Assembly (NCBI GenBank): GCA_021846505.1
Contig: JAJZWV010000013.1
Location: forward strand, 1 to 63,103
Direction of reading: 5' to 3'
Length of the DNA: 63,103 nucleotides
DNA from: Bacillota bacterium
Lineage (GTDB): Bacteria; Bacillota; Sulfobacillia; Sulfobacillales; JAIMBI01
In this document: in pieces, positions 1 through 63,103 of the stretch
Position numbering within the stretch: the first letter of the stretch is position 1
Layout: each line of letters opens with the position of its first letter
Position numbers and translations under genes: made by a program
Notes under the pieces: model-generated
Databases searched by the model: none
The model's input: the letters and a program-made list of their open reading frames with translations, nothing else
Told to the model about the DNA's origin: nothing

Positions 1-2
1 TG

Positions 3-1586
3 CTGTGGATGATACTAGGCTACTTGGTGGTGTCCAGCGTTCTGGTGGTGAGCTTGGGACGGCTGGGGGACCTGTTTGGGCGGGTCAAAATGTACAATCT
101 AGGCTTTGTGGTGTACACCGCGGCGTCGCTGCTGCTCACCATCGACTGGATGACCGGCGATGCGGGGGCGGACTGGCTCATTGTGATGCGCATCGTGCAG
201 GGGATCGGCGGGGCGTTTCTCATGGCCAACGCCGTGGCCATCCTGACCGATGCGTTTCCGGCCAGCCAGCGCGGGCTGGCGCTGGGCATCAACAACATCG
301 CGGCCATCAGCGGCAGCTTCATCGGCTTGGTGCTGGGCGGCATTCTGGCGCCTATCGACTGGCGGCTGGTGTTCTTGGTGTCGGTGCCGTTTGGCCTCTT
401 TGGCACCGTCTGGGCCTACACCAAGCTTCGCGACAGCGGCATTCGGCGCCGCGAGCCCATCGACTGGTGGGGCAACGCCACCTTTGCCGTGGGGCTCACG
501 CTCGTCATGATTGGCATCACCAGCGGCATTCAGCCCTACGGCCACGCAGCCATGGGCTGGGGCAGCCCCGCGGTGCACGCCGAGCTGGGCGGAGGCGCGC
601 TGCTGATGGGAGCGTTTGGCCTCTGGGAGCTCAAAAGTGCACATCCGATGTTTCGGCTGGCGCTGTTTCGCATTCGGGCCTATGCGTTTGGTGTGCTGTC
701 GAGCTTCCTGTCTGCCGTGGCGCGTGGGGGCCTCATGTTCATGATGATTATTTGGCTGCAGGGCATTTGGCTGCCACTCCATGGGTTTAGCTTTGCCGAG
801 ACGCCGCTGTGGGCGGGCATCTACATGCTGCCGCTGTCCGCCGGGTTTCTGCTGGCCGGGCCGCTGTCGGGCTATCTGTCGGATCGGTTCGACGCGCGCT
901 TGTTTGCCACCGGCGGCATGCTGGCGGCCGCCGGTGCCTTTGTGCTCATTAATTTTCTGCCAGTCAACTTCACCTACGCCGCCTTTGGCGGCGCACTGCT
1001 GCTGACCGGCCTGGCCATGGGCGCGTTTGCGTCGCCCAACCAAGCCAGCGTGATGAACAGCCTGCCGCCGGAGCATCGCGGGGCGGGCGGCGGCATGAAC
1101 ACCACCTTCCAAAATTCGGCGCAGGTGCTGTCACTGGGCATTTTCTTCAGCCTCATGATTGCTGGCTTGTCCATTACCTTACCCACCACGATGGCCAAGG
1201 GGCTGGCGGCCCACGGAGTGCCGCTCGCCGTGGCGGCGCGCGTGGCCCACCAGCCGCCGGTGTCCATTCTGTTTTCGGCATTTTTGGGCTATAACCCCGT
1301 GCGCCAGCTGTTGGGCACGCAGGTGATGCACCACCTGTCGGCTGCCAATGTGGCGGCGCTCACGGGCCGCGCCTACTTCCCCTCCCTGATTTCCGGGCCC
1401 TTTCACGCCGGTCTCCATGAGGCGCTGGTGTTTGCCATGGTGGCCTGCCTGATTGCCGCGGCCGCCAGCTGGTTCCGGGGCAAGCGGTATGTCCACGGCG
1501 AGCGCGAGCCGGCCGCGCCCGCTCAACACGTGACCGCCCAGCCGCGGGCCACTGAAGCGGAGGCCGGCAGTCCGCCAGCCCCATGA
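3..1586 (+). CDS. MFS multidrug exporter, DHA2/EmrB-QacA type (5' partial)
   Basis: Proton-driven efflux permease of the 14-TM DHA2 family, in the cytoplasmic membrane. The frame is already open at the window edge. It begins inside what should be TM2 and reaches motif A (GRLGDLFGRVKMYN) within 30 residues, so roughly 40-60 N-terminal residues lie outside the window. The motif-C-like helix 'GINNIAAISGSFIGLVLGGI' is present near residue 95. About a dozen further hydrophobic segments follow, and the C-terminal tail (about 40 residues) is Ala/Glu/Pro rich. The substrate cannot be read from the sequence. The next three ORF-sized regions downstream are decayed, so no operon partner is visible on this side. 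Confidence 0.9.
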   Translation: MWMILGYLVVSSVLVVSLGRLGDLFGRVKMYNLGFVVYTAASLLLTIDWMTGDAGADWLIVMRIVQGIGGAFLMANAVAILTDAFPASQRGLALGINNIAAISGSFIGLVLGGILAPIDWRLVFLVSVPFGLFGTVWAYTKLRDSGIRRREPIDWWGNATFAVGLTLVMIGITSGIQPYGHAAMGWGSPAVHAELGGGALLMGAFGLWELKSAHPMFRLALFRIRAYAFGVLSSFLSAVARGGLMFMMIIWLQGIWLPLHGFSFAETPLWAGIYMLPLSAGFLLAGPLSGYLSDRFDARLFATGGMLAAAGAFVLINFLPVNFTYAAFGGALLLTGLAMGAFASPNQASVMNSLPPEHRGAGGGMNTTFQNSAQVLSLGIFFSLMIAGLSITLPTTMAKGLAAHGVPLAVAARVAHQPPVSILFSAFLGYNPVRQLLGTQVMHHLSAANVAALTGRAYFPSLISGPFHAGLHEALVFAMVACLIAAAASWFRGKRYVHGEREPAAPAQHVTAQPRATEAEAGSPPAP

Positions 1587-1606
1587 GTCGGCGGCGGGAG
1601 GGAAGA

Positions 1607-1650
1607 GGGATCGACGAGGGATCGACGAGGGATCGGCGAGGGACCATTGA
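1607..1650. repeat. 11-bp tandem repeat, about 3.5 units
   Basis: The unit GGGATCGACGA occurs twice exactly (from 1607 and 1618). A third copy has one change (from 1629) and a partial fourth follows (from 1640). The repeat begins 21 bp after the exporter stop codon. It has no coding interpretation in any frame and is probably a simple slippage repeat. Confidence 0.75.
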
Positions 1651-2029
1651 ACCTGCAGCCGCCGACCGCGCGGCGTGCCTGGTGGCGGCCCCACTTACTG
1701 GGAGCAGAGACGCGAGTGGCCGGTCGTCTGGCCGCTTCACGGCACACTGTAAGCGGGGACCCGAAGGCCCCTGCCCACTCCTTTTATCAGCCCCACCCCG
1801 CCTGGTCGGAGCGGGGGCACAATCGGACGTCACACGCCAAGGATCGCGTCCGCTGCGCTGCCTCCCGGTGAACGTTTCACGGACGGGCGGTCCATGCGGC
1901 ACGGTTGGGGGTATAGCGCCGCCCGCGCACCCCGAGCCCGTATGGCGGTAGCCATTGTACCGGATGTAGGCCATCTGGAGGACGGCAGCCGCGCAGGGGG
2001 TGTCCGCCGGGCACGGGTCGCCGCGAAGC
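1651..2029. other. Non-coding stretch between exporter and Fic remnant
   Basis: No supportable gene is seen. There is a GC-rich inverted repeat around 1795-1815 (CCCCGC ... GCGGGG) without a T tract. Open frames here lack a ribosome binding site and any recognisable protein pattern. The left part may hold the exporter's transcription end. Confidence 0.4.
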
Positions 2030-2650
2030 CCGGATGCCGGCCTGCGCCAGGCGGCGCAGGATGAAGTCCGCCGTGTGCGCGCACGCCTGCGCAAAGGTGG
2101 TGACGATGGGTTCTCGGCGCCCCTCATGGAAGTCCTGCAGAGCCTGGAAGTAGAGGGCGCGCGCCTCGGGCGTCGGCTGAATGATCGCGGGCGGGCATCC
2201 GCGGCGCGCGCCAGAAGATTCGACGCCAGGGGCGCGGTGGCGGCCGCTGCCGCCGGCAAAGGGGGGGATGGCGACGAGGCGGGCGTGGAGCCAGGCGGCG
2301 GTGCGCACCGGATGATGGCTTCCCGCTGCCGCGAGTTCCGCAAAGAGGTCTTCCACGAGGGACGGCAATGGGCGGGGGTGGCACGTGCAAACGGCCGGAG
2401 AGCCACACCGGAATGTCGCGACAGCCCCCCGCGTCATGAGGCTCGGACCGCTGGAGCACCAGCTGGTGCAAAGATCGCCGATCGGCCTTGGTGAACGGCA
2501 TGTCGGGGCCGGCGAGGTCGTACATGTAGTCAAACGCCTCGGCGTGGTCGAGTGTCTCCAGACGGTCGCGCCGGGACTGGCCGCCGCTGGTCAGACCCTC
2601 CAGCACCACAAGAGTTTCCGGGCGACTCAGCGCGGACCGTCGGTTTGCAA
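2030..2650 (-). pseudogene. Fic/DOC-family protein, frameshifted remnant
   Basis: Fic proteins transfer AMP or other nucleotides to target proteins and are often toxins. Reading 3' to 5' on the plus strand, one frame gives the N-terminal part (ETLVVLEGLTSGG, then 'HAEAFDYMYDLAGPDMP' and 'SLHQLVLQRSEP'). After a frame change another frame gives 'SLVEDLFAELAAAGSHHPV' and then the core helix 'HARLVAIPPFAGGSGR'. The family core is HxFx(D/E)GNGR. Here the catalytic His is replaced by Pro and the GNG by GSG, so the active site is destroyed as well as the frame. A third piece ends near 'ADFILRRLAQAGI'. At least two frameshifts separate the parts and no start codon with an RBS is visible. Identity as a Fic relic is solid; ancestral partners are unknown. 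Confidence 0.8.
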
Positions 2651-2891
2651 GGTTCCGCCCTCCCTCCCTTGCCTGGAGTGGCACGCCCGCCGAAGGCCGG
2701 GGGCATCGGTGGCTTCTGGCGCCCCCTCTAGCTCGGGCCGCTGCCGAGCTCGCTTTGCTTCTGGGTGCACATTCGGCTCCGCCGAAAGATGGAGGCGTGG
2801 TCCGCCGGCCGGCGGACCACGGCCAGCGCACCCGGCGGTAAAATCGTCCCGAAGCGCCGCTGCCAGCGCCGAGCGAAAGGAGGTCTCCTTG

Positions 2892-4256
2892 ATGCCAGAA
2901 CCCCTGCGGCTGGATGCCGCCATGGATGCGCGGACGCGCGAGGTGCTGACGGCTGGGACAGCCGACGTGGGCCGCCTGCTGGACGCTTGGCGCGCCGAGG
3001 GCGCCGAGGATGCCGAGATGCACTTGGCGCTGGCGGTGGCGTCTGCCCGCTTTGTGAGCCACGCGGGGCCGTTTCTGGGCCACGGCACGTTCAACGGCGG
3101 GCCCGTGCTGCGAGCGGCTGTGCTGCTGCCCTGGCCCTATCGCCGCCTGGCCTTGCTGCAGACGGCGGCGTACGTGGTCAGTGTGATGCGCCACCCCAAC
3201 TACGGCCCGTTTCTCATGCTGGCGCAGCACGCGCTGGACGACCCGGCCGACACCGACGAGGCGGCCAGCAGCCGATTTCTCGAAGCGGCCCTGTCCAGTG
3301 ACCAGCCGCTGGCCGCCGAGCACCGTGTCGTGGGCTTAGCGCGCCGGCTGGGGCCGGCGGTGCGCTGGCCGCTGATGGACTTAGGCCTCCGGCAGTTCGC
3401 CGAAAATGAGCACCGGGTGCTGGTGGTGTGGCGGGCAGCCCAGCTGATGGACGACGCCGGCGGCTGGCGCTATGGGGAGCCGCTGATGCGCGCGGCGGTG
3501 CAGTATCTGGCCAACCGGGTGGACACCGCCCACTTTGACGCCTGCACGGAGAGGCGGGGCAGCGAAGCGGTGCGGCTCGGCGAGACCGAGGGGGTGGCGC
3601 GCCTGGTGGAGGCTGACTGGGGCCAGGAGCCCCACATCCTCGCAGCGCTGGCCGCCGAGAACGGCCGGGGCGCCGCTCTCGACGCGGCGGCCCGTGCCAG
3701 CGCCGTGCTTATGCAGCGCGCCGGATGGGACGCGCATGCGGTCACCGGGGTCCACTGCCTGCTGGAAGTGGCTCGCGACGCTGCGGCGCCGCCGGCGCTT
3801 CAGGCTGGCGCGCTGCAGTTCGCCCTGTCGGGCCAGCGAACCCGCCGCCAAAAGGCCGCGGATGTGCGGGCGCGCTGGGAAGCACCGATTCATCCGACCG
3901 GCCAGCGCGTGGATCTAGAGGCTGTCCTTAAAGCTGTGCGGGAGGACTCCAGCGGCCAGCAGGCGGCGCAGCTGGCCGCCGATTACCTGGTGGAGGCCGG
4001 CGGCGAGAAGTCCGCGGCCGAGTTCGCGTCCGCGCTGATGCAGGCCGCGCTGGAGACGGCCGGCCCGTTTGAGGCCATCCACAACGTGAAGATGCTGGGC
4101 GGGCTGTACCAGGAGTATCGGCGGTCGCCCCACCCTGACCGCTGGATCCACCTGGCGGCGGGGGCGGGCGCGGTCGCCCGCAGCGTGGGGGACGACGAGC
4201 CTGGGCGCGAGGCGGTGCTGGCGCAGTGGGAGGGCACGGCCGCAGCCCGGCGATGA
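2892..4256 (+). CDS. Conserved-looking helical protein of unknown function (454 aa)
   Basis: I do not recognise the family. The ATG follows a strong AAAGGAGG site (2877-2884), so it is clearly a translated gene. The frame is open further upstream but has no comparable site there. The protein is almost all alpha-helical, soluble and Ala/Arg rich, with no signal peptide, TM segment or P-loop. Features that may matter are a His/Gly cluster near residue 55 (SHAGPFLGHGTFNGG), 'VMRHPNYGPF' near residue 100, and a C-terminal 'HNVKMLGGLYQEYRRSP' followed by 'HPDRWIH'. The spaced histidines could bind a metal, but that is a guess. It stands alone, flanked by pseudogenes on both sides. Confidence 0.85.
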   Translation: MPEPLRLDAAMDARTREVLTAGTADVGRLLDAWRAEGAEDAEMHLALAVASARFVSHAGPFLGHGTFNGGPVLRAAVLLPWPYRRLALLQTAAYVVSVMRHPNYGPFLMLAQHALDDPADTDEAASSRFLEAALSSDQPLAAEHRVVGLARRLGPAVRWPLMDLGLRQFAENEHRVLVVWRAAQLMDDAGGWRYGEPLMRAAVQYLANRVDTAHFDACTERRGSEAVRLGETEGVARLVEADWGQEPHILAALAAENGRGAALDAAARASAVLMQRAGWDAHAVTGVHCLLEVARDAAAPPALQAGALQFALSGQRTRRQKAADVRARWEAPIHPTGQRVDLEAVLKAVREDSSGQQAAQLAADYLVEAGGEKSAAEFASALMQAALETAGPFEAIHNVKMLGGLYQEYRRSPHPDRWIHLAAGAGAVARSVGDDEPGREAVLAQWEGTAAARR

Positions 4257-4552
4257 CAGGAAGGCTCTCTGCGAAGTCTCGTTCGCCTTAGGCGCCGACG
4301 CCAGCGGCGGTGGTGACCGCGGCGGTGCGGAGAAAGCCGAGCAGGGCTCCGTGCTGGCGTGCCTCAGGTCAGACGCGTCTTGGAGCAATGCCACCGGCGG
4401 GGTCTCGGAGGACGAACGTTATCGGCAGAGGGGACGGTGGCCCGGCTCACCCGGCGAGTCAGGGACGCAGGAATCACCCAGGTGCCCTCCCTGCGGATTG
4501 CGGCAATCGCCAAGAATGCGAGATGTCCGGCTCGTGTCCAGAGGGGGTTTGG
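4257..4552. other. Unassigned stretch, possible gene debris
   Basis: The plus strand from about 4359 encodes a protein-like segment ('VRRVLEQCHRRGLGG', 'RLTRRVRDAGITQVPSLR') in one frame. It has no start signal and runs into the recombinase remnant. It may be debris of another inactivated gene. I could not assign it. Confidence 0.3.
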
Positions 4553-4708
4553 CGAGAGGGAATCAGCTGTAAGGCGGTTTGGCGTTGGGTTCGGGAGGGC
4601 ACGCTCCCTGTTCCGGTGATACAACGGGCGACGGGGACTTTCTGGTCCAGGAGGCCCCGGAGATTGCGGGCCAGGTGGCGGTGTATGCCCGGGTCTCATC
4701 GGTAGGAG
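4553..4708 (+). pseudogene. IS607-family serine recombinase, N-terminal fragment
   Basis: IS607 TnpA proteins begin with a MerR-like helix-turn-helix followed by a serine-recombinase domain. Here 'GISCKAVWRWVREGTLP' and 'RATGTFW' match the HTH and the link to the catalytic domain. After a one-step frame change, 'IAGQVAVYARVSS' matches the catalytic N-terminus (VAVYARVSS, which includes the nucleophile serine region). The rest of the recombinase and any TnpB partner are missing. The piece ends where the antitoxin-like gene begins. Confidence 0.7.
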
Positions 4709-4715
4709 GCGCGTC

Positions 4716-4930
4716 GTGATTCGAAAGCAGTGGTTTCTGCGCGAAGACCAGGAGCGGTGGCTGAAGCGCCAGGAACAAGCGACCGGGAAATCTATCTGGT
4801 GCGCCAGGCACTGGACGCTTTTGCTGCGCGGCATCATGACCAGGACTGGGAGGGCTTTTTGGCATCGCACCGGCTGTGCCGGCTGACGGGGGTGTGCGAG
4901 ACGGGACGCGTGGGTCTCTGCACGAACGAA
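4716..4930 (+). pseudogene. CopG/VapB-like antitoxin remnant
   Basis: A GTG start preceded by GGTAGGAGGC opens 'IRKQWFLREDQERWLKRQE', a beta-strand plus helix typical of ribbon-helix-helix antitoxins. The continuation 'IYLVRQALDAFAAR' is in a different frame, so one indel near 4790 breaks the gene. Its position directly before a PIN-domain toxin fragment supports the antitoxin reading. The family label within RHH antitoxins is uncertain. Confidence 0.6.
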
Positions 4931-4943
4931 GCCCCAAAAAGTC

Positions 4944-5192
4944 GTGAGGGAAGTCATGCTGGACACCAACATTTTGGTGTATGCGCTTGGCATGCATACC
5001 GACGGCCCCAAAAAAGGCCCGCGCTGGCCGGGTGTGGAGGAATACCACTCGCAAGGCTATCTGACGGCCCAGGGCCTTGCGGAATTTGTGAGTGTTGCGC
5101 TGCGGCATGGGAAGGACCCGGACTGGACCGTCCGCCAGGTACAGCAGGAGCCAGTCGCGGCGGCAACCGGCGTGGCGCGAGAACAGGGGTAA
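4944..5192 (+). pseudogene. PIN-domain (VapC-type) toxin, truncated
   Basis: PIN toxins are Mg-dependent RNases. The N-terminal strand 'MLDTNILVYAL' carries the first conserved Asp. 'GYLTAQGLAEFVSVALRHG' carries the second acidic residue (Glu). The frame stops after about 82 residues, before the third and fourth acidic residues, so the enzyme cannot be active. Sequence downstream to about 5260 may hold the shifted C-terminus (a segment ending AKVWCST in another frame), but this is weak. Together with the preceding gene it is a dead toxin-antitoxin pair. Confidence 0.7.
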
Positions 5193-5406
5193 GCCGCTCG
5201 CTTCTGGGGTGCGCGCCGAGGTGGAGCCAAAGTGTGGTGCTCGACGTAGGCGGTGGCCGCGTGGCCATCGTTCACGTCTGGTCTGCCCGTGCCCACCACA
5301 GGCGGCCAGCAGATCCGTCTGCCCCAGTAGCTTCTCGATGGGGCTGGCAGCCTCTCATCAGCTTGGGTATGACATCCGAGTCATGAGGTCCGCCTGCAAT
5401 TCATGG

Positions 5407-5985
5407 TCAGTGGGGGATGGACAGCCTGCAAGCCTCCCACCGCCGCAGGCGCTCGCCCATGCCGCCGCGCTGGCTCTCGGCGGGCTGCCCGCTGTGGCGC
5501 ACGACGCGGTGCGTGGGAATCAGGAGATCGGCGGGCGAGCGGCTCATGGCGAGGCCAACGGCCCGAGCCGCCCGCGGCCGGCCAATCGCCTGGGCGATCT
5601 CGCCATAGGAAGCGCAGTGACCGGCAGGGATGCAGGCGGCGGCCCGAAGCGCGGCTTGCTGCAAAGGGGTCAAGCCGGGGTCGAGCACGCGCCAGCGAGC
5701 CGCGTCCAAACCTTCCGTGAGCGCCAGGAGTGCCAGGGCTTCTAGCCATGGGGGCACGGGGGCGCGCTCCGGCTGGCGCCCAAACAGCAGGGGCGGCAGC
5801 TGCGCAAACGACGAGGTCACCACCGTGCGGCCGGTCCACACGAGGTGGAGGGGGCCCACCGGCAGCATCACCTCGCCGCGGCGCCAGCGCCCCGGGCTCT
5901 CGGCGGCAAACTGCATCATCCAGCCATCCCCGCTTTTCGCGACGCGTTGGGCTCCCTGAGCGTAGCACGGCGGCCGCCGTGACAT
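5407..5985 (-). CDS. Alkyltransferase-like (ATL) / O6-MGMT-family protein lacking the acceptor Cys
   Basis: It has the fold of O6-alkylguanine-DNA alkyltransferase, with an N-terminal domain and a C-terminal DNA-binding/active-site domain. The helix 'LTPLQQAALRAAACIPAGH', the 'SYGEIAQAIGRPRAARAVG' recognition helix with its Arg finger region, and the 'IPTHRVVRHSG' loop are all in place. In active enzymes the loop is PCHRV with the methyl-accepting Cys; here the codon is ACG (Thr). ATL proteins carry other residues at this site and bind O6-alkylguanine to recruit nucleotide excision repair, so an ATL role is likely (inference). The 192-aa length, including an N-terminal domain, is more like a full MGMT than the short ATLs. 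The start codon lies inside a dyad shared with the divergent gene. Confidence 0.85.
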   Translation of the reverse strand: MSRRPPCYAQGAQRVAKSGDGWMMQFAAESPGRWRRGEVMLPVGPLHLVWTGRTVVTSSFAQLPPLLFGRQPERAPVPPWLEALALLALTEGLDAARWRVLDPGLTPLQQAALRAAACIPAGHCASYGEIAQAIGRPRAARAVGLAMSRSPADLLIPTHRVVRHSGQPAESQRGGMGERLRRWEACRLSIPH

Positions 5986-5992
5986 AATGTCA
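5980..5992. promoter_or_regulatory. Dyad TGACAT-A-ATGTCA between divergent genes
   Basis: A perfect inverted repeat of 6-bp arms with a 1-bp centre sits in the 42-bp gap between the ATL-like gene (minus) and the flavin-reductase-like gene (plus), overlapping the former's start codon. Its placement suits an operator for one or both genes. No cognate regulator is encoded next to it. Confidence 0.5.
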
Positions 5993-6027
5993 GCAATGCC
6001 GCAATTAGTAGAAGTGGGGGTGACGGC

Positions 6028-7014
6028 ATGGACTCAGGCTCGCGGTCGGATCCCGTGGAAAAAATCTACGATCAGCGCATACGCGGCGTGGGCGTCGTGA
6101 TGGTGCAGGCGGAGCGGCAGTGGCACGCCCACGCCGGCTGCTGGTTCATGCTGGCGTCCTTAGCGCCACCTACGATTATGGTGGCCGTGCCGCAGGAGTT
6201 TGCCGCCTCGGCCCTCATTCCCGAGGCCGGCCGCTTCACGGTGAGCTTGGCGGCAGAAAGCCAGATGCATGTGGTGGACCAATTTTTTGCGGGCCTGGCC
6301 ACGCCGGATGCCTTTCAGCCGGGAACGCTGGTGACGGCGCCGTCGGGCCAGCCAGCCTTGGGCCAGAGCCCGGGGGTGTTTGACTGCGCGCTGGCGGGCC
6401 GCTGGGACTTGGGCGACGTGCTCCTGGTGGCGGGCGTGGTGCAGGCGGCCGGCGGCGAGCGGCCCCACGCCCGCAACCTCACCGTGAATGCGATTCAGGT
6501 GCGCACGGATGCGCCGAGACGCATCGTTTTGCCCCGCGCGGCACTGCCGGCGCCCAGCGAGCCCCCGCCCTCGGTCCCGCTCACCGAGTCGGCGGAGGTG
6601 GTGTATGCGCGGCGGCGCTTTGGGCCGCTGACGGTCTTGGCCGGGTCAGGCGGGCCGGTGGCGCGGCGGCGGTCGCGTGCGGCGGTGCAGGTGTCGCACC
6701 AGCCGCCCCGGTTTCTTTGGGCGGCGCCCGAGTCGGATCCACTGTCCAGCGCGCTCGCGGAGGGCGGCGGCTGGTCGCTGGCGCTCCCTGGCCAAGAGCC
6801 CGGCAAGACTGAAGAGCCTGACGAGGCGATGGGCCGGTGGATAGACGGCTCGTCGGTCCACTGGGTGGGGGGCGCGCCCCTCGAGCGGGGTGGGGGCACC
6901 TATTTTGCCGGCACGCGGGCGGATCGGCTGGAGGCGCCCACGCTGCCGCAAGAGGCCCTCTGGATGGGCGTAGCCGAGCGGTTTGGCCCTGCGCCGCCCG
7001 CCGGCCGGGCCTGA
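6028..7014 (+). CDS. Flavin-reductase-like (split-barrel FMN-binding) protein, apparently tandem
   Basis: Residues about 10-165 match the flavin reductase-like domain: 'WFMLASLAPPTIMVAVP' is the FMN-binding strand region, followed by 'GRFTVSLAAESQMHVVDQFF'. Residues about 195-320 look like a second, diverged copy: 'RRFGPLTVLAGSGGPVARR' then 'VQVSHQPPRFLWAAPESDP', the same strand pattern seen at the start of such domains. The linker is Pro rich. The expected activity is reduction or binding of a flavin using NAD(P)H, but the partner oxygenase is not in the window. The start is ATG with a GGGGGTGA site. No signal peptide is seen, so it is cytoplasmic. Confidence 0.8.
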   Translation: MDSGSRSDPVEKIYDQRIRGVGVVMVQAERQWHAHAGCWFMLASLAPPTIMVAVPQEFAASALIPEAGRFTVSLAAESQMHVVDQFFAGLATPDAFQPGTLVTAPSGQPALGQSPGVFDCALAGRWDLGDVLLVAGVVQAAGGERPHARNLTVNAIQVRTDAPRRIVLPRAALPAPSEPPPSVPLTESAEVVYARRRFGPLTVLAGSGGPVARRRSRAAVQVSHQPPRFLWAAPESDPLSSALAEGGGWSLALPGQEPGKTEEPDEAMGRWIDGSSVHWVGGAPLERGGGTYFAGTRADRLEAPTLPQEALWMGVAERFGPAPPAGRA

Positions 7015-7069
7015 GCCCTGCTGGGCGAAAGTGGCTGCGACCCCAGTGGGCGCGCGGGCGTTGTATGCC

Positions 7070-8746
7070 ATGAAGAAGCGGCCGACGGGGATGTGGCCCG
7101 AGGGAGGTGGCGGCACGACATTTCCAGCGCGGAGCGAGCGTGCTCGGCGGCGCCGCCAGCGCCGGCGGGCGTGTGGCGCAGCGGCTGCCGTCGTCACGGC
7201 GGCTCTGGCGCTCGCCGTGGTGCGGCCGGGCCCGCTCGCCACGCTGGCGGCGGGCTCACTGGTGACTCCGCCACAGTCCCAGAGCGTGCGGCACGCGGTG
7301 TCCGCGCGCCAGCCCGCCAGCTCGCCCTCGTCTTATCAGCCGAGCGCGGCCGAGGGGTTCAATGGTGCGGCGTCGGGGCCCCTGGTGCCGGCATCGAGCC
7401 TGGCGCCCTCGTTTCTCGGGGGTGTGGTCGAAGGCTTTTATGGGCCGCGCTGGAGCGCAGCCACCACGGTGCACATGATTCGCTTCATGGCGCGGCGGGG
7501 GCTCAACACCTTCGTGTATGCGCCCAAGAATGACCCCTACCAGCGGGTGGACTGGGCCACGCCGTATCCCGCCCACCAGCTCGGGTACATCAAGACCATC
7601 GTCGCGGCCGCCCAGCAGGCGCATGTGCGGTTCGTGTATTCGGTGTCGCCGGGCTTGTCCATCACCTACTCGAGTGCGAGCGATCGGGCGGCGCTGCTGG
7701 CGAAAATCAACCAGATTCGGGCGCTGGGGGTTCACTGGTTCATGCTGAGCTTCGACGACGTGCCGCCCACGCTGAACGCTGCCGATGCGGCGGCATACCA
7801 CGGCAGCCTGGGTGCTGCCCAGGCGTCGCTGCTCAACTGGGTGTGGACCAAGGAGTCGGCCGCCGATGCGCGCTTTGGCCTCATCCTCACGCCCACGACC
7901 TACCATGGACTCAGCAGCAATCCGTACTGGGCCGCGCTGAAGCAGGACTTAACCTCCCATGCCTTAGTGGCATGGACCGGGCCTGGGGTGCTGTCCGCCA
8001 CCATCACCGCAGCCGAGGCGCGCGCGGTGGAAGCGGAATTGGGGCACCGCCTGGTGATTTGGGACAACTATCCGGTGAACGACTACACCTACGTGCAGCA
8101 GCATGCCCCCCGCCTGATGCTGGGCCCGCTGACGGGCCGCAGCCCCAACTTGCCGGGGGCGGTGGCGGGGTACTTATTCAATCCCATGCTGCAGGCGCGC
8201 GCGTCGGAGGTGGCGCTGTGGACCGGCGCGGCATACCTTCGGCATCCCCACCACTATCAGCCGCAGAAAAGTTGGAGCGCGGCGCTGGCCGCGGTGGGAG
8301 GCAGGGCGGCGCCCGCCCTCACCACGCTCGCGGAAGCGAGCGACCAAAGCTTCCTGCCGGGCGGGTCGGGCGACCCCGCGCTGGCGGCGGCGGTGGCCGC
8401 GGCCGAGAGCGGGGGGCCGAACGTCTCCACGGCGAAGCTGTCGGCGCTGGCGCTGCAGTTTTCCCAGCTGGCGCAGGCAAATCAAACCCTGCGGGCGGGG
8501 CTCCCTGACCCGCATCTGTATGATGAGGTGGCGCCATGGGCTACCCAGCTGTCGCTCGAAGGGTCCGTGGGCACGGCCGCCGTGTTTGTGCTGACCAACT
8601 TGCACCATCAGATGCCAACCGCGTCGGCCGTGGCCCAGCTGCAGCGGCTGTCGGCCCAAATGGGGCAAAGCCAGTACGCCCTTGATACGACCGGCCTGGT
8701 GAGCCAGTTTGTGGCGTGGACGCTGCGGGCGGCAGGAGCCGGCTAA
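7070..8746 (+). CDS. GH84-family beta-N-acetylglucosaminidase (exported)
   Basis: GH84 enzymes remove beta-linked GlcNAc by substrate-assisted catalysis. The family's opening motif GGVVEGFYGPRWS is at residues 118-129, 'YAPKNDPYQR' at 150-159, and the catalytic Asp pair in 'MLSFDD' at 229-230. The conserved 'WDNYPVND' is near residue 335. An Arg-rich N-terminus (21-33) and a hydrophobic helix (about 37-62) suggest export or membrane anchoring, followed by a Ser/Pro-rich linker. At 558 aa the length fits a catalytic domain plus helical C-terminus. The start is uncertain: ATG 7070, ATG 7091 and GTG 7031 all lack strong RBSs. It may act on peptidoglycan or environmental chitin-like glycans (inference). 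Confidence 0.88.
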   Translation: MKKRPTGMWPEGGGGTTFPARSERARRRRQRRRACGAAAAVVTAALALAVVRPGPLATLAAGSLVTPPQSQSVRHAVSARQPASSPSSYQPSAAEGFNGAASGPLVPASSLAPSFLGGVVEGFYGPRWSAATTVHMIRFMARRGLNTFVYAPKNDPYQRVDWATPYPAHQLGYIKTIVAAAQQAHVRFVYSVSPGLSITYSSASDRAALLAKINQIRALGVHWFMLSFDDVPPTLNAADAAAYHGSLGAAQASLLNWVWTKESAADARFGLILTPTTYHGLSSNPYWAALKQDLTSHALVAWTGPGVLSATITAAEARAVEAELGHRLVIWDNYPVNDYTYVQQHAPRLMLGPLTGRSPNLPGAVAGYLFNPMLQARASEVALWTGAAYLRHPHHYQPQKSWSAALAAVGGRAAPALTTLAEASDQSFLPGGSGDPALAAAVAAAESGGPNVSTAKLSALALQFSQLAQANQTLRAGLPDPHLYDEVAPWATQLSLEGSVGTAAVFVLTNLHHQMPTASAVAQLQRLSAQMGQSQYALDTTGLVSQFVAWTLRAAGAG

Positions 8747-9318
8747 ACCCGATGCCAGCGCGCCGCCCAAGCCACCAGCCGCCCATCCGGGTCCAAGCGC
8801 ACGTCGTCGGCTGCTTGCCCGCCGCGCGCCACCGTGCAGCGGGTGCCCGCGGCGTCTCCCGACTCACTGCGATACACCAGATGCTGGACGGCGAGCTCGA
8901 GGTCCGGCCCGGTGACGCGGGCAACCGGAAGCGTGGCCGAAGCGCCAAAATCCAGTGCCAGGCGCGCCAGCGGCCAGGTGGCGGCTTGTGGCGAGCACCA
9001 AAAGGTGAGATCGAGGCATCCGGTGAGCTCCATAACGGGCACGCCATGGCGAAACCAATGCCCGAAGCCGTCTGCGGTCAGCGTCAGCTGGGTGTCCTCC
9101 GTGGGGGTGGACGCCGACAAGTCGGCCCGCCGTATCGTCCCCGACGGGTGCAGCAGCACGTCGTAGTCAAACCGAAACGGGCTGCTGCCGCGAGAGCCGG
9201 TGCCGAGCACGACGCCCCGGCGCCGCGTCGCCTCGGCGCGGCGCTGGTCCGTGACATGCTCCAGCGCGTCTCCCTGGCTGGTGCGATACCAGGCGTGCCA
9301 AGTCGATTGTGCGGCCAT
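8743..9318 (-). CDS. Putative glycolipid-binding family protein
   Basis: It resembles the small beta-rich 'putative glycolipid-binding' family (PF06475-like). The pattern is a tryptophan-containing N-terminus (STWHAWYRTSQGDALEHV), a strand with 'FRFDYDVLLHPSGTIRRADL', the central 'GCLDLTFWCSP' and the C-terminal 'DLELAVQHLVYRS'. At 191 aa it is the usual length. ATG at 9318 follows GGGGAGG; an upstream in-frame ATG is less well placed. Its 3' end overlaps the stop of the convergent GH84 gene by 4 bp. The biochemical role of this family is not firmly established. Confidence 0.75.
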   Translation of the reverse strand: MAAQSTWHAWYRTSQGDALEHVTDQRRAEATRRRGVVLGTGSRGSSPFRFDYDVLLHPSGTIRRADLSASTPTEDTQLTLTADGFGHWFRHGVPVMELTGCLDLTFWCSPQAATWPLARLALDFGASATLPVARVTGPDLELAVQHLVYRSESGDAAGTRCTVARGGQAADDVRLDPDGRLVAWAARWHRV

Positions 9319-9474
9319 GATGCGCCTCCCCGCGGTGGCAAGCTCGCTGGACTCCTCGGGATTGTATGGTAGCACGGCGCTTGCCGGCTGGAGCGGCGGG
9401 CGCCGTGGTAGCATGGGGCGAGTTGGGCCGCGATCGGAAAAAGGCAGGCAGACAAGGCAAAGAAGGTGTGGCGC

Positions 9475-11046
9475 ATGGGAGGCACGGAGCTAAGGCCAGC
9501 GGGAGAGCCCGCGCTTCCGCGCTCGCCGCGCTGGTTCCGGTGGGCCGCGCTGCTGGCCGCGAGCGCCGCAGCCCTGGTGGGCGGGCTCAGCGGCCACGCG
9601 AGCCAGCCTCCGCTGGCTCTGGATACGTACGTGGGGCAGTTTCAGGCGGGGCCCGCCTCCACGGCGCTCAATCACGGCTACGGCAGTCTAGACGACTTGG
9701 CGACCGTGCCCACCCCCTCCTATCGCACGACCGTGGCGCCGAAGGCGCTCGGCATGCAGTTTCTGAACGTGTCGCGGGCGACGCTGGCCGGGGCGCACTT
9801 TGTTATGTACGCCCACCCGCCCCGGGGTCGGTGGCGGGCCGTGCCTGTGGTGTTTGGCGCCGATGGCTTCGTGGGGTATCGCCCAGCTAAGCCACTGACC
9901 CGCGGCGCTTGGCAGTTTCGGCTGGAGTCCCAGCAGCTGGGCGTGTTCCCGCCGTGGACCGTGACCGTGGCGGCCGAGCGGCCGCTGCCCGCGCCGACCC
10001 GGGCCGGGATGCTGGCGCTGGCGTTCTTGAACGCGGCTCGCGCCGAGCAGGGGTCGCCCGCCGTGCAGTGGTCGGCGCGCCTGTCCCTTGCATCGCTGGC
10101 CCATGCCCGCTACGTGGCGCACTTGGGCTACCACGACCCCAGCTTTCACGTGGAGCGGCCAGGCCCCTTCTACACCGGCCGCTTTCCGTGGGACCGGGAC
10201 CTGGCGGCGGGGTGGCCGGACACATCCACCGGGGAAGTGGGCATTGGCGGGCCGTCCTCCGTTCCGGGGCCTCTGTTTATCGGCGAGCTGCTGGACACGG
10301 TGTACCACCGCCTGGGCCTGCTGTCGCCCAATGCGTACGCCGTGGGCTATGGGGCGGCCGCCGGGCCCAAGGCGAACGCGGAAATTATGGACATTGCCTA
10401 TGGCTATCGGTCCACCCTGCCGCGTGCGGTGGCCTACCCCCGGCCCGGGGCGACCGGGGTCGCCACGGCGTGGACGGACTTGGAGTCGCCCTCGCCGGTG
10501 CCTCACGGAGCGGGGCAGGTGTTTGGCTATCCCATCACCCTGGACTGCCCCACGGTGGCGCGGCTGCGCCAAGCCACCGCGGACTTGACGCTTCCGTCCG
10601 GCGCGGTGGTGCCGGCGGTGCTGGACCGCCCGGGCACCGGGGGGCTCGCACCCAACCAGCTGGCACTGGTGCCGCGCGAGCCGCTGGCTCCCGATACCAC
10701 CTACGTGGTGACGGTGGAGTCGGCAGTGGTGCAGTTCAACGACGGGCACGTGGGGTCGCTGACCGAGCGCTGGTCGTTTCGCACCGGGAGCGGCGCGCAG
10801 TCGGTGTACGCCGCCACCCAGGGCCGGCGCCTCGACATTGCCGTGGATGAGGCCGGGGTGGGAGCCCCGGCCCCGGAAACCGTGCGGGTCACGCTCGCTC
10901 AGGGGAACCGGCGCATTCACCTCGCGGCCCGCGTGGTGCACGGCTTGGCCCATGCCCAGCTGCCGGCGCACTTAGCTGGCCGGTGGCAAATCACGGTGGT
11001 CACGCCGCACGGGAATTCGGGGAGAACCACGTGGCAGGCGTCGTGA
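9475..11046 (+). CDS. Exported CAP/SCP-domain protein with C-terminal Ig-like domain
   Basis: The N-terminus has a positively charged stretch and a hydrophobic helix (WAALLAASAAALVGG) typical of a signal peptide or anchor. The central part (about 170-320) is a CAP domain: 'LALAFLNAARAEQGSPAV', 'ASLAHARYVAHLGYHD' and the late 'GELLDTVYHRLGLLSP'. The last 180 residues contain a Big_5-type Ig-like segment ('REPLAPDTTYVVTVES'). CAP proteins are extracellular with varied functions, so no enzyme activity should be assumed. ATG 9475 has AGAAGG eight bases upstream; GTG at 9466 is an alternative. The 3' end overlaps the hydrolase start by 16 bp. Confidence 0.85.
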   Translation: MGGTELRPAGEPALPRSPRWFRWAALLAASAAALVGGLSGHASQPPLALDTYVGQFQAGPASTALNHGYGSLDDLATVPTPSYRTTVAPKALGMQFLNVSRATLAGAHFVMYAHPPRGRWRAVPVVFGADGFVGYRPAKPLTRGAWQFRLESQQLGVFPPWTVTVAAERPLPAPTRAGMLALAFLNAARAEQGSPAVQWSARLSLASLAHARYVAHLGYHDPSFHVERPGPFYTGRFPWDRDLAAGWPDTSTGEVGIGGPSSVPGPLFIGELLDTVYHRLGLLSPNAYAVGYGAAAGPKANAEIMDIAYGYRSTLPRAVAYPRPGATGVATAWTDLESPSPVPHGAGQVFGYPITLDCPTVARLRQATADLTLPSGAVVPAVLDRPGTGGLAPNQLALVPREPLAPDTTYVVTVESAVVQFNDGHVGSLTERWSFRTGSGAQSVYAATQGRRLDIAVDEAGVGAPAPETVRVTLAQGNRRIHLAARVVHGLAHAQLPAHLAGRWQITVVTPHGNSGRTTWQAS

Positions 11047-11843
11047 GGCGGGTGGCCGCCGGGCGGCTTCAGCTGGCATACGACCAGTGGGGCGCCGGCC
11101 GTCCGGTGGTGCTGGTGCATGGCATGGGGTCGTGGCGCCGCACGTGGCCGCGATTTGCCAATCCCGGCTACGCCTTTTACGCGCTCGACCTGCCGGGCTT
11201 TGGCGACTCACCGCTGCCGCGGCAGCGCCAAACCCTGGACGATTTTGGGGCGGCCCTGGGCGCGGCGGTGGAAGCCTGGGATTTTTCCGAGCCGCCGCTG
11301 GTGGTGGGGCACTCTTTTGGCGCCATGGTCGTCACCCGGGCCAGCCGGTGCGGCCTCCAGCGAGTGGCGGGGGCGCTGCTGGTGTCGCCGGCGGGATTGG
11401 CCGATCCGCTGAACACCATGTCTCCCACGCCGTACTACTGGCTCAACCGGCTGCTGCTGCTGCTGACGGGGTCCAACCTGTATGGCAGCCGCATGGTCCG
11501 AGCGCTGGGGGCAGACCCGGACCGGCTGTCGCCGGCCATGCGCCGCAACTTGCAGTACGGCTGGCGGCGTGCGCGCGAAATGGCCCGCATGGGGCACTTC
11601 TATCAATATCCCACGATGGCGGCGGACTTGGTGGCCACCGGCTGGCCGCACCGCGTGCTGGTGGGGGACCGGGACCCGCTGTTTCCGCGCGATGACTTAG
11701 AGCCAGCGCTGGCGCGCCTCGGACCCACTGTGGAGTGGATGCCGGGATTTGGCCACGTGCCTTTTGTGCAGGATCCCGACCGCTTTGCCCCCTATTGGAG
11801 CGCCGCGCTGCGGGTGCTTTACCCCTCCGGGTCCCCCGCATAG
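11031..11843 (+). CDS. Alpha/beta hydrolase
   Basis: Serine hydrolase fold of about 270 aa. The oxyanion-hole motif 'VLVHGMGSWRRTW' is at residues 27-39. The nucleophile elbow GHSFG has Ser95. An acid is in 'LVGDRDPLFP' and the catalytic His in 'PGFGHVPFVQDP'. A helical cap lies between about 120 and 185. It is translationally coupled to the CAP-protein gene (16-bp overlap), with the GTG start preceded by GGGGAG. In-frame GTGs at 11043 and 11052 are possible. Substrate unknown. Its end overlaps the convergent FMN-protein gene by 25 bp. Confidence 0.88.
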   Translation: MAGVVRRVAAGRLQLAYDQWGAGRPVVLVHGMGSWRRTWPRFANPGYAFYALDLPGFGDSPLPRQRQTLDDFGAALGAAVEAWDFSEPPLVVGHSFGAMVVTRASRCGLQRVAGALLVSPAGLADPLNTMSPTPYYWLNRLLLLLTGSNLYGSRMVRALGADPDRLSPAMRRNLQYGWRRAREMARMGHFYQYPTMAADLVATGWPHRVLVGDRDPLFPRDDLEPALARLGPTVEWMPGFGHVPFVQDPDRFAPYWSAALRVLYPSGSPA

Positions 11844-13207
11844 GGCACGCGCGCCAGCCGGGCAACTTCCGGGTCCAGCGCACACAAATCCCGCGGGCTC
11901 AGCTGGGAAACGCTTTGGTGGCCCATCGTCCGGAGCGCGATGGTCATTTCCGCCCGACAGCTTTCCAGAAAGTTGGTGAGGCTCTGCGACGCCTGGTCCA
12001 GGTTTAAGGGAATGCGCGGCTCGGCGCGGTAAAACACCAAGTCCGTGGGTGGGTGAAACGGAACCGCGTCGGTGATTTGCCGGTGGGCCAGCGCAAACAT
12101 GGCAATGGTGGCCAAGCCGACGCCATCGGCACCCAAGGCCAGCGCTTTCAGGAAGTCCCCCGGCTCCCGGAATCCGCCCGACACCAAGAGGCCGACGTCG
12201 CCGCGGCGGCCGCGGCGCTCCAAGTGGGCCACCGCCCGGGCCAGGGCCTGCAGCGTCGTAATCCCAAAGTGGTCCGACAGCGTGATGGGGGCATTGCCGG
12301 TGGCGCCCTCGGTGCCGTCGATGACAATCACGTCGACGCCGGCCTCCAGGCACACGTCCAGATCTTCTTCCAGGCGCTGGCCCGCCCCCATTTTCAAGGC
12401 GATGGGGATGCCATCGGTTTCGCCGCGCAGGAACGCCACCACTTCTTTCAGCGGGGTGGGTTGGTTCGGCTCCTTCAGAAACAGGTTGGCATGAATCGTG
12501 GGGGGATCGGCGGGGGAGAGCCCCATCAGCTGCTTGATGTCCGGGCCCACTTCTCCCGGCGTGGCGATGACCGCATTGCCGGGCATCGCGCCTTGGCCCA
12601 CCTGCACTTCAATCATGTCGGCCTGGCGCAGGATGGCGGGATCGCGGTTCCACATCCAGCGGCCAAACTGCAGCACATAGGTGCTGCACCGCTCGCGCTC
12701 CTCGGCGAGAAAAGGCCCTTGGCCGGAGTTGAGGGGAATGCGCGTGCGCCCCGAGGCGGCGGCCAGGGCCAGGCGGGCGTCTTTGGTGAGCGCTAAGCCG
12801 TAAGCCATGCCGGAGAGATACAGCGGCATGCTGGCGTGCACGGGCTTTTTGGCCTGGCGCCCCAGCACCATCGACAAGTCCACATCGGCGGCTTCGCTCA
12901 GAGGCGGCCGTGCCAGCTGCGCCGGCACCAGGGCCAAATCATCGAAGCCATGCGCGGGCCGTGCGGAGCCCATGGGACGAATCACGACCTGCCCGGTTTG
13001 GCTCCGCAGGCTGGAGTACAGAAAGTCCGCCGGCGGCGTGGACTTGACGGACAGATACAGCTCCGCCAGCGTGTCGCTCATCGGGCGCGTGAGCAGCCGC
13101 CGCACCGTGCGGCGCGCCATGTGAGGGACGAGCCACCACAAGACCAGCGCGGTCAGCATCACCACCAAGAGACCCGCAATCAGCACCGCTCCCAGCGTCG
13201 AACCCAC
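11819..13207 (-). CDS. FMN-binding glutamate synthase family membrane protein
   Basis: It matches the GltB2-like stand-alone class: one N-terminal TM helix (residues about 5-28) followed by a TIM-barrel like the FMN domain of glutamate synthase. Diagnostic stretches include 'LNSGQGPFLAEERER', 'VQVGQGAMPG', 'GVDVIVIDGTEGATGNAP' and 'LLVSGGFREPGDFLKALALG'. There is no N-terminal amidotransferase domain, and the usual Cys cluster for a 3Fe-4S centre is not visible. The true reaction of this membrane-anchored family is not established. Start is GTG at 13207. It stands next to a decayed gene, with no obvious partner. Confidence 0.88.
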   Translation of the reverse strand: MGSTLGAVLIAGLLVVMLTALVLWWLVPHMARRTVRRLLTRPMSDTLAELYLSVKSTPPADFLYSSLRSQTGQVVIRPMGSARPAHGFDDLALVPAQLARPPLSEAADVDLSMVLGRQAKKPVHASMPLYLSGMAYGLALTKDARLALAAASGRTRIPLNSGQGPFLAEERERCSTYVLQFGRWMWNRDPAILRQADMIEVQVGQGAMPGNAVIATPGEVGPDIKQLMGLSPADPPTIHANLFLKEPNQPTPLKEVVAFLRGETDGIPIALKMGAGQRLEEDLDVCLEAGVDVIVIDGTEGATGNAPITLSDHFGITTLQALARAVAHLERRGRRGDVGLLVSGGFREPGDFLKALALGADGVGLATIAMFALAHRQITDAVPFHPPTDLVFYRAEPRIPLNLDQASQSLTNFLESCRAEMTIALRTMGHQSVSQLSPRDLCALDPEVARLARVPYAGDPEG

Positions 13208-13289
13208 CCCTGCGACAGTGTGTCCCAGCCAGCGCGGGCCATGTGGCTACAGCGGGCCCACCATATTCGCCAGGGCGGCCAGTGGCTTG

Positions 13290-14250
13290 GGCGGCAGCGG
13301 CAGCGGCCGCATGGTGAGGGGCGGCGCCGCTGCGGCGGCATCCAACAGCGGCAGCAGCGAGGGGGCGCCGGCATCGCGCCACGTCAGCGGCGCCAGCCCC
13401 CACACCTGCTCGATGAGGCGCAGGCAGCTCAAGCCGGACGCGGGCGCGTCGCTGAAGCCGGGCGCGACCTGCGGCGAAAACATAGAGGCGGGCACGCGCT
13501 AGCCATTGCGAAACGGAGTGCCGTCGGGCCATCGCTCCACGACCGGGGGGTGATGTGGTCAAAGTAGCCTCCCCGGTCGTCCCAAATCAGCAGGAGGCTG
13601 TCCGGATAGGCGGAGCTTGCGGCCCAGGCGGACAGGATGCGGATCAAAGTCAGTGCCCCACTGCCACGGCTCCGGCGAAGCTGTGACAGGCTGAACGGCG
13701 GAAGGACCCACGACAGGTGGGGCAGGCGGCCAGCCGCCGCATCGGTCAGAAATTCCTGCCACGGCCGCACCTCGGGGCGATGGCGCAGCTGCGGCAGGAG
13801 GGCCAAGCCTCCATTGGCGCGTCCGCTGTACGCCCGCCATGTGAAGTGGTGCTCTTCCAGCCGGTCGACAGTGGATGGCAGCGTCGGGATGTTGCCCACC
13901 GGGCCATCGTGGATAACTGGTGTCGGGGCGCACATCAGCATCAGGTGATTCGGCGTGGAGGGGCCGCGGACCGACGAAAACAGATGGGTCAGCAACAGGC
14001 CGGAGTGAGTGAGATCTGAAAACCAGCGGGCGGTGGCGGGAGGAATCGCGGCACAGCAACATGGCCCCCTGGCCCCCGAAGCGCTTGGGAGGGGCCATTG
14101 CGGGAGGCCCGGCCCAGCCCCGGGGCCATGACCGGCAGCGAGATGGCTCCCGGCACGGGATCCGCACCAAACATGGCATCAAGCGTGAGATGTGCCATGA
14201 CCACCCTAATGATGTGGCGGATGCTGCGGATGGACACCCCGCGTCCCCTG
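13290..14250 (-). pseudogene. Phospholipase C / phosphoesterase family, frameshifted
   Basis: These secreted phosphoesterases open with 'IRHIIVVMxENxTFDxMFG'. Here one frame reads 'SIRHIIRVVMAHLTLDAMFG'. A second frame holds 'LLLTHLFSSVRGPSTPNHLM', 'VDRLEEHHFTWRAYSG' and 'SLLLIWDDRGGYFDHI' (family WDDxGGxFDHV). The C-terminal 'LRLIEQVWGLAPLTWRDAG' is in yet another frame. The pieces are in correct order and span the full family length, so one intact gene decayed through at least three indels. The metal-binding 'ENHTFD' is also lost. In an intact relative the product would be exported. Confidence 0.8.
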
Positions 14251-14347
14251 GCCAGCCTGCGCACGGCGGCGGCGAAAAGTGCCACCGCCATAACCTGGAC
14301 CAGCAGGGCGCAGGGCGAAGCTATGGGCGATGGGAAAGTAAACAGGT

Positions 14348-14377
14348 AAAAAAATTAAATGAACAGGGAGCCGCTCC
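14348..14377 (-). terminator. Possible rho-independent terminator of the small ORF
   Basis: Downstream of the stop on the minus strand, a short GGAGC/GCTCC inverted repeat is followed by an A/T-rich tail containing a run of seven T. The stem is short, so confidence is moderate; the T run is striking in this GC-rich region. Confidence 0.45.
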
Positions 14378-14386
14378 GCCTATCTG

Positions 14387-14620
14387 CTAGCCCCGCGGCT
14401 GCGCATAAATCACCATGCCCGTGGTGCGGGTTCGAAGCCGCGGATTGGTGTGGGTGCGCAAGCTGGTCAGCACCTTTTTGAACTCCGCCGCGTTGTCGCA
14501 GGTAACTTCCAGCCACTGATTGGGGCCCAAGGCTCGCAGTTGGTCGTAGACCGGCTGGTATTGGGACACTCGCCCTCTCCGTGGGAGTGGCGGCAGTGTG
14601 TCAACCGTCTTGGTGCGCAT
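14387..14620 (-). CDS. Small protein of unknown function (77 aa)
   Basis: Unrecognised. ATG at 14620 is preceded by AAAGGAGG at good spacing, and a consensus-like promoter lies just upstream, so expression is likely. The protein is basic and soluble, with 'SQYQPVYDQLRALGPNQWLE' then 'NAAEFKKVLTSLRTHTN' and a C-terminal strand 'TTGMVIYAQPRG'. The alternating helix-strand pattern resembles small phage- or plasmid-type hypothetical proteins. It is an isolated single-gene unit with its own promoter and possible terminator. Confidence 0.7.
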   Translation of the reverse strand: MRTKTVDTLPPLPRRGRVSQYQPVYDQLRALGPNQWLEVTCDNAAEFKKVLTSLRTHTNPRLRTRTTGMVIYAQPRG

Positions 14621-14650
14621 GAAGAGCCTCCTTTCACCTATCCTGCACTG

Positions 14651-14679
14651 ATAATAATGTGATGCAGCGGTGTCCGCAA
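14651..14679 (-). promoter_or_regulatory. Sigma-70-type promoter for the small ORF
   Basis: On the minus strand a -35 box TTGCGG, a 17-bp spacer and a -10 box TATTAT lie about 30 bp before the start codon of the 77-aa ORF. Spacing is optimal and the -10 differs from TATAAT at two positions. Confidence 0.6.
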
Positions 14680-14753
14680 GTGCGCACTGTCGGTTGGCCA
14701 ATCACAATGGGATGGCCCGGACCCAACTCTGGCGAGTCGCCGGGCGGCAGCGG

Positions 14754-15539
14754 TTAGGATCCGCTGGACGGCTGCACCTGGCCGACCGCGACCTGGTTGC
14801 GGCCCAGACGCTTCGCGCGATACGCGGCGTCGTCGGCGGCTTTAACGAGCGCGGTGGGATCCACCGCATGGTCGGGATACATCGCGATGCCGAGGCTGAT
14901 GGTCACACCGCACGGCAGGGACTCCACGGCGCGCCTGAGCCGCTCAGCCATCGCGGTGGCAACCACGAGATCCGCTCCCGGCAGCAGGAGAGCAAATTCC
15001 TCGCCGCCGATCCGCGCCACCAAGTCATGCTCGCGAACGCTGTGAGCCAGAGTGGCCGCGACGCTCACGAGGACGCTGTCACCCGCCAGGTGCCCATATT
15101 GGTCGTTGATGCGCTTGAAGTGGTCGAGGTCTCCGATTATCAAACTTGACGGGCCGGCTTGCGCCAGCACCGCCGTCAGTGCGGCGTGAAACCGCCGCAA
15201 GTTGGCGAGTCCCGTCAAGGGGTCCTGCGATGCCAGGGAGGCCAGCCGGCGGTTGGTGCGGTGCAAAGTGAGCCACGCCACGCCCAGCGCCCACGCTCCC
15301 GCGGCGACACCCGCCGCCAGACACCAGAGGCGAAACACCGAGGCGCGGCGGACGACAATGTCCGCCGCCACGATCTGCGGGAAGAAAACCCCGATGGCGG
15401 GACCGGCGAGCGCCAGGCCAACCCACGCCCAGGACAGATAGGAGCCGCGGGCCGCCGAGGATGGATCGTTGGCGGAGGACCGCGGCCGGCCCGCGGCCGG
15501 ATCCTGGTTCCCTTGGCGCTGGCGCGGGGCGATGCGCAT
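14754..15539 (-). CDS. Membrane diguanylate cyclase (GGDEF)
   Basis: It makes cyclic di-GMP from two GTP. Two TM helices (about 33-55 and 68-90) precede a GGDEF domain. The metal-binding Asp is in 'LIIGDLDHFKRIND' and the active-site signature is GGEEF. An inhibitory I-site RxxD (REHD) stands five residues before it, so product inhibition is expected. 'GVTISLGIA' and 'ADDAAYRAKRLGRNQV' complete the domain. There is no PAS, GAF or EAL domain. Start ATG 15539. It is a single gene, upstream of an empty stretch and facing the small ORF. Confidence 0.93.
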   Translation of the reverse strand: MRIAPRQRQGNQDPAAGRPRSSANDPSSAARGSYLSWAWVGLALAGPAIGVFFPQIVAADIVVRRASVFRLWCLAAGVAAGAWALGVAWLTLHRTNRRLASLASQDPLTGLANLRRFHAALTAVLAQAGPSSLIIGDLDHFKRINDQYGHLAGDSVLVSVAATLAHSVREHDLVARIGGEEFALLLPGADLVVATAMAERLRRAVESLPCGVTISLGIAMYPDHAVDPTALVKAADDAAYRAKRLGRNQVAVGQVQPSSGS

Positions 15540-15766
15540 CGTCCTACTCCTTCCGGCTTCGGGCGGAAGCGACGGACCGCTGGGTGCGTTGGGGCCGTTT
15601 TCGCAAACCGGCTCATCCAGGATTCACTTAGGCTACTAGTGTACCTGATTCATGTAGAACCACGGTGCAATTTGCTGAAGAATGGCGGGAGCACCCACCA
15701 AGCTGGGGGCAGCCTGCGGCTCCGGCCGCCATCCCCGCCGGTGAGGCCCAAGTGATCAGCCCCGGG

Positions 15767-16159
15767 TCACGCGGGCGTGAAGCGGCGGGAAATGAAGCTG
15801 GCCAGCAGGGCGAAGAAGGCGGCGGGAATCAGCAGCAGGTCGCCGCCAAACAGCGGGATGAACAGCAGCAGCACCACCACGCCCCAAATGGCTGGGCCGG
15901 CCTTGGTCCGGCGAAGCAGGTACGGCAACATGCCCCAGCCAATGCCGGCCGCCACCAAAAGGATGTCCCACCCGACCGGCAGCTGGCTGGCGATGGTGGT
16001 CGGGTGGACGCACGAGCGGCCAGTCCCCGTGCATCCCGTGGGCAGGAACCAGAACACCACCCCCACGACCACCGCCCACATGGAGGCCACCAGCGCCATC
16101 CACTCCCGCGGCCCCCGAAGGCGGTGGGAGGGAGACGCTCGACCAGGCCCGTCGCTCAT
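15767..16159 (-). CDS. Small multi-pass membrane protein
   Basis: 130 aa with about four hydrophobic helices ('LVASMWAVVVGVVFWFLP', 'WDILLVAAGIGWGMLPYL', 'IWGVVVLLLFIPLFGG', 'LLLIPAAFFALLASF'). I do not recognise a family. A good GAGGAG site precedes ATG 16159. It is the last gene of the NfeD-SPFH-membrane protein cluster, 37 bp after the SPFH stop, and may assist that membrane-microdomain system (inference from position only). Confidence 0.75.
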   Translation of the reverse strand: MSDGPGRASPSHRLRGPREWMALVASMWAVVVGVVFWFLPTGCTGTGRSCVHPTTIASQLPVGWDILLVAAGIGWGMLPYLLRRTKAGPAIWGVVVLLLFIPLFGGDLLLIPAAFFALLASFISRRFTPA

Positions 16160-16196
16160 GGCTCGCTCCTCCTCTCAGTCCAAAAGACCCAGCGCG

Positions 16197-17102
16197 TCAG
16201 CTGGATCGCCCGGTGGCCTGGGACACTTGGCTCAGTGCGGACACGGCACCGGCCACCCCGGCCAGGTCCGAGGGAATCAGGATGGTGGTGGCTGGCCCCT
16301 GCGCCATCTGCGCCAGGGCTTCAAACGCCTTGAGCGTCAAAACGGCGGGATCCGCACTGGCTTCTTTGAGCATGGCCAGCCCTTGGGCCTCAGCCTGGCG
16401 CACCGTGATGACGGCTTGCGCCTCGCCCTCGGCGTTCAGAATGGCGCGCTGCCGCTCGGCTTCGGCGCGCGTGACGGTGGCGGTGCGATACCCTTCCGCC
16501 TCCAGGATTTGCGCTTGCTTTTGAGCCTCGGCTAGGGTGATGGCGGCGCGCTTGTCCCGCTCGGCCCGCATCTGCTTCTCCATCGCCTCTTTAATCTCGC
16601 GCGGCGGGTCAATCTGCTTAATCTCGATGCGGTGCACCTTGACGCCCCAGGCGTTCGTTTCTCGGTCCAGCTTCTCCTGCAGGTGCGCGTTGATGCCGTC
16701 GCGGTTGGACAGCGTCTCATCCAGGTTCATGTCGCCGATGATGGAACGGAGTGTGGTTTGCACCAAGTTCTCAATGGCACCGGCGAAGTTGTTTACGGAG
16801 TACACGGCGGTCTCGGGGTCCAGCACCTGAAAGTACAGGACGTTGTCTACTGCAATGGTGACGTTGTCCTTGGTGATCACGGGCTGGGGCGGGATGGTGA
16901 TGAACTGCTCGCGCAGATCCACGCGCCGGCGAATCGTGTCCATGAACGGCAGCATCGTGTTGAGCCCGCTCTTGGCCACGCGGTGAAATCGGCCCAAGCG
17001 CTCGACCACGGCCACTTCGGCCTGGTGCACGATGAGCAGCGAGCGGCGCGCGACGTACGCTAAGAACAAGACCGCTGCAATGAGAACCAGTGTGGACCAC
17101 AT
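16197..17102 (-). CDS. SPFH/Band 7 (stomatin/QmcA-like) protein
   Basis: One N-terminal TM helix (about 4-20) is followed by a Band 7 domain ('VVERLGRFHRVAKSGLNTML', 'LREQFITIPPQPVITKDN') and a long Ala/Glu/Arg coiled coil (about 170-240), as in paraslipins. These proteins form large ring oligomers that organise membrane microdomains and modulate membrane proteases. At 301 aa the size is typical. It follows the NfeD gene by 93 bp on the same strand, the classical pairing for this family. The ATG has a GGAGAGGGAG site. Confidence 0.95.
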   Translation of the reverse strand: MWSTLVLIAAVLFLAYVARRSLLIVHQAEVAVVERLGRFHRVAKSGLNTMLPFMDTIRRRVDLREQFITIPPQPVITKDNVTIAVDNVLYFQVLDPETAVYSVNNFAGAIENLVQTTLRSIIGDMNLDETLSNRDGINAHLQEKLDRETNAWGVKVHRIEIKQIDPPREIKEAMEKQMRAERDKRAAITLAEAQKQAQILEAEGYRTATVTRAEAERQRAILNAEGEAQAVITVRQAEAQGLAMLKEASADPAVLTLKAFEALAQMAQGPATTILIPSDLAGVAGAVSALSQVSQATGRSS

Positions 17103-17195
17103 AATTTCGTCTCCCTCTCCTGTTCCTGTTCTGGCGGTGCAGATGGAGCAGAACCAAGGGTCGTCGGATCGTCGACTCCCCGGACCGCCGGATCG

Positions 17196-17630
17196 TCACT
17201 CGCTGAGTGGCTCGTCCTGGGGATGGACCAATAGGCGCACGCCCTCGACCCCTAGGACTTCTACGCGCGTGCCCGATGGAATGGGGCGGTTCGCAAAGGA
17301 CCGCACCGTCCAGCGGCGGCCATCAACCATCGCTTGGCCGGAAAAGTCATCGCTGCCCGACACGTCTCGGATCACGACGCCGGTGCGGCCCACCAGGCGG
17401 TCCGGAGGATCTCGGCGCGGCGGCGGCATCAGGCGGCGCAGTGCCATCGGGCGCAGCGTGAACAGCAGGGCAGTGCCCAGCACCAAAAACACTGGTGTGG
17501 CCCACGGCGACGGGCCCAGCACAGCCGCCACCAGGGCACCGATGCCAAACCACAGGACGTACAAGTCGCCCCGCGACATTTCGACGGCAAACGCCGCCAG
17601 CGCCACTAGCACCCAAATCCAACCCGGCAT
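17196..17630 (-). CDS. NfeD family protein
   Basis: Short NfeD type: two or three TM helices ('MPGWIWVLVALAAFAVEM', 'LYVLWFGIGALVAAVLG', 'PVFLVLGTALLFTL') and a C-terminal OB-fold domain ('LVGRTGVVIRDVSG', 'GRRWTVRSFANRPIPSGTRV'). These partner SPFH proteins in membrane microdomains. ATG 17630 follows CGGAGGAAA; an upstream extension in the same frame has no site and poor composition, so I used the shorter start. At 144 aa it lacks the protease domain of long NfeD proteins. Confidence 0.92.
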   Translation of the reverse strand: MPGWIWVLVALAAFAVEMSRGDLYVLWFGIGALVAAVLGPSPWATPVFLVLGTALLFTLRPMALRRLMPPPRRDPPDRLVGRTGVVIRDVSGSDDFSGQAMVDGRRWTVRSFANRPIPSGTRVEVLGVEGVRLLVHPQDEPLSE

Positions 17631-17913
17631 GTTTCCTCCGCTTTGCCCCGTGTCCCTATCCTCGCCGCGCGAGACCCGATGCGCTGCCCAGGTGATCCAT
17701 ACTATTAAACATGATAAGGTATCCGAGACCATCCCGAGCATGAAACCCGAGCGCTGTGCATCCTAGCGTGTCCCGGAGCCGTTGAATCATCTATCTACCC
17801 GATAAACGCCGTGCGCCGGGACTTGGTTGCGCTGGTGGTACAGCATACATCCGTGGCTCGGCGGCGCCGGGGCTCACCCGCCAAAGCGCCCCCAGAGGGG
17901 AGGGAGCCAGTCG

Positions 17914-18270
17914 GATGGCGTCCTCGGTGGGGCTCGTGCTGGTCGTCCTGAATCCGAGTGGGCCACTGCCGGTCGTCGTGGCCTCCCTGGCTGTGATGAT
18001 GGCGCTGCGGGGGCTGAGGGCCATCCCGGGGGGCCCGGCCCTTCCGACTTCGCCAATGGCTCCGTGTGGATGGTGGTGAGCATGATGATTCCAGCGGAAA
18101 GCCTCCGCCGCTCCGGGATCAGGAGCGGCATCGCCGGCTCCCCGGCACACATGGCCGCCAGCTTCCCCAATCACCTGGCGGTGGGGGTGGTGGGGTTGGG
18201 GGCGCGGGTCGGAACTCTTCTGGAGCCGACCGCCGCCGTGGAGGGGATGCTGCCCGTGGCGGCCCCATGA
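17914..18270 (+). pseudogene. Remnant of a small membrane-type gene before the Nudix gene
   Basis: Two hydrophobic protein-like pieces lie in different frames: 'SSVGLVLVVLNPSGPLPVVV' from 17914, and 'MVVSMMIPAESLRRSG' through 'NHLAVGVVGLGARVGTLLEP' ending with a stop that overlaps the Nudix start as ATGA. The ATGA junction suggests a once-coupled upstream gene. I do not recognise the family, and the frame change makes it non-functional as read. Confidence 0.35.
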
Positions 18271-18887
18271 TCGCGGGCGAGCAGGGCCGGGCCCACCTGG
18301 CGCGCTACACCAAGGGGGCCGCCCACGTCCGGCCCGAGCAGCTGGTGGGGCCGTCGGCCGTGCTGCTGCTGGTGGCGGCCAGCGCCAACGATGTCCAAGT
18401 GCTGCTGATTCAGCGGGCGCCAGATCTGCGCCACCACGGCGGCCAGATGGCGCTGCCGGGCGGCGGCTACGAGTCGGGCGATGGCACGCTGTGGCACACG
18501 GCGCTGCGCGAAGCGGGCGAGGAAGTGGGACTGCCCTTCGGGGCCGCGGCCCCCGTGGGCCACCTCACCCCGATTGTGATTGGCGTGAGCGGCTATACGG
18601 TAGTGCCGTGGGTGGCGACGGTGCGGGCGCCGCTGGCGCTTCACCCCGCCGCCAGCGAAGTGGCGGCGGCGTGGTGGGTGCCGGTGGCTGATTTGGCCCC
18701 GGCCCGGCAGGTGGGGGTGCACCAGCGGTCGAATGGGCAGCAGGGCCCATGGCCGGAATTTCACCTGCCGGTGGGCCGCGTCTGGGGAGCCACGGCGTTT
18801 ATCCTGGATGAATTTCTGCATGCCTGGGGCGGCGGGCGCCCAAAGGCGTGGCGGTACCGGGCGCTGCTGGGGGGCACTGCGCCATGA
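18267..18887 (+). CDS. Nudix hydrolase, CoA-pyrophosphatase-like
   Basis: The Nudix box ends in REAGEEVGL and begins MALPGGGYESGDG; the 'GD(G/A)xL...TALREAxEE' spacing is that of the CoA diphosphatase group (NUDT7/8, YeaB-like). Upstream, 'AVLLLVAASANDVQVLLIQR' gives the first strands. The reaction would be hydrolysis of CoA or similar nucleotide diphosphates in the cytoplasm. 206 aa, normal for the group. ATG 18267 overlaps the stop of the upstream remnant and its true RBS would lie inside it. Confidence 0.88.
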   Translation: MIAGEQGRAHLARYTKGAAHVRPEQLVGPSAVLLLVAASANDVQVLLIQRAPDLRHHGGQMALPGGGYESGDGTLWHTALREAGEEVGLPFGAAAPVGHLTPIVIGVSGYTVVPWVATVRAPLALHPAASEVAAAWWVPVADLAPARQVGVHQRSNGQQGPWPEFHLPVGRVWGATAFILDEFLHAWGGGRPKAWRYRALLGGTAP

Positions 18888-18899
18888 CGCCGTGGCGCC

Positions 18900-18945
18900 A
18901 GACGCAAAGCCGCAAGAAGCCATAAGAAGCCATAAGGGGGCTGTG
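18900..18945 (+). repeat. Tandem 10-bp repeat before the SDR gene
   Basis: AAGCCATAAG is repeated directly twice in the leader just upstream of the SDR ribosome binding region. It is short and of unknown meaning. Confidence 0.5.
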
Positions 18946-18947
18946 AG

Positions 18948-19700
18948 ATGACACTGGCGGGGCGGCGCGTGCTGGTGACGGGAGGGTCGGGAGGCATCGG
19001 GGCGGCGGTGGTGGCAGCCTTGGTGCGCGAGGGAGCGCAGGTGGCTCTGCACTATGGGCGGCGCCGCGAGGCCGCGGTCGCCGTGGCCGCGAGGCTCGGA
19101 GGGGCACCGGTGCTGGTGGCGGCCAACCTGGCGGAGGTGGGTGCGGGCAGCGCCTTGGTCGAGCAGGCGGCGGAGGCGTTGGGAGGGCTGGACGGGGTCG
19201 TGAACAACGCCGGCATCTTTGTGCCGGCACCGCCCACCGCACCTTGGGCCCAGTGGCACGAGGTGTGGGCAGAGACGCTGCAAGTCAATCTGGTGGCGGC
19301 GGCCGACATTACCCGGGCGGCGCTGCCGCACTTCCAGCGCCAGCGGCGCGGGGGCTTGGTGTACGTGGCCAGCCGCGCGGCGTTTCGCGGTGACGACCCC
19401 GAGTACCTGGCTTATGCCGCCTCCAAGGGCGGCATGGTGGCGCTGGCGCGCAGCGTGGCCCGCGGCTATGGCCGCGATAATGTGGTGGCGATGACCGTCG
19501 CGCCGGGATTCGTCGCCACACGCATGGCGCAGCAGGTGGCCAGCGCCGACGGCGTGGCCAAAGTGGTGGCGGACATTCCCTTGGGGCAGATGGCCGAGCC
19601 CGAAGATGTGGCGGAAGCGGTGGCCTTTCTGCTGTCGGACCGGGCGCGGCACCTCAACGGGGCCACGCTGGACATAAACGGGGGTTCCTATGTCCGGTGA
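18948..19700 (+). CDS. Short-chain dehydrogenase/reductase (FabG-like)
   Basis: NAD(P)-dependent oxidoreductase of 250 aa. It shows the cofactor motif TGGSGGIG (residues about 11-18), 'VNNAGIFVP' and the catalytic Ser and Tyr-xxx-Lys in 'VYVASRAAFRG' and 'YLAYAASKGGMVAL'. The C-terminal 'HLNGATLDINGGSYVR' is typical of FabG-like SDRs. Substrate not predictable; the 3-oxoacyl-reductase branch is the nearest class. It lies 60 bp before the PEP-mobile-domain gene on the same strand. Confidence 0.92.
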   Translation: MTLAGRRVLVTGGSGGIGAAVVAALVREGAQVALHYGRRREAAVAVAARLGGAPVLVAANLAEVGAGSALVEQAAEALGGLDGVVNNAGIFVPAPPTAPWAQWHEVWAETLQVNLVAAADITRAALPHFQRQRRGGLVYVASRAAFRGDDPEYLAYAASKGGMVALARSVARGYGRDNVVAMTVAPGFVATRMAQQVASADGVAKVVADIPLGQMAEPEDVAEAVAFLLSDRARHLNGATLDINGGSYVR

Positions 19701-19761
19701 GTCGAATCACGCGCGCCCGCCGACGCGCTGCACCCAACATAGAGTTTGAGGAGGAATCGTG

Positions 19762-21420
19762 ATGGTCCACGATGACGGCGGCCCCGAGCCGATGGCTGCC
19801 GCATTTTGGGAAGCCTTTGGGGAGTGGCCCGCGGCCGAGCAAGCCTGGCACTGGACCTCGGAGGGGGCCAGCTCCAGGCCTACCCTGCCGCTGGTGGCGT
19901 CGGTCCGCGCCTGGACTCGCCATGGCATGGCGTGGACCCACCGGCGGTACCAGTCGCCGATAGCGGCGCAGCACACCCGGCGGCTGTTGACCCACATGTT
20001 TTCCGCGGCGGAAGTGCTGGCGCTGGGGGACGAAGAGGCTAAGGCGCGGGCCGCCGCCGGCCTGGCTCTCATGCGCGCCGACGGCGACACGTTAGACCAG
20101 CGCTGGGAAGTCGAGTGGCTGCCCGAGATTCGGCAGCGAATTGGGCACATCACCAGCATGGATGTGCCAAATGAGGGCGCGTGTGGGCCCGCAGCGCTGG
20201 CGAGCCTGTGGGCGGAGCTGGACGAAGCGGGCCGTCGGCTGTGGGCCATCCACTTTGACATTGTGATACCCGCCCACTTTGCCTTGCGCGAGCTGGATGA
20301 TCTGGTGCGGCAGCACTTTGGGGATGACCCGGTGCGGTCCGCGCGGGCGCTCACGGCGGGGGAATCGTCGTGGACGACCCGCACCGCCGCAGCGTTAGAT
20401 CGGCTGGTGGCCCAAGCCAGGGACAGTGGCGCCGCGGTGCTGGAGGCGCTGGCGGACGCCAACCCCTGGGCGGCGCTGGCCGCGACGGCGGCGGGCCGGG
20501 CGTTTCAGCAAGCCACAGCTGAATTTGCCGCGGAGTACGGCAAAAAGCTGGCCGGAGGCCTGACCGAGCCATCGTGGATTGAAAATCCGGCGCCCGTGCT
20601 GGCCATGGTGCGTGCCGCGGCCGCCGGCCTCCCGCCGCTGGATCGCAAGCGGATTCGCGCGGAGCGGGACGATGTGGAAGCCGCCGTGCTGGCGGGCCAG
20701 CCGCCCGGCGTGCGCGGCGCACTGGCCGCCGCCATTCGCCGCGGCCGGCATGCCGCCCGCCTGCTGGAGGACCACAACTTCTGGCTGGACCAGCAAATTC
20801 CCTATGCGGCGCGCCGCTTGGCGCTCCTCACCGGCCGCCGGCTTCAGGCTCTGGGGCTCTTGGCGGAGGCCGACGACGTTTGGCTTCTGGATATTCCGAC
20901 GCTGGTGGGGATGGGAGACGGCCGGCATCTGCAGGACCGGGCCGCGTCTGAGCGCGCGGCCATGGAGCGGGGCGCCCTGCTCACGCCGCCCGACCACCTA
21001 GGCGGGCCTCCGCCCAATCTTCCGCCCCACCCGATGACCGATCGCGGAGGGTCCGGCACCCTGGTGCCCGCCCCCGAGGGCGCGCGGGTGGCTGGGCAGC
21101 CCGGCAGCCGCGGCGTGGCCGTGGGCCGGGTCCGGGTGGTGCGGTCGCTGTCGGAGGCGCCCGCACTGCTGCCGGGGGAGATTTTGGTCACCGCCAGCAC
21201 CTCGCCGTCGTGGGTGCCCTGGTACCGGCTGGCCGCCGCCGTGGTGACCGACGCCGGGGGCGCATTGGCCCACGCCGCCATCGTGGCTCGCGAGTTTGGC
21301 ATACCGGCCGTGGTGGGGACGCGCACCGCCACCGCCCAGCTTCGAACTGGCATGCTGGTGGAAGTGGATGGCACCCACGGCCGCGTGCGGCTGATGGACG
21401 TGGGTGTGGACGCCGGATAG
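19762..21420 (+). CDS. PEP-utilising (mobile/swivelling domain) protein without ATP-grasp domain
   Basis: The C-terminal 90 residues are the phosphohistidine mobile domain of PEP synthase/PPDK-type proteins: 'ILVTASTSPSWVPWYRLAA', then 'TDAGGALAHAAIVAREFGIP' with the phosphorylatable His in AHAAIVARE. The first 430 residues are helical and match no ATP-grasp or PEP-barrel pattern that I can see. Such stand-alone mobile-domain proteins exist in rifampicin phosphotransferase-like and PEP synthase-related families, where the missing ATP-grasp is encoded elsewhere. ATG 19762 has GAGGAGG seven bases upstream; GTG 19759 is adjacent. No ATP-grasp gene is nearby. Confidence 0.8.
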   Translation: MVHDDGGPEPMAAAFWEAFGEWPAAEQAWHWTSEGASSRPTLPLVASVRAWTRHGMAWTHRRYQSPIAAQHTRRLLTHMFSAAEVLALGDEEAKARAAAGLALMRADGDTLDQRWEVEWLPEIRQRIGHITSMDVPNEGACGPAALASLWAELDEAGRRLWAIHFDIVIPAHFALRELDDLVRQHFGDDPVRSARALTAGESSWTTRTAAALDRLVAQARDSGAAVLEALADANPWAALAATAAGRAFQQATAEFAAEYGKKLAGGLTEPSWIENPAPVLAMVRAAAAGLPPLDRKRIRAERDDVEAAVLAGQPPGVRGALAAAIRRGRHAARLLEDHNFWLDQQIPYAARRLALLTGRRLQALGLLAEADDVWLLDIPTLVGMGDGRHLQDRAASERAAMERGALLTPPDHLGGPPPNLPPHPMTDRGGSGTLVPAPEGARVAGQPGSRGVAVGRVRVVRSLSEAPALLPGEILVTASTSPSWVPWYRLAAAVVTDAGGALAHAAIVAREFGIPAVVGTRTATAQLRTGMLVEVDGTHGRVRLMDVGVDAG

Positions 21421-21493
21421 CGAGCCAGCCGAGATTGGCCTGCAGGACAGTGGCGCGCGGCCAGCCCGCAGCTCAGGATGAGGAGGGAGGGTG

Positions 21494-22516
21494 ATGCGGA
21501 TGGAAGCGACGAGCCATGCCCCAGCGGGGCTTCTGGAAGTGGCTGGGCTGTCCAAAGTGTTCAAAACCCGCACGGGCCCAGTCCCGGCGGTGCAGGCGGT
21601 GTCGTTTCGTGTGGCGCCCGGAGAGGTGCTGGCGTTTTTGGGCCCCAATGGGGCAGGAAAAACGACCACCATCAAAATGACGGCGGGGCTGGTGCTGCCG
21701 GATTCAGGCGATGTGCGGGTGGGGGGCGAGTCACTGTTTGCTCGCCATGACGCGGTGACCGCGCAGCTGGGGGCGGTGCTGGAAGGCAGCCGCAACCTGT
21801 ACTGGCGCCTCACCGTGCGCGAGAACCTGGAGTACTGGGGCACCATGCGCCGCATGACCATCCGGGGCGCCCGCCGGCGGGCCGACGAGCTGCTGGAGCT
21901 GGTGGGCTTGTCTGATCGGGCGCGCAACACCGTGCAGACCCTGTCGCGCGGGATGCAGCAAAAGGTGGCACTGTGCCAAGCCCTGATGCATCAGCCGCGG
22001 GTGCTGCTGCTGGATGAGCCGACGCTCGGCCTCGACTTTGAGTCCGGCGAAGGCATCAAGCGGGTGGTGCGCGCGCTGGCTGAGCGCGGCACGGCCGTGC
22101 TGCTCACGACCCATCAGCTGGACGTGGCGCAGGAGCTGTCGGACCGCGTGGCGATGATTCGCCAGGGCCGCTTGGTGCTGGAAGGCGCCACCGCGGACGT
22201 GCTGGCCCGCTTTTCCCAGCCGATGCTTACGGTGGTGGCCCAGATGCCCTGGCCCGCCGATATCGGCGAGCGGATGCGCGGGCTGCCGGCGCTCGTCACC
22301 GGCGCGGACACCCTCACCGTCGATGTGGTGGGCGACGCCGGCCGTGCCGTATATCAGGTGCTGGAGCGGCTCTATCCTCATCCGCTGGCTAAGATCGAGC
22401 GGCATCAGGCCGATTTGGCGCAGGTGTTCCAGCAGGTGATGGGAGAGGGCGGGGCCGAGTCGCCGGACCTGGCTTTTGCCGGCGCGGCCGGTGCAGAGGA
22501 GGCGAACGGGCAGTGA
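21494..22516 (+). CDS. ABC transporter ATP-binding protein
   Basis: Walker A is GPNGAGKTT, the Q-loop follows 'LYWRLTVRENLEYWG', the signature is LSRGMQQK and Walker B is VLLLDEPTLGLD, with the H-loop in 'LLTTHQLD'. A C-terminal extension of about 85 residues follows, as in drug/lipid exporter (DrrA/NatA-like) ATPases. It pairs with the permease that starts inside its stop codon (GTGA overlap). GTG 21491 and ATG 21500 are alternative starts. It heads a cluster ending in a two-component system, so regulated export or antibiotic/envelope-stress defence is likely. Confidence 0.95.
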   Translation: MRMEATSHAPAGLLEVAGLSKVFKTRTGPVPAVQAVSFRVAPGEVLAFLGPNGAGKTTTIKMTAGLVLPDSGDVRVGGESLFARHDAVTAQLGAVLEGSRNLYWRLTVRENLEYWGTMRRMTIRGARRRADELLELVGLSDRARNTVQTLSRGMQQKVALCQALMHQPRVLLLDEPTLGLDFESGEGIKRVVRALAERGTAVLLTTHQLDVAQELSDRVAMIRQGRLVLEGATADVLARFSQPMLTVVAQMPWPADIGERMRGLPALVTGADTLTVDVVGDAGRAVYQVLERLYPHPLAKIERHQADLAQVFQQVMGEGGAESPDLAFAGAAGAEEANGQ

Positions 22517-23283
22517 TTGGGCTCCTGATTGCGGAGTGGCGCCGCATGGTGGTGGAAGCGGTGCGGTACCCCCTCGACACGATTTCGGCGATGGTCACGC
22601 TGTTCATGCTGTTTGTGGGCCTGTTTTACGGGGCCCGCTACATCACGCAGTCCCCGGTAGGCGGCGGGCGGCTGGATACGGTCGTGCTGGGCTACGCCGT
22701 CTGGATGCTCATGATGGCGGCCACCAGCGATATGGGCTGGCAGATTCAAAACGAGGCGCAGAACGGCACCCTGGAGCAGGTGATGCTGGTGCCGTGGTCG
22801 TCGCGGCTGGTGTTTCTGGTGCGCGGCGTGATGGCGATTGCGGCGTTTTTGGTGCCGTGCGCCCTGATTATCGTGGGGCTGATCGCTCTCACTCACGCGC
22901 ACTTCGTGTGGACGCCGGTGGCGCTCGTGCCCACTGCCCTCGTCCTGGCCACGGCCTGGGGCTTGGGCCTCTTGGTTGCAAGCCTCGGGCTGCTCATCAA
23001 GCGGGTGGGCCAGATGATGCAAATCATCCAGTTTCTGCTGCTGTTTCTGATAATCGCGCCCCTGGCCACGCTGGCCGGCACGGTGTGGCACATGGTGGCG
23101 ATGGTGGTGCCGCTCACGGCCCAGGTGACGCTGCTGCGCGATTTGCTGAACGGCGCGCCCGTCAGCCACTGGGTGTGGGTCGAGGCGCTGGTGAACTTCG
23201 GGGTGACGATGGCGCTGGGTCTGTGGCTGTTTGGCGGTGCCGACCGCCTGGCCCGACGGCGCGGCATCCTCGGCCACTATTAG
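22513..23283 (+). CDS. ABC-2 type transporter permease
   Basis: 256 aa with six predicted TM helices ('ISAMVTLFMLFVGLFYG', 'VLGYAVWMLMMAATSDMG', 'GVMAIAAFLVPCALIIVG', 'VPTALVLATAWGLGLLVA' and two more). The cytoplasmic 'IQNEAQNGTLEQVMLVPW' is characteristic of ABC-2 permeases. GTG start overlaps the ATPase stop by 4 bp. It forms the channel half of the exporter with that ATPase; no third subunit is needed if it works as a homodimer. Confidence 0.92.
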   Translation: MIGLLIAEWRRMVVEAVRYPLDTISAMVTLFMLFVGLFYGARYITQSPVGGGRLDTVVLGYAVWMLMMAATSDMGWQIQNEAQNGTLEQVMLVPWSSRLVFLVRGVMAIAAFLVPCALIIVGLIALTHAHFVWTPVALVPTALVLATAWGLGLLVASLGLLIKRVGQMMQIIQFLLLFLIIAPLATLAGTVWHMVAMVVPLTAQVTLLRDLLNGAPVSHWVWVEALVNFGVTMALGLWLFGGADRLARRRGILGHY

Positions 23284-23433
23284 GGCGGTCGGGTGCCGGT
23301 GGCCCGCCGCGAATTGACCTCGAGGACAATGCGGCCGGCGCCGGCGCCTTCTACACTGAGAACGAAGCGCAAGGTTGGAAGGCAAGGAGCCTTGGAGCTG
23401 GAGCCAGATGTGCGGGAGAAAGAAGGATGGGGA

Positions 23434-23823
23434 GTGGCAAGCCAAGATTGGCGCGGCGGCGGGTGGCCCCGGCCCCATGGATGGAGCTGGACGATGCCGA
23501 ACGCGGTGGCAGCGGCCCTGCTGATGGTGTGGGGCGCCTCGATGGCGCTGTCGGGCCTGGGGCTCGGGGCCTCACTCGCGGCCAGGTGGCTCAACAGCTA
23601 CTGGCCGGTGCTGTTTTTGGCCATCGGCCTGGTGGGCCTGGTGCCCGCGCGGCTTTGGGGGAAAGGCCGGAGCTTTTACGCAGGGCTGTCCGCGGCCAGC
23701 CTCGCCGTGCTGGCGATGTCGGTGCGCCTGCCGGGACTCAATGTGGCCAACCTGGTGTGGGCGGCCGTGATTATGGGCGCCGGCATCTGGCTGGTGGGGC
23801 GGCACCGGTGGTGGCGGTGGTGA
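23434..23823 (+). CDS. Small LiaF-TM-like membrane protein (DUF5668-like)
   Basis: 129 aa with about four TM helices; 'WPVLFLAIGLVGLVPARLWG' is the central signature. It resembles the N-terminal membrane half of the next gene (shared 'WGA...SGLGL', 'N.YWP..F.A.GLVG', 'W.LVWA' pattern), so the pair looks like a tandem duplication with the C-terminal domain lost in this copy. GTG 23434 is preceded by AAGGATGGGGA; an earlier start would add a charged, atypical segment. Its stop overlaps the next start as GTGA. Confidence 0.75.
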   Translation: MASQDWRGGGWPRPHGWSWTMPNAVAAALLMVWGASMALSGLGLGASLAARWLNSYWPVLFLAIGLVGLVPARLWGKGRSFYAGLSAASLAVLAMSVRLPGLNVANLVWAAVIMGAGIWLVGRHRWWRW

Positions 23824-24620
23824 GCCGCCGGCGGGGCCGCACGTGGTCGGTCGGGAGCGACCGCCTGGTGACGTGGATCATCGGGCTGGTGCTGATGGCC
23901 TGGGGGGCAACGCTGGCGGTGAGTGGCCTGGGTTTGAGCCATGAGCCGGTGGGCCGCCTGATTAACGTCTACTGGCCGCTGCCATTTATGGCGCTGGGCC
24001 TGGTGGGCATCATCGGCCGGCTGTTTGGGCGCGGCGATGCCTTCATCCCGGTGGCCGTGCTGGTGGGCGGCACGGCCATCATGGCGGGCCACTTGCACAT
24101 TGGCCATGTGAACGGCTGGACGCTGGTGTGGGCGGGCCTGATTCTGTTCATCGGGCTCGAAATTTTGGCTCCCAGCCTGCGCCGCGGCCGCCGGCGGTCG
24201 GAGCGCTGGGGTCTTGGCGATCTGAACATCGGCCCGATCGTTCCGGGCATTACCATTGATGCCTCAGCGGACACGCCGCGCGGCGGACGGCAGGGGTGGG
24301 CGGCGAACGGGCCGCATCACCAGCTGAACCACGCCATCGGCGATCTGCGCCTCGACCTGTCGGAAGTGCAGCTGCCTCCGGGGGAAAGCAGCTGGGCAGT
24401 GTCGGCGCTGATTGGCGACATCACGGTGCTGGTGCCGGAAGGGCTGGCGGTGGACGTCGAGGCCGAGGTGCGGGTAGGGGACATCCGGCTGTTTCACCAG
24501 CGCGCCGATGGGTTTGCCCGGCGGCTGGAGTACACCAGCCCCGGCTACGCCGAAGCCGCTCAAAAGGTGAGCATCCGCGCCAGCCTGCTGGTGGGCGAAG
24601 TCACCGTGCGGCGGTTTTGA
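23820..24620 (+). CDS. LiaF-like membrane protein
   Basis: The N-terminal half has four TM helices of the LiaF-TM type ('YWPLPFMALGLVGIIGRLFG'), followed by a cytoplasmic linker rich in Arg. The C-terminal beta domain ('QLNHAIGDLRLDLSEVQLPP', 'SALIGDITVLVPEGLAVDVE', 'LLVGEVTVRRF') is that of LiaF, the inhibitor of LiaRS signalling. The GTG start overlaps the preceding stop; the frame is open far upstream, but that part overlaps other genes. A histidine kinase and response regulator follow directly, the classical liaFSR order. Confidence 0.88.
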   Translation: MSRRRGRTWSVGSDRLVTWIIGLVLMAWGATLAVSGLGLSHEPVGRLINVYWPLPFMALGLVGIIGRLFGRGDAFIPVAVLVGGTAIMAGHLHIGHVNGWTLVWAGLILFIGLEILAPSLRRGRRRSERWGLGDLNIGPIVPGITIDASADTPRGGRQGWAANGPHHQLNHAIGDLRLDLSEVQLPPGESSWAVSALIGDITVLVPEGLAVDVEAEVRVGDIRLFHQRADGFARRLEYTSPGYAEAAQKVSIRASLLVGEVTVRRF

Positions 24621-24622
24621 CC

Positions 24623-25714
24623 ATGGAGCAATCTCGAGGCAGTGCGCCGCCGGGCTCCCCCGGCGAGGCCGGCGGCGCCGTGCCCATGGCCGTATCGGTC
24701 CTGGGCATCGACTGGGAAATTGCGCGCTTTGGCGCCCTGATCGGGGCCCTAGCGGCCGCGGTGGCGGCGCTCTTGGCCCATGAGGCCCCGCTGCAGCTGG
24801 TGATGCCGGTGGCGATCGGAGCGGCCGCCGGTGGAGCCGCGGGGTACTGGCTGGCGCGCCCCTTAAAGCACGACTTGGGCGAACTCAACACGTACGCCGC
24901 GCTGTTGGCGCGCGGGCAGCTGCAGGCGGAGCCGCCGCTCCAAGAGGGCGGCGGCGAGTTTAAGTACCTGATGCGGCAGCTGGGCGCCATGGCCGCGTCG
25001 CTCTCGGACCAGCTGGAGGCGCTGCGCCGGCTGGCGGACGACCGCGTCCGCCTGGCCGAGCGGGCCGAGCGCCTGTCGGTGGTGGAGGAGCGGCAGCGCC
25101 TGGCGCGCGAGCTGCACGACACCGTGAGCCAGGAGCTGTTTGCCATCGCCATGACGGTGGGGGCGGTGCGGCGCGCCCTGCCTGAGCCGGCCGGGCCGGC
25201 AGCCGATCAGCTGGCGCTGGTCGAGGAGGGGGCTCGCCGCGCACAGGCCACCATGCGGGGCTTGATTCGGGCCCTGCGCCCGGTGGAGCTGGGTGGGCAG
25301 AGCCTGACGGCGGCGCTGTCCGCGCTCGTGGCCGATGTGGAAGCGCGCCAGAGCGTCGCAGTGCAGGCGGCGCTGCCGGAGGCGGCGGCCAGCGGCCTGT
25401 CGCCGGCGGTGGAAGACGCCTTGTTTCGGATTGCGCAGGAGGCCATCTCCAACGCTGTGCGCCACGGCGAGCCGGCCCACCTGTGGGTGGGGCTGTCCCA
25501 CCACGCCGCGGCCGTCGTGCTGTCAGTGCGCGACGACGGCCGCGGGTTTGACCAGAGTGCCACCGAGGCCCACATTGGCCTGCGCACCATGCACGAGCGG
25601 GCCGCGGAGGTGGGGGGCCAGCTGGCCGTGCAGAGTGAGCCGGGGCAGGGCACCACGATCATGGTGCGGGTGCAGGACGGCGGCGGGGCCGACAGCCGCG
25701 CCGAGTTGGACTAG
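24623..25714 (+). CDS. LiaS-like sensor histidine kinase (HisKA_3)
   Basis: Two TM helices (about 36-53 and 57-78) have almost no extracellular loop, as in intramembrane-sensing kinases. A HAMP-like linker and coiled coil follow, then the HisKA_3 dimerisation domain with the phospho-acceptor His165 in 'RQRLARELHDTVSQEL'. The ATPase domain has N-box 'AQEAISNAVRHGEP', 'VRDDGRGFD' and 'GQGTTIMVRVQ'. 363 aa. The start is 2 bp after the LiaF-like stop. It would sense cell-envelope stress with LiaF as negative partner and phosphorylate the next gene product. Confidence 0.93.
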   Translation: MEQSRGSAPPGSPGEAGGAVPMAVSVLGIDWEIARFGALIGALAAAVAALLAHEAPLQLVMPVAIGAAAGGAAGYWLARPLKHDLGELNTYAALLARGQLQAEPPLQEGGGEFKYLMRQLGAMAASLSDQLEALRRLADDRVRLAERAERLSVVEERQRLARELHDTVSQELFAIAMTVGAVRRALPEPAGPAADQLALVEEGARRAQATMRGLIRALRPVELGGQSLTAALSALVADVEARQSVAVQAALPEAAASGLSPAVEDALFRIAQEAISNAVRHGEPAHLWVGLSHHAAAVVLSVRDDGRGFDQSATEAHIGLRTMHERAAEVGGQLAVQSEPGQGTTIMVRVQDGGGADSRAELD

Positions 25715-25733
25715 CGAGGCAGGAGGCGAGTCG

Positions 25734-26345
25734 ATGATTCGGGTGCTGGTCGTGGACGACCATCAAGTGGTGCGGCGGGGGCTGGCGGCTTTGCTGGCCA
25801 CCGACCGAGGGATCGCGGTGGTGGGAGAAGCGGGATCGGGGGAGGAGGCGGTGCGCGTGGCCGCCGCGGCGCATCCGGATGTGGTGCTGCTGGACCTCAT
25901 GATGCCGGGCATGAACGGGGTGGAAGCCACGCCGCGCATCAAGACCGCGGCGCCAGGGGCCGCCATCTTGATGCTGACGAGCTATACCGATGCCGACTTG
26001 ATTGCCCCAGCGCTGGCCGCCGGCGCCCTGGGATACCTGCTGAAGACGGCATCGACCGACGAGGTGCTGGCGGCAATCCGGCAGGTGGCCGCCGGCCGCC
26101 GGGTGATGGACCCCGCCGCCGAAACGGCGCTCTCCCAATATGCGGGCGTCGACCTCACGCTGCGCGAGCGCGAGGTGCTGAACCTGGTGGCCGATGGCTT
26201 AAGCAACGCGGAGATTGCCGAGCGGCTCACCATCACGGTGCGCACGGTGAAGGCGCACATCTCGAGCTTGCTGCAGAAGCTGGCGCTGGCGGACCGCACC
26301 CAGCTGGCGATTTATGCACTGCGCCAGCACGCGCGCTCTTCGTGA
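25734..26345 (+). CDS. LiaR/NarL-family response regulator
   Basis: The receiver domain has the acidic pair near residues 8-9, phospho-acceptor Asp54 (VVLLDLMMPG) and Lys in 'GYLLKTAS'. The C-terminal LuxR-type HTH reads 'LTLREREVLNLVADGLSNAE' and 'RTVKAHISSLLQKLAL'. 203 aa. AGGAGGCGA precedes ATG 25734, 19 bp after the kinase stop. It probably activates its own cluster including the ABC exporter; a target site is not identifiable. Confidence 0.95.
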   Translation: MIRVLVVDDHQVVRRGLAALLATDRGIAVVGEAGSGEEAVRVAAAAHPDVVLLDLMMPGMNGVEATPRIKTAAPGAAILMLTSYTDADLIAPALAAGALGYLLKTASTDEVLAAIRQVAAGRRVMDPAAETALSQYAGVDLTLREREVLNLVADGLSNAEIAERLTITVRTVKAHISSLLQKLALADRTQLAIYALRQHARSS

Positions 26346-26436
26346 ACGCGGCGGAGTCGTGCTAGGGTAGGGCCAAGCGGCGCGAGGGCTAGGGTGCCCC
26401 GCACGCATGGGGCGCACCGCACGAAGGAGGCTTCGC

Positions 26437-28764
26437 ATGAGCAACCCCGCTGCGGGCCGAGAGGGCCGCCGGGAGTCGCCGGCCGCCGGCGCGACTCCCG
26501 CCAAACATATCGGACAGCCGCACCGGCGGCGCGAGGACCCGCGCTTGCTAACCGGCGGCAATCAGTACGTCAGTGACTTGTTTCTGCCGCGGATGCTCGA
26601 AATGGCCGTGGTGCGCAGTCCGCTGGCTCACGCCCGCATCCGCCGGGTGGGCGTGGAGGCGGCGCGAGCGCTGCCGGGCGTGGTGGCGGTGCTGGCCGCG
26701 CCCGACTTGGGGGCCCTGGGCCGGGCGCTTCCGGAGAGCCTGGCGGATCCGCGCCTGACGCCGGCCATGCCGCCGCCGCTGGCGGCGGGCGTGGTGCGCT
26801 ACGTGGGCGAGCCGGTCGCGGTGGTGGCGGCCGAGGACCGGTATCGTGCCGAAGATGGGGCCGACTTGGTGGAGGTGGACTTGGAGCCGCGGCCCGCGGT
26901 GGTGGACCCCACGGCCGGGGCCAAGGGGCCCGTCCTGCATGCGCACATGGCGTCCAATGTAGCAGCGACGGTCACGGTGCAGGTGGGGCAGGGTCGACGC
27001 GCCTTGGAGCAGGCGGACGTGGTGGTGCGCCGGCGGCTGCGGCTGGCGCGCGTGGTGGCCCACCCCATGGAGCCGCGCGGGATTGTGGCGCAGTACGACC
27101 CGGACACCGAGCGGCTCTTGGTATACGCGGGAACCCAGGGGGTCTTTGGCCTGCGGCGCAGCTTGGCGGCCTGGCTGGGCTGGGCGGAAGACCGCATCCG
27201 CGTGGTGGCGCCCGACGTGGGCGGCGGCTTTGGTGTCAAAAACCGCCTGTACCCCGAAGATGCGCTGGCGGTGCACCTGGCCATTCAAACCGGCCGCCCG
27301 GTGAAGTGGGCGGGCGACCGCCAGGAAGAGTTTCTCTCCACCAACCAAGAGCGGGACCAGGTGCACGAGGCGGCCATCGGGGTGCGCCGCGACGGCCGCA
27401 TCGTGGCGGTGGTGGACGACTTTGTGCAGGACAACGGCGCGTATACCCACAGCGCCCTCATCGTGCCCAGCACTACCGCGGCCTGCATTCCCGGGCCGTA
27501 CCGGGTGCCGCACCTGGATGTGGTGGGCCGCGTGGTGCTCACCAGCAAAGTCCCGATCGGGCCGTATCGGGGGGCGGGCCGCCCCCAGGCCACCTTTGTG
27601 ATGGAGCGCCTGTTGGACGCGGCGGCGGACGCGCTGGGGATGGACCGCGTGGCCATTCGGCGCCAAAACCTGATTCAGCCGGCGGAGCAGCCCTACAACC
27701 CCGGGGTGGCCGCGCGGGGCCGCGCCAGCCCCTACGACCCCGGCGACTACCCCGCGTGCATGGACGCCGCGCTGGCCGCCCTGCCGGCTGAAGCCGCCGC
27801 GCCGGGGCTGCGCGTGGGCACGGGCCTCGCGAATTACCTGGAAGTGTCTGCCGGCATGGGCTTTGAGGGCGCCCGGTACCAGCTGATGCCCAGTGGCCGC
27901 ATCCGCATTGCGTCGGGCGCGGCATCGCAGGGGCAGGGGCACGAAATCACGTGGGCCCAGATTGCGGCGGATCGCCTGGGGGCTCCGCTGGACCTGTTTG
28001 ACATGGTGGAGGGTGACACCGCTCTCATTGGCCGGGGCGTGGGGACGTTTGGCAGCCGCACCACCGTGATGGCCGGCAATGCCGTGGCCGAAGGCGCGCC
28101 GCTGTTTTTACGCGCACTGCAGGAGGCAGCGGCCGAGTATCTGGAGGCCCACGTCGACGATGTGGCTTGGGACGGCTCGCTGCCTGGCTTAGTGGTGCGC
28201 GGTGTGCCCGCCCGCACGCTGCCGCTGGCGGAGCTGGCGGCGCGGCGAGCGCAGGATGGGCGGGAGCCCGTGGCGGTGGAGCACTACTTCGAGGCCAGCC
28301 GGGGCGCGCACGCCATGGGCACGCATGTGGTGCGGGTGGCGGTGGACCCGGCCACCGGCCAAGTGCGGCTCTTGGATTATGTGATTGCCCACGACGCCGG
28401 GGTGGTGGTGAACCCGCTGCTGGTGGCGGGCCAGATTTACGGCGGGACGGTGCAGGCGCTGGGGCAGGCGCTGTTTGAGGAACTGGTGTTTTCCGACGAC
28501 GGCCAGCCGCTGAACACCAGCTTTCTGGACTACTCGATCCCCGCCGCCACCGACTTTCCGCGGATGGCGCTGGTGTTTGAGCAGCAGATGCCGTCGGCCA
28601 GCAACCCCGAAGGCTTTAAAGGCATCGCCGAGGGCGGCGTGATGCCGCCCATGGCCGCGGTGCTGTCGGCGGTGGAGCAGGCGCTGGGCGCGGGCCGCGT
28701 AAAGTTGGACACCATCCCGATTACGCCCGAGCGCGTGCGGGCGGCTGTGGCGGCGGCCCCGTGA
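26437..28764 (+). CDS. Molybdenum hydroxylase large subunit, CoxL/aldehyde oxidase-like (orphan)
   Basis: Xanthine dehydrogenase-family molybdopterin-binding subunit, 775 aa. N-terminal 'RREDPRLLTGGNQYVSD' starts the Ald_Xan_dh_C domain. 'APDVGGGFGVKNRLYPEDA' and 'IGPYRGAGRPQATFVMERL' are the Mo-cofactor segments. The CO-dehydrogenase form I signature AYRCSFR is absent; YRGAGRP is the form II/aldehyde-type variant. The active-site Glu is in 'GIAEGGVMPPMAAVL'. Neither the FAD subunit nor the 2Fe-2S subunit is adjacent, which is unusual for this family. ATG has AAGGAGG at 7 bp. The stop overlaps the following MenC-type gene as GTGA. Confidence 0.92.
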   Translation: MSNPAAGREGRRESPAAGATPAKHIGQPHRRREDPRLLTGGNQYVSDLFLPRMLEMAVVRSPLAHARIRRVGVEAARALPGVVAVLAAPDLGALGRALPESLADPRLTPAMPPPLAAGVVRYVGEPVAVVAAEDRYRAEDGADLVEVDLEPRPAVVDPTAGAKGPVLHAHMASNVAATVTVQVGQGRRALEQADVVVRRRLRLARVVAHPMEPRGIVAQYDPDTERLLVYAGTQGVFGLRRSLAAWLGWAEDRIRVVAPDVGGGFGVKNRLYPEDALAVHLAIQTGRPVKWAGDRQEEFLSTNQERDQVHEAAIGVRRDGRIVAVVDDFVQDNGAYTHSALIVPSTTAACIPGPYRVPHLDVVGRVVLTSKVPIGPYRGAGRPQATFVMERLLDAAADALGMDRVAIRRQNLIQPAEQPYNPGVAARGRASPYDPGDYPACMDAALAALPAEAAAPGLRVGTGLANYLEVSAGMGFEGARYQLMPSGRIRIASGAASQGQGHEITWAQIAADRLGAPLDLFDMVEGDTALIGRGVGTFGSRTTVMAGNAVAEGAPLFLRALQEAAAEYLEAHVDDVAWDGSLPGLVVRGVPARTLPLAELAARRAQDGREPVAVEHYFEASRGAHAMGTHVVRVAVDPATGQVRLLDYVIAHDAGVVVNPLLVAGQIYGGTVQALGQALFEELVFSDDGQPLNTSFLDYSIPAATDFPRMALVFEQQMPSASNPEGFKGIAEGGVMPPMAAVLSAVEQALGAGRVKLDTIPITPERVRAAVAAAP

Positions 28765-29900
28765 CCGACTGGGCGGCGGCCGGCCCCCTGGCCATAGAGG
28801 CGGTAAGCCTGCAGGAAGTATCCCTGCCCTTGGTGCGCCCCTTTGTGAGCAGCCGCGGGCGGGAGACCCAGCGCCGCTTTTGGCTGGTGGGGGTGCACGC
28901 AGGCGGGGTGACCGGCTGGGCGGAAAGCGTGGCGCAGGAGGAGCCGCTGTACAGCGAGGAGACGCATGCCACGCTGCACCAGGTGGTGGTGGCGCATCTG
29001 CTGCCGCGCCTGTTTGCCGCCCCGCTAGCCGGCCCGGGCGCGGTGGCCGAGCGATTTAGGCCCATTCGCCACCACCCCATGGCCAAGGCGGCCCTAGAAA
29101 TGGCGGTGTGGGATTGGTATGGCCGCGCCCTGGGGACTTCACTGGCCACCTGGTGGGAGGGCGTGCGCCCCGAGGTGCCAGCCGGGGTGGTGATGGGCAT
29201 AGCCCCCTCCATCCCGGAGCTGGTGGACACGGCCGGCGCGCGCGCGGCGGAGGGGTATCGGCGGCTGAAGGTCAAAATTCAGCCCGGGTGGGATCTCGAG
29301 CCCCTGCAAGCCCTGCGGCAGGCGCTGCCCACCATGGCGCTGTGGGCCGACGCCAACTCCGCCTACACCTTAGGGGACGTGGGCCACCTCGCGCAGCTGG
29401 ACCGGCTGGGCCTCGGCCTCCTGGAGCAGCCGCTCGGCCCGGACGACCTTTTGGATCATGCGGCGCTGCAGCGGCGGCTGGCCACGCCGCTCTGCCTGGA
29501 CGAGTCGATTCGCAGTGTGGCCAATGCGCGCCACGCTCTGCAGCTGGGCGCGTGCCGCGCCATCAATGTGAAGCCGGGCCGGGTGGGGGGATTTGGGCCC
29601 GCGCTGGACATTCACGCCCTGGCCTATAGGGCCGGCGTGCCGCTGTGGTGCGGCGGCATGTTGGAGTCGGCGGTGGGGCGCGCCGCCAACCTGCAGCTGG
29701 CCAGTCTGCCCGGCTTCACGCTGCCTGGCGACCTGTCCGCGTCAAGCTGCTACTTCACCCAGGACATTATCGAGCCGCCCTTTCAGCTCACCGCAGAGGG
29801 CACCCTCGCCGTCCCCGCCGCGCCAGGCATCGGCGTCACGCCAGATGAAGCCCTGCTCCAGCGGTTTAGCCAAGGCGCGGTGGAGTGGCATCGCCCCTAG
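28761..29900 (+). CDS. menC: o-Succinylbenzoate synthase / N-acylamino acid racemase (enolase superfamily)
   Basis: All active-site parts of the MenC/NAAAR group are present: KxK in 'RRLKVKIQPG', the three metal ligands in 'LWADANSAYT', 'GLLEQPLG' and 'LCLDESIRS', and the second Lys in 'AINVKPGRVGGFG'. 379 aa, normal length. In menaquinone synthesis it dehydrates SHCHC to o-succinylbenzoate; related proteins racemise N-acylamino acids. No other men gene is nearby, and it is translationally coupled to an orphan molybdenum hydroxylase, so the racemase or another role is possible. The symbol is by family only. Confidence 0.85.
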   Translation: MTDWAAAGPLAIEAVSLQEVSLPLVRPFVSSRGRETQRRFWLVGVHAGGVTGWAESVAQEEPLYSEETHATLHQVVVAHLLPRLFAAPLAGPGAVAERFRPIRHHPMAKAALEMAVWDWYGRALGTSLATWWEGVRPEVPAGVVMGIAPSIPELVDTAGARAAEGYRRLKVKIQPGWDLEPLQALRQALPTMALWADANSAYTLGDVGHLAQLDRLGLGLLEQPLGPDDLLDHAALQRRLATPLCLDESIRSVANARHALQLGACRAINVKPGRVGGFGPALDIHALAYRAGVPLWCGGMLESAVGRAANLQLASLPGFTLPGDLSASSCYFTQDIIEPPFQLTAEGTLAVPAAPGIGVTPDEALLQRFSQGAVEWHRP

Positions 29901-29904
29901 GCCG

Positions 29905-30225
29905 GCAAGCGACACGCGGCAGCCCCACTCCTCCTGGGAGGCGGGCACCGTGAGGCGCGCGAGCAGTTCCGACACTTCCTGCGGGGTGTAGAACTCGCCG
30001 CCGGATTTGCCGGCGCTGGAGGCGCTCGTAGGCGTCCCCAAAGGCGTCAATCGTATGGGCGCTAAAGTCCGTGCCGAGGTCCAAGTCGCCGATGGCCTCC
30101 AACAGCTTGACAAGCTTCTGGTTCCGATGGGCTACGGTGCGCCCGAGCTTGGGGCTATTCACGTAGAGATCCTCGAATAGGCCCTTGAGCGCATCCTCGC
30201 TCGATGTGGGCGAACACCTGCGCCC
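29905..30225 (-). pseudogene. Type I restriction-modification HsdM fragment
   Basis: Minus-strand reading gives 'SEDALKGLFEDLYVNSPKLG', 'KLVKLLEAIGDLDLGTDFSA' and 'IDAFGDAYERLQ'. After a frame change it gives 'KSGGEFYTPQEVSELLARLT', the N-terminal/middle part of HsdM adenine methyltransferases leading to the SAM site. The catalytic NPPF region is absent. The fragment is fused upstream to a broken IS256 transposase and abuts the menC stop downstream. No hsdR or hsdS is seen, so it is a dead relic. Confidence 0.8.
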
Positions 30226-30900
30226 CCCCGGCTCTTGAGTTCCGTCAGCACCGTGAGCCAGAACTTCGCCGATTCGTGGGGACGTCCTGGTAGCCCTTGA
30301 GATTAATGCCCACCACCATGTAGGCGGCTTTGTTGACCACCCGGCCGTCCTCGCCGACCTTGTAGTGTGGATGGCGTCCAGAAAGACCACGGGGTCGCAG
30401 GCGGCTAACGGCCGCTGCTGCCACTCCGTGATGCGCGGCAACCGCTGGTCCGTGATATTCGACACCGGGGCAGCCGAGACCTCCACTCCGTACAAGTGCG
30501 CTAGCTAGGCCTGGATGTCCCGGGTGCTCATCCCTCGGGCATACAGGGCGATGACTTGGTCCTCAGTGCCGACCATCGTCGTCTGGTGGGGCGGCACCAC
30601 GGCGGCCGTAAAGCTCCCCGTGCGGTCGCGGGGGATCTCCAGGGCCACCTCCCCGTATTCCGTGGTGACCTGCTTGGGATACCGGCCGTTGCGGCGGTTC
30701 GGGGTGGGCTTGGGGTCGGCCTGGTGTTTGAGGTAGCCCAGGTGGGTTTCCAGCTCGCCGTCCAGCATCGCCTGCAAGGTGTCCGCAAACAGCCCTTTCA
30801 GGGCGCGACGGACATGTTCGGGAGACCGGAAGCGTGGATCGCGACGACGTCGCGCACTTGCCCGTGCGTCCAGAGGCTCATGGGGCACCTCCTTACGGCA
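30226..30900 (-). pseudogene. IS256-family (mutator) transposase, N-terminal part
   Basis: The N-terminal half of a DDE transposase: 'VRRALKGLFADTLQAMLDGE', 'THLGYLKHQADPKPTPNRRN', 'VALEIPRDRTGSF' and 'DQVIALYARGMSTRDIQA'. An in-frame TAG follows, and the sequence resumes as 'LAHLYGVEVSAAPVSNITD' and 'DPVVFLDAIH', which includes the first catalytic Asp. It then loses frame and is cut by the HsdM fragment. The start region also has a frame problem although an AAGGAGG site is present. C-terminal catalytic residues are missing. Confidence 0.85.
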
Positions 30901-31386
30901 AACGCCAGGATATGGGGCCAGGGAGGTTACACAACCCAGGCTACATTCCAGCGACGGAAGCCTCCTCACCTGAATGTCGATGTACGGCAGGATCGCCCCA
31001 CATGACGAGCGCGCCGTCGGCCACGGTGCAGATAACGGCCAGCACACTCGCCGAACTGGCTTGGGCGCGGTACTGGTTGACTGTAGTAGCTAGCCTATTT
31101 GATCGGCAGTAGACGGCGTTCGGTGTCCGCGTATTCGTGGGGCTTCGCACGGATCCGGCAGCCCTGCGTCGAAGCGTGCCGGTGACGGGACGGCCTTAAG
31201 TGGGTCCGTGGCCGGGCGGGGTTGCCGCCCCGGGGAAACGCCACACGTGTGGCGTTTGGGTCTTGTTATTTGGGTCTTGCTAGAGGAAGGTCGGCGTCCT
31301 GGCTAGGCACGCGGGAGCACGGCTAGGCGGTCAAGGTCGGATCCGCGCTCGGACATCGGGGTGGTAGCCAGCGAGTCCACTATAAC
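30901..31386. other. Gene-poor stretch between IS256 remnant and lipoprotein
   Basis: No coding region can be supported. It contains a GC-rich inverted repeat (CCGGGCGG ... CCGCCCCGG, about 31212-31232) and, directly after, a perfect 22-bp palindrome described separately. It probably includes the transcription end of the lipoprotein gene and perhaps the outer end of the IS256 relic. Confidence 0.5.
31236..31257. repeat. Perfect 22-bp palindrome
   Basis: Eleven bases (AAACGCCACAC) are followed immediately by their exact complement. On the plus strand a T-rich tail (GGGTCTTGTTATTTGGG) follows. It could be a bidirectional terminator for the lipoprotein gene (minus, ending about 130 bp away), a protein-binding dyad, or a mobile-element end. 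Confidence 0.7.
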
Positions 31387-31800
31387 CTACCCGTCATGCG
31401 GGTTCTGGACCAAGATGTGGAAAGCCCCCAATTGGCTCTGGGTTCTCAGCGTCTGGTAATAAACTGGCCCAATGCGCCGCGGGTCCTGGAGGCGCACAGT
31501 CACGCTGATCAGGCAGTGGCTCGGGAGATGTATGGTGCGCCCATTGACGCGGATGATTACAGGCCGTCGGAGTGACCACGCTAACGCTTGACGTCCGTGT
31601 GGGGCATGGAAAAGCTGCCCCCCTTGTGAGATCAGCGATCCGGGTGGGAACTGGCGCTTCATCCACGCCGTCGCCGCAGGAAACTTAGATGAGTAGCTTG
31701 GCGGGGGGGGCACGCTCGAACAGCCCGTCACCACCACCAACAGCGCCACGGACAAGATGGTCGCGCCCATCGGCTTGCGCGTCCAGAGAACACGGCTCAT
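31387..31800 (-). CDS. Lipoprotein paired with G1 peptidase (copy 1)
   Basis: The signal peptide ends in the lipobox VVTGC, so the mature protein starts at Cys and is membrane anchored outside the cytoplasm. The mature part opens 'CSSVPPPP', then 'FPAATAWMKRQFPPG', and has a small beta-rich domain ('VNGRTIHLPSHCLISVTVRL'). I do not recognise a named family, but a paralogue at 62554-62955 shares GC-SVPPPP, the WM motif and 'GR.IH.P'. Both lie just downstream of a G1-type peptidase, here 104 bp after its stop. GAGGAGGT precedes the ATG. A role as partner or inhibitor of the peptidase is inference. Confidence 0.8.
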   Translation of the reverse strand: MSRVLWTRKPMGATILSVALLVVVTGCSSVPPPPSYSSKFPAATAWMKRQFPPGSLISQGGQLFHAPHGRQALAWSLRRPVIIRVNGRTIHLPSHCLISVTVRLQDPRRIGPVYYQTLRTQSQLGAFHILVQNPHDG

Positions 31801-31904
31801 CGGTTGACCTCCTCGCGGTGCCGCGGTTTGGACCGCAATCTAGAGCGTGGGACTACGTCGTTCATGACCGCGACCCGTGGGTGCTATTGGCTCCATCGGA
31901 CGAA

Positions 31905-32912
31905 TTACGGCGCCGGAGCGGGGTCCGAAGCCCCGTAGTTCGCCCATTGGACCGCGTAACACGTGCCGCCGCACCCGATGCCCAGCGGTCCTGCCAAGCG
32001 TTCGCCATTGGCGTACATGGTGTCGAAGTAGTGGGGTAGGCTACCGACGCCGTACCAAGCGCCGTTCGTCCGCTCGGCCTGGGCGCCAGAGAAGGTCATC
32101 GTCCCGAAATTGGCGAGCGGCGGGTCGTAGCTGCCGTTGAGGCTGGTTTGTTCGGTCCGCTCCACGATCCACTCCGCTTGATTTCCAGAATACCCGGATG
32201 CGGACTCAGAAAAACTGTCGGCCGTTCCCGTGGTCACATTTTCGATGAAGAAGTGCAAGGCACCGCCGGAATACGTGATATCGATATAAACCGTTTGCCC
32301 CGGAGACACAGGGATGTTCGTCAGTTTCTGTTGGTAGGGGTAGCGAGGGAAAATTTCCCACCATACGAAATACCGCTGCAACAGGCCGCTGGCGTAGTCT
32401 TGTTCGGTTCCAGCTTGAACGAGCTGATTCGCTGAGCTGCTGCCACTCCCCAACCCCGGCCACAGGCTCGAAAAGCTGGTCTCGGTGGAGTGACTGACAC
32501 TCGGCACCTGCCACTGTCCTTGGATGCCGTTGTAGAGATAGATGTTGTCAACGTTTCTAGCCCAATTGGGTGATTGATAGGCGGATACGGCGCTTCCGGC
32601 CACCGACGAGCGCGTCGGGGCGCGCAACGGGGACCCTGGGTGGTTCTTTAGGGTTTCGAAGCGAGGGGGTACCCAGTGCTTGAAGTGACGGACGGCGTTG
32701 GCCCACGCGGCATCGTGGGATCCCGACGGTCGTTCCGGAAAGCCATTCGCCAACAGTTGGGCATTGCTGGCCTTGAACGGATTGAACCCGGGCGACGGTC
32801 GCACGGGCGTCACGACAAACGACCCATCAAGAAACGGCCTACTGGAGGACGCTCTTGGCGACCCGCCAGCAGCAACAAGCAGCGCCGCTGTGGAGAGGGC
32901 AATCCCGGTCAA
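31905..32912 (-). CDS. G1-family (eqolisin-like) secreted peptidase (copy 1)
   Basis: G1 peptidases use a Gln-Glu dyad and act at acid pH. After a hydrophobic signal region (about 1-20) comes a pro-segment with 'PSPGFNPFKAS' and 'LLANGFPERP'. The barrel then reads 'SPNWARNVDNIYLYNG', 'GQWQVPSVS', 'NQLVQAGTEQD' (candidate catalytic Gln166), 'YFVWWEIFPRYPYQ' and 'NQAEWIVERTE' (candidate catalytic Glu in the AEWIVE motif, about 247-251). 335 aa, family length. The start is unclear: TTG 32912 is in frame, while an ATG 7 bp upstream is out of frame. A TTGACA box lies about 60 bp upstream on the same strand. Cys pair in 'GIGCGGTCYA' near the end. Confidence 0.8.
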   Translation of the reverse strand: MTGIALSTAALLVAAGGSPRASSSRPFLDGSFVVTPVRPSPGFNPFKASNAQLLANGFPERPSGSHDAAWANAVRHFKHWVPPRFETLKNHPGSPLRAPTRSSVAGSAVSAYQSPNWARNVDNIYLYNGIQGQWQVPSVSHSTETSFSSLWPGLGSGSSSANQLVQAGTEQDYASGLLQRYFVWWEIFPRYPYQQKLTNIPVSPGQTVYIDITYSGGALHFFIENVTTGTADSFSESASGYSGNQAEWIVERTEQTSLNGSYDPPLANFGTMTFSGAQAERTNGAWYGVGSLPHYFDTMYANGERLAGPLGIGCGGTCYAVQWANYGASDPAPAP

Positions 32913-33194
32913 TATCCATGGCCTATCGACCCGAACCCCCTCGGTATACTTTGGAAAGGGAAGGGGTAGATGTCAAGCCCCGTGGGCGTGGGGGGCTTAC
33001 GAGTCGGGGCGCAGGACGCCGCGATTGGCCGGATGCCGGATCCACGCGACGACCGGCTCCGCTATTTGGTGAACAACGCGCGATTCGTGATCGCCGTGTC
33101 TACCGGAACTCCCAGCACCTGCGCCAGCGCCAAGGGATGCGTCAGACTGGGCGTGGGGCAAACCCGGGGCCGACTGCGGTGTTCCCCCGGGCGG

Positions 33195-33397
33195 ATGTAC
33201 AGAAGTGCATCGTCCACCAGATTCGGAACTCCCTCAAGTACGCGGCCCGCAAGGACTACGCGGCCCTGACGGCGGCCCTGCGGCCCATCTACCAGGCGCC
33301 CACGGAAGACGCGGGAGCGGCGGCGCTGGCGGCCTTTGCCGCCGACTGGGGGGACCGGTATCCGACGGTGGTGCGGTGGCGCCGGGCACCCCAATGA
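33195..33397 (+). pseudogene. IS256 transposase internal fragment
   Basis: The plus strand encodes 'VQKCIVHQIRNSLKYAARKD', 'LTAALRPIYQAPTEDAG' and 'FAADWGDRYPTVVRWRR', an internal piece of IS256-type transposases (normally about residues 290-355). It has no start or C-terminus. It lies opposite in strand to, and precisely abuts, the broken primase, so it marks an insertion or rearrangement junction near 33390. It is in opposite orientation to the N-terminal fragment at 30226-30900. Confidence 0.8.
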
Positions 33398-34100
33398 CGG
33401 GGACGCCCAAGCGGTCGGCCGCCACCGTGGCCTTCAGCGGCCCTTCGGTGATCCAGACGGTCGTGCGAGGGGCGGTGCGGCCTGCCACGTGGACCGGGGC
33501 CCCCGAGGAGGCGCCGCCGGGGCGCCCGGGGGTGGACCACCAGACGTACTTGCCCGGACCGGCATCGGCGCGCACATGGAGCGCCTGGACACGACCCTGG
33601 GCATCCTGCACCGGCAGCGCCAGGCCCCCGGGGCCGGCGAGCCGCCAGCGGCCGCCGGCGCGGGATCGATTCCCCGCTCCCGGAGAAGCGCGCGGTGCGC
33701 GGCCGACAGGCTCCAGGTGGTGAGCAGGCGGCGGTAGATCCGGTCGCGCGTGGTCCCATCCGCCACCGGAGACGGGGGCGGACAGCGGAGTCGGACGGGG
33801 CGCCGGGAGAGGGGCGCCGTCCAGCGTGTCGTGAATGATGGCCCGCAAAGGGCGCCCGGTCTGCCGCGCGAGAGAATCCAAGCCGTCACCGTGGGCGTTG
33901 CACGTGAAGCACTTCCACGTATCGGTGGCGGGAAACACCACGAGACTCGGGCGGCGCGCGTCTCCGTGAGAGGGACAAAGGCCCGTGTGGTACCGGCCAT
34001 GGGGCGTGAGGCGCACATGCGCCCCGACGGCGCGGAGCACCGGCCAGGTGGCCCGGGCCTGAGACGCCGGGGAGTCGGGGCGGGAGACGATGGAGGCCAT
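33390..34100 (-). pseudogene. CHC2 zinc-finger primase-like protein, frameshifted and truncated
   Basis: It begins with ATG 34100 behind GAGGTGATC. The zinc finger is intact: 'LTPHGRYHTGLCPSHGDARR' and 'WKCFTCNAHGDGLDSLARQT' (two Cys pairs plus His). Two frame changes follow; pieces read 'LSAAHRALLRERGIDPAP', 'LALPVQDAQGRVQALHVRAD' and the Toprim-like 'VWITEGPLKATVAADRLG', where the gene is cut by the IS256 fragment. Such primases are typical of plasmids, phages and integrative elements. A second N-terminal copy is at 35937-36086. Confidence 0.8.
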
Positions 34101-34512
34101 CGCGATCACCTCATGAACAAGCTGCGGCACAGCGACGATCCGTTTAGCCATGCCTGAAGGCTACTCTGGCCGGACGGCGACCGCGATCAAGCGAGGCCGT
34201 CCGGTCTCCGGGATGGACGGTCAGCCAAAGCTGTGCCGTAAGCCGGGGACGGATGGTGTCGACGGATGTTTGGTTGGAGTTTCGGCGTGCCGAGCGGCCA
34301 CGCCCCTACCGACCGCTCATCGGGGCGCGGGGGACCGCCCTACGGACCTGCTCATCCTCCCTCGTTGGCGCGAGGTGCGAGCGCTGTACGGAGACCAGAC
34401 GTGGCGCAATCTTCCGTGTCCACGGCACATCGCCCGGCAGTGCCGGGCGATGTGGGCAACCCTCGGGGGCATCTTCACGCCGAGAGGCTCGGCCTCGCTC
34501 ACCGTCTTCCCC
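34101..34512. other. Intergenic stretch with a strong hairpin
   Basis: No gene is supported. The notable element is the 29-bp inverted repeat at 34426-34454 plus a smaller GAGGC/GCCTC hairpin near 34482-34500. Both lie after the stop of the DUF4367-like gene (minus), so they likely end its transcript. Confidence 0.5.
34426..34454. terminator. Near-perfect hairpin, possible bidirectional terminator
   Basis: Two 14-bp arms (CACATCGCCCGGCA and its exact complement) are separated by a single base. In RNA this forms a very stable stem of about 12 bp. No U tract follows on either strand, so it may be a factor-dependent terminator, an mRNA 3'-protecting hairpin or an element end. It is 59 bp downstream of the DUF4367-like stop. 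Confidence 0.5.
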
Positions 34513-35049
34513 TTACGGATGGATGAGGCTCACGGCCACCCGTTCTGCGACAGGCAACGAGATATGGATGCCGTCGACGTCGTAGGAATGCCCGTCGAAT
34601 GTGAAGGCGATGTTGGTGAGGTGCGCGCCGCCGGGACTCGCGTACCACTGCGCAATTAACGCGGGGACCCCCCCGACGGTGCCAGGCGTTTGATGCGGGG
34701 CGATGTTACTTGCGGGGCTCTCGTTCTCTGTAATAATCACCGACCAGCGCGGCCCCCTGTACGAGGCAGTGAGGGATCCCGGGGGCGGCCCATACGTCAG
34801 CGAACTAGACGTCACGCCCGCCGGCATCCAGCCCGGCGCGCGGGCCCACGAGGGAAACTCGGTGCGGGCTTGAGCCCACGTGAGCGGTACAGCGGCAGGG
34901 CGGTTGCCCCCCATCGCACTGGTCTTGATGACCGAGGGCTTCGCGGCGGCCACGTGCGATGCCCCCATCCACGGGTGCCATCCGCCGACCACCACGCCGA
35001 CCGCCGCCAGCCCGAGCGCCCCCAGAGCCCAGACGTTCCACTTGACCAT
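34513..35049 (-). CDS. Membrane-anchored DUF4367-like protein
   Basis: 178 aa. One TM/signal helix (residues about 5-25, 'ALGALGLAAVGVVVGG') is followed by an extracytoplasmic domain: 'LTWAQARTEFPSWARAPGWM', 'SSSLTYGPPPGSLTASYRG', 'WSVIITENES', and a C-terminal 'GHSYDVDGIHISLPVAERV'. This strand pattern resembles DUF4367 domains found in anti-sigma-like and lipoprotein-carrier-like proteins of Gram-positives. ATG 35049 has GGAGGAG. An upstream in-frame extension lacks an RBS. It follows the secreted gene at 35084-35654 by 34 bp, so the two may be co-transcribed. Confidence 0.7.
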   Translation of the reverse strand: MVKWNVWALGALGLAAVGVVVGGWHPWMGASHVAAAKPSVIKTSAMGGNRPAAVPLTWAQARTEFPSWARAPGWMPAGVTSSSLTYGPPPGSLTASYRGPRWSVIITENESPASNIAPHQTPGTVGGVPALIAQWYASPGGAHLTNIAFTFDGHSYDVDGIHISLPVAERVAVSLIHP

Positions 35050-35083
35050 GACTGTCTCCTCCTTCTGGTGACGCTGTGACATC

Positions 35084-35654
35084 TCAGTGATAGATGACGA
35101 AGTAGTCCTGGCCAGGGTAGTTATTGAGGTCACACGTGCTGGTAGTGCTCATCCACACGGTCTGCTGTGCGACGACGTCGTCAGACCCAAAGGGCAAACT
35201 CAAGTCGGGGTAGATGGTCGCGTTGGCATAGCGAACACCATCGCACTGAAAGCTGTAATAGGTCTTCTCTCCCGTTGAGGTAGCGGAATTATAAATGTAG
35301 AGCAAGCCATACCACCCGTATGCCCCGCTGGACACGCCTCCCGGACTCAAGGTGACCCGCGTGTACTTGGCGGTGCTGTAGTTGTCCGCCACATTCACGT
35401 CCAGGGTCCATGAGGAATAGTACGAGCCAATCGCCAGGTCGTTGCCTGGACACCCGCTCAGCACGTTAGACCCTGTGCCGACCAGAAAACTTTGCGTGGA
35501 GTTGCTGTTGCAGGAAGGGGGGGGTAATACCTAACGGAGCGGTGTTGGTGATCGTTCCGACGGACGGCCTACTCTGAGCCCAGACCGGGCTCGACAGGGT
35601 GAGCAACGCGGCTGCTGCTATAACTCCCCCCAACCACTGGGTCCGTCGAATCAT
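35084..35654 (-). pseudogene. Secreted Cys-containing protein, split by a frameshift at a C7 tract
   Basis: ATG 35654 has AAGGAGGTG nine bases upstream and opens a clean Sec signal peptide ('LGGVIAAAALLTLSSPVWAQ'). After 'TITNTAPLGIT' the frame meets seven consecutive C (plus-strand G 35518-35524) and soon stops. The adjacent frame continues without interruption as 'PSCNSNSTQSFLVGTGSN', 'SYYSSWTLDVNVADNYSTA', 'SFQCDGVRYANATIYPDL' and 'TSTCDLNNYPGQDYFVIYH'. Four Cys suggest two disulphides. A one-base change in the tract restores a protein of about 189 aa. No family recognised. It may be a true pseudogene, a phase-variable gene, or a sequencing error. Confidence 0.7.
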
Positions 35655-35890
35655 GTCCTGTACACCTCCTTGAGAAAATCAGATTGGGCACGAAGCGGGT
35701 GCCTGGTTACCGGAGACCCCATTTGCCCCCAGGACGCTCCCTCCGCTCCGGCTAGGCCCGACGCACCCACATGTGGCATTCGGGTCCCCGCCGGTTCTGT
35801 AGCAGGCTGTCTCGACAGACAAACCCTGGTAGCCGCTACCATTAACTACCCAAGGCTTATCACCGCTGAGACGCCGAGTCAATAGGTGCA

Positions 35891-35904
35891 CGAAAATATT
35901 TTCG
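35891..35904. repeat. A/T-rich perfect palindrome (CGAAAATATTTTCG)
   Basis: A 14-bp self-complementary site in a GC-rich background, about 35 bp from the breakpoint of the second primase copy. It could be a regulator site or a recombination-associated motif; it is close to chance length, but composition makes it stand out. Confidence 0.45.
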
Positions 35905-35936
35905 GCTTCCGCCCGTCTCCCTCGGACATCACGGGC

Positions 35937-36086
35937 GCCCACAAGACTCGGGCGGTGTGCATCCCCGTGAAAGGGACAGAGGCCCGTGTGGTACCGACCA
36001 TGCGGCGTGAGGCGCACCGACGCCCCCACGGCCTTCAGAACGGGCCAGGCGGCGCGGGCGCGGGAGACCGGCGATGCGGTTGCCAT
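35937..36086 (-). pseudogene. Second CHC2 primase N-terminal fragment
   Basis: ATG 36086 behind GAGGTGAG opens 'RAAWPVLKAVGASVRLTPHG', 'YHTGLCPFHGDAHRPSLV', closely similar to the N-terminus of the primase at 33390-34100. Similarity stops abruptly at PSLV, before the second Cys pair. The same frame runs on to about 35679 with no family resemblance. The two copies in the same orientation indicate duplication of an element or two related insertions. Confidence 0.75.
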
Positions 36087-36194
36087 GATGCTCACCTCGT
36101 CAGCCAAAATGCCGGCGGAGACATCCCCACCTTATGGCCTTCACGCGCCGGGCGGTCGCCGCGGTTAAGCGGCGCCGTCCGGCTCTTCTGCATG

Positions 36195-36572
36195 TCACGG
36201 ACCGTGTTCAGCGCGTCGGAGTAACCCCGGAGTTGCACTGGCGCTCTCAGCAATGAAGCTGTGGTCGGAGGCCGAAGCAATGACACCGGCCATCGAATGA
36301 GCCGAACCCATAACCAATGAGGCGGTAGGCTTGCTTAGACCGGCGATGGCTTCAGCCAGCGCCAGCCCCGCCTCGACGTCTCCACCGAGAGAGTGAATCA
36401 ACACCAGGAGAGCACCTGCCGACTCGTCCGCTTCAAGCGCTGCCAGCCCGGGCGGCAAAAGGTCGGGTTTCACAGCGATGAGATGTGGCTGGGGCTCGTA
36501 GCCTTCCACTACGCCGATGATGGGCAGGAACTGAAGCCAGCCGGTGGCGGCTGGCGGCCGAGCAATTGCCAT
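36195..36572 (-). pseudogene. TepA/ClpP-like serine protease, C-terminally truncated
   Basis: It resembles the ClpP-fold TepA (YmfB) proteases: 'QFLPIIGVVEG', 'LLVLIHSLGGDVEAGLALAE' and 'SLVMGSAHSMAGVIASASDH', where the Ser of AHSMAG is the expected nucleophile. The family continues 'SFIAPxATMTIHPVR...' with the catalytic His and Asp. Here the match ends after 'SFIAESASATPG' and a stop follows, so the triad is incomplete. ATG 36572 has a GGAG site and a plausible promoter upstream. A truncated product of 125 aa may still be made. Confidence 0.65.
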
Positions 36573-36637
36573 TTGATCAGCTCCATCAGTCAGTGTAGCG
36601 AGGGGTCGGAGAGACACGAACTGTATGAGTGTGTATA

Positions 36638-36667
36638 ATTATGACGATCTTATGCGCGAGATGTGAA
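36638..36667 (-). promoter_or_regulatory. Possible promoter of the TepA-like gene
   Basis: On the minus strand TTCACA and CATAAT are separated by 18 bp, about 65 bp before the start codon, in a locally A/T-rich segment. The match is fair, not strong. Confidence 0.4.
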
Positions 36668-37225
36668 TTAGCACGCCGACATCGCTCGGCGACGATACGC
36701 TACAACGCCCAAATCTTGAACCCGTCGCGGGCGCGCCCCTAAGAGATGATGTTGAGCGCCTAGTTGGCCAAGGCCACCGGGGCGGCCGGGCCGCTCTTAG
36801 CAGGCGACCGCCGGTGCACCCGGAGAGCAAATGAGAAGAACAAAACCCCACGGCCTCCACGCCCGGGCGCGCCCAGAGCGTCGCTTCATGGCGCCGCATC
36901 CGCTTGGTGAAGCTTGCGCTTTCGCACGACGGGGGCACCTGAGCTCGACGGCCACCTCTGACGCACCAAAGCGTATGTAACCCGCCCTCGCAAGAGGGTG
37001 GGTGCACCAAGCATCTTGGCTCGGCAGGGATCCCTCCCTAATTCCAATAATTCCAACGGAAGGCTGCCCACACCCGCCGCCCCCCCAAAAGGCGGCGGGC
37101 TCCTCGCGTGCTGTTCGCCTCGGTCCCTGCCCGGGCCGATGGTGCCGTCTGGCGCTTCCCTCGCTTAGGGAGGATCCCGCGCTGAAAGATTGTGCCGCGG
37201 CGCTCACGGCGGCTACACTAATGGC
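36668..37225. other. Non-coding stretch with two strong hairpins before the dehydrogenase gene
   Basis: No supportable gene. There are two clear hairpins: CCCTC-GCAA-GAGGG with flanking CCC/GGG (36981-37002), and a 9-bp stem CCCGCCGCC/GGCGGCGGG (37073-37099) with a C/A loop. A further short TCCCT/AGGGA repeat lies near 37157-37172. The region separates the mobile-DNA graveyard from the phosphate operon and probably contains the latter's promoter and leader. Confidence 0.5.
37073..37099. terminator. GC-rich hairpin upstream of the dehydrogenase
   Basis: A perfect 9-bp stem with a 9-nt loop (CCCCC AAAA). There is no T tract on either side, so terminator is one reading and a leader-RNA structure the other. 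Confidence 0.4.
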
Positions 37226-38149
37226 ATGAGCACACGCATTTTGGTTTTGGGCCGCGAGGCCCGCGAGCAGGCGGCCACGCTGACCGCCGCGCGTCCCGAT
37301 GTTGAGTTTGTCCCGGTGGTAGATCCCGCGGGCCCGCTGCCAGAGCGAGCGGACGCGGTGTTTGGCTGGGGGGTGTCGCCGGCACTGCTGGAGCGGGTGG
37401 CGGGCATCCGCTGGGTCCAGTGGTGGGCCGCGGGCGTCGAGCGCGCGCTGGCGCTGCCAGCCTCGGTCCTGCTGACGCGCATGGAGGACGTCTTTACCTC
37501 CGACATGGCCGAGCACGTGCTGGGGTGCCTCTTGGACTGGGTGAAAAACTTTGACCAGGCGCGCCGCCAGCAGTCGGTCCACGAGTGGCGGCGCTATGAC
37601 ACCGCCAGCCTGCACGGGCAGGTGCTGGTGGTGGCAGGGGCGGGCCACATCGGCGGCGGCATTGCCGAGCGCCTGGAGTACCTCGGGGTGGAAGTGCGGC
37701 GCCTGGCGCGCACGCACCGGGCGCTGGAGGGTGGAAGGGTGGTGTATGGCGAGGATGAAAGCGAGGCGGCCCTCCAGGGCGCCCACGGCGTCATCTTGGT
37801 TCTGCCGCACACGCCGGCCACCACGGGCTTCTTGAATGCGAGGCGGCTCGGCTGTCTGGCGCGGGGTGCGGTGGTGGTGAACGTGGGCCGCGGGTCCGCA
37901 GTAGATGAGCCGGCGCTCCTCGCCGCGCTCAAATCCGGCCAGGTGTCGCGGGCGTACCTGGATGTGGTGAGCGAGGAGCCGCTGCCCGCCACGTCTCCGC
38001 TGTGGGATGCTCCGGGGCTGCTGCTGACCCCGCACGTGTCGGGGCCCGACCGCCAAGACGACGTGCTGCAGTACTCGCTGGACAACCTGGCCCGGTGGGA
38101 GCGTGGCGAGGCGCTGTGCGGCGTGGTCGATCGCGAACGGGGGTACTAG
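37226..38149 (+). CDS. D-isomer-specific 2-hydroxyacid dehydrogenase
   Basis: NAD(P)-dependent reduction of a 2-keto acid to a D-2-hydroxy acid, or the reverse. 307 aa. The Rossmann motif is 'VVAGAGHIGGGIAERL' (GxGxxG). Catalytic Arg is in 'VVNVGRGSAVDEP', Glu in 'YLDVVSEEPLP' and His in 'LLLTPHVSGP'. It is at the short end for the family, close to glyoxylate/hydroxypyruvate reductase-like members. The next gene starts 6 bp after its stop and the following ones overlap, so it seems to head the phosphate transcription unit. Confidence 0.92.
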   Translation: MSTRILVLGREAREQAATLTAARPDVEFVPVVDPAGPLPERADAVFGWGVSPALLERVAGIRWVQWWAAGVERALALPASVLLTRMEDVFTSDMAEHVLGCLLDWVKNFDQARRQQSVHEWRRYDTASLHGQVLVVAGAGHIGGGIAERLEYLGVEVRRLARTHRALEGGRVVYGEDESEAALQGAHGVILVLPHTPATTGFLNARRLGCLARGAVVVNVGRGSAVDEPALLAALKSGQVSRAYLDVVSEEPLPATSPLWDAPGLLLTPHVSGPDRQDDVLQYSLDNLARWERGEALCGVVDRERGY

Positions 38150-38154
38150 CCGGC

Positions 38155-38982
38155 GTGCGCGTTTACGCCCTGATTGGCCCGAGCGGGACCGGAAAGAGCC
38201 ACCATGCCTCTATGGTGGCGGCCGACCGCGGCATCGAGGTGATGTTGGACGACGGCGTGCTGGTGCGGGGCGGGCGCATCCTGGCGGGCCGGTCGGCCAA
38301 GCGCGAGCTGACCCGGGTGGCAGCGGTCAAGCGTGCGGTGCTGGCTGACCCGGAGCACGCGGAGGCCATTCGGGCTGCGCTTCGGGACGCATCCCCCGAG
38401 CGGCTTCTCATCATGGGCACGTCGCGCCACATGATCGAGCGCATCCTGGAAGCGCTCCGGATGGAGGACGCGCCGCTGGAGGTGCTATCCATCACTGAGG
38501 TGGCCAGTGCGGCCGACATTGAGCTGGCGCGCACGGTTCGCCAGCAGCACGGCAAGCACGTTATCCCCGCACCCACGCTGGAGGTGCGCAAAACTTTTTC
38601 GGGCTATCTCATTGACCCCCTGCAGTTCATCGTGCGCGGCCGCGGGGCGCGGCAGCTGGTGGAAAAGTCCGTGGTGCGGCCCACCTACTCCAGCTTGGGC
38701 CGATTTTTTATCGCCGACACGGTGGTGACGGCCATTGCGGCGCACGCGGCGGGCCGTGTCGCGGGGGTGGCGCGGGTGTCCAAAACGGTGCTGGCCACCG
38801 CGGAAGAGGGCGTCACCCTGCGCCTGGAGCTGTCCATGCTGGTGGGGGCGTCGATTCCCGAGGTGCTCAGGCGCGTGCAGGAAGCGGTGGCGGAGTCCGT
38901 GGAGCATCACACGGCGCTCAATGTGCTGGCGGTGCATGCGCTGGCGCGCCGGCTGGTCGTAGGAGGGCGGGAAGTGCCGTGA
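38155..38982 (+). CDS. P-loop ATPase fused to Asp23/Gls24 domain
   Basis: 275 aa in two parts. Residues 1-150 hold a Walker A motif (GPSGTGKS, residues 8-15) and 'GIEVMLDDGVLVRGGRILAG', a nucleotide-binding fold with no clear named family. Residues about 165-272 match the Asp23 (DUF322) envelope-stress domain: 'SSLGRFFIADTVVTAIAAHA', 'GVARVSKTVLATAEEGVTLR', 'EVLRRVQEAVAESVEHHT'. Asp23 proteins are usually alone and membrane associated in Gram-positives; the fused architecture points to nucleotide-dependent control. GTG start; its stop overlaps the phoB start (GTGA). Confidence 0.85.
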   Translation: MRVYALIGPSGTGKSHHASMVAADRGIEVMLDDGVLVRGGRILAGRSAKRELTRVAAVKRAVLADPEHAEAIRAALRDASPERLLIMGTSRHMIERILEALRMEDAPLEVLSITEVASAADIELARTVRQQHGKHVIPAPTLEVRKTFSGYLIDPLQFIVRGRGARQLVEKSVVRPTYSSLGRFFIADTVVTAIAAHAAGRVAGVARVSKTVLATAEEGVTLRLELSMLVGASIPEVLRRVQEAVAESVEHHTALNVLAVHALARRLVVGGREVP

Positions 38983-39662
38983 CGGAGCCCACGGTGTTGG
39001 TGGTGGACGACGAGGCAGCCATTGGGGAGCTCGTTCGATTCACGCTCGAGCGGGACGGGTACAAAGTGCTGGTGGCAGAGGATGGCTGGGCCGCGCTGGA
39101 CGTCGCGCGGCGCGATCGGCCGGACTTGGTTATCCTGGATCTCATGCTGCCGGGGCTGTCGGGGCTGGAGCTATGCCGAGCGCTGCGCGCCGAGATGGAT
39201 GTGGCCGTGATTATGCTGACCGCCCGCAAGGAAGAGTCCGACCGGGTGGCAGGCTTGGAACTGGGCGCCGACGACTACGTCACCAAGCCCTTTTCGCCGC
39301 GGGAGCTGGCGGCGCGGGTGAAGGCGGTGCTGCGGCGCAGCGGCCGCCGCGACGAAGGCCCGGCCCCCGCGCGGCCCGGCTTGGTGCTGGACGCGGAGCG
39401 GCGTCGGGTGTGGGTGGATGGCGAGGAAATCGAGCTCACCTACACCGAGTTTGAGTTGCTGAAGACGCTGTCAGGCACCCCCGGCCGGGTGTTTAGCCGC
39501 GAAGATTTGCTGATGCGCGTGTGGGGCACCGACTTTTTGGGCGACAGCCGCACGGTCGATGTTCACATCCGCCATGTGCGAGAGAAGCTCCGCGAAGATT
39601 CGGCTCGGGCACGCTTCATCGAGACGGTGCGCGGGGTGGGCTATCGGTTTCGGGAGTCGTGA
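38979..39662 (+). CDS. phoB: OmpR/PhoB-family response regulator
   Basis: The receiver has the acidic pocket near residues 10-11, phospho-acceptor Asp54 in 'LVILDLMLPG', Thr in 'IMLTARKEE' and Lys103 in 'YVTKPFSP'. The winged-helix domain has 'ELTYTEFELLKTLSGTPGRV' and the recognition helix 'DSRTVDVHIRHVREKL'. 227 aa. GTG start overlaps the Asp23-fusion stop and its own stop overlaps the kinase GTG. Location before a PAS-containing kinase and pstSCAB-phoU argues for the phosphate regulator (PhoB/PhoP). Confidence 0.93.
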   Translation: MTEPTVLVVDDEAAIGELVRFTLERDGYKVLVAEDGWAALDVARRDRPDLVILDLMLPGLSGLELCRALRAEMDVAVIMLTARKEESDRVAGLELGADDYVTKPFSPRELAARVKAVLRRSGRRDEGPAPARPGLVLDAERRRVWVDGEEIELTYTEFELLKTLSGTPGRVFSREDLLMRVWGTDFLGDSRTVDVHIRHVREKLREDSARARFIETVRGVGYRFRES

Positions 39663-41065
39663 GGCCGCCCCGCTGGGTGGACCGACTCCTGCCGCTGGGC
39701 TTGGCGGGTGGCGCGGCTGCGGTGGCCGCGCTCATGGACCTCGGCGCCAACCCGGTGTGGGCTTGGGTGGTGGTGGCGCTGGTGGCGGTGGCGGCGTTGC
39801 GGCACGTGGGCCGCGAGCGCGCCCGCGAGCGGGCGCAGAGCGACAGCGTTGACCAGCTGTATGAGACGGTCGACCGGTGGGCCGCCGGCCACCTTGACTC
39901 CCGGGTGTATCTGGACACCGACGATCCCCTCGACGCGATTGCCCACGGCATGAATCGGGTGGCGGAGGCGTTGGAGCACCGGACCGAGGACTTGGTGCGT
40001 GACCGCGACCGGCTGGATGCGATTTTGGCCAACATGCAGGGCGGGTTTGTGATTTTTGACCGTGCGCTGTATGTGACCCTCATCAACCGGCAGGCGGAGG
40101 AGCTGTTCATGGTGGCCCCGGGGGAGGCGCTGGGCCGCCATGTGCTGGAGGTGGTGCGCGCCACCGCCATCGAAGGGGCGCTGCAGCGGGCAACGCTGAG
40201 CGGCCGCCCGGAGTCGGTGGAGTGGGCGCCCAACCCTCGGGAGGACCTCCTGATTGAGTGCAGCGTGGCGCCGGTGCGGGATCCGGGCGGCGGATGGGGT
40301 GCGATTCTCATGACCCGCGACGTGACGGCGCAGCGGCGGCTGGAGCGCATGCGGTCCGACTTCGTGGCCAACGTGTCGCACGAGCTGCAAACCCCGCTGA
40401 CGACCATCATTGGGTTTGCGGAAACTTTGAGCGACGCCCGAGACCTGCCCCCGGAGCAGGCCGCGCGCTTTATTGGCCTGATTCACGACGAAGCGCGCCG
40501 ACTGTCCCGGCTGGTGGATGACTTGCTGGCGCTGTCGCGCTTGGAGCACCACTCACTCATCGCACGGCGCGATCCGGTGGCGGTGGGCGATCTCCTCGGC
40601 GCCGTGGCCCTGCAGCTGCAGGGCCGAGCGGCGGCCGGGGGCCTCACCATCCACGTGAGCCATCCCGAGCATCTCACCATGGCCAGCGACGCCGACTTGC
40701 TGCGGGAAGTGCTGCTGAACTTGGTGTCCAACAGCATTCAGTACACGCCGCCCGGGGGCCGGATCGAGGTGAGTGCAGCGGTGCTGGAGCCGCATGTGGT
40801 GAGCCTAATCGTTCGCGACACCGGCATTGGGATTCCTCCGGACGATGTGCCTCGCATCTTTGAGCGCTTCTATCGCGTGGACCGGGCGCGCAGCCGGCAG
40901 TCGGGCGGCACAGGCCTCGGCCTCGCGATTGTGAAGCACGTGGTCGAGGTGCTGCACGGGTCCATTCGGGTGGAGTCCACGCCGGGGCAGGGGAGCACCT
41001 TCCAGGTTGATGTGCCCGGCGGCCCGCTGGATCCTGATGTCATGGAGGCGGCGCCTCCGACATAA
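39659..41065 (+). CDS. phoR: PhoR-type sensor histidine kinase
   Basis: 468 aa. Two TM helices (about 11-28 and 32-48) with a minimal external loop, then a HAMP-like segment, a PAS domain (about 115-225; 'DAILANMQGGFVIFDRALYV'), HisKA with phospho-acceptor His241 ('SHELQTPLTTIIGFAETL') and HATPase_c ('LLNLVSNSIQYTPPGG', 'VRDTGIGIP', 'GGTGLGLAIVKHVVE'). The lack of a real sensor loop fits PhoR kinases that take their signal from PstB and PhoU. GTG start, 4-bp overlap with phoB. The context with pst genes supports the assignment. Confidence 0.93.
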   Translation: MRPPRWVDRLLPLGLAGGAAAVAALMDLGANPVWAWVVVALVAVAALRHVGRERARERAQSDSVDQLYETVDRWAAGHLDSRVYLDTDDPLDAIAHGMNRVAEALEHRTEDLVRDRDRLDAILANMQGGFVIFDRALYVTLINRQAEELFMVAPGEALGRHVLEVVRATAIEGALQRATLSGRPESVEWAPNPREDLLIECSVAPVRDPGGGWGAILMTRDVTAQRRLERMRSDFVANVSHELQTPLTTIIGFAETLSDARDLPPEQAARFIGLIHDEARRLSRLVDDLLALSRLEHHSLIARRDPVAVGDLLGAVALQLQGRAAAGGLTIHVSHPEHLTMASDADLLREVLLNLVSNSIQYTPPGGRIEVSAAVLEPHVVSLIVRDTGIGIPPDDVPRIFERFYRVDRARSRQSGGTGLGLAIVKHVVEVLHGSIRVESTPGQGSTFQVDVPGGPLDPDVMEAAPPT

Positions 41066-41071
41066 GTCGGG

Positions 41072-41092
41072 ATGCGGACACGCTATCCGCAT
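41072..41092 (+). promoter_or_regulatory. Inverted repeat covering the pstS start codon
   Basis: ATGCGGA, seven bases, then TCCGCAT: a perfect 7-bp stem with a 7-nt loop. The second arm includes the first two bases of the pstS ATG and no Shine-Dalgarno is visible upstream. The hairpin could hide the start codon and couple pstS translation to another signal, or be a DNA operator. A further GGAGGC/GCCTCC hairpin lies just upstream (41044-41058). Confidence 0.5.
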
Positions 41093-42044
41093 GAAGCATC
41101 AAGAACATCGCGCCGCCGCCCTGCGGGCGGCTGGGCTGGCTGTGCTGCTGGCGGCCGCGCTGGCGGGTGGCGGACCCTCGGGGGTGAAGGCCCGGCCCGC
41201 CGGCATTCGGGTGATGGGCGCCACGTCGCTCGCGCCGTTCCTTGCGGCGATGGCCACGCGCTACCACGCCCAGCACCCCGAGGCCGCTCTCGTGCATGTG
41301 GCGGCCGGCGGCTCGCTGGCTGGCTTGCATCACCTGCAACGCGGCGCGGCGGACGCGGCCGCGTCCGACATTCCGCCGCTGGCTGTGCTGGGAGGGGCGC
41401 GTGCCAGGAAGCTGAGCGGCCGCGTGCTGGGCCGGCTGCCCGTGGTGCTGGTGGTGCATCGCGGGGTAGGCGTCACGCAAGTGTCCCGCGCCAGAGCGAC
41501 CCGCCTCTTGACGGGCCACGTGCGGTCGTGGCAGGAACTTGGGGGTGCGGCCGAGAACGTTGTAGTGGTCACGCGTGCGCTGGGATCGGGGGCGCTGTGG
41601 GTCGTCGAGCACCAGCTGCTGCAGGGGGCCCCGGTGTCCGATCGGGCCGTGGTGCAGTGGTCCAATGGCGCGGTGGTGAAAGCGGTGGCCGCCACGCCGG
41701 GCGCCATTGGGTTTGTGGACGCAGGGTTTGTGCGCCCCGGGGTGCGGGTGCTGGGTCTCGGGTCCGCGGCCTATCAGGCCCGCGACCCGGCAGCCTGGCC
41801 GCTGTACGCCACGGCGGGGCTGTACTGGCGTCGGCCGGCCCGGCCCGCGCTGGCGGCCTGGCTTGCATTTCTGGCGGCTCAGCCGGATCGGGCGCGCTTT
41901 GGCATCGTCGAGGAGGGAACCGCACGCCATGGGGCATCGCGAAGCACCCGAACGAGTTCGCCTAGCCATCCTGGTGGGGACGGCGGGCGTGCTGGTGCTC
42001 TGGATGGCGGGGCTCACCGGCTGGCTGGTGGCGGATACCCTTAG
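41091..42044 (+). CDS. pstS: Phosphate ABC transporter substrate-binding protein PstS
   Basis: It has a signal peptide (AALRAAGLAVLLAAALAGG) and the PBP fold for phosphate: 'RVMGATSLAPFLAAMATRYH' carries the anion-binding Ser/Thr loop, 'VAAGGSLAGLHHLQRGAADA', 'TRALGSGALWVVEHQLL' and 'AATPGAIGFVDAGFV'. No lipobox Cys is present, so the mature protein may be free or anchored by the uncleaved helix. The expected end is near 'ARFGIVEEG'; the frame continues about 37 residues further with unlikely composition and overlaps pstC by 116 bp. 317 aa as read. Confidence 0.88.
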   Translation: MKHQEHRAAALRAAGLAVLLAAALAGGGPSGVKARPAGIRVMGATSLAPFLAAMATRYHAQHPEAALVHVAAGGSLAGLHHLQRGAADAAASDIPPLAVLGGARARKLSGRVLGRLPVVLVVHRGVGVTQVSRARATRLLTGHVRSWQELGGAAENVVVVTRALGSGALWVVEHQLLQGAPVSDRAVVQWSNGAVVKAVAATPGAIGFVDAGFVRPGVRVLGLGSAAYQARDPAAWPLYATAGLYWRRPARPALAAWLAFLAAQPDRARFGIVEEGTARHGASRSTRTSSPSHPGGDGGRAGALDGGAHRLAGGGYP

Positions 42045-42786
42045 GCTGGTCGCCCGCGCCGGAGCCGCCCCGGTGTTGCTGGGCTTTCACTTCGATCCCG
42101 CGCACGGCCGCTTCGGCCTCCTGCCGTTTGTGTGGGGCAGCGTGGTGGTGGGCGTGCTGGCGCTGGTGGTGTCGGTCCCTCTGGGCCTGTCGTGGGCGGT
42201 GGTGGCCGCCAAGCGGCTGCCGCGCCGGGCGTCGTCCGCGATGACCACCGCGATGGCCGCGCTGGTGGCGATCCCCTCCGTGGTGTGGGGCTGGTGGGGC
42301 CTCGAGACGGTGGTGCCGGCCGTCCGGGGCGCCCTGGGTGGGCCGGGCTTTGGGCTGGTGGCGGCGGGCGTGACCGTCGCCATCATGGTGGTGCCCACGG
42401 TGGCCGCGCTGGCCGCGGCCAGCCTCCGCGCCGTCCCGGCGGCCCTGGAAGATGCCAGCCGAGCTCTCGGGGCCGATGAGGACACGACGCTGATGGCGGT
42501 AACGCTGGCGGCGGCTCGGCCCGGGATCACCCGCGCGGTGCTGATGGGTGAGGCGCGGGTGCTGGCGGAGACGATGGCCGTGGCGATGGTGGTGGGCGGC
42601 CAGCCGGTGGCTCGGCTGCAGATCGCGTGGCCCGGCGCCACACTGACCACCGGCATTTTGACGCACTTGGCGGCCCTGCCGCCGAAAAGCCCGGGGGGGC
42701 AAGCCGTCGCCGCGATGGCGCTGCTGCTGCTGGCGGCCACGACGTGGCTGGGGCGCCATCTGCGCCGCCTGGGGGCGCTGTCGTGA
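41929..42786 (+). CDS. pstC: Phosphate ABC transporter permease PstC
   Basis: 285 aa with six TM helices. The permease loop is 'AALRAVPAALEDASRALGAD' and the family's 'LPFVWGSVVVGVLALVVSVP' and 'MGEARVLAETMAVAMVVGGQ' (equivalent to GLGRAIGETMAVxMVxGN) are clear. ATG 41929 has AGGAGGG about 13 bases upstream. It lies inside the pstS tail and is followed by pstA with a GTGA overlap. With PstA it forms the channel for phosphate. Confidence 0.93.
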   Translation: MGHREAPERVRLAILVGTAGVLVLWMAGLTGWLVADTLRLVARAGAAPVLLGFHFDPAHGRFGLLPFVWGSVVVGVLALVVSVPLGLSWAVVAAKRLPRRASSAMTTAMAALVAIPSVVWGWWGLETVVPAVRGALGGPGFGLVAAGVTVAIMVVPTVAALAAASLRAVPAALEDASRALGADEDTTLMAVTLAAARPGITRAVLMGEARVLAETMAVAMVVGGQPVARLQIAWPGATLTTGILTHLAALPPKSPGGQAVAAMALLLLAATTWLGRHLRRLGALS

Positions 42787-43619
42787 GGACGGGCTGGCGG
42801 TCGTGGGTGCTGTATGGGCTGGCGGCGGTGGCGATGAGCTTTCCAGTGGTCCTGGTGGCGAGTTTGCTGCGCGATGGCGCGCCCCTCCTGTCCTGGCACT
42901 TTCTCACGTCAGCCAGCCGGCCGCTGGCGGCCGGCGGCGGGGTGGGCGCCGAGCTGTTTAACACGCTGTACGTGGTAGGCCTGGCCCTGGCGGCCAGCGT
43001 GCCAGCAGGCTTGCTGGTGGCGATCCTGCGGCGGGAATATGGGTGGGGGCGGCGCTGGGGCCCTTCCCTCGAAGCCATCGCCGACTTCGGCGCCGGCGTC
43101 CCCTCGGTGGTGGTGGGGTTTTTGGTGTTTGTCCTGGTGGTGGGAGACCTTGGCTGGCCGTTTTCCCGGGGAGCCGGGGTGGTGGCGCTGTTTTTGCTGA
43201 ACGTGCCGTGGGTGGCCGCATCCAGCATGGCGGTGCTGGCGTCGGTGCCGGAATCGCTGCGCGAAGCGTCTCTCGCGCTGGGGGCGGCCCCGTGGGATAC
43301 CACTCGCCGCGTGGTGCTGCCCAGTGCGGCGCCCGGGTTGGTGGAGGCGGCCGCCGTGGGGGCCGCACGGCTTTTGGGCGAGTCGGCGGCGCTGCTGTTT
43401 GCCACCGGCGTCAATGCGGTGGGGCGCAGCTGGTCCTTCTGGGCTCCGGGGGCCACGCTGGCCGTGCACGTGTTTGCGGTGCGGACGGAGGGCCTCATGC
43501 CCGATGCGACGGCGGTCTCCGCGGCCTCGGCCCTGGTGCTGCTGGCCATGGTGGTAGCGGCGCTGCTGCTGGGGCGCGTGCTGTCGCGCTGGTTCATGCG
43601 CCGGAGCGGGCTCGCATGA
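42783..43619 (+). CDS. pstA: Phosphate ABC transporter permease PstA
   Basis: 278 aa, six TM helices. 'AELFNTLYVVGLALAASVPA' and the GVPSVVVGF segment match PstA; the EAA-like loop is 'SVPESLREASLALGAAPWDT' and 'GAARLLGESAALLFATGVNA' is the PstA version of the GETAPL motif. GTG start overlaps the pstC stop and its stop overlaps the pstB ATG, so the three are translated in a coupled chain. Confidence 0.93.
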   Translation: MRTGWRSWVLYGLAAVAMSFPVVLVASLLRDGAPLLSWHFLTSASRPLAAGGGVGAELFNTLYVVGLALAASVPAGLLVAILRREYGWGRRWGPSLEAIADFGAGVPSVVVGFLVFVLVVGDLGWPFSRGAGVVALFLLNVPWVAASSMAVLASVPESLREASLALGAAPWDTTRRVVLPSAAPGLVEAAAVGAARLLGESAALLFATGVNAVGRSWSFWAPGATLAVHVFAVRTEGLMPDATAVSAASALVLLAMVVAALLLGRVLSRWFMRRSGLA

Positions 43620-44392
43620 CGGGCTCAGCGGCCTCTCCCCCGGCAGTCGCCCTGGACCATGTGAGCCTGTGGTACGGTGCCGAGCGCGCCTTGCAGGACG
43701 TGTCCCTCACCGTCGAGAGTGGCCAAGTCATGGCCGTCATCGGGCCGTCAGGCTGCGGCAAGTCCACGCTGCTGCGGGTGGTGAACCGCCTGGTGGAGCG
43801 GACGCCCGGGGTGCGTGTGGCCGGGCGGGTGGCGGTGGGCGGGGAAGACGTGCTGGGCCGGGAGGTCAGCCTGGAGGCGCTGCGCCGCCGCGTCGGGATG
43901 GTGTTTCAGCAGCCCAACCCCTTTCCCTTCAGCATTTATGACAACGTGGCGTACGGCCTGCGGATTCGCGGCGAGCGGGACCCCGCGCGGCTTAGGGCGC
44001 GCGTGCAGGCCGCGCTCCGCGAAGCAGGCTTGTGGGATGAGGTGCGGGGCAAGCTGGCGCGTCCGGCGCGGGCTTTGTCCGGGGGCCAGCAACAGCGGCT
44101 GTGCATCGCGCGGGCGCTGGCCGTGGAGCCCGAGGTGCTGCTCATGGATGAGCCGACGGCAGCACTGGACCCGCTGTCCACGGCGCGCATCGAGGAGCTG
44201 ATGGATCGGCTGCGCGGGCGCTACACGGTGCTGCTGGTGACGCACAACCTGCAGCAGGCCGCACGCGTCTCGGACCAGACGGCGCTGCTGTACCGCGGAG
44301 GACTGGTGGAAGCTGGCCCCACCCCGGAGCTGTTCACGGCGCCCAAAGCGGCGCGCACCGAGCAGTACCTCACCGGCCGGCTGGAAGGCTAG
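43616..44392 (+). CDS. pstB: Phosphate ABC transporter ATP-binding protein PstB
   Basis: 258 aa. Walker A GPSGCGKST, Q-loop in 'MVFQQPNPFPFSIYDNVAYG' (the FQxPNPFPxSIYDNVxYG string is diagnostic of PstB), signature LSGGQQQRL, Walker B 'VLLMDEPTAALDP' and H-loop 'LLVTHNLQQA'. It energises phosphate import and relays transport state to PhoR through PhoU. ATGA overlap with pstA; phoU follows after 49 bp. Confidence 0.97.
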   Translation: MTGSAASPPAVALDHVSLWYGAERALQDVSLTVESGQVMAVIGPSGCGKSTLLRVVNRLVERTPGVRVAGRVAVGGEDVLGREVSLEALRRRVGMVFQQPNPFPFSIYDNVAYGLRIRGERDPARLRARVQAALREAGLWDEVRGKLARPARALSGGQQQRLCIARALAVEPEVLLMDEPTAALDPLSTARIEELMDRLRGRYTVLLVTHNLQQAARVSDQTALLYRGGLVEAGPTPELFTAPKAARTEQYLTGRLEG

Positions 44393-44441
44393 GGGCGGAG
44401 GCTCGCTCCAAGAGACACGGGACGCAGGAGGGGAGGCTGCC

Positions 44442-45095
44442 ATGGCCCGCGAGCAGTTTCACACGGAGTTGCTGCGGCTGCAGCAGGAAATCCTGCGCAT
44501 GGGGGCGCTGGTCGAAGAGCAGATGGCGCGGGCGGTGCAGTCGCTGACAGATCAAAACCTGGAGCTGGCGGAGCAGGTCGTGGCGGATGACGACCGCGTC
44601 GACGACCTGGAGATGGACATTGAGCGACGGTGCCTCACGCTGCTGGCGCTGCAGCAGCCGCTGGCGGGGGATCTGCGCACCGTGTCCACGGCGCTGAAGA
44701 TTATCACGGATTTGGAGCGAATGGCGGACCATGCCGTGGACATCGCCAAGGTGACCCGGCACATTGGCGCCGAGCCCCTGGTAAAGCCGCTGGTGGATAT
44801 TCCTCGCATGGCGACGCTGGCGGCACACATGGTGCGGTCGGCGCTCAACGCCTATGTAGCCCGCGACATCGACATGGCGCACGCGATGATCCGCATGGAT
44901 GATGAAGTGGACCAGCTGTACCGGGTGATTTTTGACGACTTGGTGGACATCATGCGCCGCGACGCCCAAAGCTCTTTTCAGTCGACGCACCTGCTGTTTG
45001 TGGCCAACTACCTCGAGCGCATTGCCGACCACGCCACCAACTTGGGGGAGTGGGTGGTGTACATGGTGACCGGAGAGCGGAAAGGCCCCGACTGA
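44442..45095 (+). CDS. phoU: Phosphate-uptake regulator PhoU
   Basis: 217 aa, two PhoU three-helix repeats. Metal-binding-type motifs are 'IITDLERMADHAVDIAKVT' in the first and 'NYLERIADHATNLGEWVVYM' in the second (ExxxD, DxxxD pattern). It links PstB with PhoR to switch off the regulon when phosphate is plentiful. A strong CAGGAGGGGAGG site precedes ATG. It is the last gene of the unit; the next gene is convergent. Confidence 0.96.
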   Translation: MAREQFHTELLRLQQEILRMGALVEEQMARAVQSLTDQNLELAEQVVADDDRVDDLEMDIERRCLTLLALQQPLAGDLRTVSTALKIITDLERMADHAVDIAKVTRHIGAEPLVKPLVDIPRMATLAAHMVRSALNAYVARDIDMAHAMIRMDDEVDQLYRVIFDDLVDIMRRDAQSSFQSTHLLFVANYLERIADHATNLGEWVVYMVTGERKGPD

Positions 45096-45122
45096 GCGGC
45101 GGCAGCCTGGCCCCCTTCCGGC

Positions 45123-46325
45123 TTAAGTCCCAGTGGCGGCGACCCGGGGGAAGAAGAGCGCCGCCAAAGCCCACAGGCCAGCCAGGGAGGCCAACAGCCA
45201 AAAGCCGCCGGTGAAGGCGCCGGTCAGCTGGCGGAGCCAGCCGATGCCCAGTGGCCCCACCATGCCAATTCCATAGCCCCACGCCAGCAGCACGCCCGAG
45301 ACCCGGCCGGTGCGCTCCGGGGTGGTAAACACGGCCGGCGCGGCCATGCCCAGCGTCAGTGCCACCGCCGTGGCCGCTCCCGCCAGCGCCGCCCAGGCGG
45401 TGCCAGCCGCCGGCGCTAGCAAAAAGCCCAGCTGAGCGGCGAGGTCCGCCACGCCCGTGGCCAGCAGCGCGCCGCGAAAGCCGGACAGCCAGCGCGCTAG
45501 CACCGGGGTTAGCAAGACGCCCGCCACCGAGCCGAGCGACAGGGCGCTGACAGGCACTGCGGCAGCAGCCACGGTGGCCCCATGGGCCACATCATAGTCC
45601 GGGAGCCACGTCACCAGCCCGTAAAACACGGCCGACTCGGCGCAAAACACCACAGTGAGCGGCGCCAGGCCGGGCATGGACCAAGAGCCCCGGCGCCAGT
45701 GGACCGGGCGAGCGGGCACCGGCGGCCCGCGAAAGGCTTTGGACGCGACCAGCACCGCCCAACCGGCCGCCGCCAGCACGCCGAGCCCGGACCACAGAAA
45801 AAATACGTCCCGCCACGACCCGCCCACCAGCGGCAGGAGCACCGGCGCCGAGAGCGCCGACCCCAAGAGGCCGCCCAAGACCAAGCCGTTGGAGTAGACG
45901 GTGGTGGCCAGCGTCTCGCGCCCGGTGGCCATCCGCTTGGCGGCTTGGACCAGCGCGGGCTGGGCCAAGCCGATCCCGGCTCCCAAGATGCCCACGCCCA
46001 TCAGAAACAGCGTGGGGCCGTGGGCCCAGCCGCGGAGCGCTCCGCCCGCCGCAATGACCAGCTGGGTGCCGAAAAGCACGGCGTAGGGCCCGATGCGATC
46101 CCCCAGCAGGGCGCCCGGAATCGAGAGAACCGCCAGCACCAGCAGCGGCAGCGCCGTGAGAAGGCTCGCCGCGACCTGCGACAGGTGGAGGCTGACCATG
46201 ACCAGCGGGAGCAGGGCCCCGGTGGCCACGAACGGGGCCCGGCAGTTGACCGCCGCCAGCCAACTCATGCTGAGCCCCAGCAGGAGCCGCCGCCGAGTCG
46301 CCATGGGCGAGGGCGACCCCGTCAT
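45123..46325 (-). CDS. MFS transporter, CynX/NimT-like
   Basis: 400 aa with twelve TM helices. 'SLLTALPLLVLAVLSIPGAL' and 'LGDRIGPYAVLFGTQLVIAA' form TM2-motif A-TM3 in the CynX/NimT pattern, and 'GVGILGAGIGLAQPALVQAA' is TM4. Substrate unknown; relatives handle cyanate, nitroimidazole and small anions. ATG 46325; ATG 46304 is equally possible. It lies 32 bp downstream of the GNAT gene on the same strand, so the two may form an operon. Confidence 0.9.
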   Translation of the reverse strand: MTGSPSPMATRRRLLLGLSMSWLAAVNCRAPFVATGALLPLVMVSLHLSQVAASLLTALPLLVLAVLSIPGALLGDRIGPYAVLFGTQLVIAAGGALRGWAHGPTLFLMGVGILGAGIGLAQPALVQAAKRMATGRETLATTVYSNGLVLGGLLGSALSAPVLLPLVGGSWRDVFFLWSGLGVLAAAGWAVLVASKAFRGPPVPARPVHWRRGSWSMPGLAPLTVVFCAESAVFYGLVTWLPDYDVAHGATVAAAAVPVSALSLGSVAGVLLTPVLARWLSGFRGALLATGVADLAAQLGFLLAPAAGTAWAALAGAATAVALTLGMAAPAVFTTPERTGRVSGVLLAWGYGIGMVGPLGIGWLRQLTGAFTGGFWLLASLAGLWALAALFFPRVAATGT

Positions 46326-46357
46326 GCGGCCCCCGCCGGCTGTGCCTGGGCCACCGG

Positions 46358-46945
46358 CTAGCGATTCCCAAACAGGTCGGGGCGCACCTCTCGCAGGACA
46401 GCGGCCGCGCGATCGAAGTCGTTAGGGCTCCCCGCAAAGGGGTCACGGACCATTTCGAATCCCACGGCCAGGTAAATCCCTATGGCGGTGTGGCTCCACG
46501 TTTGAGTGTGCAGGTATATGTCTCGGTCCCCCTCCAGGGCTTGCAGCTGGCGCACGCCGCGGAGGACCAGCGCCGTGCCGAGGCCCCGCCCCTGGTGCCC
46601 GGGCATCACGCCCAGCCAGTGCAGGGCCGCATCCCGGCGCGGGCCGGTGAAGTCCCACGACGCCGTCACCGTGCCCACCTCGGCCCCGCCGCCGCGGACA
46701 AACAGCACCCGGCGCCGCACTTCGGGCAAGTGGAGCAGGTATCGGTCGCGGAAGTACCGGTTCGCCACGCCTGGCGAGTCAAATTCCCCCACGGCCGCCT
46801 CGATGGAGGCCCACGCGGTGTCTGACCCGGACTCGTAGGGGGAAAACACGTAGCCAGCCGGCAGCGTGGGAGCCGGGGTGGGCAGTCCCGCAGGGCGGCG
46901 CATAATCACGTGGTAGTACGGCAGCGACTTGTCCAGCATCCGCAC
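46358..46945 (-). CDS. GNAT-family N-acetyltransferase
   Basis: 195 aa. The acetyl-CoA binding motif A is 'LHWLGVMPGHQGRGLGTALV' (Q/RxxGxG/A as QGRGLG). Strand 4 'GTVTASWDF' precedes it and motif B is 'HTAIGIYLAVGFEM'. The N-terminal part has the usual helix pair. The acceptor cannot be predicted. ATG 46945; 46939 is an alternative. It may be co-transcribed with the MFS gene. Confidence 0.9.
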   Translation of the reverse strand: MRMLDKSLPYYHVIMRRPAGLPTPAPTLPAGYVFSPYESGSDTAWASIEAAVGEFDSPGVANRYFRDRYLLHLPEVRRRVLFVRGGGAEVGTVTASWDFTGPRRDAALHWLGVMPGHQGRGLGTALVLRGVRQLQALEGDRDIYLHTQTWSHTAIGIYLAVGFEMVRDPFAGSPNDFDRAAAVLREVRPDLFGNR

Positions 46946-47026
46946 CGCTCCTCACCCGGCTCGCCTCCGGCGATCGCCGATAAGCCTCCTCACCAGTGTA
47001 AGCGTGGGCGGACCGGAGAGCCAGCA

Positions 47027-47791
47027 TCAGCGATGGCCGGCCCTGGGGCGAGAGGGCGCCGCGGGCGGCACCTTCCAGAGGTGCTCCAGCCGGCGGGCCA
47101 TGAGGTGCCCCCCCAGCTCGGCCCCGGCCGTGTTGGGGTGAAACGGCCCGCGGGTGACCGCCGCAATGCCAAGGCCGTGGCTGGCCAAGTATGCCCGCTC
47201 CGCCTGAAAAACATTGTCAATAAAAAGGTGTGCTGAGCCGAAGCGCTTGGCCACCGCAAGCTCGAGATGGACGAGCCGCGGCTCCAGCCGCGGAAAGCGC
47301 TGATAGGTGGCCCGCGTCGCGGGAGGGGTCACGATGAGGACTGTGTCGTGATGCGCCAGCACCACGGCGATTTGCCGGGCCAGTGCCGCCAGCACTGCGC
47401 GGGTGGGGGTGTGGCGCTTGAGGTCGTTCAGCATGCCCCAGGCCAGCACCACCACCGCATGGGGGCCGGCTTGGCGCACCCATTGGCCCAGCGAGCGCTG
47501 CACCAGGGGATTCACCACGCGGGCCCCGGGGATGGCCCGGTTCTGGATTTGGGCCTGGACTCCCTCCGCGCGGGCATAGTCCCTGAGCCCTCGCACCACG
47601 TAGCCTTCATGCGTGCGGTCGAGCCAGCCATCGGCCGCGGAGCCGCCAATCACCAGGATGGAAACCCGGGGCCGGGGCGGGCCCGTGTGCCCCATGCCCA
47701 CCAGCGCCAGCGCCAGCAGCAGCAGCCCGGCGATGCTCGAAATCCGCCGCTGCGGAGTGGCCCCACTCACGCGAGACCGTGCCACTGCCAT
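47027..47791 (-). CDS. Exported SGNH/GDSL-type hydrolase
   Basis: 254 aa. The N-terminal hydrophobic helix (about 18-35) suggests a signal peptide or anchor. Block I is 'ILVIGGSAADGWLD' with the nucleophile Ser in GGSAADG, block II/III include 'NRAIPGARVVN' and 'VVVLAWGMLNDLKRH' with the oxyanion Asn, and block V is 'GPFHPNTAGAELGGHLMAR' with the catalytic His. Likely an esterase or polysaccharide deacetylase acting outside the cell. GAGGAGGGA precedes ATG 47791. Confidence 0.88.
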   Translation of the reverse strand: MAVARSRVSGATPQRRISSIAGLLLLALALVGMGHTGPPRPRVSILVIGGSAADGWLDRTHEGYVVRGLRDYARAEGVQAQIQNRAIPGARVVNPLVQRSLGQWVRQAGPHAVVVLAWGMLNDLKRHTPTRAVLAALARQIAVVLAHHDTVLIVTPPATRATYQRFPRLEPRLVHLELAVAKRFGSAHLFIDNVFQAERAYLASHGLGIAAVTRGPFHPNTAGAELGGHLMARRLEHLWKVPPAAPSRPRAGHR

Positions 47792-47879
47792 CAGGGTCCC
47801 TCCTCACGCCGCGGCGCGCCCGCCGTAGTTAAAGTTTAGCTGAAGACGGGGCGCGCGGCCAACATGTGAGGCGCTATGA

Positions 47880-48625
47880 ATGAGGGGCCGCCGCTTTTTC
47901 AGGCCGAGGGGCTGACCAGGGCCGCGAGCCGCTCGCGCGGCCGAACAGGCGCGAGTTGGGCCACCGCGTCCCAGGTCCACTGGTCCGGCGGGATCTTCTC
48001 GGCCAGCTGCTTCAGCGCTCTGAACCCAAAAGTGGCGAGGTGCTGGATGGCGGCGATCGGCGAGCCGCCCGGGCCCAGGTGGCGCGTGACAGGAAGGGCG
48101 CCAGCTGGGCTGCCGCATCCCACGTTCCGAGCTCCGCCGGGACGCGCTCGGCCAGCGCCTTGGTGCCCAAGGCGGCGTGAGATGCCGGAGTCCGTCTAAG
48201 GGCGTGGGTCCGCCTCCGATCCGGCCCACCAGCGGATGCAGGGCAGCTCGCGACAGAAGCGGCGCCAGCGCGGTCACGTCTTCCCGGTCCACCGCAGCGT
48301 CCGGCTCCAATTGGCGTGCCACCAGCGCGTCCAAAGCGGATCCGGGCAAGGCGGCGGCTGGCGCTGCCGCTGCCTCGGTGCTGGCGGATGCCTCGGCGCC
48401 GGCGGCGGCCCTTGGGCCCGACCGCGCAGCAACTCGTCTACCGACACCTCCACGAGAAGGTCAGCCAGCGGCACCAGCAGCGCCACATCCGGGAGGGCTC
48501 GCCCCGCTCCCCCTTCGACACCGCGGGGTGGGTCATCGCCAAGGCGTCGCCAATTCGGGGCTGAGTCAAACCAAGGGCCCGCCGGCGGAACCCTCCCAAC
48601 TTTTCGAGTGCCTGCTCCAATGGCT
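47880..48625 (-). pseudogene. XRE-family regulator with C-terminal repeats, frameshifted
   Basis: An HTH like XRE regulators is seen from the 5' end: 'FRRRALGLTQPRIGDALAMT' and 'HPAVSKGERGEP'. A shifted frame continues 'VALLVPLADLLVEVSVDELL'. Later segments show a repeated helical pattern: 'VTALAPLLSRAALHPLVGRI', 'LGTKALAERVP...TWDAAAQLAP' and 'ALKQLAEKIPPDQWTWDAVA' followed by QLAPV. The repeats are in different frames, so at least three indels have occurred. The intact ancestor was an HTH protein with tandem 40-45-residue repeats of unknown role. Confidence 0.65.
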
Positions 48626-48799
48626 TCCCGGCTCACTTTTCCTGCTCGCTCACTGCATGTGCTCTCGCGCACGGGCCGGCGCGGCCGCCGCGTGGAGCAA
48701 GGCGAGCATGCTGAACCTGGGGCGGCGCGCCGCTGGCGCCGTGGCTGGATGCCGCGCACGCCACGCGGCAGCCGCCCCGCAACCGCTGGCGGCAGGAGC

Positions 48800-49858
48800 T
48801 TAGCTTGGCTGAGGCTTGGCCGGCGCATAGCGCGCCAGCGGCCGGATGAGGCGGCCGGTGGCGCGCTGCTCCCAGTAGTGGGCGGCCCAGCCGGCCAGCC
48901 GCGCGCAGGCAAACACGGCCGGGCAGTCCTCGGCCGAAATGCCCAGCGCCGACAGCACGAGGGCGGCGTAAAATTCGACGTTGACGGCCAGCGGGCGATC
49001 CGGCTTCCACCGTGCCAGCACGGCCAGCGCCGCGCTTTCGACGGCGGCAGCATGCTTCGCTTCGCCATCTCCTGTGAGGGTGTGCAGCACCCCCCGAAGA
49101 CAGGCCGCGCGTGGGTCCTCCGTGCGGTACACCCGGTGCCCGAATCCCATCACGCGCTCGCCGCGCTCCAGCAGGTCCCCAAGCGCCACCTCCAAATCGG
49201 GGGCGGCCTCCAGCGCCTGCAGCTGGGCCAGCACCCCCGTGGGCGCTCCGCCGTGGAGCGGGCCCGACAGGGCCGCGACGCCGGCCGCCAGCGCCTGGGG
49301 CAGCTGGGCGCCGGTGCTGGCTGCGACCCGCACGGCAAAGGTCGAGGCGTTCAAGTTGTGCTCGGCAGCAAGCACCCAGTATGCGTTGAGCGCGGCCACG
49401 GCCCCCGGGTCGGGCCGCCGCCCGGTGAGAGCTTCCAGAAAGCAGGCGGCAGCATCGTGCGGCGTGGGTGTGACCCCGGGGCTCCGAAGTGTGGCATACC
49501 AGACTGGAGTGGCTTGGACAAAGGCGGCGGCCGCCTCGGGTGTGTCTAGGGGGACGCCGTCCCCCATTGCCAAGATCAGCACGGCCAGCTGCGCCAGGGG
49601 ATTCGACAGGGTGGGCCAGACGAGCTCAGGCGCCGCCGCCCGTGCCGACGAATGGGTGACCGCCCGCCCGGTGACCAGCCAAGGCACCAGCTGAGTCCAC
49701 GTGGGAAACTGCTCGGCCACCTCTAAGATGGGCCGCCCGCGGTACGACAGCCGGCCCCGGGCCCCATCCACTTCCGAAAGGCCAGTGGTGGCCACCACTA
49801 CGTTGTCGAGGCTCGGTGGGACCGTGATGGGACCCACTTGGGGACCTGGATGCGCCAT
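48800..49858 (-). CDS. Citrate synthase-family protein
   Basis: 352 aa. Catalytic His motifs are 'LAAEHNLNASTFAVRVAAST' and 'GFGHRVYRTEDPRA', with 'LSGPLHGGAPTGVL' between. The third catalytic residue is normally Asp in NVDFY; here 'AVNVEFYAALVLSALGI' has Glu. That variant may be natural in a subgroup or may change activity; I cannot tell which. ATG 49858 has an AGAGGTGA site. It is divergent from a LysR gene with a dyad between them, so it is probably regulated by that protein. It condenses oxaloacetate with acetyl-CoA (or propionyl-CoA for methylcitrate synthases). Confidence 0.9.
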   Translation of the reverse strand: MAHPGPQVGPITVPPSLDNVVVATTGLSEVDGARGRLSYRGRPILEVAEQFPTWTQLVPWLVTGRAVTHSSARAAAPELVWPTLSNPLAQLAVLILAMGDGVPLDTPEAAAAFVQATPVWYATLRSPGVTPTPHDAAACFLEALTGRRPDPGAVAALNAYWVLAAEHNLNASTFAVRVAASTGAQLPQALAAGVAALSGPLHGGAPTGVLAQLQALEAAPDLEVALGDLLERGERVMGFGHRVYRTEDPRAACLRGVLHTLTGDGEAKHAAAVESAALAVLARWKPDRPLAVNVEFYAALVLSALGISAEDCPAVFACARLAGWAAHYWEQRATGRLIRPLARYAPAKPQPS

Positions 49859-49928
49859 GAGTACTTCACCTCTTGGCCAACGTAACTCTGAAGCAACTTC
49901 TGGTGAACGCCTCAAACGATCCAATGAG

Positions 49929-49944
49929 TGCTAAGCTGATAGCA
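49929..49944. promoter_or_regulatory. LysR-type operator (TGCTA-N6-TAGCA)
   Basis: A perfect 5-bp-arm dyad with 6-bp spacer, containing T-N11-A geometry, is located 38 bp before the LysR start and 70 bp before the citrate synthase start. It is the usual position for a site controlling both divergent genes. Confidence 0.6.
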
Positions 49945-49982
49945 ATTCGCGTTCAGCGCCGCAATGGGAGGAGGGGGCGGCA

Positions 49983-50858
49983 GTGGATCTGGAGTGGCTG
50001 TCGACATTTCTGGCGGCCGCGGACACGCTGTCGTTTCGCGAGGTGGCCCGGCGCCGGTTTGTCAGCCAGGCCAGCGTGTCCCAACAGGTGGCCCACCTGG
50101 AGGCGTCGGTGGGCCACCCCCTGTTTCAGCGAGTGGGGCGTCGGGTGGTGCTGACCCCGGAAGGCGAGCAGTTTCGGGTCTATGCCGCGCGCCTGGTGGC
50201 GCTGTGGGAGGAAGCGATCCGCCCGGGCGGTGCGACCTCGCGCTCGGTGGCGGTAGGAGCCGAGCCGCTGCTGGCTGAGACGGTGCTGCCGTGGCTGGCG
50301 CGCGGCTGGCTCTCCGCGCTGCCGGGCCTGGACTTGGTGGTGCGCGTCGGCAGCGCGGCGGAGTTGGCCTCGCTCTCGGTGGACGCGGCGCTGCTGCGCC
50401 GGCCGCCTCCAAGTCGCGCGTGGCTGGTCGAGCCGCTGTGGACGGAGCCCGTGGCGCTGTACGTGGGGGCGGACGGCCAAGATTTTGAGGCGCCGCGTCC
50501 AGACCCCGAGCAGGTGCTCGCGGATCGCCGGCTGCTGCTGGATGGGGGCGCTCCGCACAATGACGCCGTGCTGGCGCTGCTGTCGCGGAGTGGCTTCGCC
50601 CCTCGCACGCTGGTGGTCGATCATATTGGGGTGGTCAAGCGCCTGGTGGCCGAAGGGCTGGGCGCGGCGGTGCTGCCTCTGTCCGCGGCTTTTCGCGAGG
50701 CGGCCGAAGGGCGCCTGCTGGAGGTGCCTCTGCCCAGCCTGGATGCGGTGCGCGACCCGGTGCTGTGGGCCGAGCCCTATGGCGCACCCGGATTGCCCGC
50801 CATGGCGCTGGCTCGCCAGCTGCTGCGCCGCCGGCGCGATGGGGTGCGCGGCGGATAG
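49983..50858 (+). CDS. LysR-family transcriptional regulator
   Basis: 291 aa. N-terminal winged HTH: 'WLSTFLAAADTLSFREVARR', 'FVSQASVSQQVAHLEASVGH', 'PLFQRVGRRVVLTPEGE'. The C-terminal periplasmic-binding-like effector domain begins about residue 88 ('RSVAVGAEPLLAETVLPWL'). GTG start with GGGAGGAGGGGG upstream. Divergent from citrate synthase, which suggests a CitR/CcpC-like role sensing citrate or a related carboxylate (inference from position). Confidence 0.92.
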   Translation: MDLEWLSTFLAAADTLSFREVARRRFVSQASVSQQVAHLEASVGHPLFQRVGRRVVLTPEGEQFRVYAARLVALWEEAIRPGGATSRSVAVGAEPLLAETVLPWLARGWLSALPGLDLVVRVGSAAELASLSVDAALLRRPPPSRAWLVEPLWTEPVALYVGADGQDFEAPRPDPEQVLADRRLLLDGGAPHNDAVLALLSRSGFAPRTLVVDHIGVVKRLVAEGLGAAVLPLSAAFREAAEGRLLEVPLPSLDAVRDPVLWAEPYGAPGLPAMALARQLLRRRRDGVRGG

Positions 50859-51011
50859 CCGCTGGCGGTGACTTGCCGACGGGAAGGAGTCCCTTAGAAT
50901 GGGCAGGAGACACGAGCGGCGATCGCGAAGGCTCGGGCGCAGAGAGGGCCAGGATGTTAGCGAGGGCAGCGCGGCGCCGGGTAAAGTGAAGGTGAATTGA
51001 GGAGGCGGCCA

Positions 51012-52040
51012 GTGGCTGACGTGCGGGTAGGCATTAACGGAGCGTTTGGCAGCATCGGGCGGCGATTTTTGAGAGCCAGCTTGGCTCATCCGGCTGTGAA
51101 CGTGGTGGCGGTCAACGACTTGGGTGACCCAGCGGCCGGCAGCCACTACTTAAAGTACGACTCCAACTATGGGGTGCTGGATCGCGAGGTGCGCTACGAT
51201 CCGGGAGAGACCGGCGGTGGGGGCCGCCTCTACCTGGATGGCCGCGAGATTGCCATCACGGCGCATCGGAGCCCCGAAGACATCCCCTGGGGCCAGCTGG
51301 GCGTGGACATCGTGATCGAGGCAACCGGGTTTTTCACGGATGGTGCCAAGGCGCGCGGGCATCTGGCGGGCGGCGCCAAGAAGGTGATTATTTCCGCCCC
51401 GGCGGACCATGAAGACGTCACACTGGTGCTGGGCGTCAACGAGGAGCGATACCGGCCCGCCCACGACCACATCATTTCCAACGCCAGCTGCACCACCAAC
51501 TGCCTGGCCCCAGTGGCCAAGGTGCTGGATGAGCGCTTTGGAATCGCGGCGGGCGTCATGACCACGGCGCATTCGTATACCAATGACCAGCGGCTGCTGG
51601 ACTTGGCCCATCGCGATCTGCGCAAAGGCCGGGCTGCGGCCGACAACATCATCCCCACCTCCACAGGCGCGGCCAAGGCGCTGCACCGGGTGCTGCCGCA
51701 GCTGGAGGGCAAAATGCACGGCATTGCGCTCCGGGTGCCCACGCCGGTGGTGTCGGTGGTGGACCTGGTGTTCACGACCGAGCGGCCCGCCACGGTGGCC
51801 GCCATCCACGAGGCCTTTCGGGAGGCCGCCGCCAGCCCGCTGGGGCAGTATCTGGCGGTATCCGACCTGCCGCTGGTTTCCAGCGACTTCAAGGGCGATC
51901 CACACTCCGCCACGGTGGACCTGCCTCTCACCATGGTCGTGGGCGGCCTCGCCAAAGTCATTGCGTGGTACGACAACGAGTGGGGCTATTCAAACCGGCT
52001 GGTGGAGCTGGCGCAGTTCATTGCCCAGCAGGGCCTGTAG
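51012..52040 (+). CDS. gap: Glyceraldehyde-3-phosphate dehydrogenase
   Basis: 342 aa. Nucleotide loop 'VGINGAFGSIGRRFLR' differs from the usual GFGRIGR by an inserted Ala and R-to-S. Active site is 'SNASCTTNCLAPVAKVLDE' with the catalytic Cys, and the His is in 'GVMTTAHSYTNDQRLLDL'. C-terminal 'IAWYDNEWGYSNRLVEL' is canonical. It oxidises G3P to 1,3-bisphosphoglycerate with NAD(P). GTG 51012 has GAGGAGG. First gene of the lower glycolysis operon; pgk follows after 2 bp. No CggR-type regulator precedes it. Confidence 0.97.
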   Translation: MADVRVGINGAFGSIGRRFLRASLAHPAVNVVAVNDLGDPAAGSHYLKYDSNYGVLDREVRYDPGETGGGGRLYLDGREIAITAHRSPEDIPWGQLGVDIVIEATGFFTDGAKARGHLAGGAKKVIISAPADHEDVTLVLGVNEERYRPAHDHIISNASCTTNCLAPVAKVLDERFGIAAGVMTTAHSYTNDQRLLDLAHRDLRKGRAAADNIIPTSTGAAKALHRVLPQLEGKMHGIALRVPTPVVSVVDLVFTTERPATVAAIHEAFREAAASPLGQYLAVSDLPLVSSDFKGDPHSATVDLPLTMVVGGLAKVIAWYDNEWGYSNRLVELAQFIAQQGL

Positions 52041-52042
52041 CG

Positions 52043-53227
52043 ATGAAGGTGCCACAGCTGGCGGACCTGCCAATTGGCCCGGGGGCGCGAGTGCTGGTGC
52101 GGGTGGACTACAACGTGCCGCTTGACCACGGCGCGGTGGCGGATGACACGCGCATCGCCGCAAGTGTGCCCACGCTGACGCATCTGGTGCGCCGGGGCGC
52201 CGTGGCGGTGCTGCTGAGTCACCTGGGGCGCCCTCGGGGCCACAGCGACCCCGCGCTGTCGCTGGCCCCAGTGGCCGATCGGCTGGGGCAGCTGATTGAC
52301 GCGCCGGTGGCGTTTGTGCCCCACACCGTGGGGCCGGCCGCCGAGCAGGCCGTCGCGGCCGCACCGCCCGGATCCGTGGTGGTGCTGGAGAACCTCCGCT
52401 TTCATGAGGGGGAGATGGCCAACGACCCGGCTTTTGCAGCGGCCTTGGCGCGTCTAGGCCAATTTTATGTCAGCGATGCGTTTGGAACCGCACACCGGGC
52501 GCATGCCAGCACCGTGGGGCTCCCCAGCCGCCTGCCGGCGGCGGCGGGCTTGCTGGTCGAGCGGGAGCTGAGCGCGCTGGACGCTTTGCGGGACCATCCG
52601 GCGCGCCCCTACTGGGCCATCATCGGGGGCGCCAAAGTGGCGGACAAGCTGAGCCTGCTGGAGCACCTCTTGGACCAGGTGGATGGCCTCGCCATTGGCG
52701 GGGGCATGGCCAATACGTTTTTGGCCGCGCTGGGCCACTCGGTGGGGGCGTCGCGCATTGAGCCGGACCAATTCGACGCCGCCCGCCACTTGGTGGAGGC
52801 TGCCGGCCCCCGGCTGCTGCTTCCCGAAGATGTGGTGGTGGCGCCGGCGTTTGCGGCCGATGCCTCGCCGAGGGTGGCGCCGGTGGGCGGTGTGGGTGCC
52901 GCCGAGTTTGTTCTGGATGTGGGGCCGGCCACGCTGGCGCGGTGGGGGCAGGCACTGGCCAGCGCGGCGCTGGTGTTTTGGAACGGCCCGCTGGGCGTGT
53001 TTGAGTGGCCCGCGTTTGCCGGCGGCACGCTGGCGGCCGCGCGGATGCTGGCGTCCTTGCCCGCCCAGGTGGTGGTGGGGGGGGGGGACTCCGGCGCGGC
53101 GGTGTCCCAGGCCGGCCTCTCGGGCCAGTTTGCCCACGTCTCCACCGGCGGCGGCGCGGCCTTGGCGTACGTGCAGGGGCTGGAGTTGCCAGGCGTGGCG
53201 GCGCTCGCGCCGAAAGGCCAGCTGTGA
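52043..53227 (+). CDS. pgk: Phosphoglycerate kinase
   Basis: 394 aa. 'VLVRVDYNVPLDHG', 'VLLSHLGRPRG', 'VLENLRFHEGE', the hinge 'YWAIIGGAKVADKLSLLEHL' and the C-terminal 'VVVGGGDSGAAVSQAGL' plus 'HVSTGGGAALAYVQG' make the assignment certain. It transfers phosphate from 1,3-BPG to ADP. ATG 52043 starts 3 bases after the gap stop, and the tpiA GTG overlaps its own stop. Confidence 0.97.
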   Translation: MKVPQLADLPIGPGARVLVRVDYNVPLDHGAVADDTRIAASVPTLTHLVRRGAVAVLLSHLGRPRGHSDPALSLAPVADRLGQLIDAPVAFVPHTVGPAAEQAVAAAPPGSVVVLENLRFHEGEMANDPAFAAALARLGQFYVSDAFGTAHRAHASTVGLPSRLPAAAGLLVERELSALDALRDHPARPYWAIIGGAKVADKLSLLEHLLDQVDGLAIGGGMANTFLAALGHSVGASRIEPDQFDAARHLVEAAGPRLLLPEDVVVAPAFAADASPRVAPVGGVGAAEFVLDVGPATLARWGQALASAALVFWNGPLGVFEWPAFAGGTLAAARMLASLPAQVVVGGGDSGAAVSQAGLSGQFAHVSTGGGAALAYVQGLELPGVAALAPKGQL

Positions 53228-54015
53228 GCGCCGTGCGCCGGCCGCTGTTGGCCGCCAACTGGAAAATGCATAAGACGGTGGGGGAGTCCGTCGCGTTTGT
53301 GCGGGAATGGAGCCGGCGGGTGGCCGATGGCTGGGCGCTCCCGAATGCAGCAGAGGTGGAGCTGGTGGTGTGCCCCACCGCCTTAGCGCTCGCTCCGGTG
53401 GCTCCCCTCTTGGATGCGCTGGGCGTGGGCTTGGGCGCGCAGGATTTGGACGTGGGCTCCGAGGGGGCGGTGACCGGCGGCGTGTCGGGCTATCTCTTGG
53501 CCGAAGCCCTGGCGACCCACGTGATTGTGGGCCACTCCGAGCGCCGCCGGCTGTTTGGCGAAGCCGACGGCGTGGTGGCCGCCAAGGCCGCGGCAGCGCT
53601 GGCTGCTGGCCTCACCCCCATCGTATGCGTCGGGGAGACAGAAGCCGAGCGGCAGGCCGGAGAGACGAAGCGCGTGGTGACGGGCCAGCTCCGAGCCGTG
53701 CTGGAGGCGGTGCCGGCCGCCGATGCGCGGCTCACTGTGGCGTATGAGCCGCTGTGGGCGATTGGCACCGGCCGGGGCGCCCACCCGTCCGACGCCAGCG
53801 AGGTGGCCAGCTGGCTCCGAGCTTTGGTGGCCGAGCGGTGGGGTGCAGCAGCGGGCGCTGTGCGGATTTTGTACGGCGGCAGCGTGACCGCGGGCAATGT
53901 GCTGGGGTTTTGGCAAGCCGACGCGATTGACGGGGCGCTGGTAGGGGGAGCCTCCCTAGAGATGGAGTCGTGGCTGGCGCTGGTGCGCACCGTGGCACCG
54001 ACGCCGCCGGCATGA
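53224..54015 (+). CDS. tpiA: Triose-phosphate isomerase
   Basis: 263 aa, slightly long. 'LLAANWKMHKT' carries Asn and Lys, 'HVIVGHSERRRLFGEADG' the catalytic His, and 'TVAYEPLWAIGTGRGAHP' the catalytic Glu. Phosphate-binding loops are 'LYGGSVTAGNV' and 'IDGALVGGASLEMESW'. It interconverts DHAP and G3P. GTG start overlaps the pgk stop (GTGA). Confidence 0.97.
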   Translation: MSAVRRPLLAANWKMHKTVGESVAFVREWSRRVADGWALPNAAEVELVVCPTALALAPVAPLLDALGVGLGAQDLDVGSEGAVTGGVSGYLLAEALATHVIVGHSERRRLFGEADGVVAAKAAAALAAGLTPIVCVGETEAERQAGETKRVVTGQLRAVLEAVPAADARLTVAYEPLWAIGTGRGAHPSDASEVASWLRALVAERWGAAAGAVRILYGGSVTAGNVLGFWQADAIDGALVGGASLEMESWLALVRTVAPTPPA

Positions 54016-54031
54016 CGGGAGGTATCGGGGA

Positions 54032-57940
<3,909 letters not shown>

Positions 57941-57950
<10 letters not shown>

Positions 57951-58430
57951 GGCCAGCAGCGGCCGCCCCGCTCGCGCAGCTGGCCGGTGGTGCAGCGGAG
58001 GGCGTACACCGAGTCTCCGCGGCGCTCCACGCGCTCCCGCCCATCAAGCGCAGCCAAGTCGCCGCGGGAATCGTTCTGGCATGCATAGAGGCCGCCGCGC
58101 ACCAGCGGCGGCCCGCGAAACGGAAGGGCGCGCGCACTGCCGCAGGGCACGCTCAGAAAGGCGTAAAGCTCCTGAATCTCGCCCGGGGCCAGGGAGGGTT
58201 CGGCGCCGCCCGCGCAGCTCATGGACCAAAGGGGAATGCTGTGCTGCCATACGGTGTCCTGGCCCACAAAATAGGCGGAGCCAAAGGAGATGTCTCTGTA
58301 AAGCAGGGCGCCGGCCGTGTATTCCAGCTGGCGAGAGCGCGCCAGCAGGGGGGACCGAGGCTGGTCTGCCGCCCGCGTGCGCAGGGCGCTTGGCTTCGAT
58401 GATGAAGTCCGCCGCCACCTCATCCGCCAA
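57941..58430 (-). pseudogene. DUF5680-family protein, frameshifted
   Basis: From a TTG codon at 58430, just behind AAGGAGG, one frame reads 'LADEVAADFIIEAKRPAHAG'. The adjacent frame carries on as 'SRQLEYTAGALLYRDISFGS', 'YFVGQDTVWQHSIPLWSMS', 'LPFRGPPLVRGGLYACQNDS' and 'RVERRGDSVYALRCTTG'. This is the order of the DUF5680 family (FIGEE.VW..G.P.W.MNY). One frameshift near 58380 separates them. With a one-base correction the product is about 160 aa. Possible real decay or an indel error. Confidence 0.7.
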
Positions 58431-58630
58431 AGCTTGCCTCCTTAAACTTGAAGGCCTGGCGACCAGATCCCCAGAAGGGCCTGGTATACCCCGGCGGCGC
58501 GGCTGCAAGTGTATCATGAAGCTGGGAGCTGGCTCGGCGCCCCGCGCCCTGAGGGCGCCCAAGCGCAGACGTTCAGAGGTGGCGCCGGTCATCCAGAGGG
58601 GAGCCACCCGGATTCGCAGCGGAGGGATTC

Positions 58631-59518
58631 ATGGCCATGCGTCAGGTGCGGATGGTGAGCGCAATGGCGGCGCTGGCCCTTGCGGCGGCGGGGTGCGGCC
58701 TGAATGGGCCGGCTGCCGCTCCGATCGCGCACAGCCCGCCCACAAAGCCGGGGCGCGACGCCTCTCCCCACACGCGGTCCCGGCCGGCGGATCCGCCACA
58801 CGCCTCATCCTCACCGGGCACCGACTTTGCCCCCGCCGTGGCCGAGGCCATCACAGCCATCGCCAACGGGACTCGGGTTCCGATCGAGGCGCCCGCCAAT
58901 CCAGAGGGGTGCACGGGCGGCGCCAACGCCGCGCATGCGTGCTGGCCAGCCGCCTGGATCCAGGCCGCGCCCTCCTCATACTGGGCGCACGTCGGAGTCT
59001 GTCCGGCCCAGGAAAGTGCGCAGGTGCCGGTCCACGCCGTGGGCCGAGCCTCCTGCGACCAGTCGATGGCGGCCCTTATCGCAGGGTACGACTTCGCGGG
59101 GCGCGAGTATCCGACCAGCGCCAAGGCCCGGGGCGCCGTAGCGCCGCCCGCGCTGCCAGCGCCGGCAACGTCCGTTCCCCTGGGCACGGGACTGAGCGGC
59201 GCCGCCACCTCCGGGGGCGTGGTGACGTGGGCGGAGGGGGACTGGCGCCTCAGCGCCAACTTTTCCGCGTGCCCGGCGGCAGCCCATCCCCGGCAGCAGG
59301 CCCTGGCGGCCGCACGATCGATTGTGGCTTATCTGCACACGCATTTGCTGCCGGAAACGTATGGGTACCTAGAAGCCGGCGGATCCTGCGGCGACCTCAG
59401 CAGCGGCAGCACGACGCTCCGGTGGGCCTGGGGGCGAGACGTTTACTCCGTCTCGGCATCGGGGTACGCGCCGCTGGAGGCTGTGCGATTGGCCATGGCC
59501 ATGCGGGCCCCTTCATAG
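58631..59518 (+). CDS. Lipoprotein of unknown function
   Basis: 295 aa. Signal peptide with lipobox LAAAGC at residues about 17-22, then a Pro/Ser/Thr-rich linker to about residue 65. The globular part has several Cys (in 'EGCTGGANAAHACWPA', 'GVCPAQES', 'RASCDQS', 'FSACPAA', 'GSCGDL') that likely pair outside the cell. I recognise no family. ATG 58631 with GGAGGG upstream; ATG 58637 is an alternative. Isolated between a pseudogene and an empty stretch. Confidence 0.8.
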   Translation: MAMRQVRMVSAMAALALAAAGCGLNGPAAAPIAHSPPTKPGRDASPHTRSRPADPPHASSSPGTDFAPAVAEAITAIANGTRVPIEAPANPEGCTGGANAAHACWPAAWIQAAPSSYWAHVGVCPAQESAQVPVHAVGRASCDQSMAALIAGYDFAGREYPTSAKARGAVAPPALPAPATSVPLGTGLSGAATSGGVVTWAEGDWRLSANFSACPAAAHPRQQALAAARSIVAYLHTHLLPETYGYLEAGGSCGDLSSGSTTLRWAWGRDVYSVSASGYAPLEAVRLAMAMRAPS

Positions 59519-59944
59519 GCGCCGCGGGGCGGCAACGCGCTCACCAGCCGCATCGGCGCCGGGATGCGCTCGGCCGCGGAGGGAGCGGGGTGGCGCTGAT
59601 GCGGCGGCCCACGCTGGCCTTCCTGCACCGGCAGCGCGGACAGAGCCTGCCAAGGTGATGCCGCCGGTCTCTCACGCTAGGGGCCGAGTCAGTACAAGGG
59701 CGCCTCAGGGCTTTTTGAACGCTTCTTCGACCAGCTTCTTCCAATGCGCCCCCGCAGAAGGGGCTGAAGTTAAGGAGCGCCTGCGGCGCCGCCGCTCGCC
59801 ACCAGCGTGGGGTGGCGCTGGGTGGGCGCAGCGGCCCAAAAGCGCTATGCTGGAGATGGGGGGTATCCCCGATTTCTTTGCGCGAGGCTAGCCGATGGCG
59901 TGCGTCGCCTAAACGTTGCCGAAGCGATCAGGAGGAGGATGGGC
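59519..59944. other. Stretch without a supported gene
   Basis: The minus strand near 59710-59750 ends a plausible reading frame ('WKKLVEEAFKKP' then stop), possibly the tail of a decayed small protein, but no start or RBS is found. The right end contains the leader and GGAGGAGG site of the following gene. Confidence 0.35.
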
Positions 59945-61141
59945 ATGGCGTTCATGTTGCCCAGCGCGGAGATGCAGATCGCAGGCGGCTCCGCAGCGCC
60001 GGAAACGCTGGAGCACTATCGCGCGCGAGGCGGCTATGGCGGCTTTCAGCGCGCGCGGGCCATGGAGCCCGACGCGGTGGTGGCGGACGTGGAGGCCGCG
60101 GGCCTCTTAGGCCGTGGCGGTGCGGGGTTTCCCACTGGCGCCAAGTGGCGGCTGGTGCGAGCGACCGAGGGCACTGCCCGCTATTTGGTGGTCAACGGCG
60201 CGGAGGGCGAGCCGGGATCGATGAAAGATCGGGTCTTGATGGCGCGGGCCCCTCACGCCGTGCTGGAAGGCCTCCTGATCGCGGCCCACGCGCTGGCGGC
60301 CACCCAAGTTTTGTTTTACGTGAACGATGAATTTCAGGACGCCCTGTCCGCCCTACGAGAGGCGGTGGCAACACTCGGGGCCGTGCCCGGGGCCGCCGAG
60401 TGGGCGAGCCGCCTGGTGCTGGTGCCAGAAACCCACGTGTACATCGCGGGGGAGGAAACGGCGCTCATCAGCGTGCTGATGCACCAGGCGGCACAGCCCT
60501 GGCACAAGCCGCCCTATCCGAGCGACCGCGGCTACCAGGGGTGCCCCACGGCCGTGAACAACGTGGAGACGCTCGCGGCCGTGGCAGTGCTGATGCAGCA
60601 TGACCCCCGCTGGTTTCAGGCCGAGCGCCCGGCGCTGTTTTCGGTGTCGGGCGATGTGGCCGCCCCAGGGGTGTACGAGCGGCCGCTGGGCTATCGGCTG
60701 GATCAGCTGCTGGCTGACGCGGGGGGCCCACCGCCGGGCCACGCCTTCACGGCGGTGCTGCCGGGCGGCTATTCGATGCCGCCCGTGTTTCCCGCGCAGT
60801 TTGGCGTGGCGCTGGAGCCGGGGGCGCTGCGGGCGCTGGGATCGGGGCTGGGGGCCTCGATTATCGCGGTGGCCAGCAATCGGACGCTGGGGGCGGTCGC
60901 GCACGACATCCTCGCCTTCTTTGCCCGCGAAAGCTGCGGGAAGTGCCCGGTGTGCGTCAAAGGCTCGCAGCATCTCGCCGAGGCGCTGGGGCCGGCCGCG
61001 TCGGCCGCGCTGTCGCCCGACCAGCTGGCCGGCGTGCTGGCGCTGGCGGCCAAGTACCGCAAGAAAGGCATCTGCTCGTTTCTGGACAGCGCCGCCCATG
61101 TGGCGGAGGCCATCACGCCGCATTTGGGGGTGGCGCGCTGA
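59945..61141 (+). CDS. NuoF-like NADH dehydrogenase flavoprotein (orphan)
   Basis: 398 aa. FMN-binding 'GRGGAGFPTGAKWRLVRA', NADH/FMN loop 'VVNGAEGEPGSMKDRVLMA' (usual NGDESEPGTxKDR), 'YIAGEETALISVL', SLBB segment around 'LFSVSGDVAAPGVYERPLG', and the N3 cluster ligands C-x2-C-x2-C in 'ESCGKCPVCVKG' with the fourth Cys in 'KKGICSFLDSAA'. It oxidises NADH. No NuoE, NuoG, hydrogenase or formate dehydrogenase subunit is adjacent, so the electron acceptor is unknown. ATG 59945 gives six-base spacing to GGAGGAGG; ATG 59939 is too close. Confidence 0.88.
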   Translation: MAFMLPSAEMQIAGGSAAPETLEHYRARGGYGGFQRARAMEPDAVVADVEAAGLLGRGGAGFPTGAKWRLVRATEGTARYLVVNGAEGEPGSMKDRVLMARAPHAVLEGLLIAAHALAATQVLFYVNDEFQDALSALREAVATLGAVPGAAEWASRLVLVPETHVYIAGEETALISVLMHQAAQPWHKPPYPSDRGYQGCPTAVNNVETLAAVAVLMQHDPRWFQAERPALFSVSGDVAAPGVYERPLGYRLDQLLADAGGPPPGHAFTAVLPGGYSMPPVFPAQFGVALEPGALRALGSGLGASIIAVASNRTLGAVAHDILAFFARESCGKCPVCVKGSQHLAEALGPAASAALSPDQLAGVLALAAKYRKKGICSFLDSAAHVAEAITPHLGVAR

Positions 61142-61480
61142 GGCAGGGCGCCCGAGCCCCCATCTCCACCTTCCTACAAGCGTGGCAACCCCGGTGCGTG
61201 CGGAGCAGGGGGGCTTGCCGCGCCCACCCTGCACGAAAGGGACGGGCAACACGCAGAGTGGACGGAGAGGACCGATGCCCGCGCACGGCGGTCGCCGCCG
61301 CGCCGAGTTTCTAACGGATTCCCATACGGGCATCCGGTCCCTGATCTGTTTTTCTAAGATGCCTGGGCGTGACCCGTGCCTGCCATCAACGTGAAATAAA
61401 GCTATTTTCTGCTTGCCGCGCTTATCGCGCGGGTGTAGCTTGCAGTTGTCGGCTTCCCTGGCGCCCAGCAGGAGGTGCGT
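61142..61480. other. Intergenic stretch before the second peptidase copy
   Basis: No gene supported. A CCGCGC-TTATC-GCGCGG hairpin is at 61416-61432, after an A/T-rich patch (about 61391-61411) that may contain the promoter of the peptidase remnant. Confidence 0.4.
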
Positions 61481-62553
61481 TGTGTCGGTTTGGAACAGAA
61501 AGCTTAGGACACGTGGGGGGTGCTGGCAATCGTGCAAGCGGGGACTGGCCTGGGTGCGGCGCCGCCGGCCGGACCCCAAGCGCCGTTACGGGTCGGCCCC
61601 TTCACGGTCACGCCGGCACCTCCTCACCCAGGCTTCAACCCGCTGACGGCGAGCCCGAGCGCGCTCGCGGCCAATGGATTTCCCGCACGACCGCCAGGCA
61701 CGCCGCGGTGGTGGGTAAAGCTTGTCCCCACGGCCCGCTACGTCTATCCTAACTCGGGCGCGATGAGCAACACGGTGACCACGACACCGGCGCCGCTCGG
61801 ACGGCGCGCCACATCTCGAGGGGTGGCGACCTCCCCAACAGGCAGTTGATTTATGTATGCCGAACCATCGCTAAATTGGACATACAACACGGATAACTGC
61901 TGCCGATACTACGCAATTGACGCCACATGGGCGGTGCCGACCGCAGTGGCGAGTATGATTGCCCAGAACACGTACTCCGCCGCCTGGCCGGGTTTGGGCC
62001 TGGGAAACAGTTCGTCCCACCAGCTGTTCCAGGCGGGACCTGAATCCAACGTCAGCTGGGTGCTGGATTGAAATGGGTGGCAACACTACACCAGCACACT
62101 TGCCTGGTGGGAGGTGTACCCGCAGTACCCGTACTCGGAAGAGCTGTACTCGCTGTCAGCCCGAATGATGTCCTGCACGCCTCGGTGCAGTACATTTTTT
62201 CAAAGGGACAGGTGCTATTCACCGTCTACAACGAGTCGTCCGGCCAGTACTCATCGCTGTACGTGTCGGCGGGCGGCTTTGGCGGCTACCACGCCGAGTG
62301 GGTGGCGGAGCGCCCAACCCAAGGCGGTGTTATGTCGTACTGGGCCCACTTTGGATCGGTGACGTTCACCGGTGCAGAGGCAGAGTCCGGGGGCGTCTGG
62401 CGGGGCGTGGGCCAACAGGCTCACCGCTACGGCAGCATGTACGATAAGAACACGGACGACAGTGAGGTGACGGATGTGTCGCCGGGGGGCATCAATGCGG
62501 CGGGAAACAGCTTTGCAGTGGCATGCCACAGTCCCGGCGGCAGGGACCCCTAG
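61481..62553 (+). pseudogene. G1-family peptidase (copy 2), broken by frameshifts and stops
   Basis: AGGAGGTGCGTT precedes GTG 61481. After one frame change the pro-segment reads 'FTVTPAPPHPGFNPLTAS' and 'ALAANGFPARPPG', aligning with copy 1. An in-frame TGA (61847) is followed in frame by 'SLNWTYNTDNCCRYYAIDAT', 'WAVPT', 'SSSHQLFQAGPESN' (candidate Gln), a second in-frame TGA (62069), then 'YTSTLAWWEVYPQYPYSEEL'. A further shift leads to 'VLHASVQYIFSKGQVLFTV' and 'GYHAEWVAERPTQGG' (candidate Glu). Gene order and both dyad residues are kept, so decay seems recent. Its stop directly abuts the lipoprotein ATG. Confidence 0.78.
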
Positions 62554-62955
62554 ATGAAGACGTACCGCCGCGTCATCTTCAGGCTCCTTGCCCTTATGCT
62601 GGGCGCATGGGTAGCGGGGTGCGGATCCGTGCCGCCTCCACCGCTGCCGCCCTATCCTGGCGCCGCCGACTGGATGGCTGTGCACTGGCCGAAGGCGTGG
62701 CGCGCAGAAGGCTATGCGGCGGAGCGCGGCTTGTTCTACCGCCACTTACCGGGCGTGGCCGCGCCTGCGGGCCGCCGGTTTATGACCTGGAAGTTCGGCG
62801 AGCCCCTGACTACCACGTGGCATGGCCGCGTGATTCACGTGCCCAGGTTTGCCGTGATGGCCACAGAGGTGAGCCGGCAGCATCGGCAGAGGGTGTACGG
62901 CGTTTTTCTGGAGGAGGGATCGCCCCCAAAGTGGGTGCCCTGGCCAAACTGGTAG
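62554..62955 (+). CDS. Lipoprotein paired with G1 peptidase (copy 2)
   Basis: 133 aa. Lipobox WVAGC after a hydrophobic signal, then CGSVPPPP, 'YPGAADWMAVHWPKAWRAE', 'GLFYRHLPG', 'WHGRVIHVPRFAVMATEV' and a C-terminal 'VYGVFLEEGSPPKWVPWPNW'. It shares the leader motif, WM motif and GRxIHxP with the lipoprotein at 31387-31800, so they are paralogues. It is intact although the peptidase directly upstream is broken. No independent strong RBS is seen, as the start follows the peptidase stop immediately. Confidence 0.78.
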   Translation: MKTYRRVIFRLLALMLGAWVAGCGSVPPPPLPPYPGAADWMAVHWPKAWRAEGYAAERGLFYRHLPGVAAPAGRRFMTWKFGEPLTTTWHGRVIHVPRFAVMATEVSRQHRQRVYGVFLEEGSPPKWVPWPNW

Positions 62956-63103
62956 CATAGGCCGCGCTGAGGGGTTGTGCACAATGGCGGCACCCCGCTG
63001 CCCGGTCCGGGGTCGGAGTCCGTCGGCGGCATGGTGTCGACCACGACCGTCTTGGCGTGGACCCGCACCCACCGCACCCCGCGGTGCCACAGCGTGGGTG
63101 GCT
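62956..63103. other. Window end, nothing assigned
   Basis: Both strands are open in places, but no start with an RBS and no recognisable protein pattern are visible in the last 148 bases. Confidence 0.4.

Follow-up and report, generated by a model that had tools for sequence, protein, structure and literature searches.

A previously undescribed lipoprotein family as the probable partner of acid G1 peptidases

We have found a previously undescribed family of small lipoproteins whose genes mostly lie beside those of G1 (glutamic) peptidases. A functional partnership between the two proteins is well supported by linkage, and because the lipoprotein gene sits beside the peptidase gene in different genomes and in different gene orders, the lipoprotein is probably a dedicated partner (brake, folding helper or anchor) of the acid peptidase. 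We lean to the reading that the two genes form an exported unit, in which a secreted acid G1 peptidase would have a lipoprotein of the new family as its controlling partner.

The G1 family, or eqolisins, includes scytalidoglutamic peptidase and aspergillopepsin II, and we know of no protein inhibitor, dedicated chaperone or natural protein partner described for it. Bacterial pepG1 from Alicyclobacillus sp. DSM 15716 also belongs to this family, which has a Gln/Glu dyad (PMC3009609). The word 'operon' does not occur in the text of that paper, and full-text literature searches found no paper on a pairing of G1 peptidase and lipoprotein. The peptidases described here resemble the known family in having the same A4/G1 domain at scores over the cut-off, the Gln/Glu dyad, export as suggested by the clear signals of homologues, and relatives from acid-loving bacteria; they differ in that two of their clades have a lipoprotein gene in linkage.

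The window (the whole stretch of DNA that was analysed, 63,103 nucleotides) carries the pair twice. Copy 1 (31387-32912) has the following features.

31905-32912, minus strand: G1 (glutamic, eqolisin) peptidase; ORF of 335 aa counted from TTG; PF01828, 97.2 bits
32415-32417, minus strand: catalytic Gln codon of the copy 1 peptidase (Q166, in LVQAG); invariant in alignments
32160-32162, minus strand: catalytic Glu codon of the copy 1 peptidase (E251, last Glu of AEWIVE); from alignment
31801-31904, minus strand: intergenic region of 104 nt; no unusual structure (z 0.28)
31387-31800, minus strand: putative partner lipoprotein L1, 137 aa; ORF with lipobox VVTGC, mature from Cys27; assigned by family membership
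31236-31257, no strand: perfect palindrome AAACGCCACACGTGTGGCGTTT downstream of L1, a possible terminator; from a palindrome scan

The earlier note had read the first gene as a G1 peptidase with both dyad residues, and this was borne out. The Peptidase_A4 match far exceeds the Pfam cut-off of 22.3 bits and covers the C-terminal half of the protein, in which an N-terminal pro-like region ending GFPERP is followed by a catalytic domain at about residues 115-300. Q166 and E251 both occupy conserved positions; E251 was aligned with the NAEWIVE glutamate of aspergillopepsin II (1y43) and also with the clade A and clade B peptidases described below. The description of this copy as intact holds for the full ORF and both dyad residues, but the start codon is doubtful. 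The TTG at 32912 yields a signal peptide lacking a basic n-region, and no in-frame ATG, GTG or TTG lies between it and the upstream stop; a hydrophobic stretch and the pro-like region are present, and the signals of homologues are clear. The small lipoprotein said to follow on the same strand is also there: L1 has a good ribosome site (Shine-Dalgarno) GAGGAGGT and a lipobox VTGC continuing into SSVPPPP. RNA structure in the 104-nt intergenic region is not beyond chance, and the number of palindromes in the scan that includes AAACGCCACACGTGTGGCGTTT is not above that in shuffles.

The same pair in the same order had been reported at 61481-62955. The order and a homologous lipoprotein are indeed found there (61482-62955), but the peptidase is broken, as its features show.

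61482-62553, plus strand: second G1 peptidase gene, a pseudogene by comparison with intact homologues
61847-61849, plus strand: in-frame TGA in the copy 2 peptidase (TGC in homologues)
62069-62071, plus strand: in-frame TGA in the copy 2 peptidase (CGG or CGC in homologues)
62155-62156, plus strand: site of a 4-nt deletion (frameshift) in the copy 2 peptidase
62554-62955, plus strand: putative partner lipoprotein L2, 133 aa, intact; its ATG abuts the peptidase stop (TAGATG)

These lesions were called against intact homologues in two relatives, and the start region is shifted as well. Recoding of TGA was set aside, since the 4-nt deletion and the shifted start accompany both TGA codons. Copy 2 was ruled out as a second intact pair, the lipoprotein alone being intact. 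Decay of the peptidase is recent, as its differences from one relative continue to fall mainly on third codon positions (64/55/157 by position). L2 (dN/dS 0.17) is 70% identical to the lipoproteins of intact pairs in two same-genus genomes, in which the lipoprotein start abuts the peptidase stop. L1 and L2 are homologous (30% identity, E 3e-9), and both have a basic n-region, a hydrophobic core and a lipobox ending in Cys.

A functional partner had been proposed from the repetition of the pair. Because the copy 2 peptidase is dead, the repeat within the window is the weakest evidence for this, but the proposal gains from linkage to G1 genes that extends far beyond the window. In single-sequence searches the lipoprotein looked like a genus-only family; this was overturned by reading downstream of related peptidases in other genera, where a divergent lipoprotein occupies the same place (G023, G035), and by rebuilding the profile. 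With a profile of the mature lipoprotein, some 25 homologues are found, nearly all of them within one order of bacteria from acid environments, which its general features suggest, as a lead, to be that of Sulfobacillus. Genome-wide profile searches place the family in 17 of the order's 42 genomes. With the mature-part profile, a search of 398 genomes of the phylum gave no member beyond the order, and elsewhere in the class two weak matches occurred, in one genome only. These lie in tandem (L272:3974-5030, plus strand) in a genome of another family of the class, with no G1 gene near. Two matches from Rubrivivax/Burkholderiales (L073, L074) were discarded as antisense in another gene. A mature-only profile (A8, 23 sequences) gave the same picture as the wider one. 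Leave-one-group-out searches with mature sequences alone recovered every group at E 3e-5 to 3e-17 (best shuffled sequences, E 6e-3 to 4e-2), so the signal peptide is not what drives the family. The lipobox Cys is kept in 22 of the 23 aligned members and is lost in G019, a solo lipoprotein. Sequence searches of Pfam, NCBIfam and the PDB with the lipoprotein returned nothing credible.

As the earlier note had proposed to check, lipoprotein homologues lie mostly beside G1 genes, and the outcome that it named as refuting, homologues mostly lacking a peptidase neighbour, did not arise. A G1 gene or remnant is found within 2.9 kb of 18 of the 24 assessable family members (one additional member is cut by a contig end), where by chance a mean of 0.5%, and no more than 0.8%, would lie that close to a G1 match. 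Since it was adjacency that drew attention to G023 and G035, and the first copies were part of the original observation, a fairer count is that of the members first found by genome-wide profile search, in which adjacency played no part: 11 of these 17 are linked. Collapsed to sequence groups, the figure is 7 of 10 (p ~3e-13). When all ORFs neighbouring the lipoprotein loci were compared all against all, G1 was, besides the lipoprotein itself, the sole family that recurred around three or more of the groups (6 groups, 15 loci). In a quick tree built from 93 G1 domains of the order and class, peptidases with a linked lipoprotein account for exactly two clades, A and B, neither of which contains an unlinked member. 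Against a partner role stand the majority of the order's G1 peptidases, which have no such lipoprotein neighbour, and six lipoproteins without detectable G1 nearby (G038, G011:C16, G019, G024:3077798, G012:2037432 and, at a contig edge, G037).

The linked genes occur in three arrangements. In arrangement A, the lipoprotein lies downstream of a clade A peptidase, whether whole or a remnant: both window copies, G001, G002 (twice), G023, G035, G009, G011:C77 and G024:1641656. In one same-genus relative (L055:1-4311) a block of three genes is duplicated in tandem: the G1 peptidase, the lipoprotein and, on the opposite strand, a lipoate-ligase-like gene. In arrangement B, found in seven genomes of one genus (L226:4382-7455 and its equivalents in L224, L225, L227, L230, L232 and L233), the lipoprotein heads a conserved operon that continues with a TPR protein and, in most, a PF00756 esterase, and ends in a clade B G1 peptidase. 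A VTT/DedA-type gene lies just upstream of this operon in L224, with a similar ORF in L227. In arrangement C (G033), the lipoprotein is divergent from a clade A peptidase. A different configuration was seen at L066:9534-16446 (plus strand), where a 1422-aa ORF with a G1 domain is followed, 34 nt on, by an 869-aa lipoprotein with Big_1 (bacterial Ig-like) domains.

The intervening genes of arrangement B count against a partner role, and the two genes might instead be inherited together without any interaction of their products, both belonging to an acid- or starvation-responsive unit and sharing regulation alone. The unrelated TPR and esterase genes of that operon fit such an explanation, as do the unlinked lipoproteins. 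It accounts poorly for a linkage that recurs in three different arrangements, one of them divergent, that is confined to exactly two G1 clades, and that no other gene shares in more than two group neighbourhoods; we consider it improbable.

In the reading we lean to, the peptidase would be exported as a secreted acid (G1, glutamic) enzyme and the lipoprotein would be lipidated and anchored at the external side of the cytoplasmic membrane, as their signals suggest. The emerging peptidase would meet the lipoprotein at the membrane and may be bound and controlled by it at the cell surface, the lipoprotein serving as membrane-bound inhibitor or folding helper until the peptidase is released. Such control would spare the cell's own exported proteins from an enzyme active at the acidic exterior. 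What the data show of such a unit is the specific, repeated linkage of the genes across genera, the conserved dyad, the lipobox, the homologous mature domain and, in one clade, the co-translation-like spacing. As to what the lipoprotein would do, an inhibitor or immunity function is possible though open to doubt, a foldase or pro-domain-like helper is a doubtful candidate, an anchor or receptor an unlikely one, and an activity other than these a quite unlikely one.

Intact lipoproteins persist beside dead peptidases at several loci (window copy 2, G035, G009, G011:C77 and G024:1641656), which argues against a strictly peptidase-serving protein, since such a protein need not persist. Open lipoprotein genes beside dead or absent peptidases suit an immunity or trans-acting role. 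In its strict form, this would make the lipoprotein an inhibitor that protects its producer, with solo copies protecting peptidase-less cells from the enzyme of their siblings. We are sceptical of the strict form, even with intact lipoproteins beside dead peptidases at at least five loci and solo lipoproteins without any peptidase in its favour: solo G019 is without the lipobox Cys and constraint there is modest, and survival of the lipoprotein alone is weak evidence because disabling mutations strike a short gene less often than one of three times its length.

Selection on the lipoprotein points the other way. Between the lipoproteins of most pairs that are intact, or were so until recently, dN/dS is about 0.09-0.17, indicating purifying selection. 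Where the peptidase is broken or gone it is 0.25-0.57, against 0.09 in comparably diverged intact pairs, a comparison made up of very few pairs from different subfamilies. The weaker constraint, together with the loss of the lipobox Cys in G019, suits dependence on the peptidase, within these small samples. It also fits the proposal, made by analogy, that the lipoprotein is not an inhibitor but a membrane-bound foldase or in-trans pro-domain that would fold the peptidase after export, a proposal to which the downstream, abutting gene order of clade A lends itself. This proposal is somewhat unlikely: clade A peptidases retain a pro-like region of their own, solo lipoproteins persist as full-length ORFs, the clade B lipoprotein comes first in its operon with other genes between, and the constraint comparison is as small as stated. 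Given these two opposed observations, persistence beside dead peptidases and weaker constraint there, we keep to a controlling partner, inhibitor or foldase, and make no claim as to which.

The lipoprotein might, alternatively, be a surface anchor or receptor that keeps at the cell a peptidase which would otherwise be free. In favour of such a role, clade A peptidases lack an anchor and their signal looks cleavable, and the partner is a lipoprotein. Against it, clade B peptidases start with a hydrophobic stretch in which no cleavage site is clear; they may themselves be retained in the membrane, and they too are lipoprotein-linked. We give a tethering role little likelihood.

Two known systems bear comparison with a controlling partner. 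Lif, a membrane-anchored lipase foldase, is encoded directly downstream of Pseudomonas and Burkholderia lipases in lipA-lipB operons. As with Lif, the clade A lipoprotein gene lies directly downstream of that of a secreted hydrolase, and its product is predicted to be exported and membrane-anchored. Unlike the Lif-type order, arrangement B has the lipoprotein upstream, and whereas Lif has a transmembrane helix, the lipoprotein has a lipobox, about 105 residues and a modelled fold of one helix and seven strands; the 23 family members have no Pfam family in common with Lif. Staphostatins (sspB-sspC) are cytosolic cysteine-peptidase inhibitors. They too are small proteins encoded beside a secreted peptidase, but the lipoprotein has a lipobox, and searches of Pfam and of known structures gave no credible match for it.

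The model of mature L1, made with AlphaFold2 from five sequences, had a pLDDT of 74.6 and a pTM of 0.65. Structure searches with it gave no confident match (Foldseek, best E 0.37; VIA, best Z 4.0), and Tim21, VirB8-like and NTF2-like folds were rejected, their Z of 3.5-4 being too low. A read-through fusion of a relative's two abutting genes, peptidase and lipoprotein, gave no folded model (pLDDT 34.5), and so no interface model was obtained. Alignments for structure prediction were shallow, at 5-6 rows.

The pair had also been thought to travel, and near copy 1 the window holds remnants of mobile DNA.

29866-31047, minus strand: Mutator/IS256-type transposase, split into two ORFs (remnant); PF00872
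33234-34151, minus strand: ORF with a DnaG-type CHC2 zinc finger (primase-like), upstream of copy 1; PF01807

The region 33234-36617 (minus strand), next to copy 1, contains CHC2 zinc-finger ORFs and a Clp-protease-like ORF and is a probable phage or plasmid remnant. Besides these IS256-type and primase-like flanks, an intact IS256-type transposase gene lies inside one relative's pair (G009, L222:1145-5080), between a broken clade A peptidase and an intact lipoprotein, and a resolvase or transposase is near some other lipoprotein copies. Searches of phage, plasmid and viral-contig collections, however, gave no homologue of the proteins used as queries, and travel of the pair is a possibility that the flanking remnants weakly support.

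The genes of a second small-protein family (A7, 'family 2') come straight after a G1 peptidase of a third clade, or after what is left of one, at 7 of 13 loci (L119:1286-2900, minus strand; L120:1183-2876, minus strand; L234, L235, L239, L241 and L243). Like the lipoprotein studied here, it is a small protein of the same order encoded directly downstream of a G1 clade. The two are not homologous (hhalign probability 1%). A lipobox is present in the best-preserved A7 copy, that of L119, and is lost or missing in most others. If the A7 pairing holds, these G1 peptidases acquired a small exported partner on more than one occasion. A further reading, possible but less likely than not, takes the lipoprotein as the first of a kind of controller for glutamic peptidases that is gene-encoded and membrane-anchored (inhibitor/immunity or foldase); two G1 clades of one bacterial order would have adopted it, and an unrelated family would serve the third in the same way.

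The lipoprotein family illustrates how a divergent family beyond the reach of single-sequence searches can be recovered through gene neighbourhood. Little is understood of how cells at very low pH manage the acid-activated peptidases that they secrete, and G1 enzymes attract biotechnological interest for proteolysis in acid. With a partner that is small, stable, acid-proof and easily cloned alongside its enzyme, the control of a glutamic peptidase would become testable.
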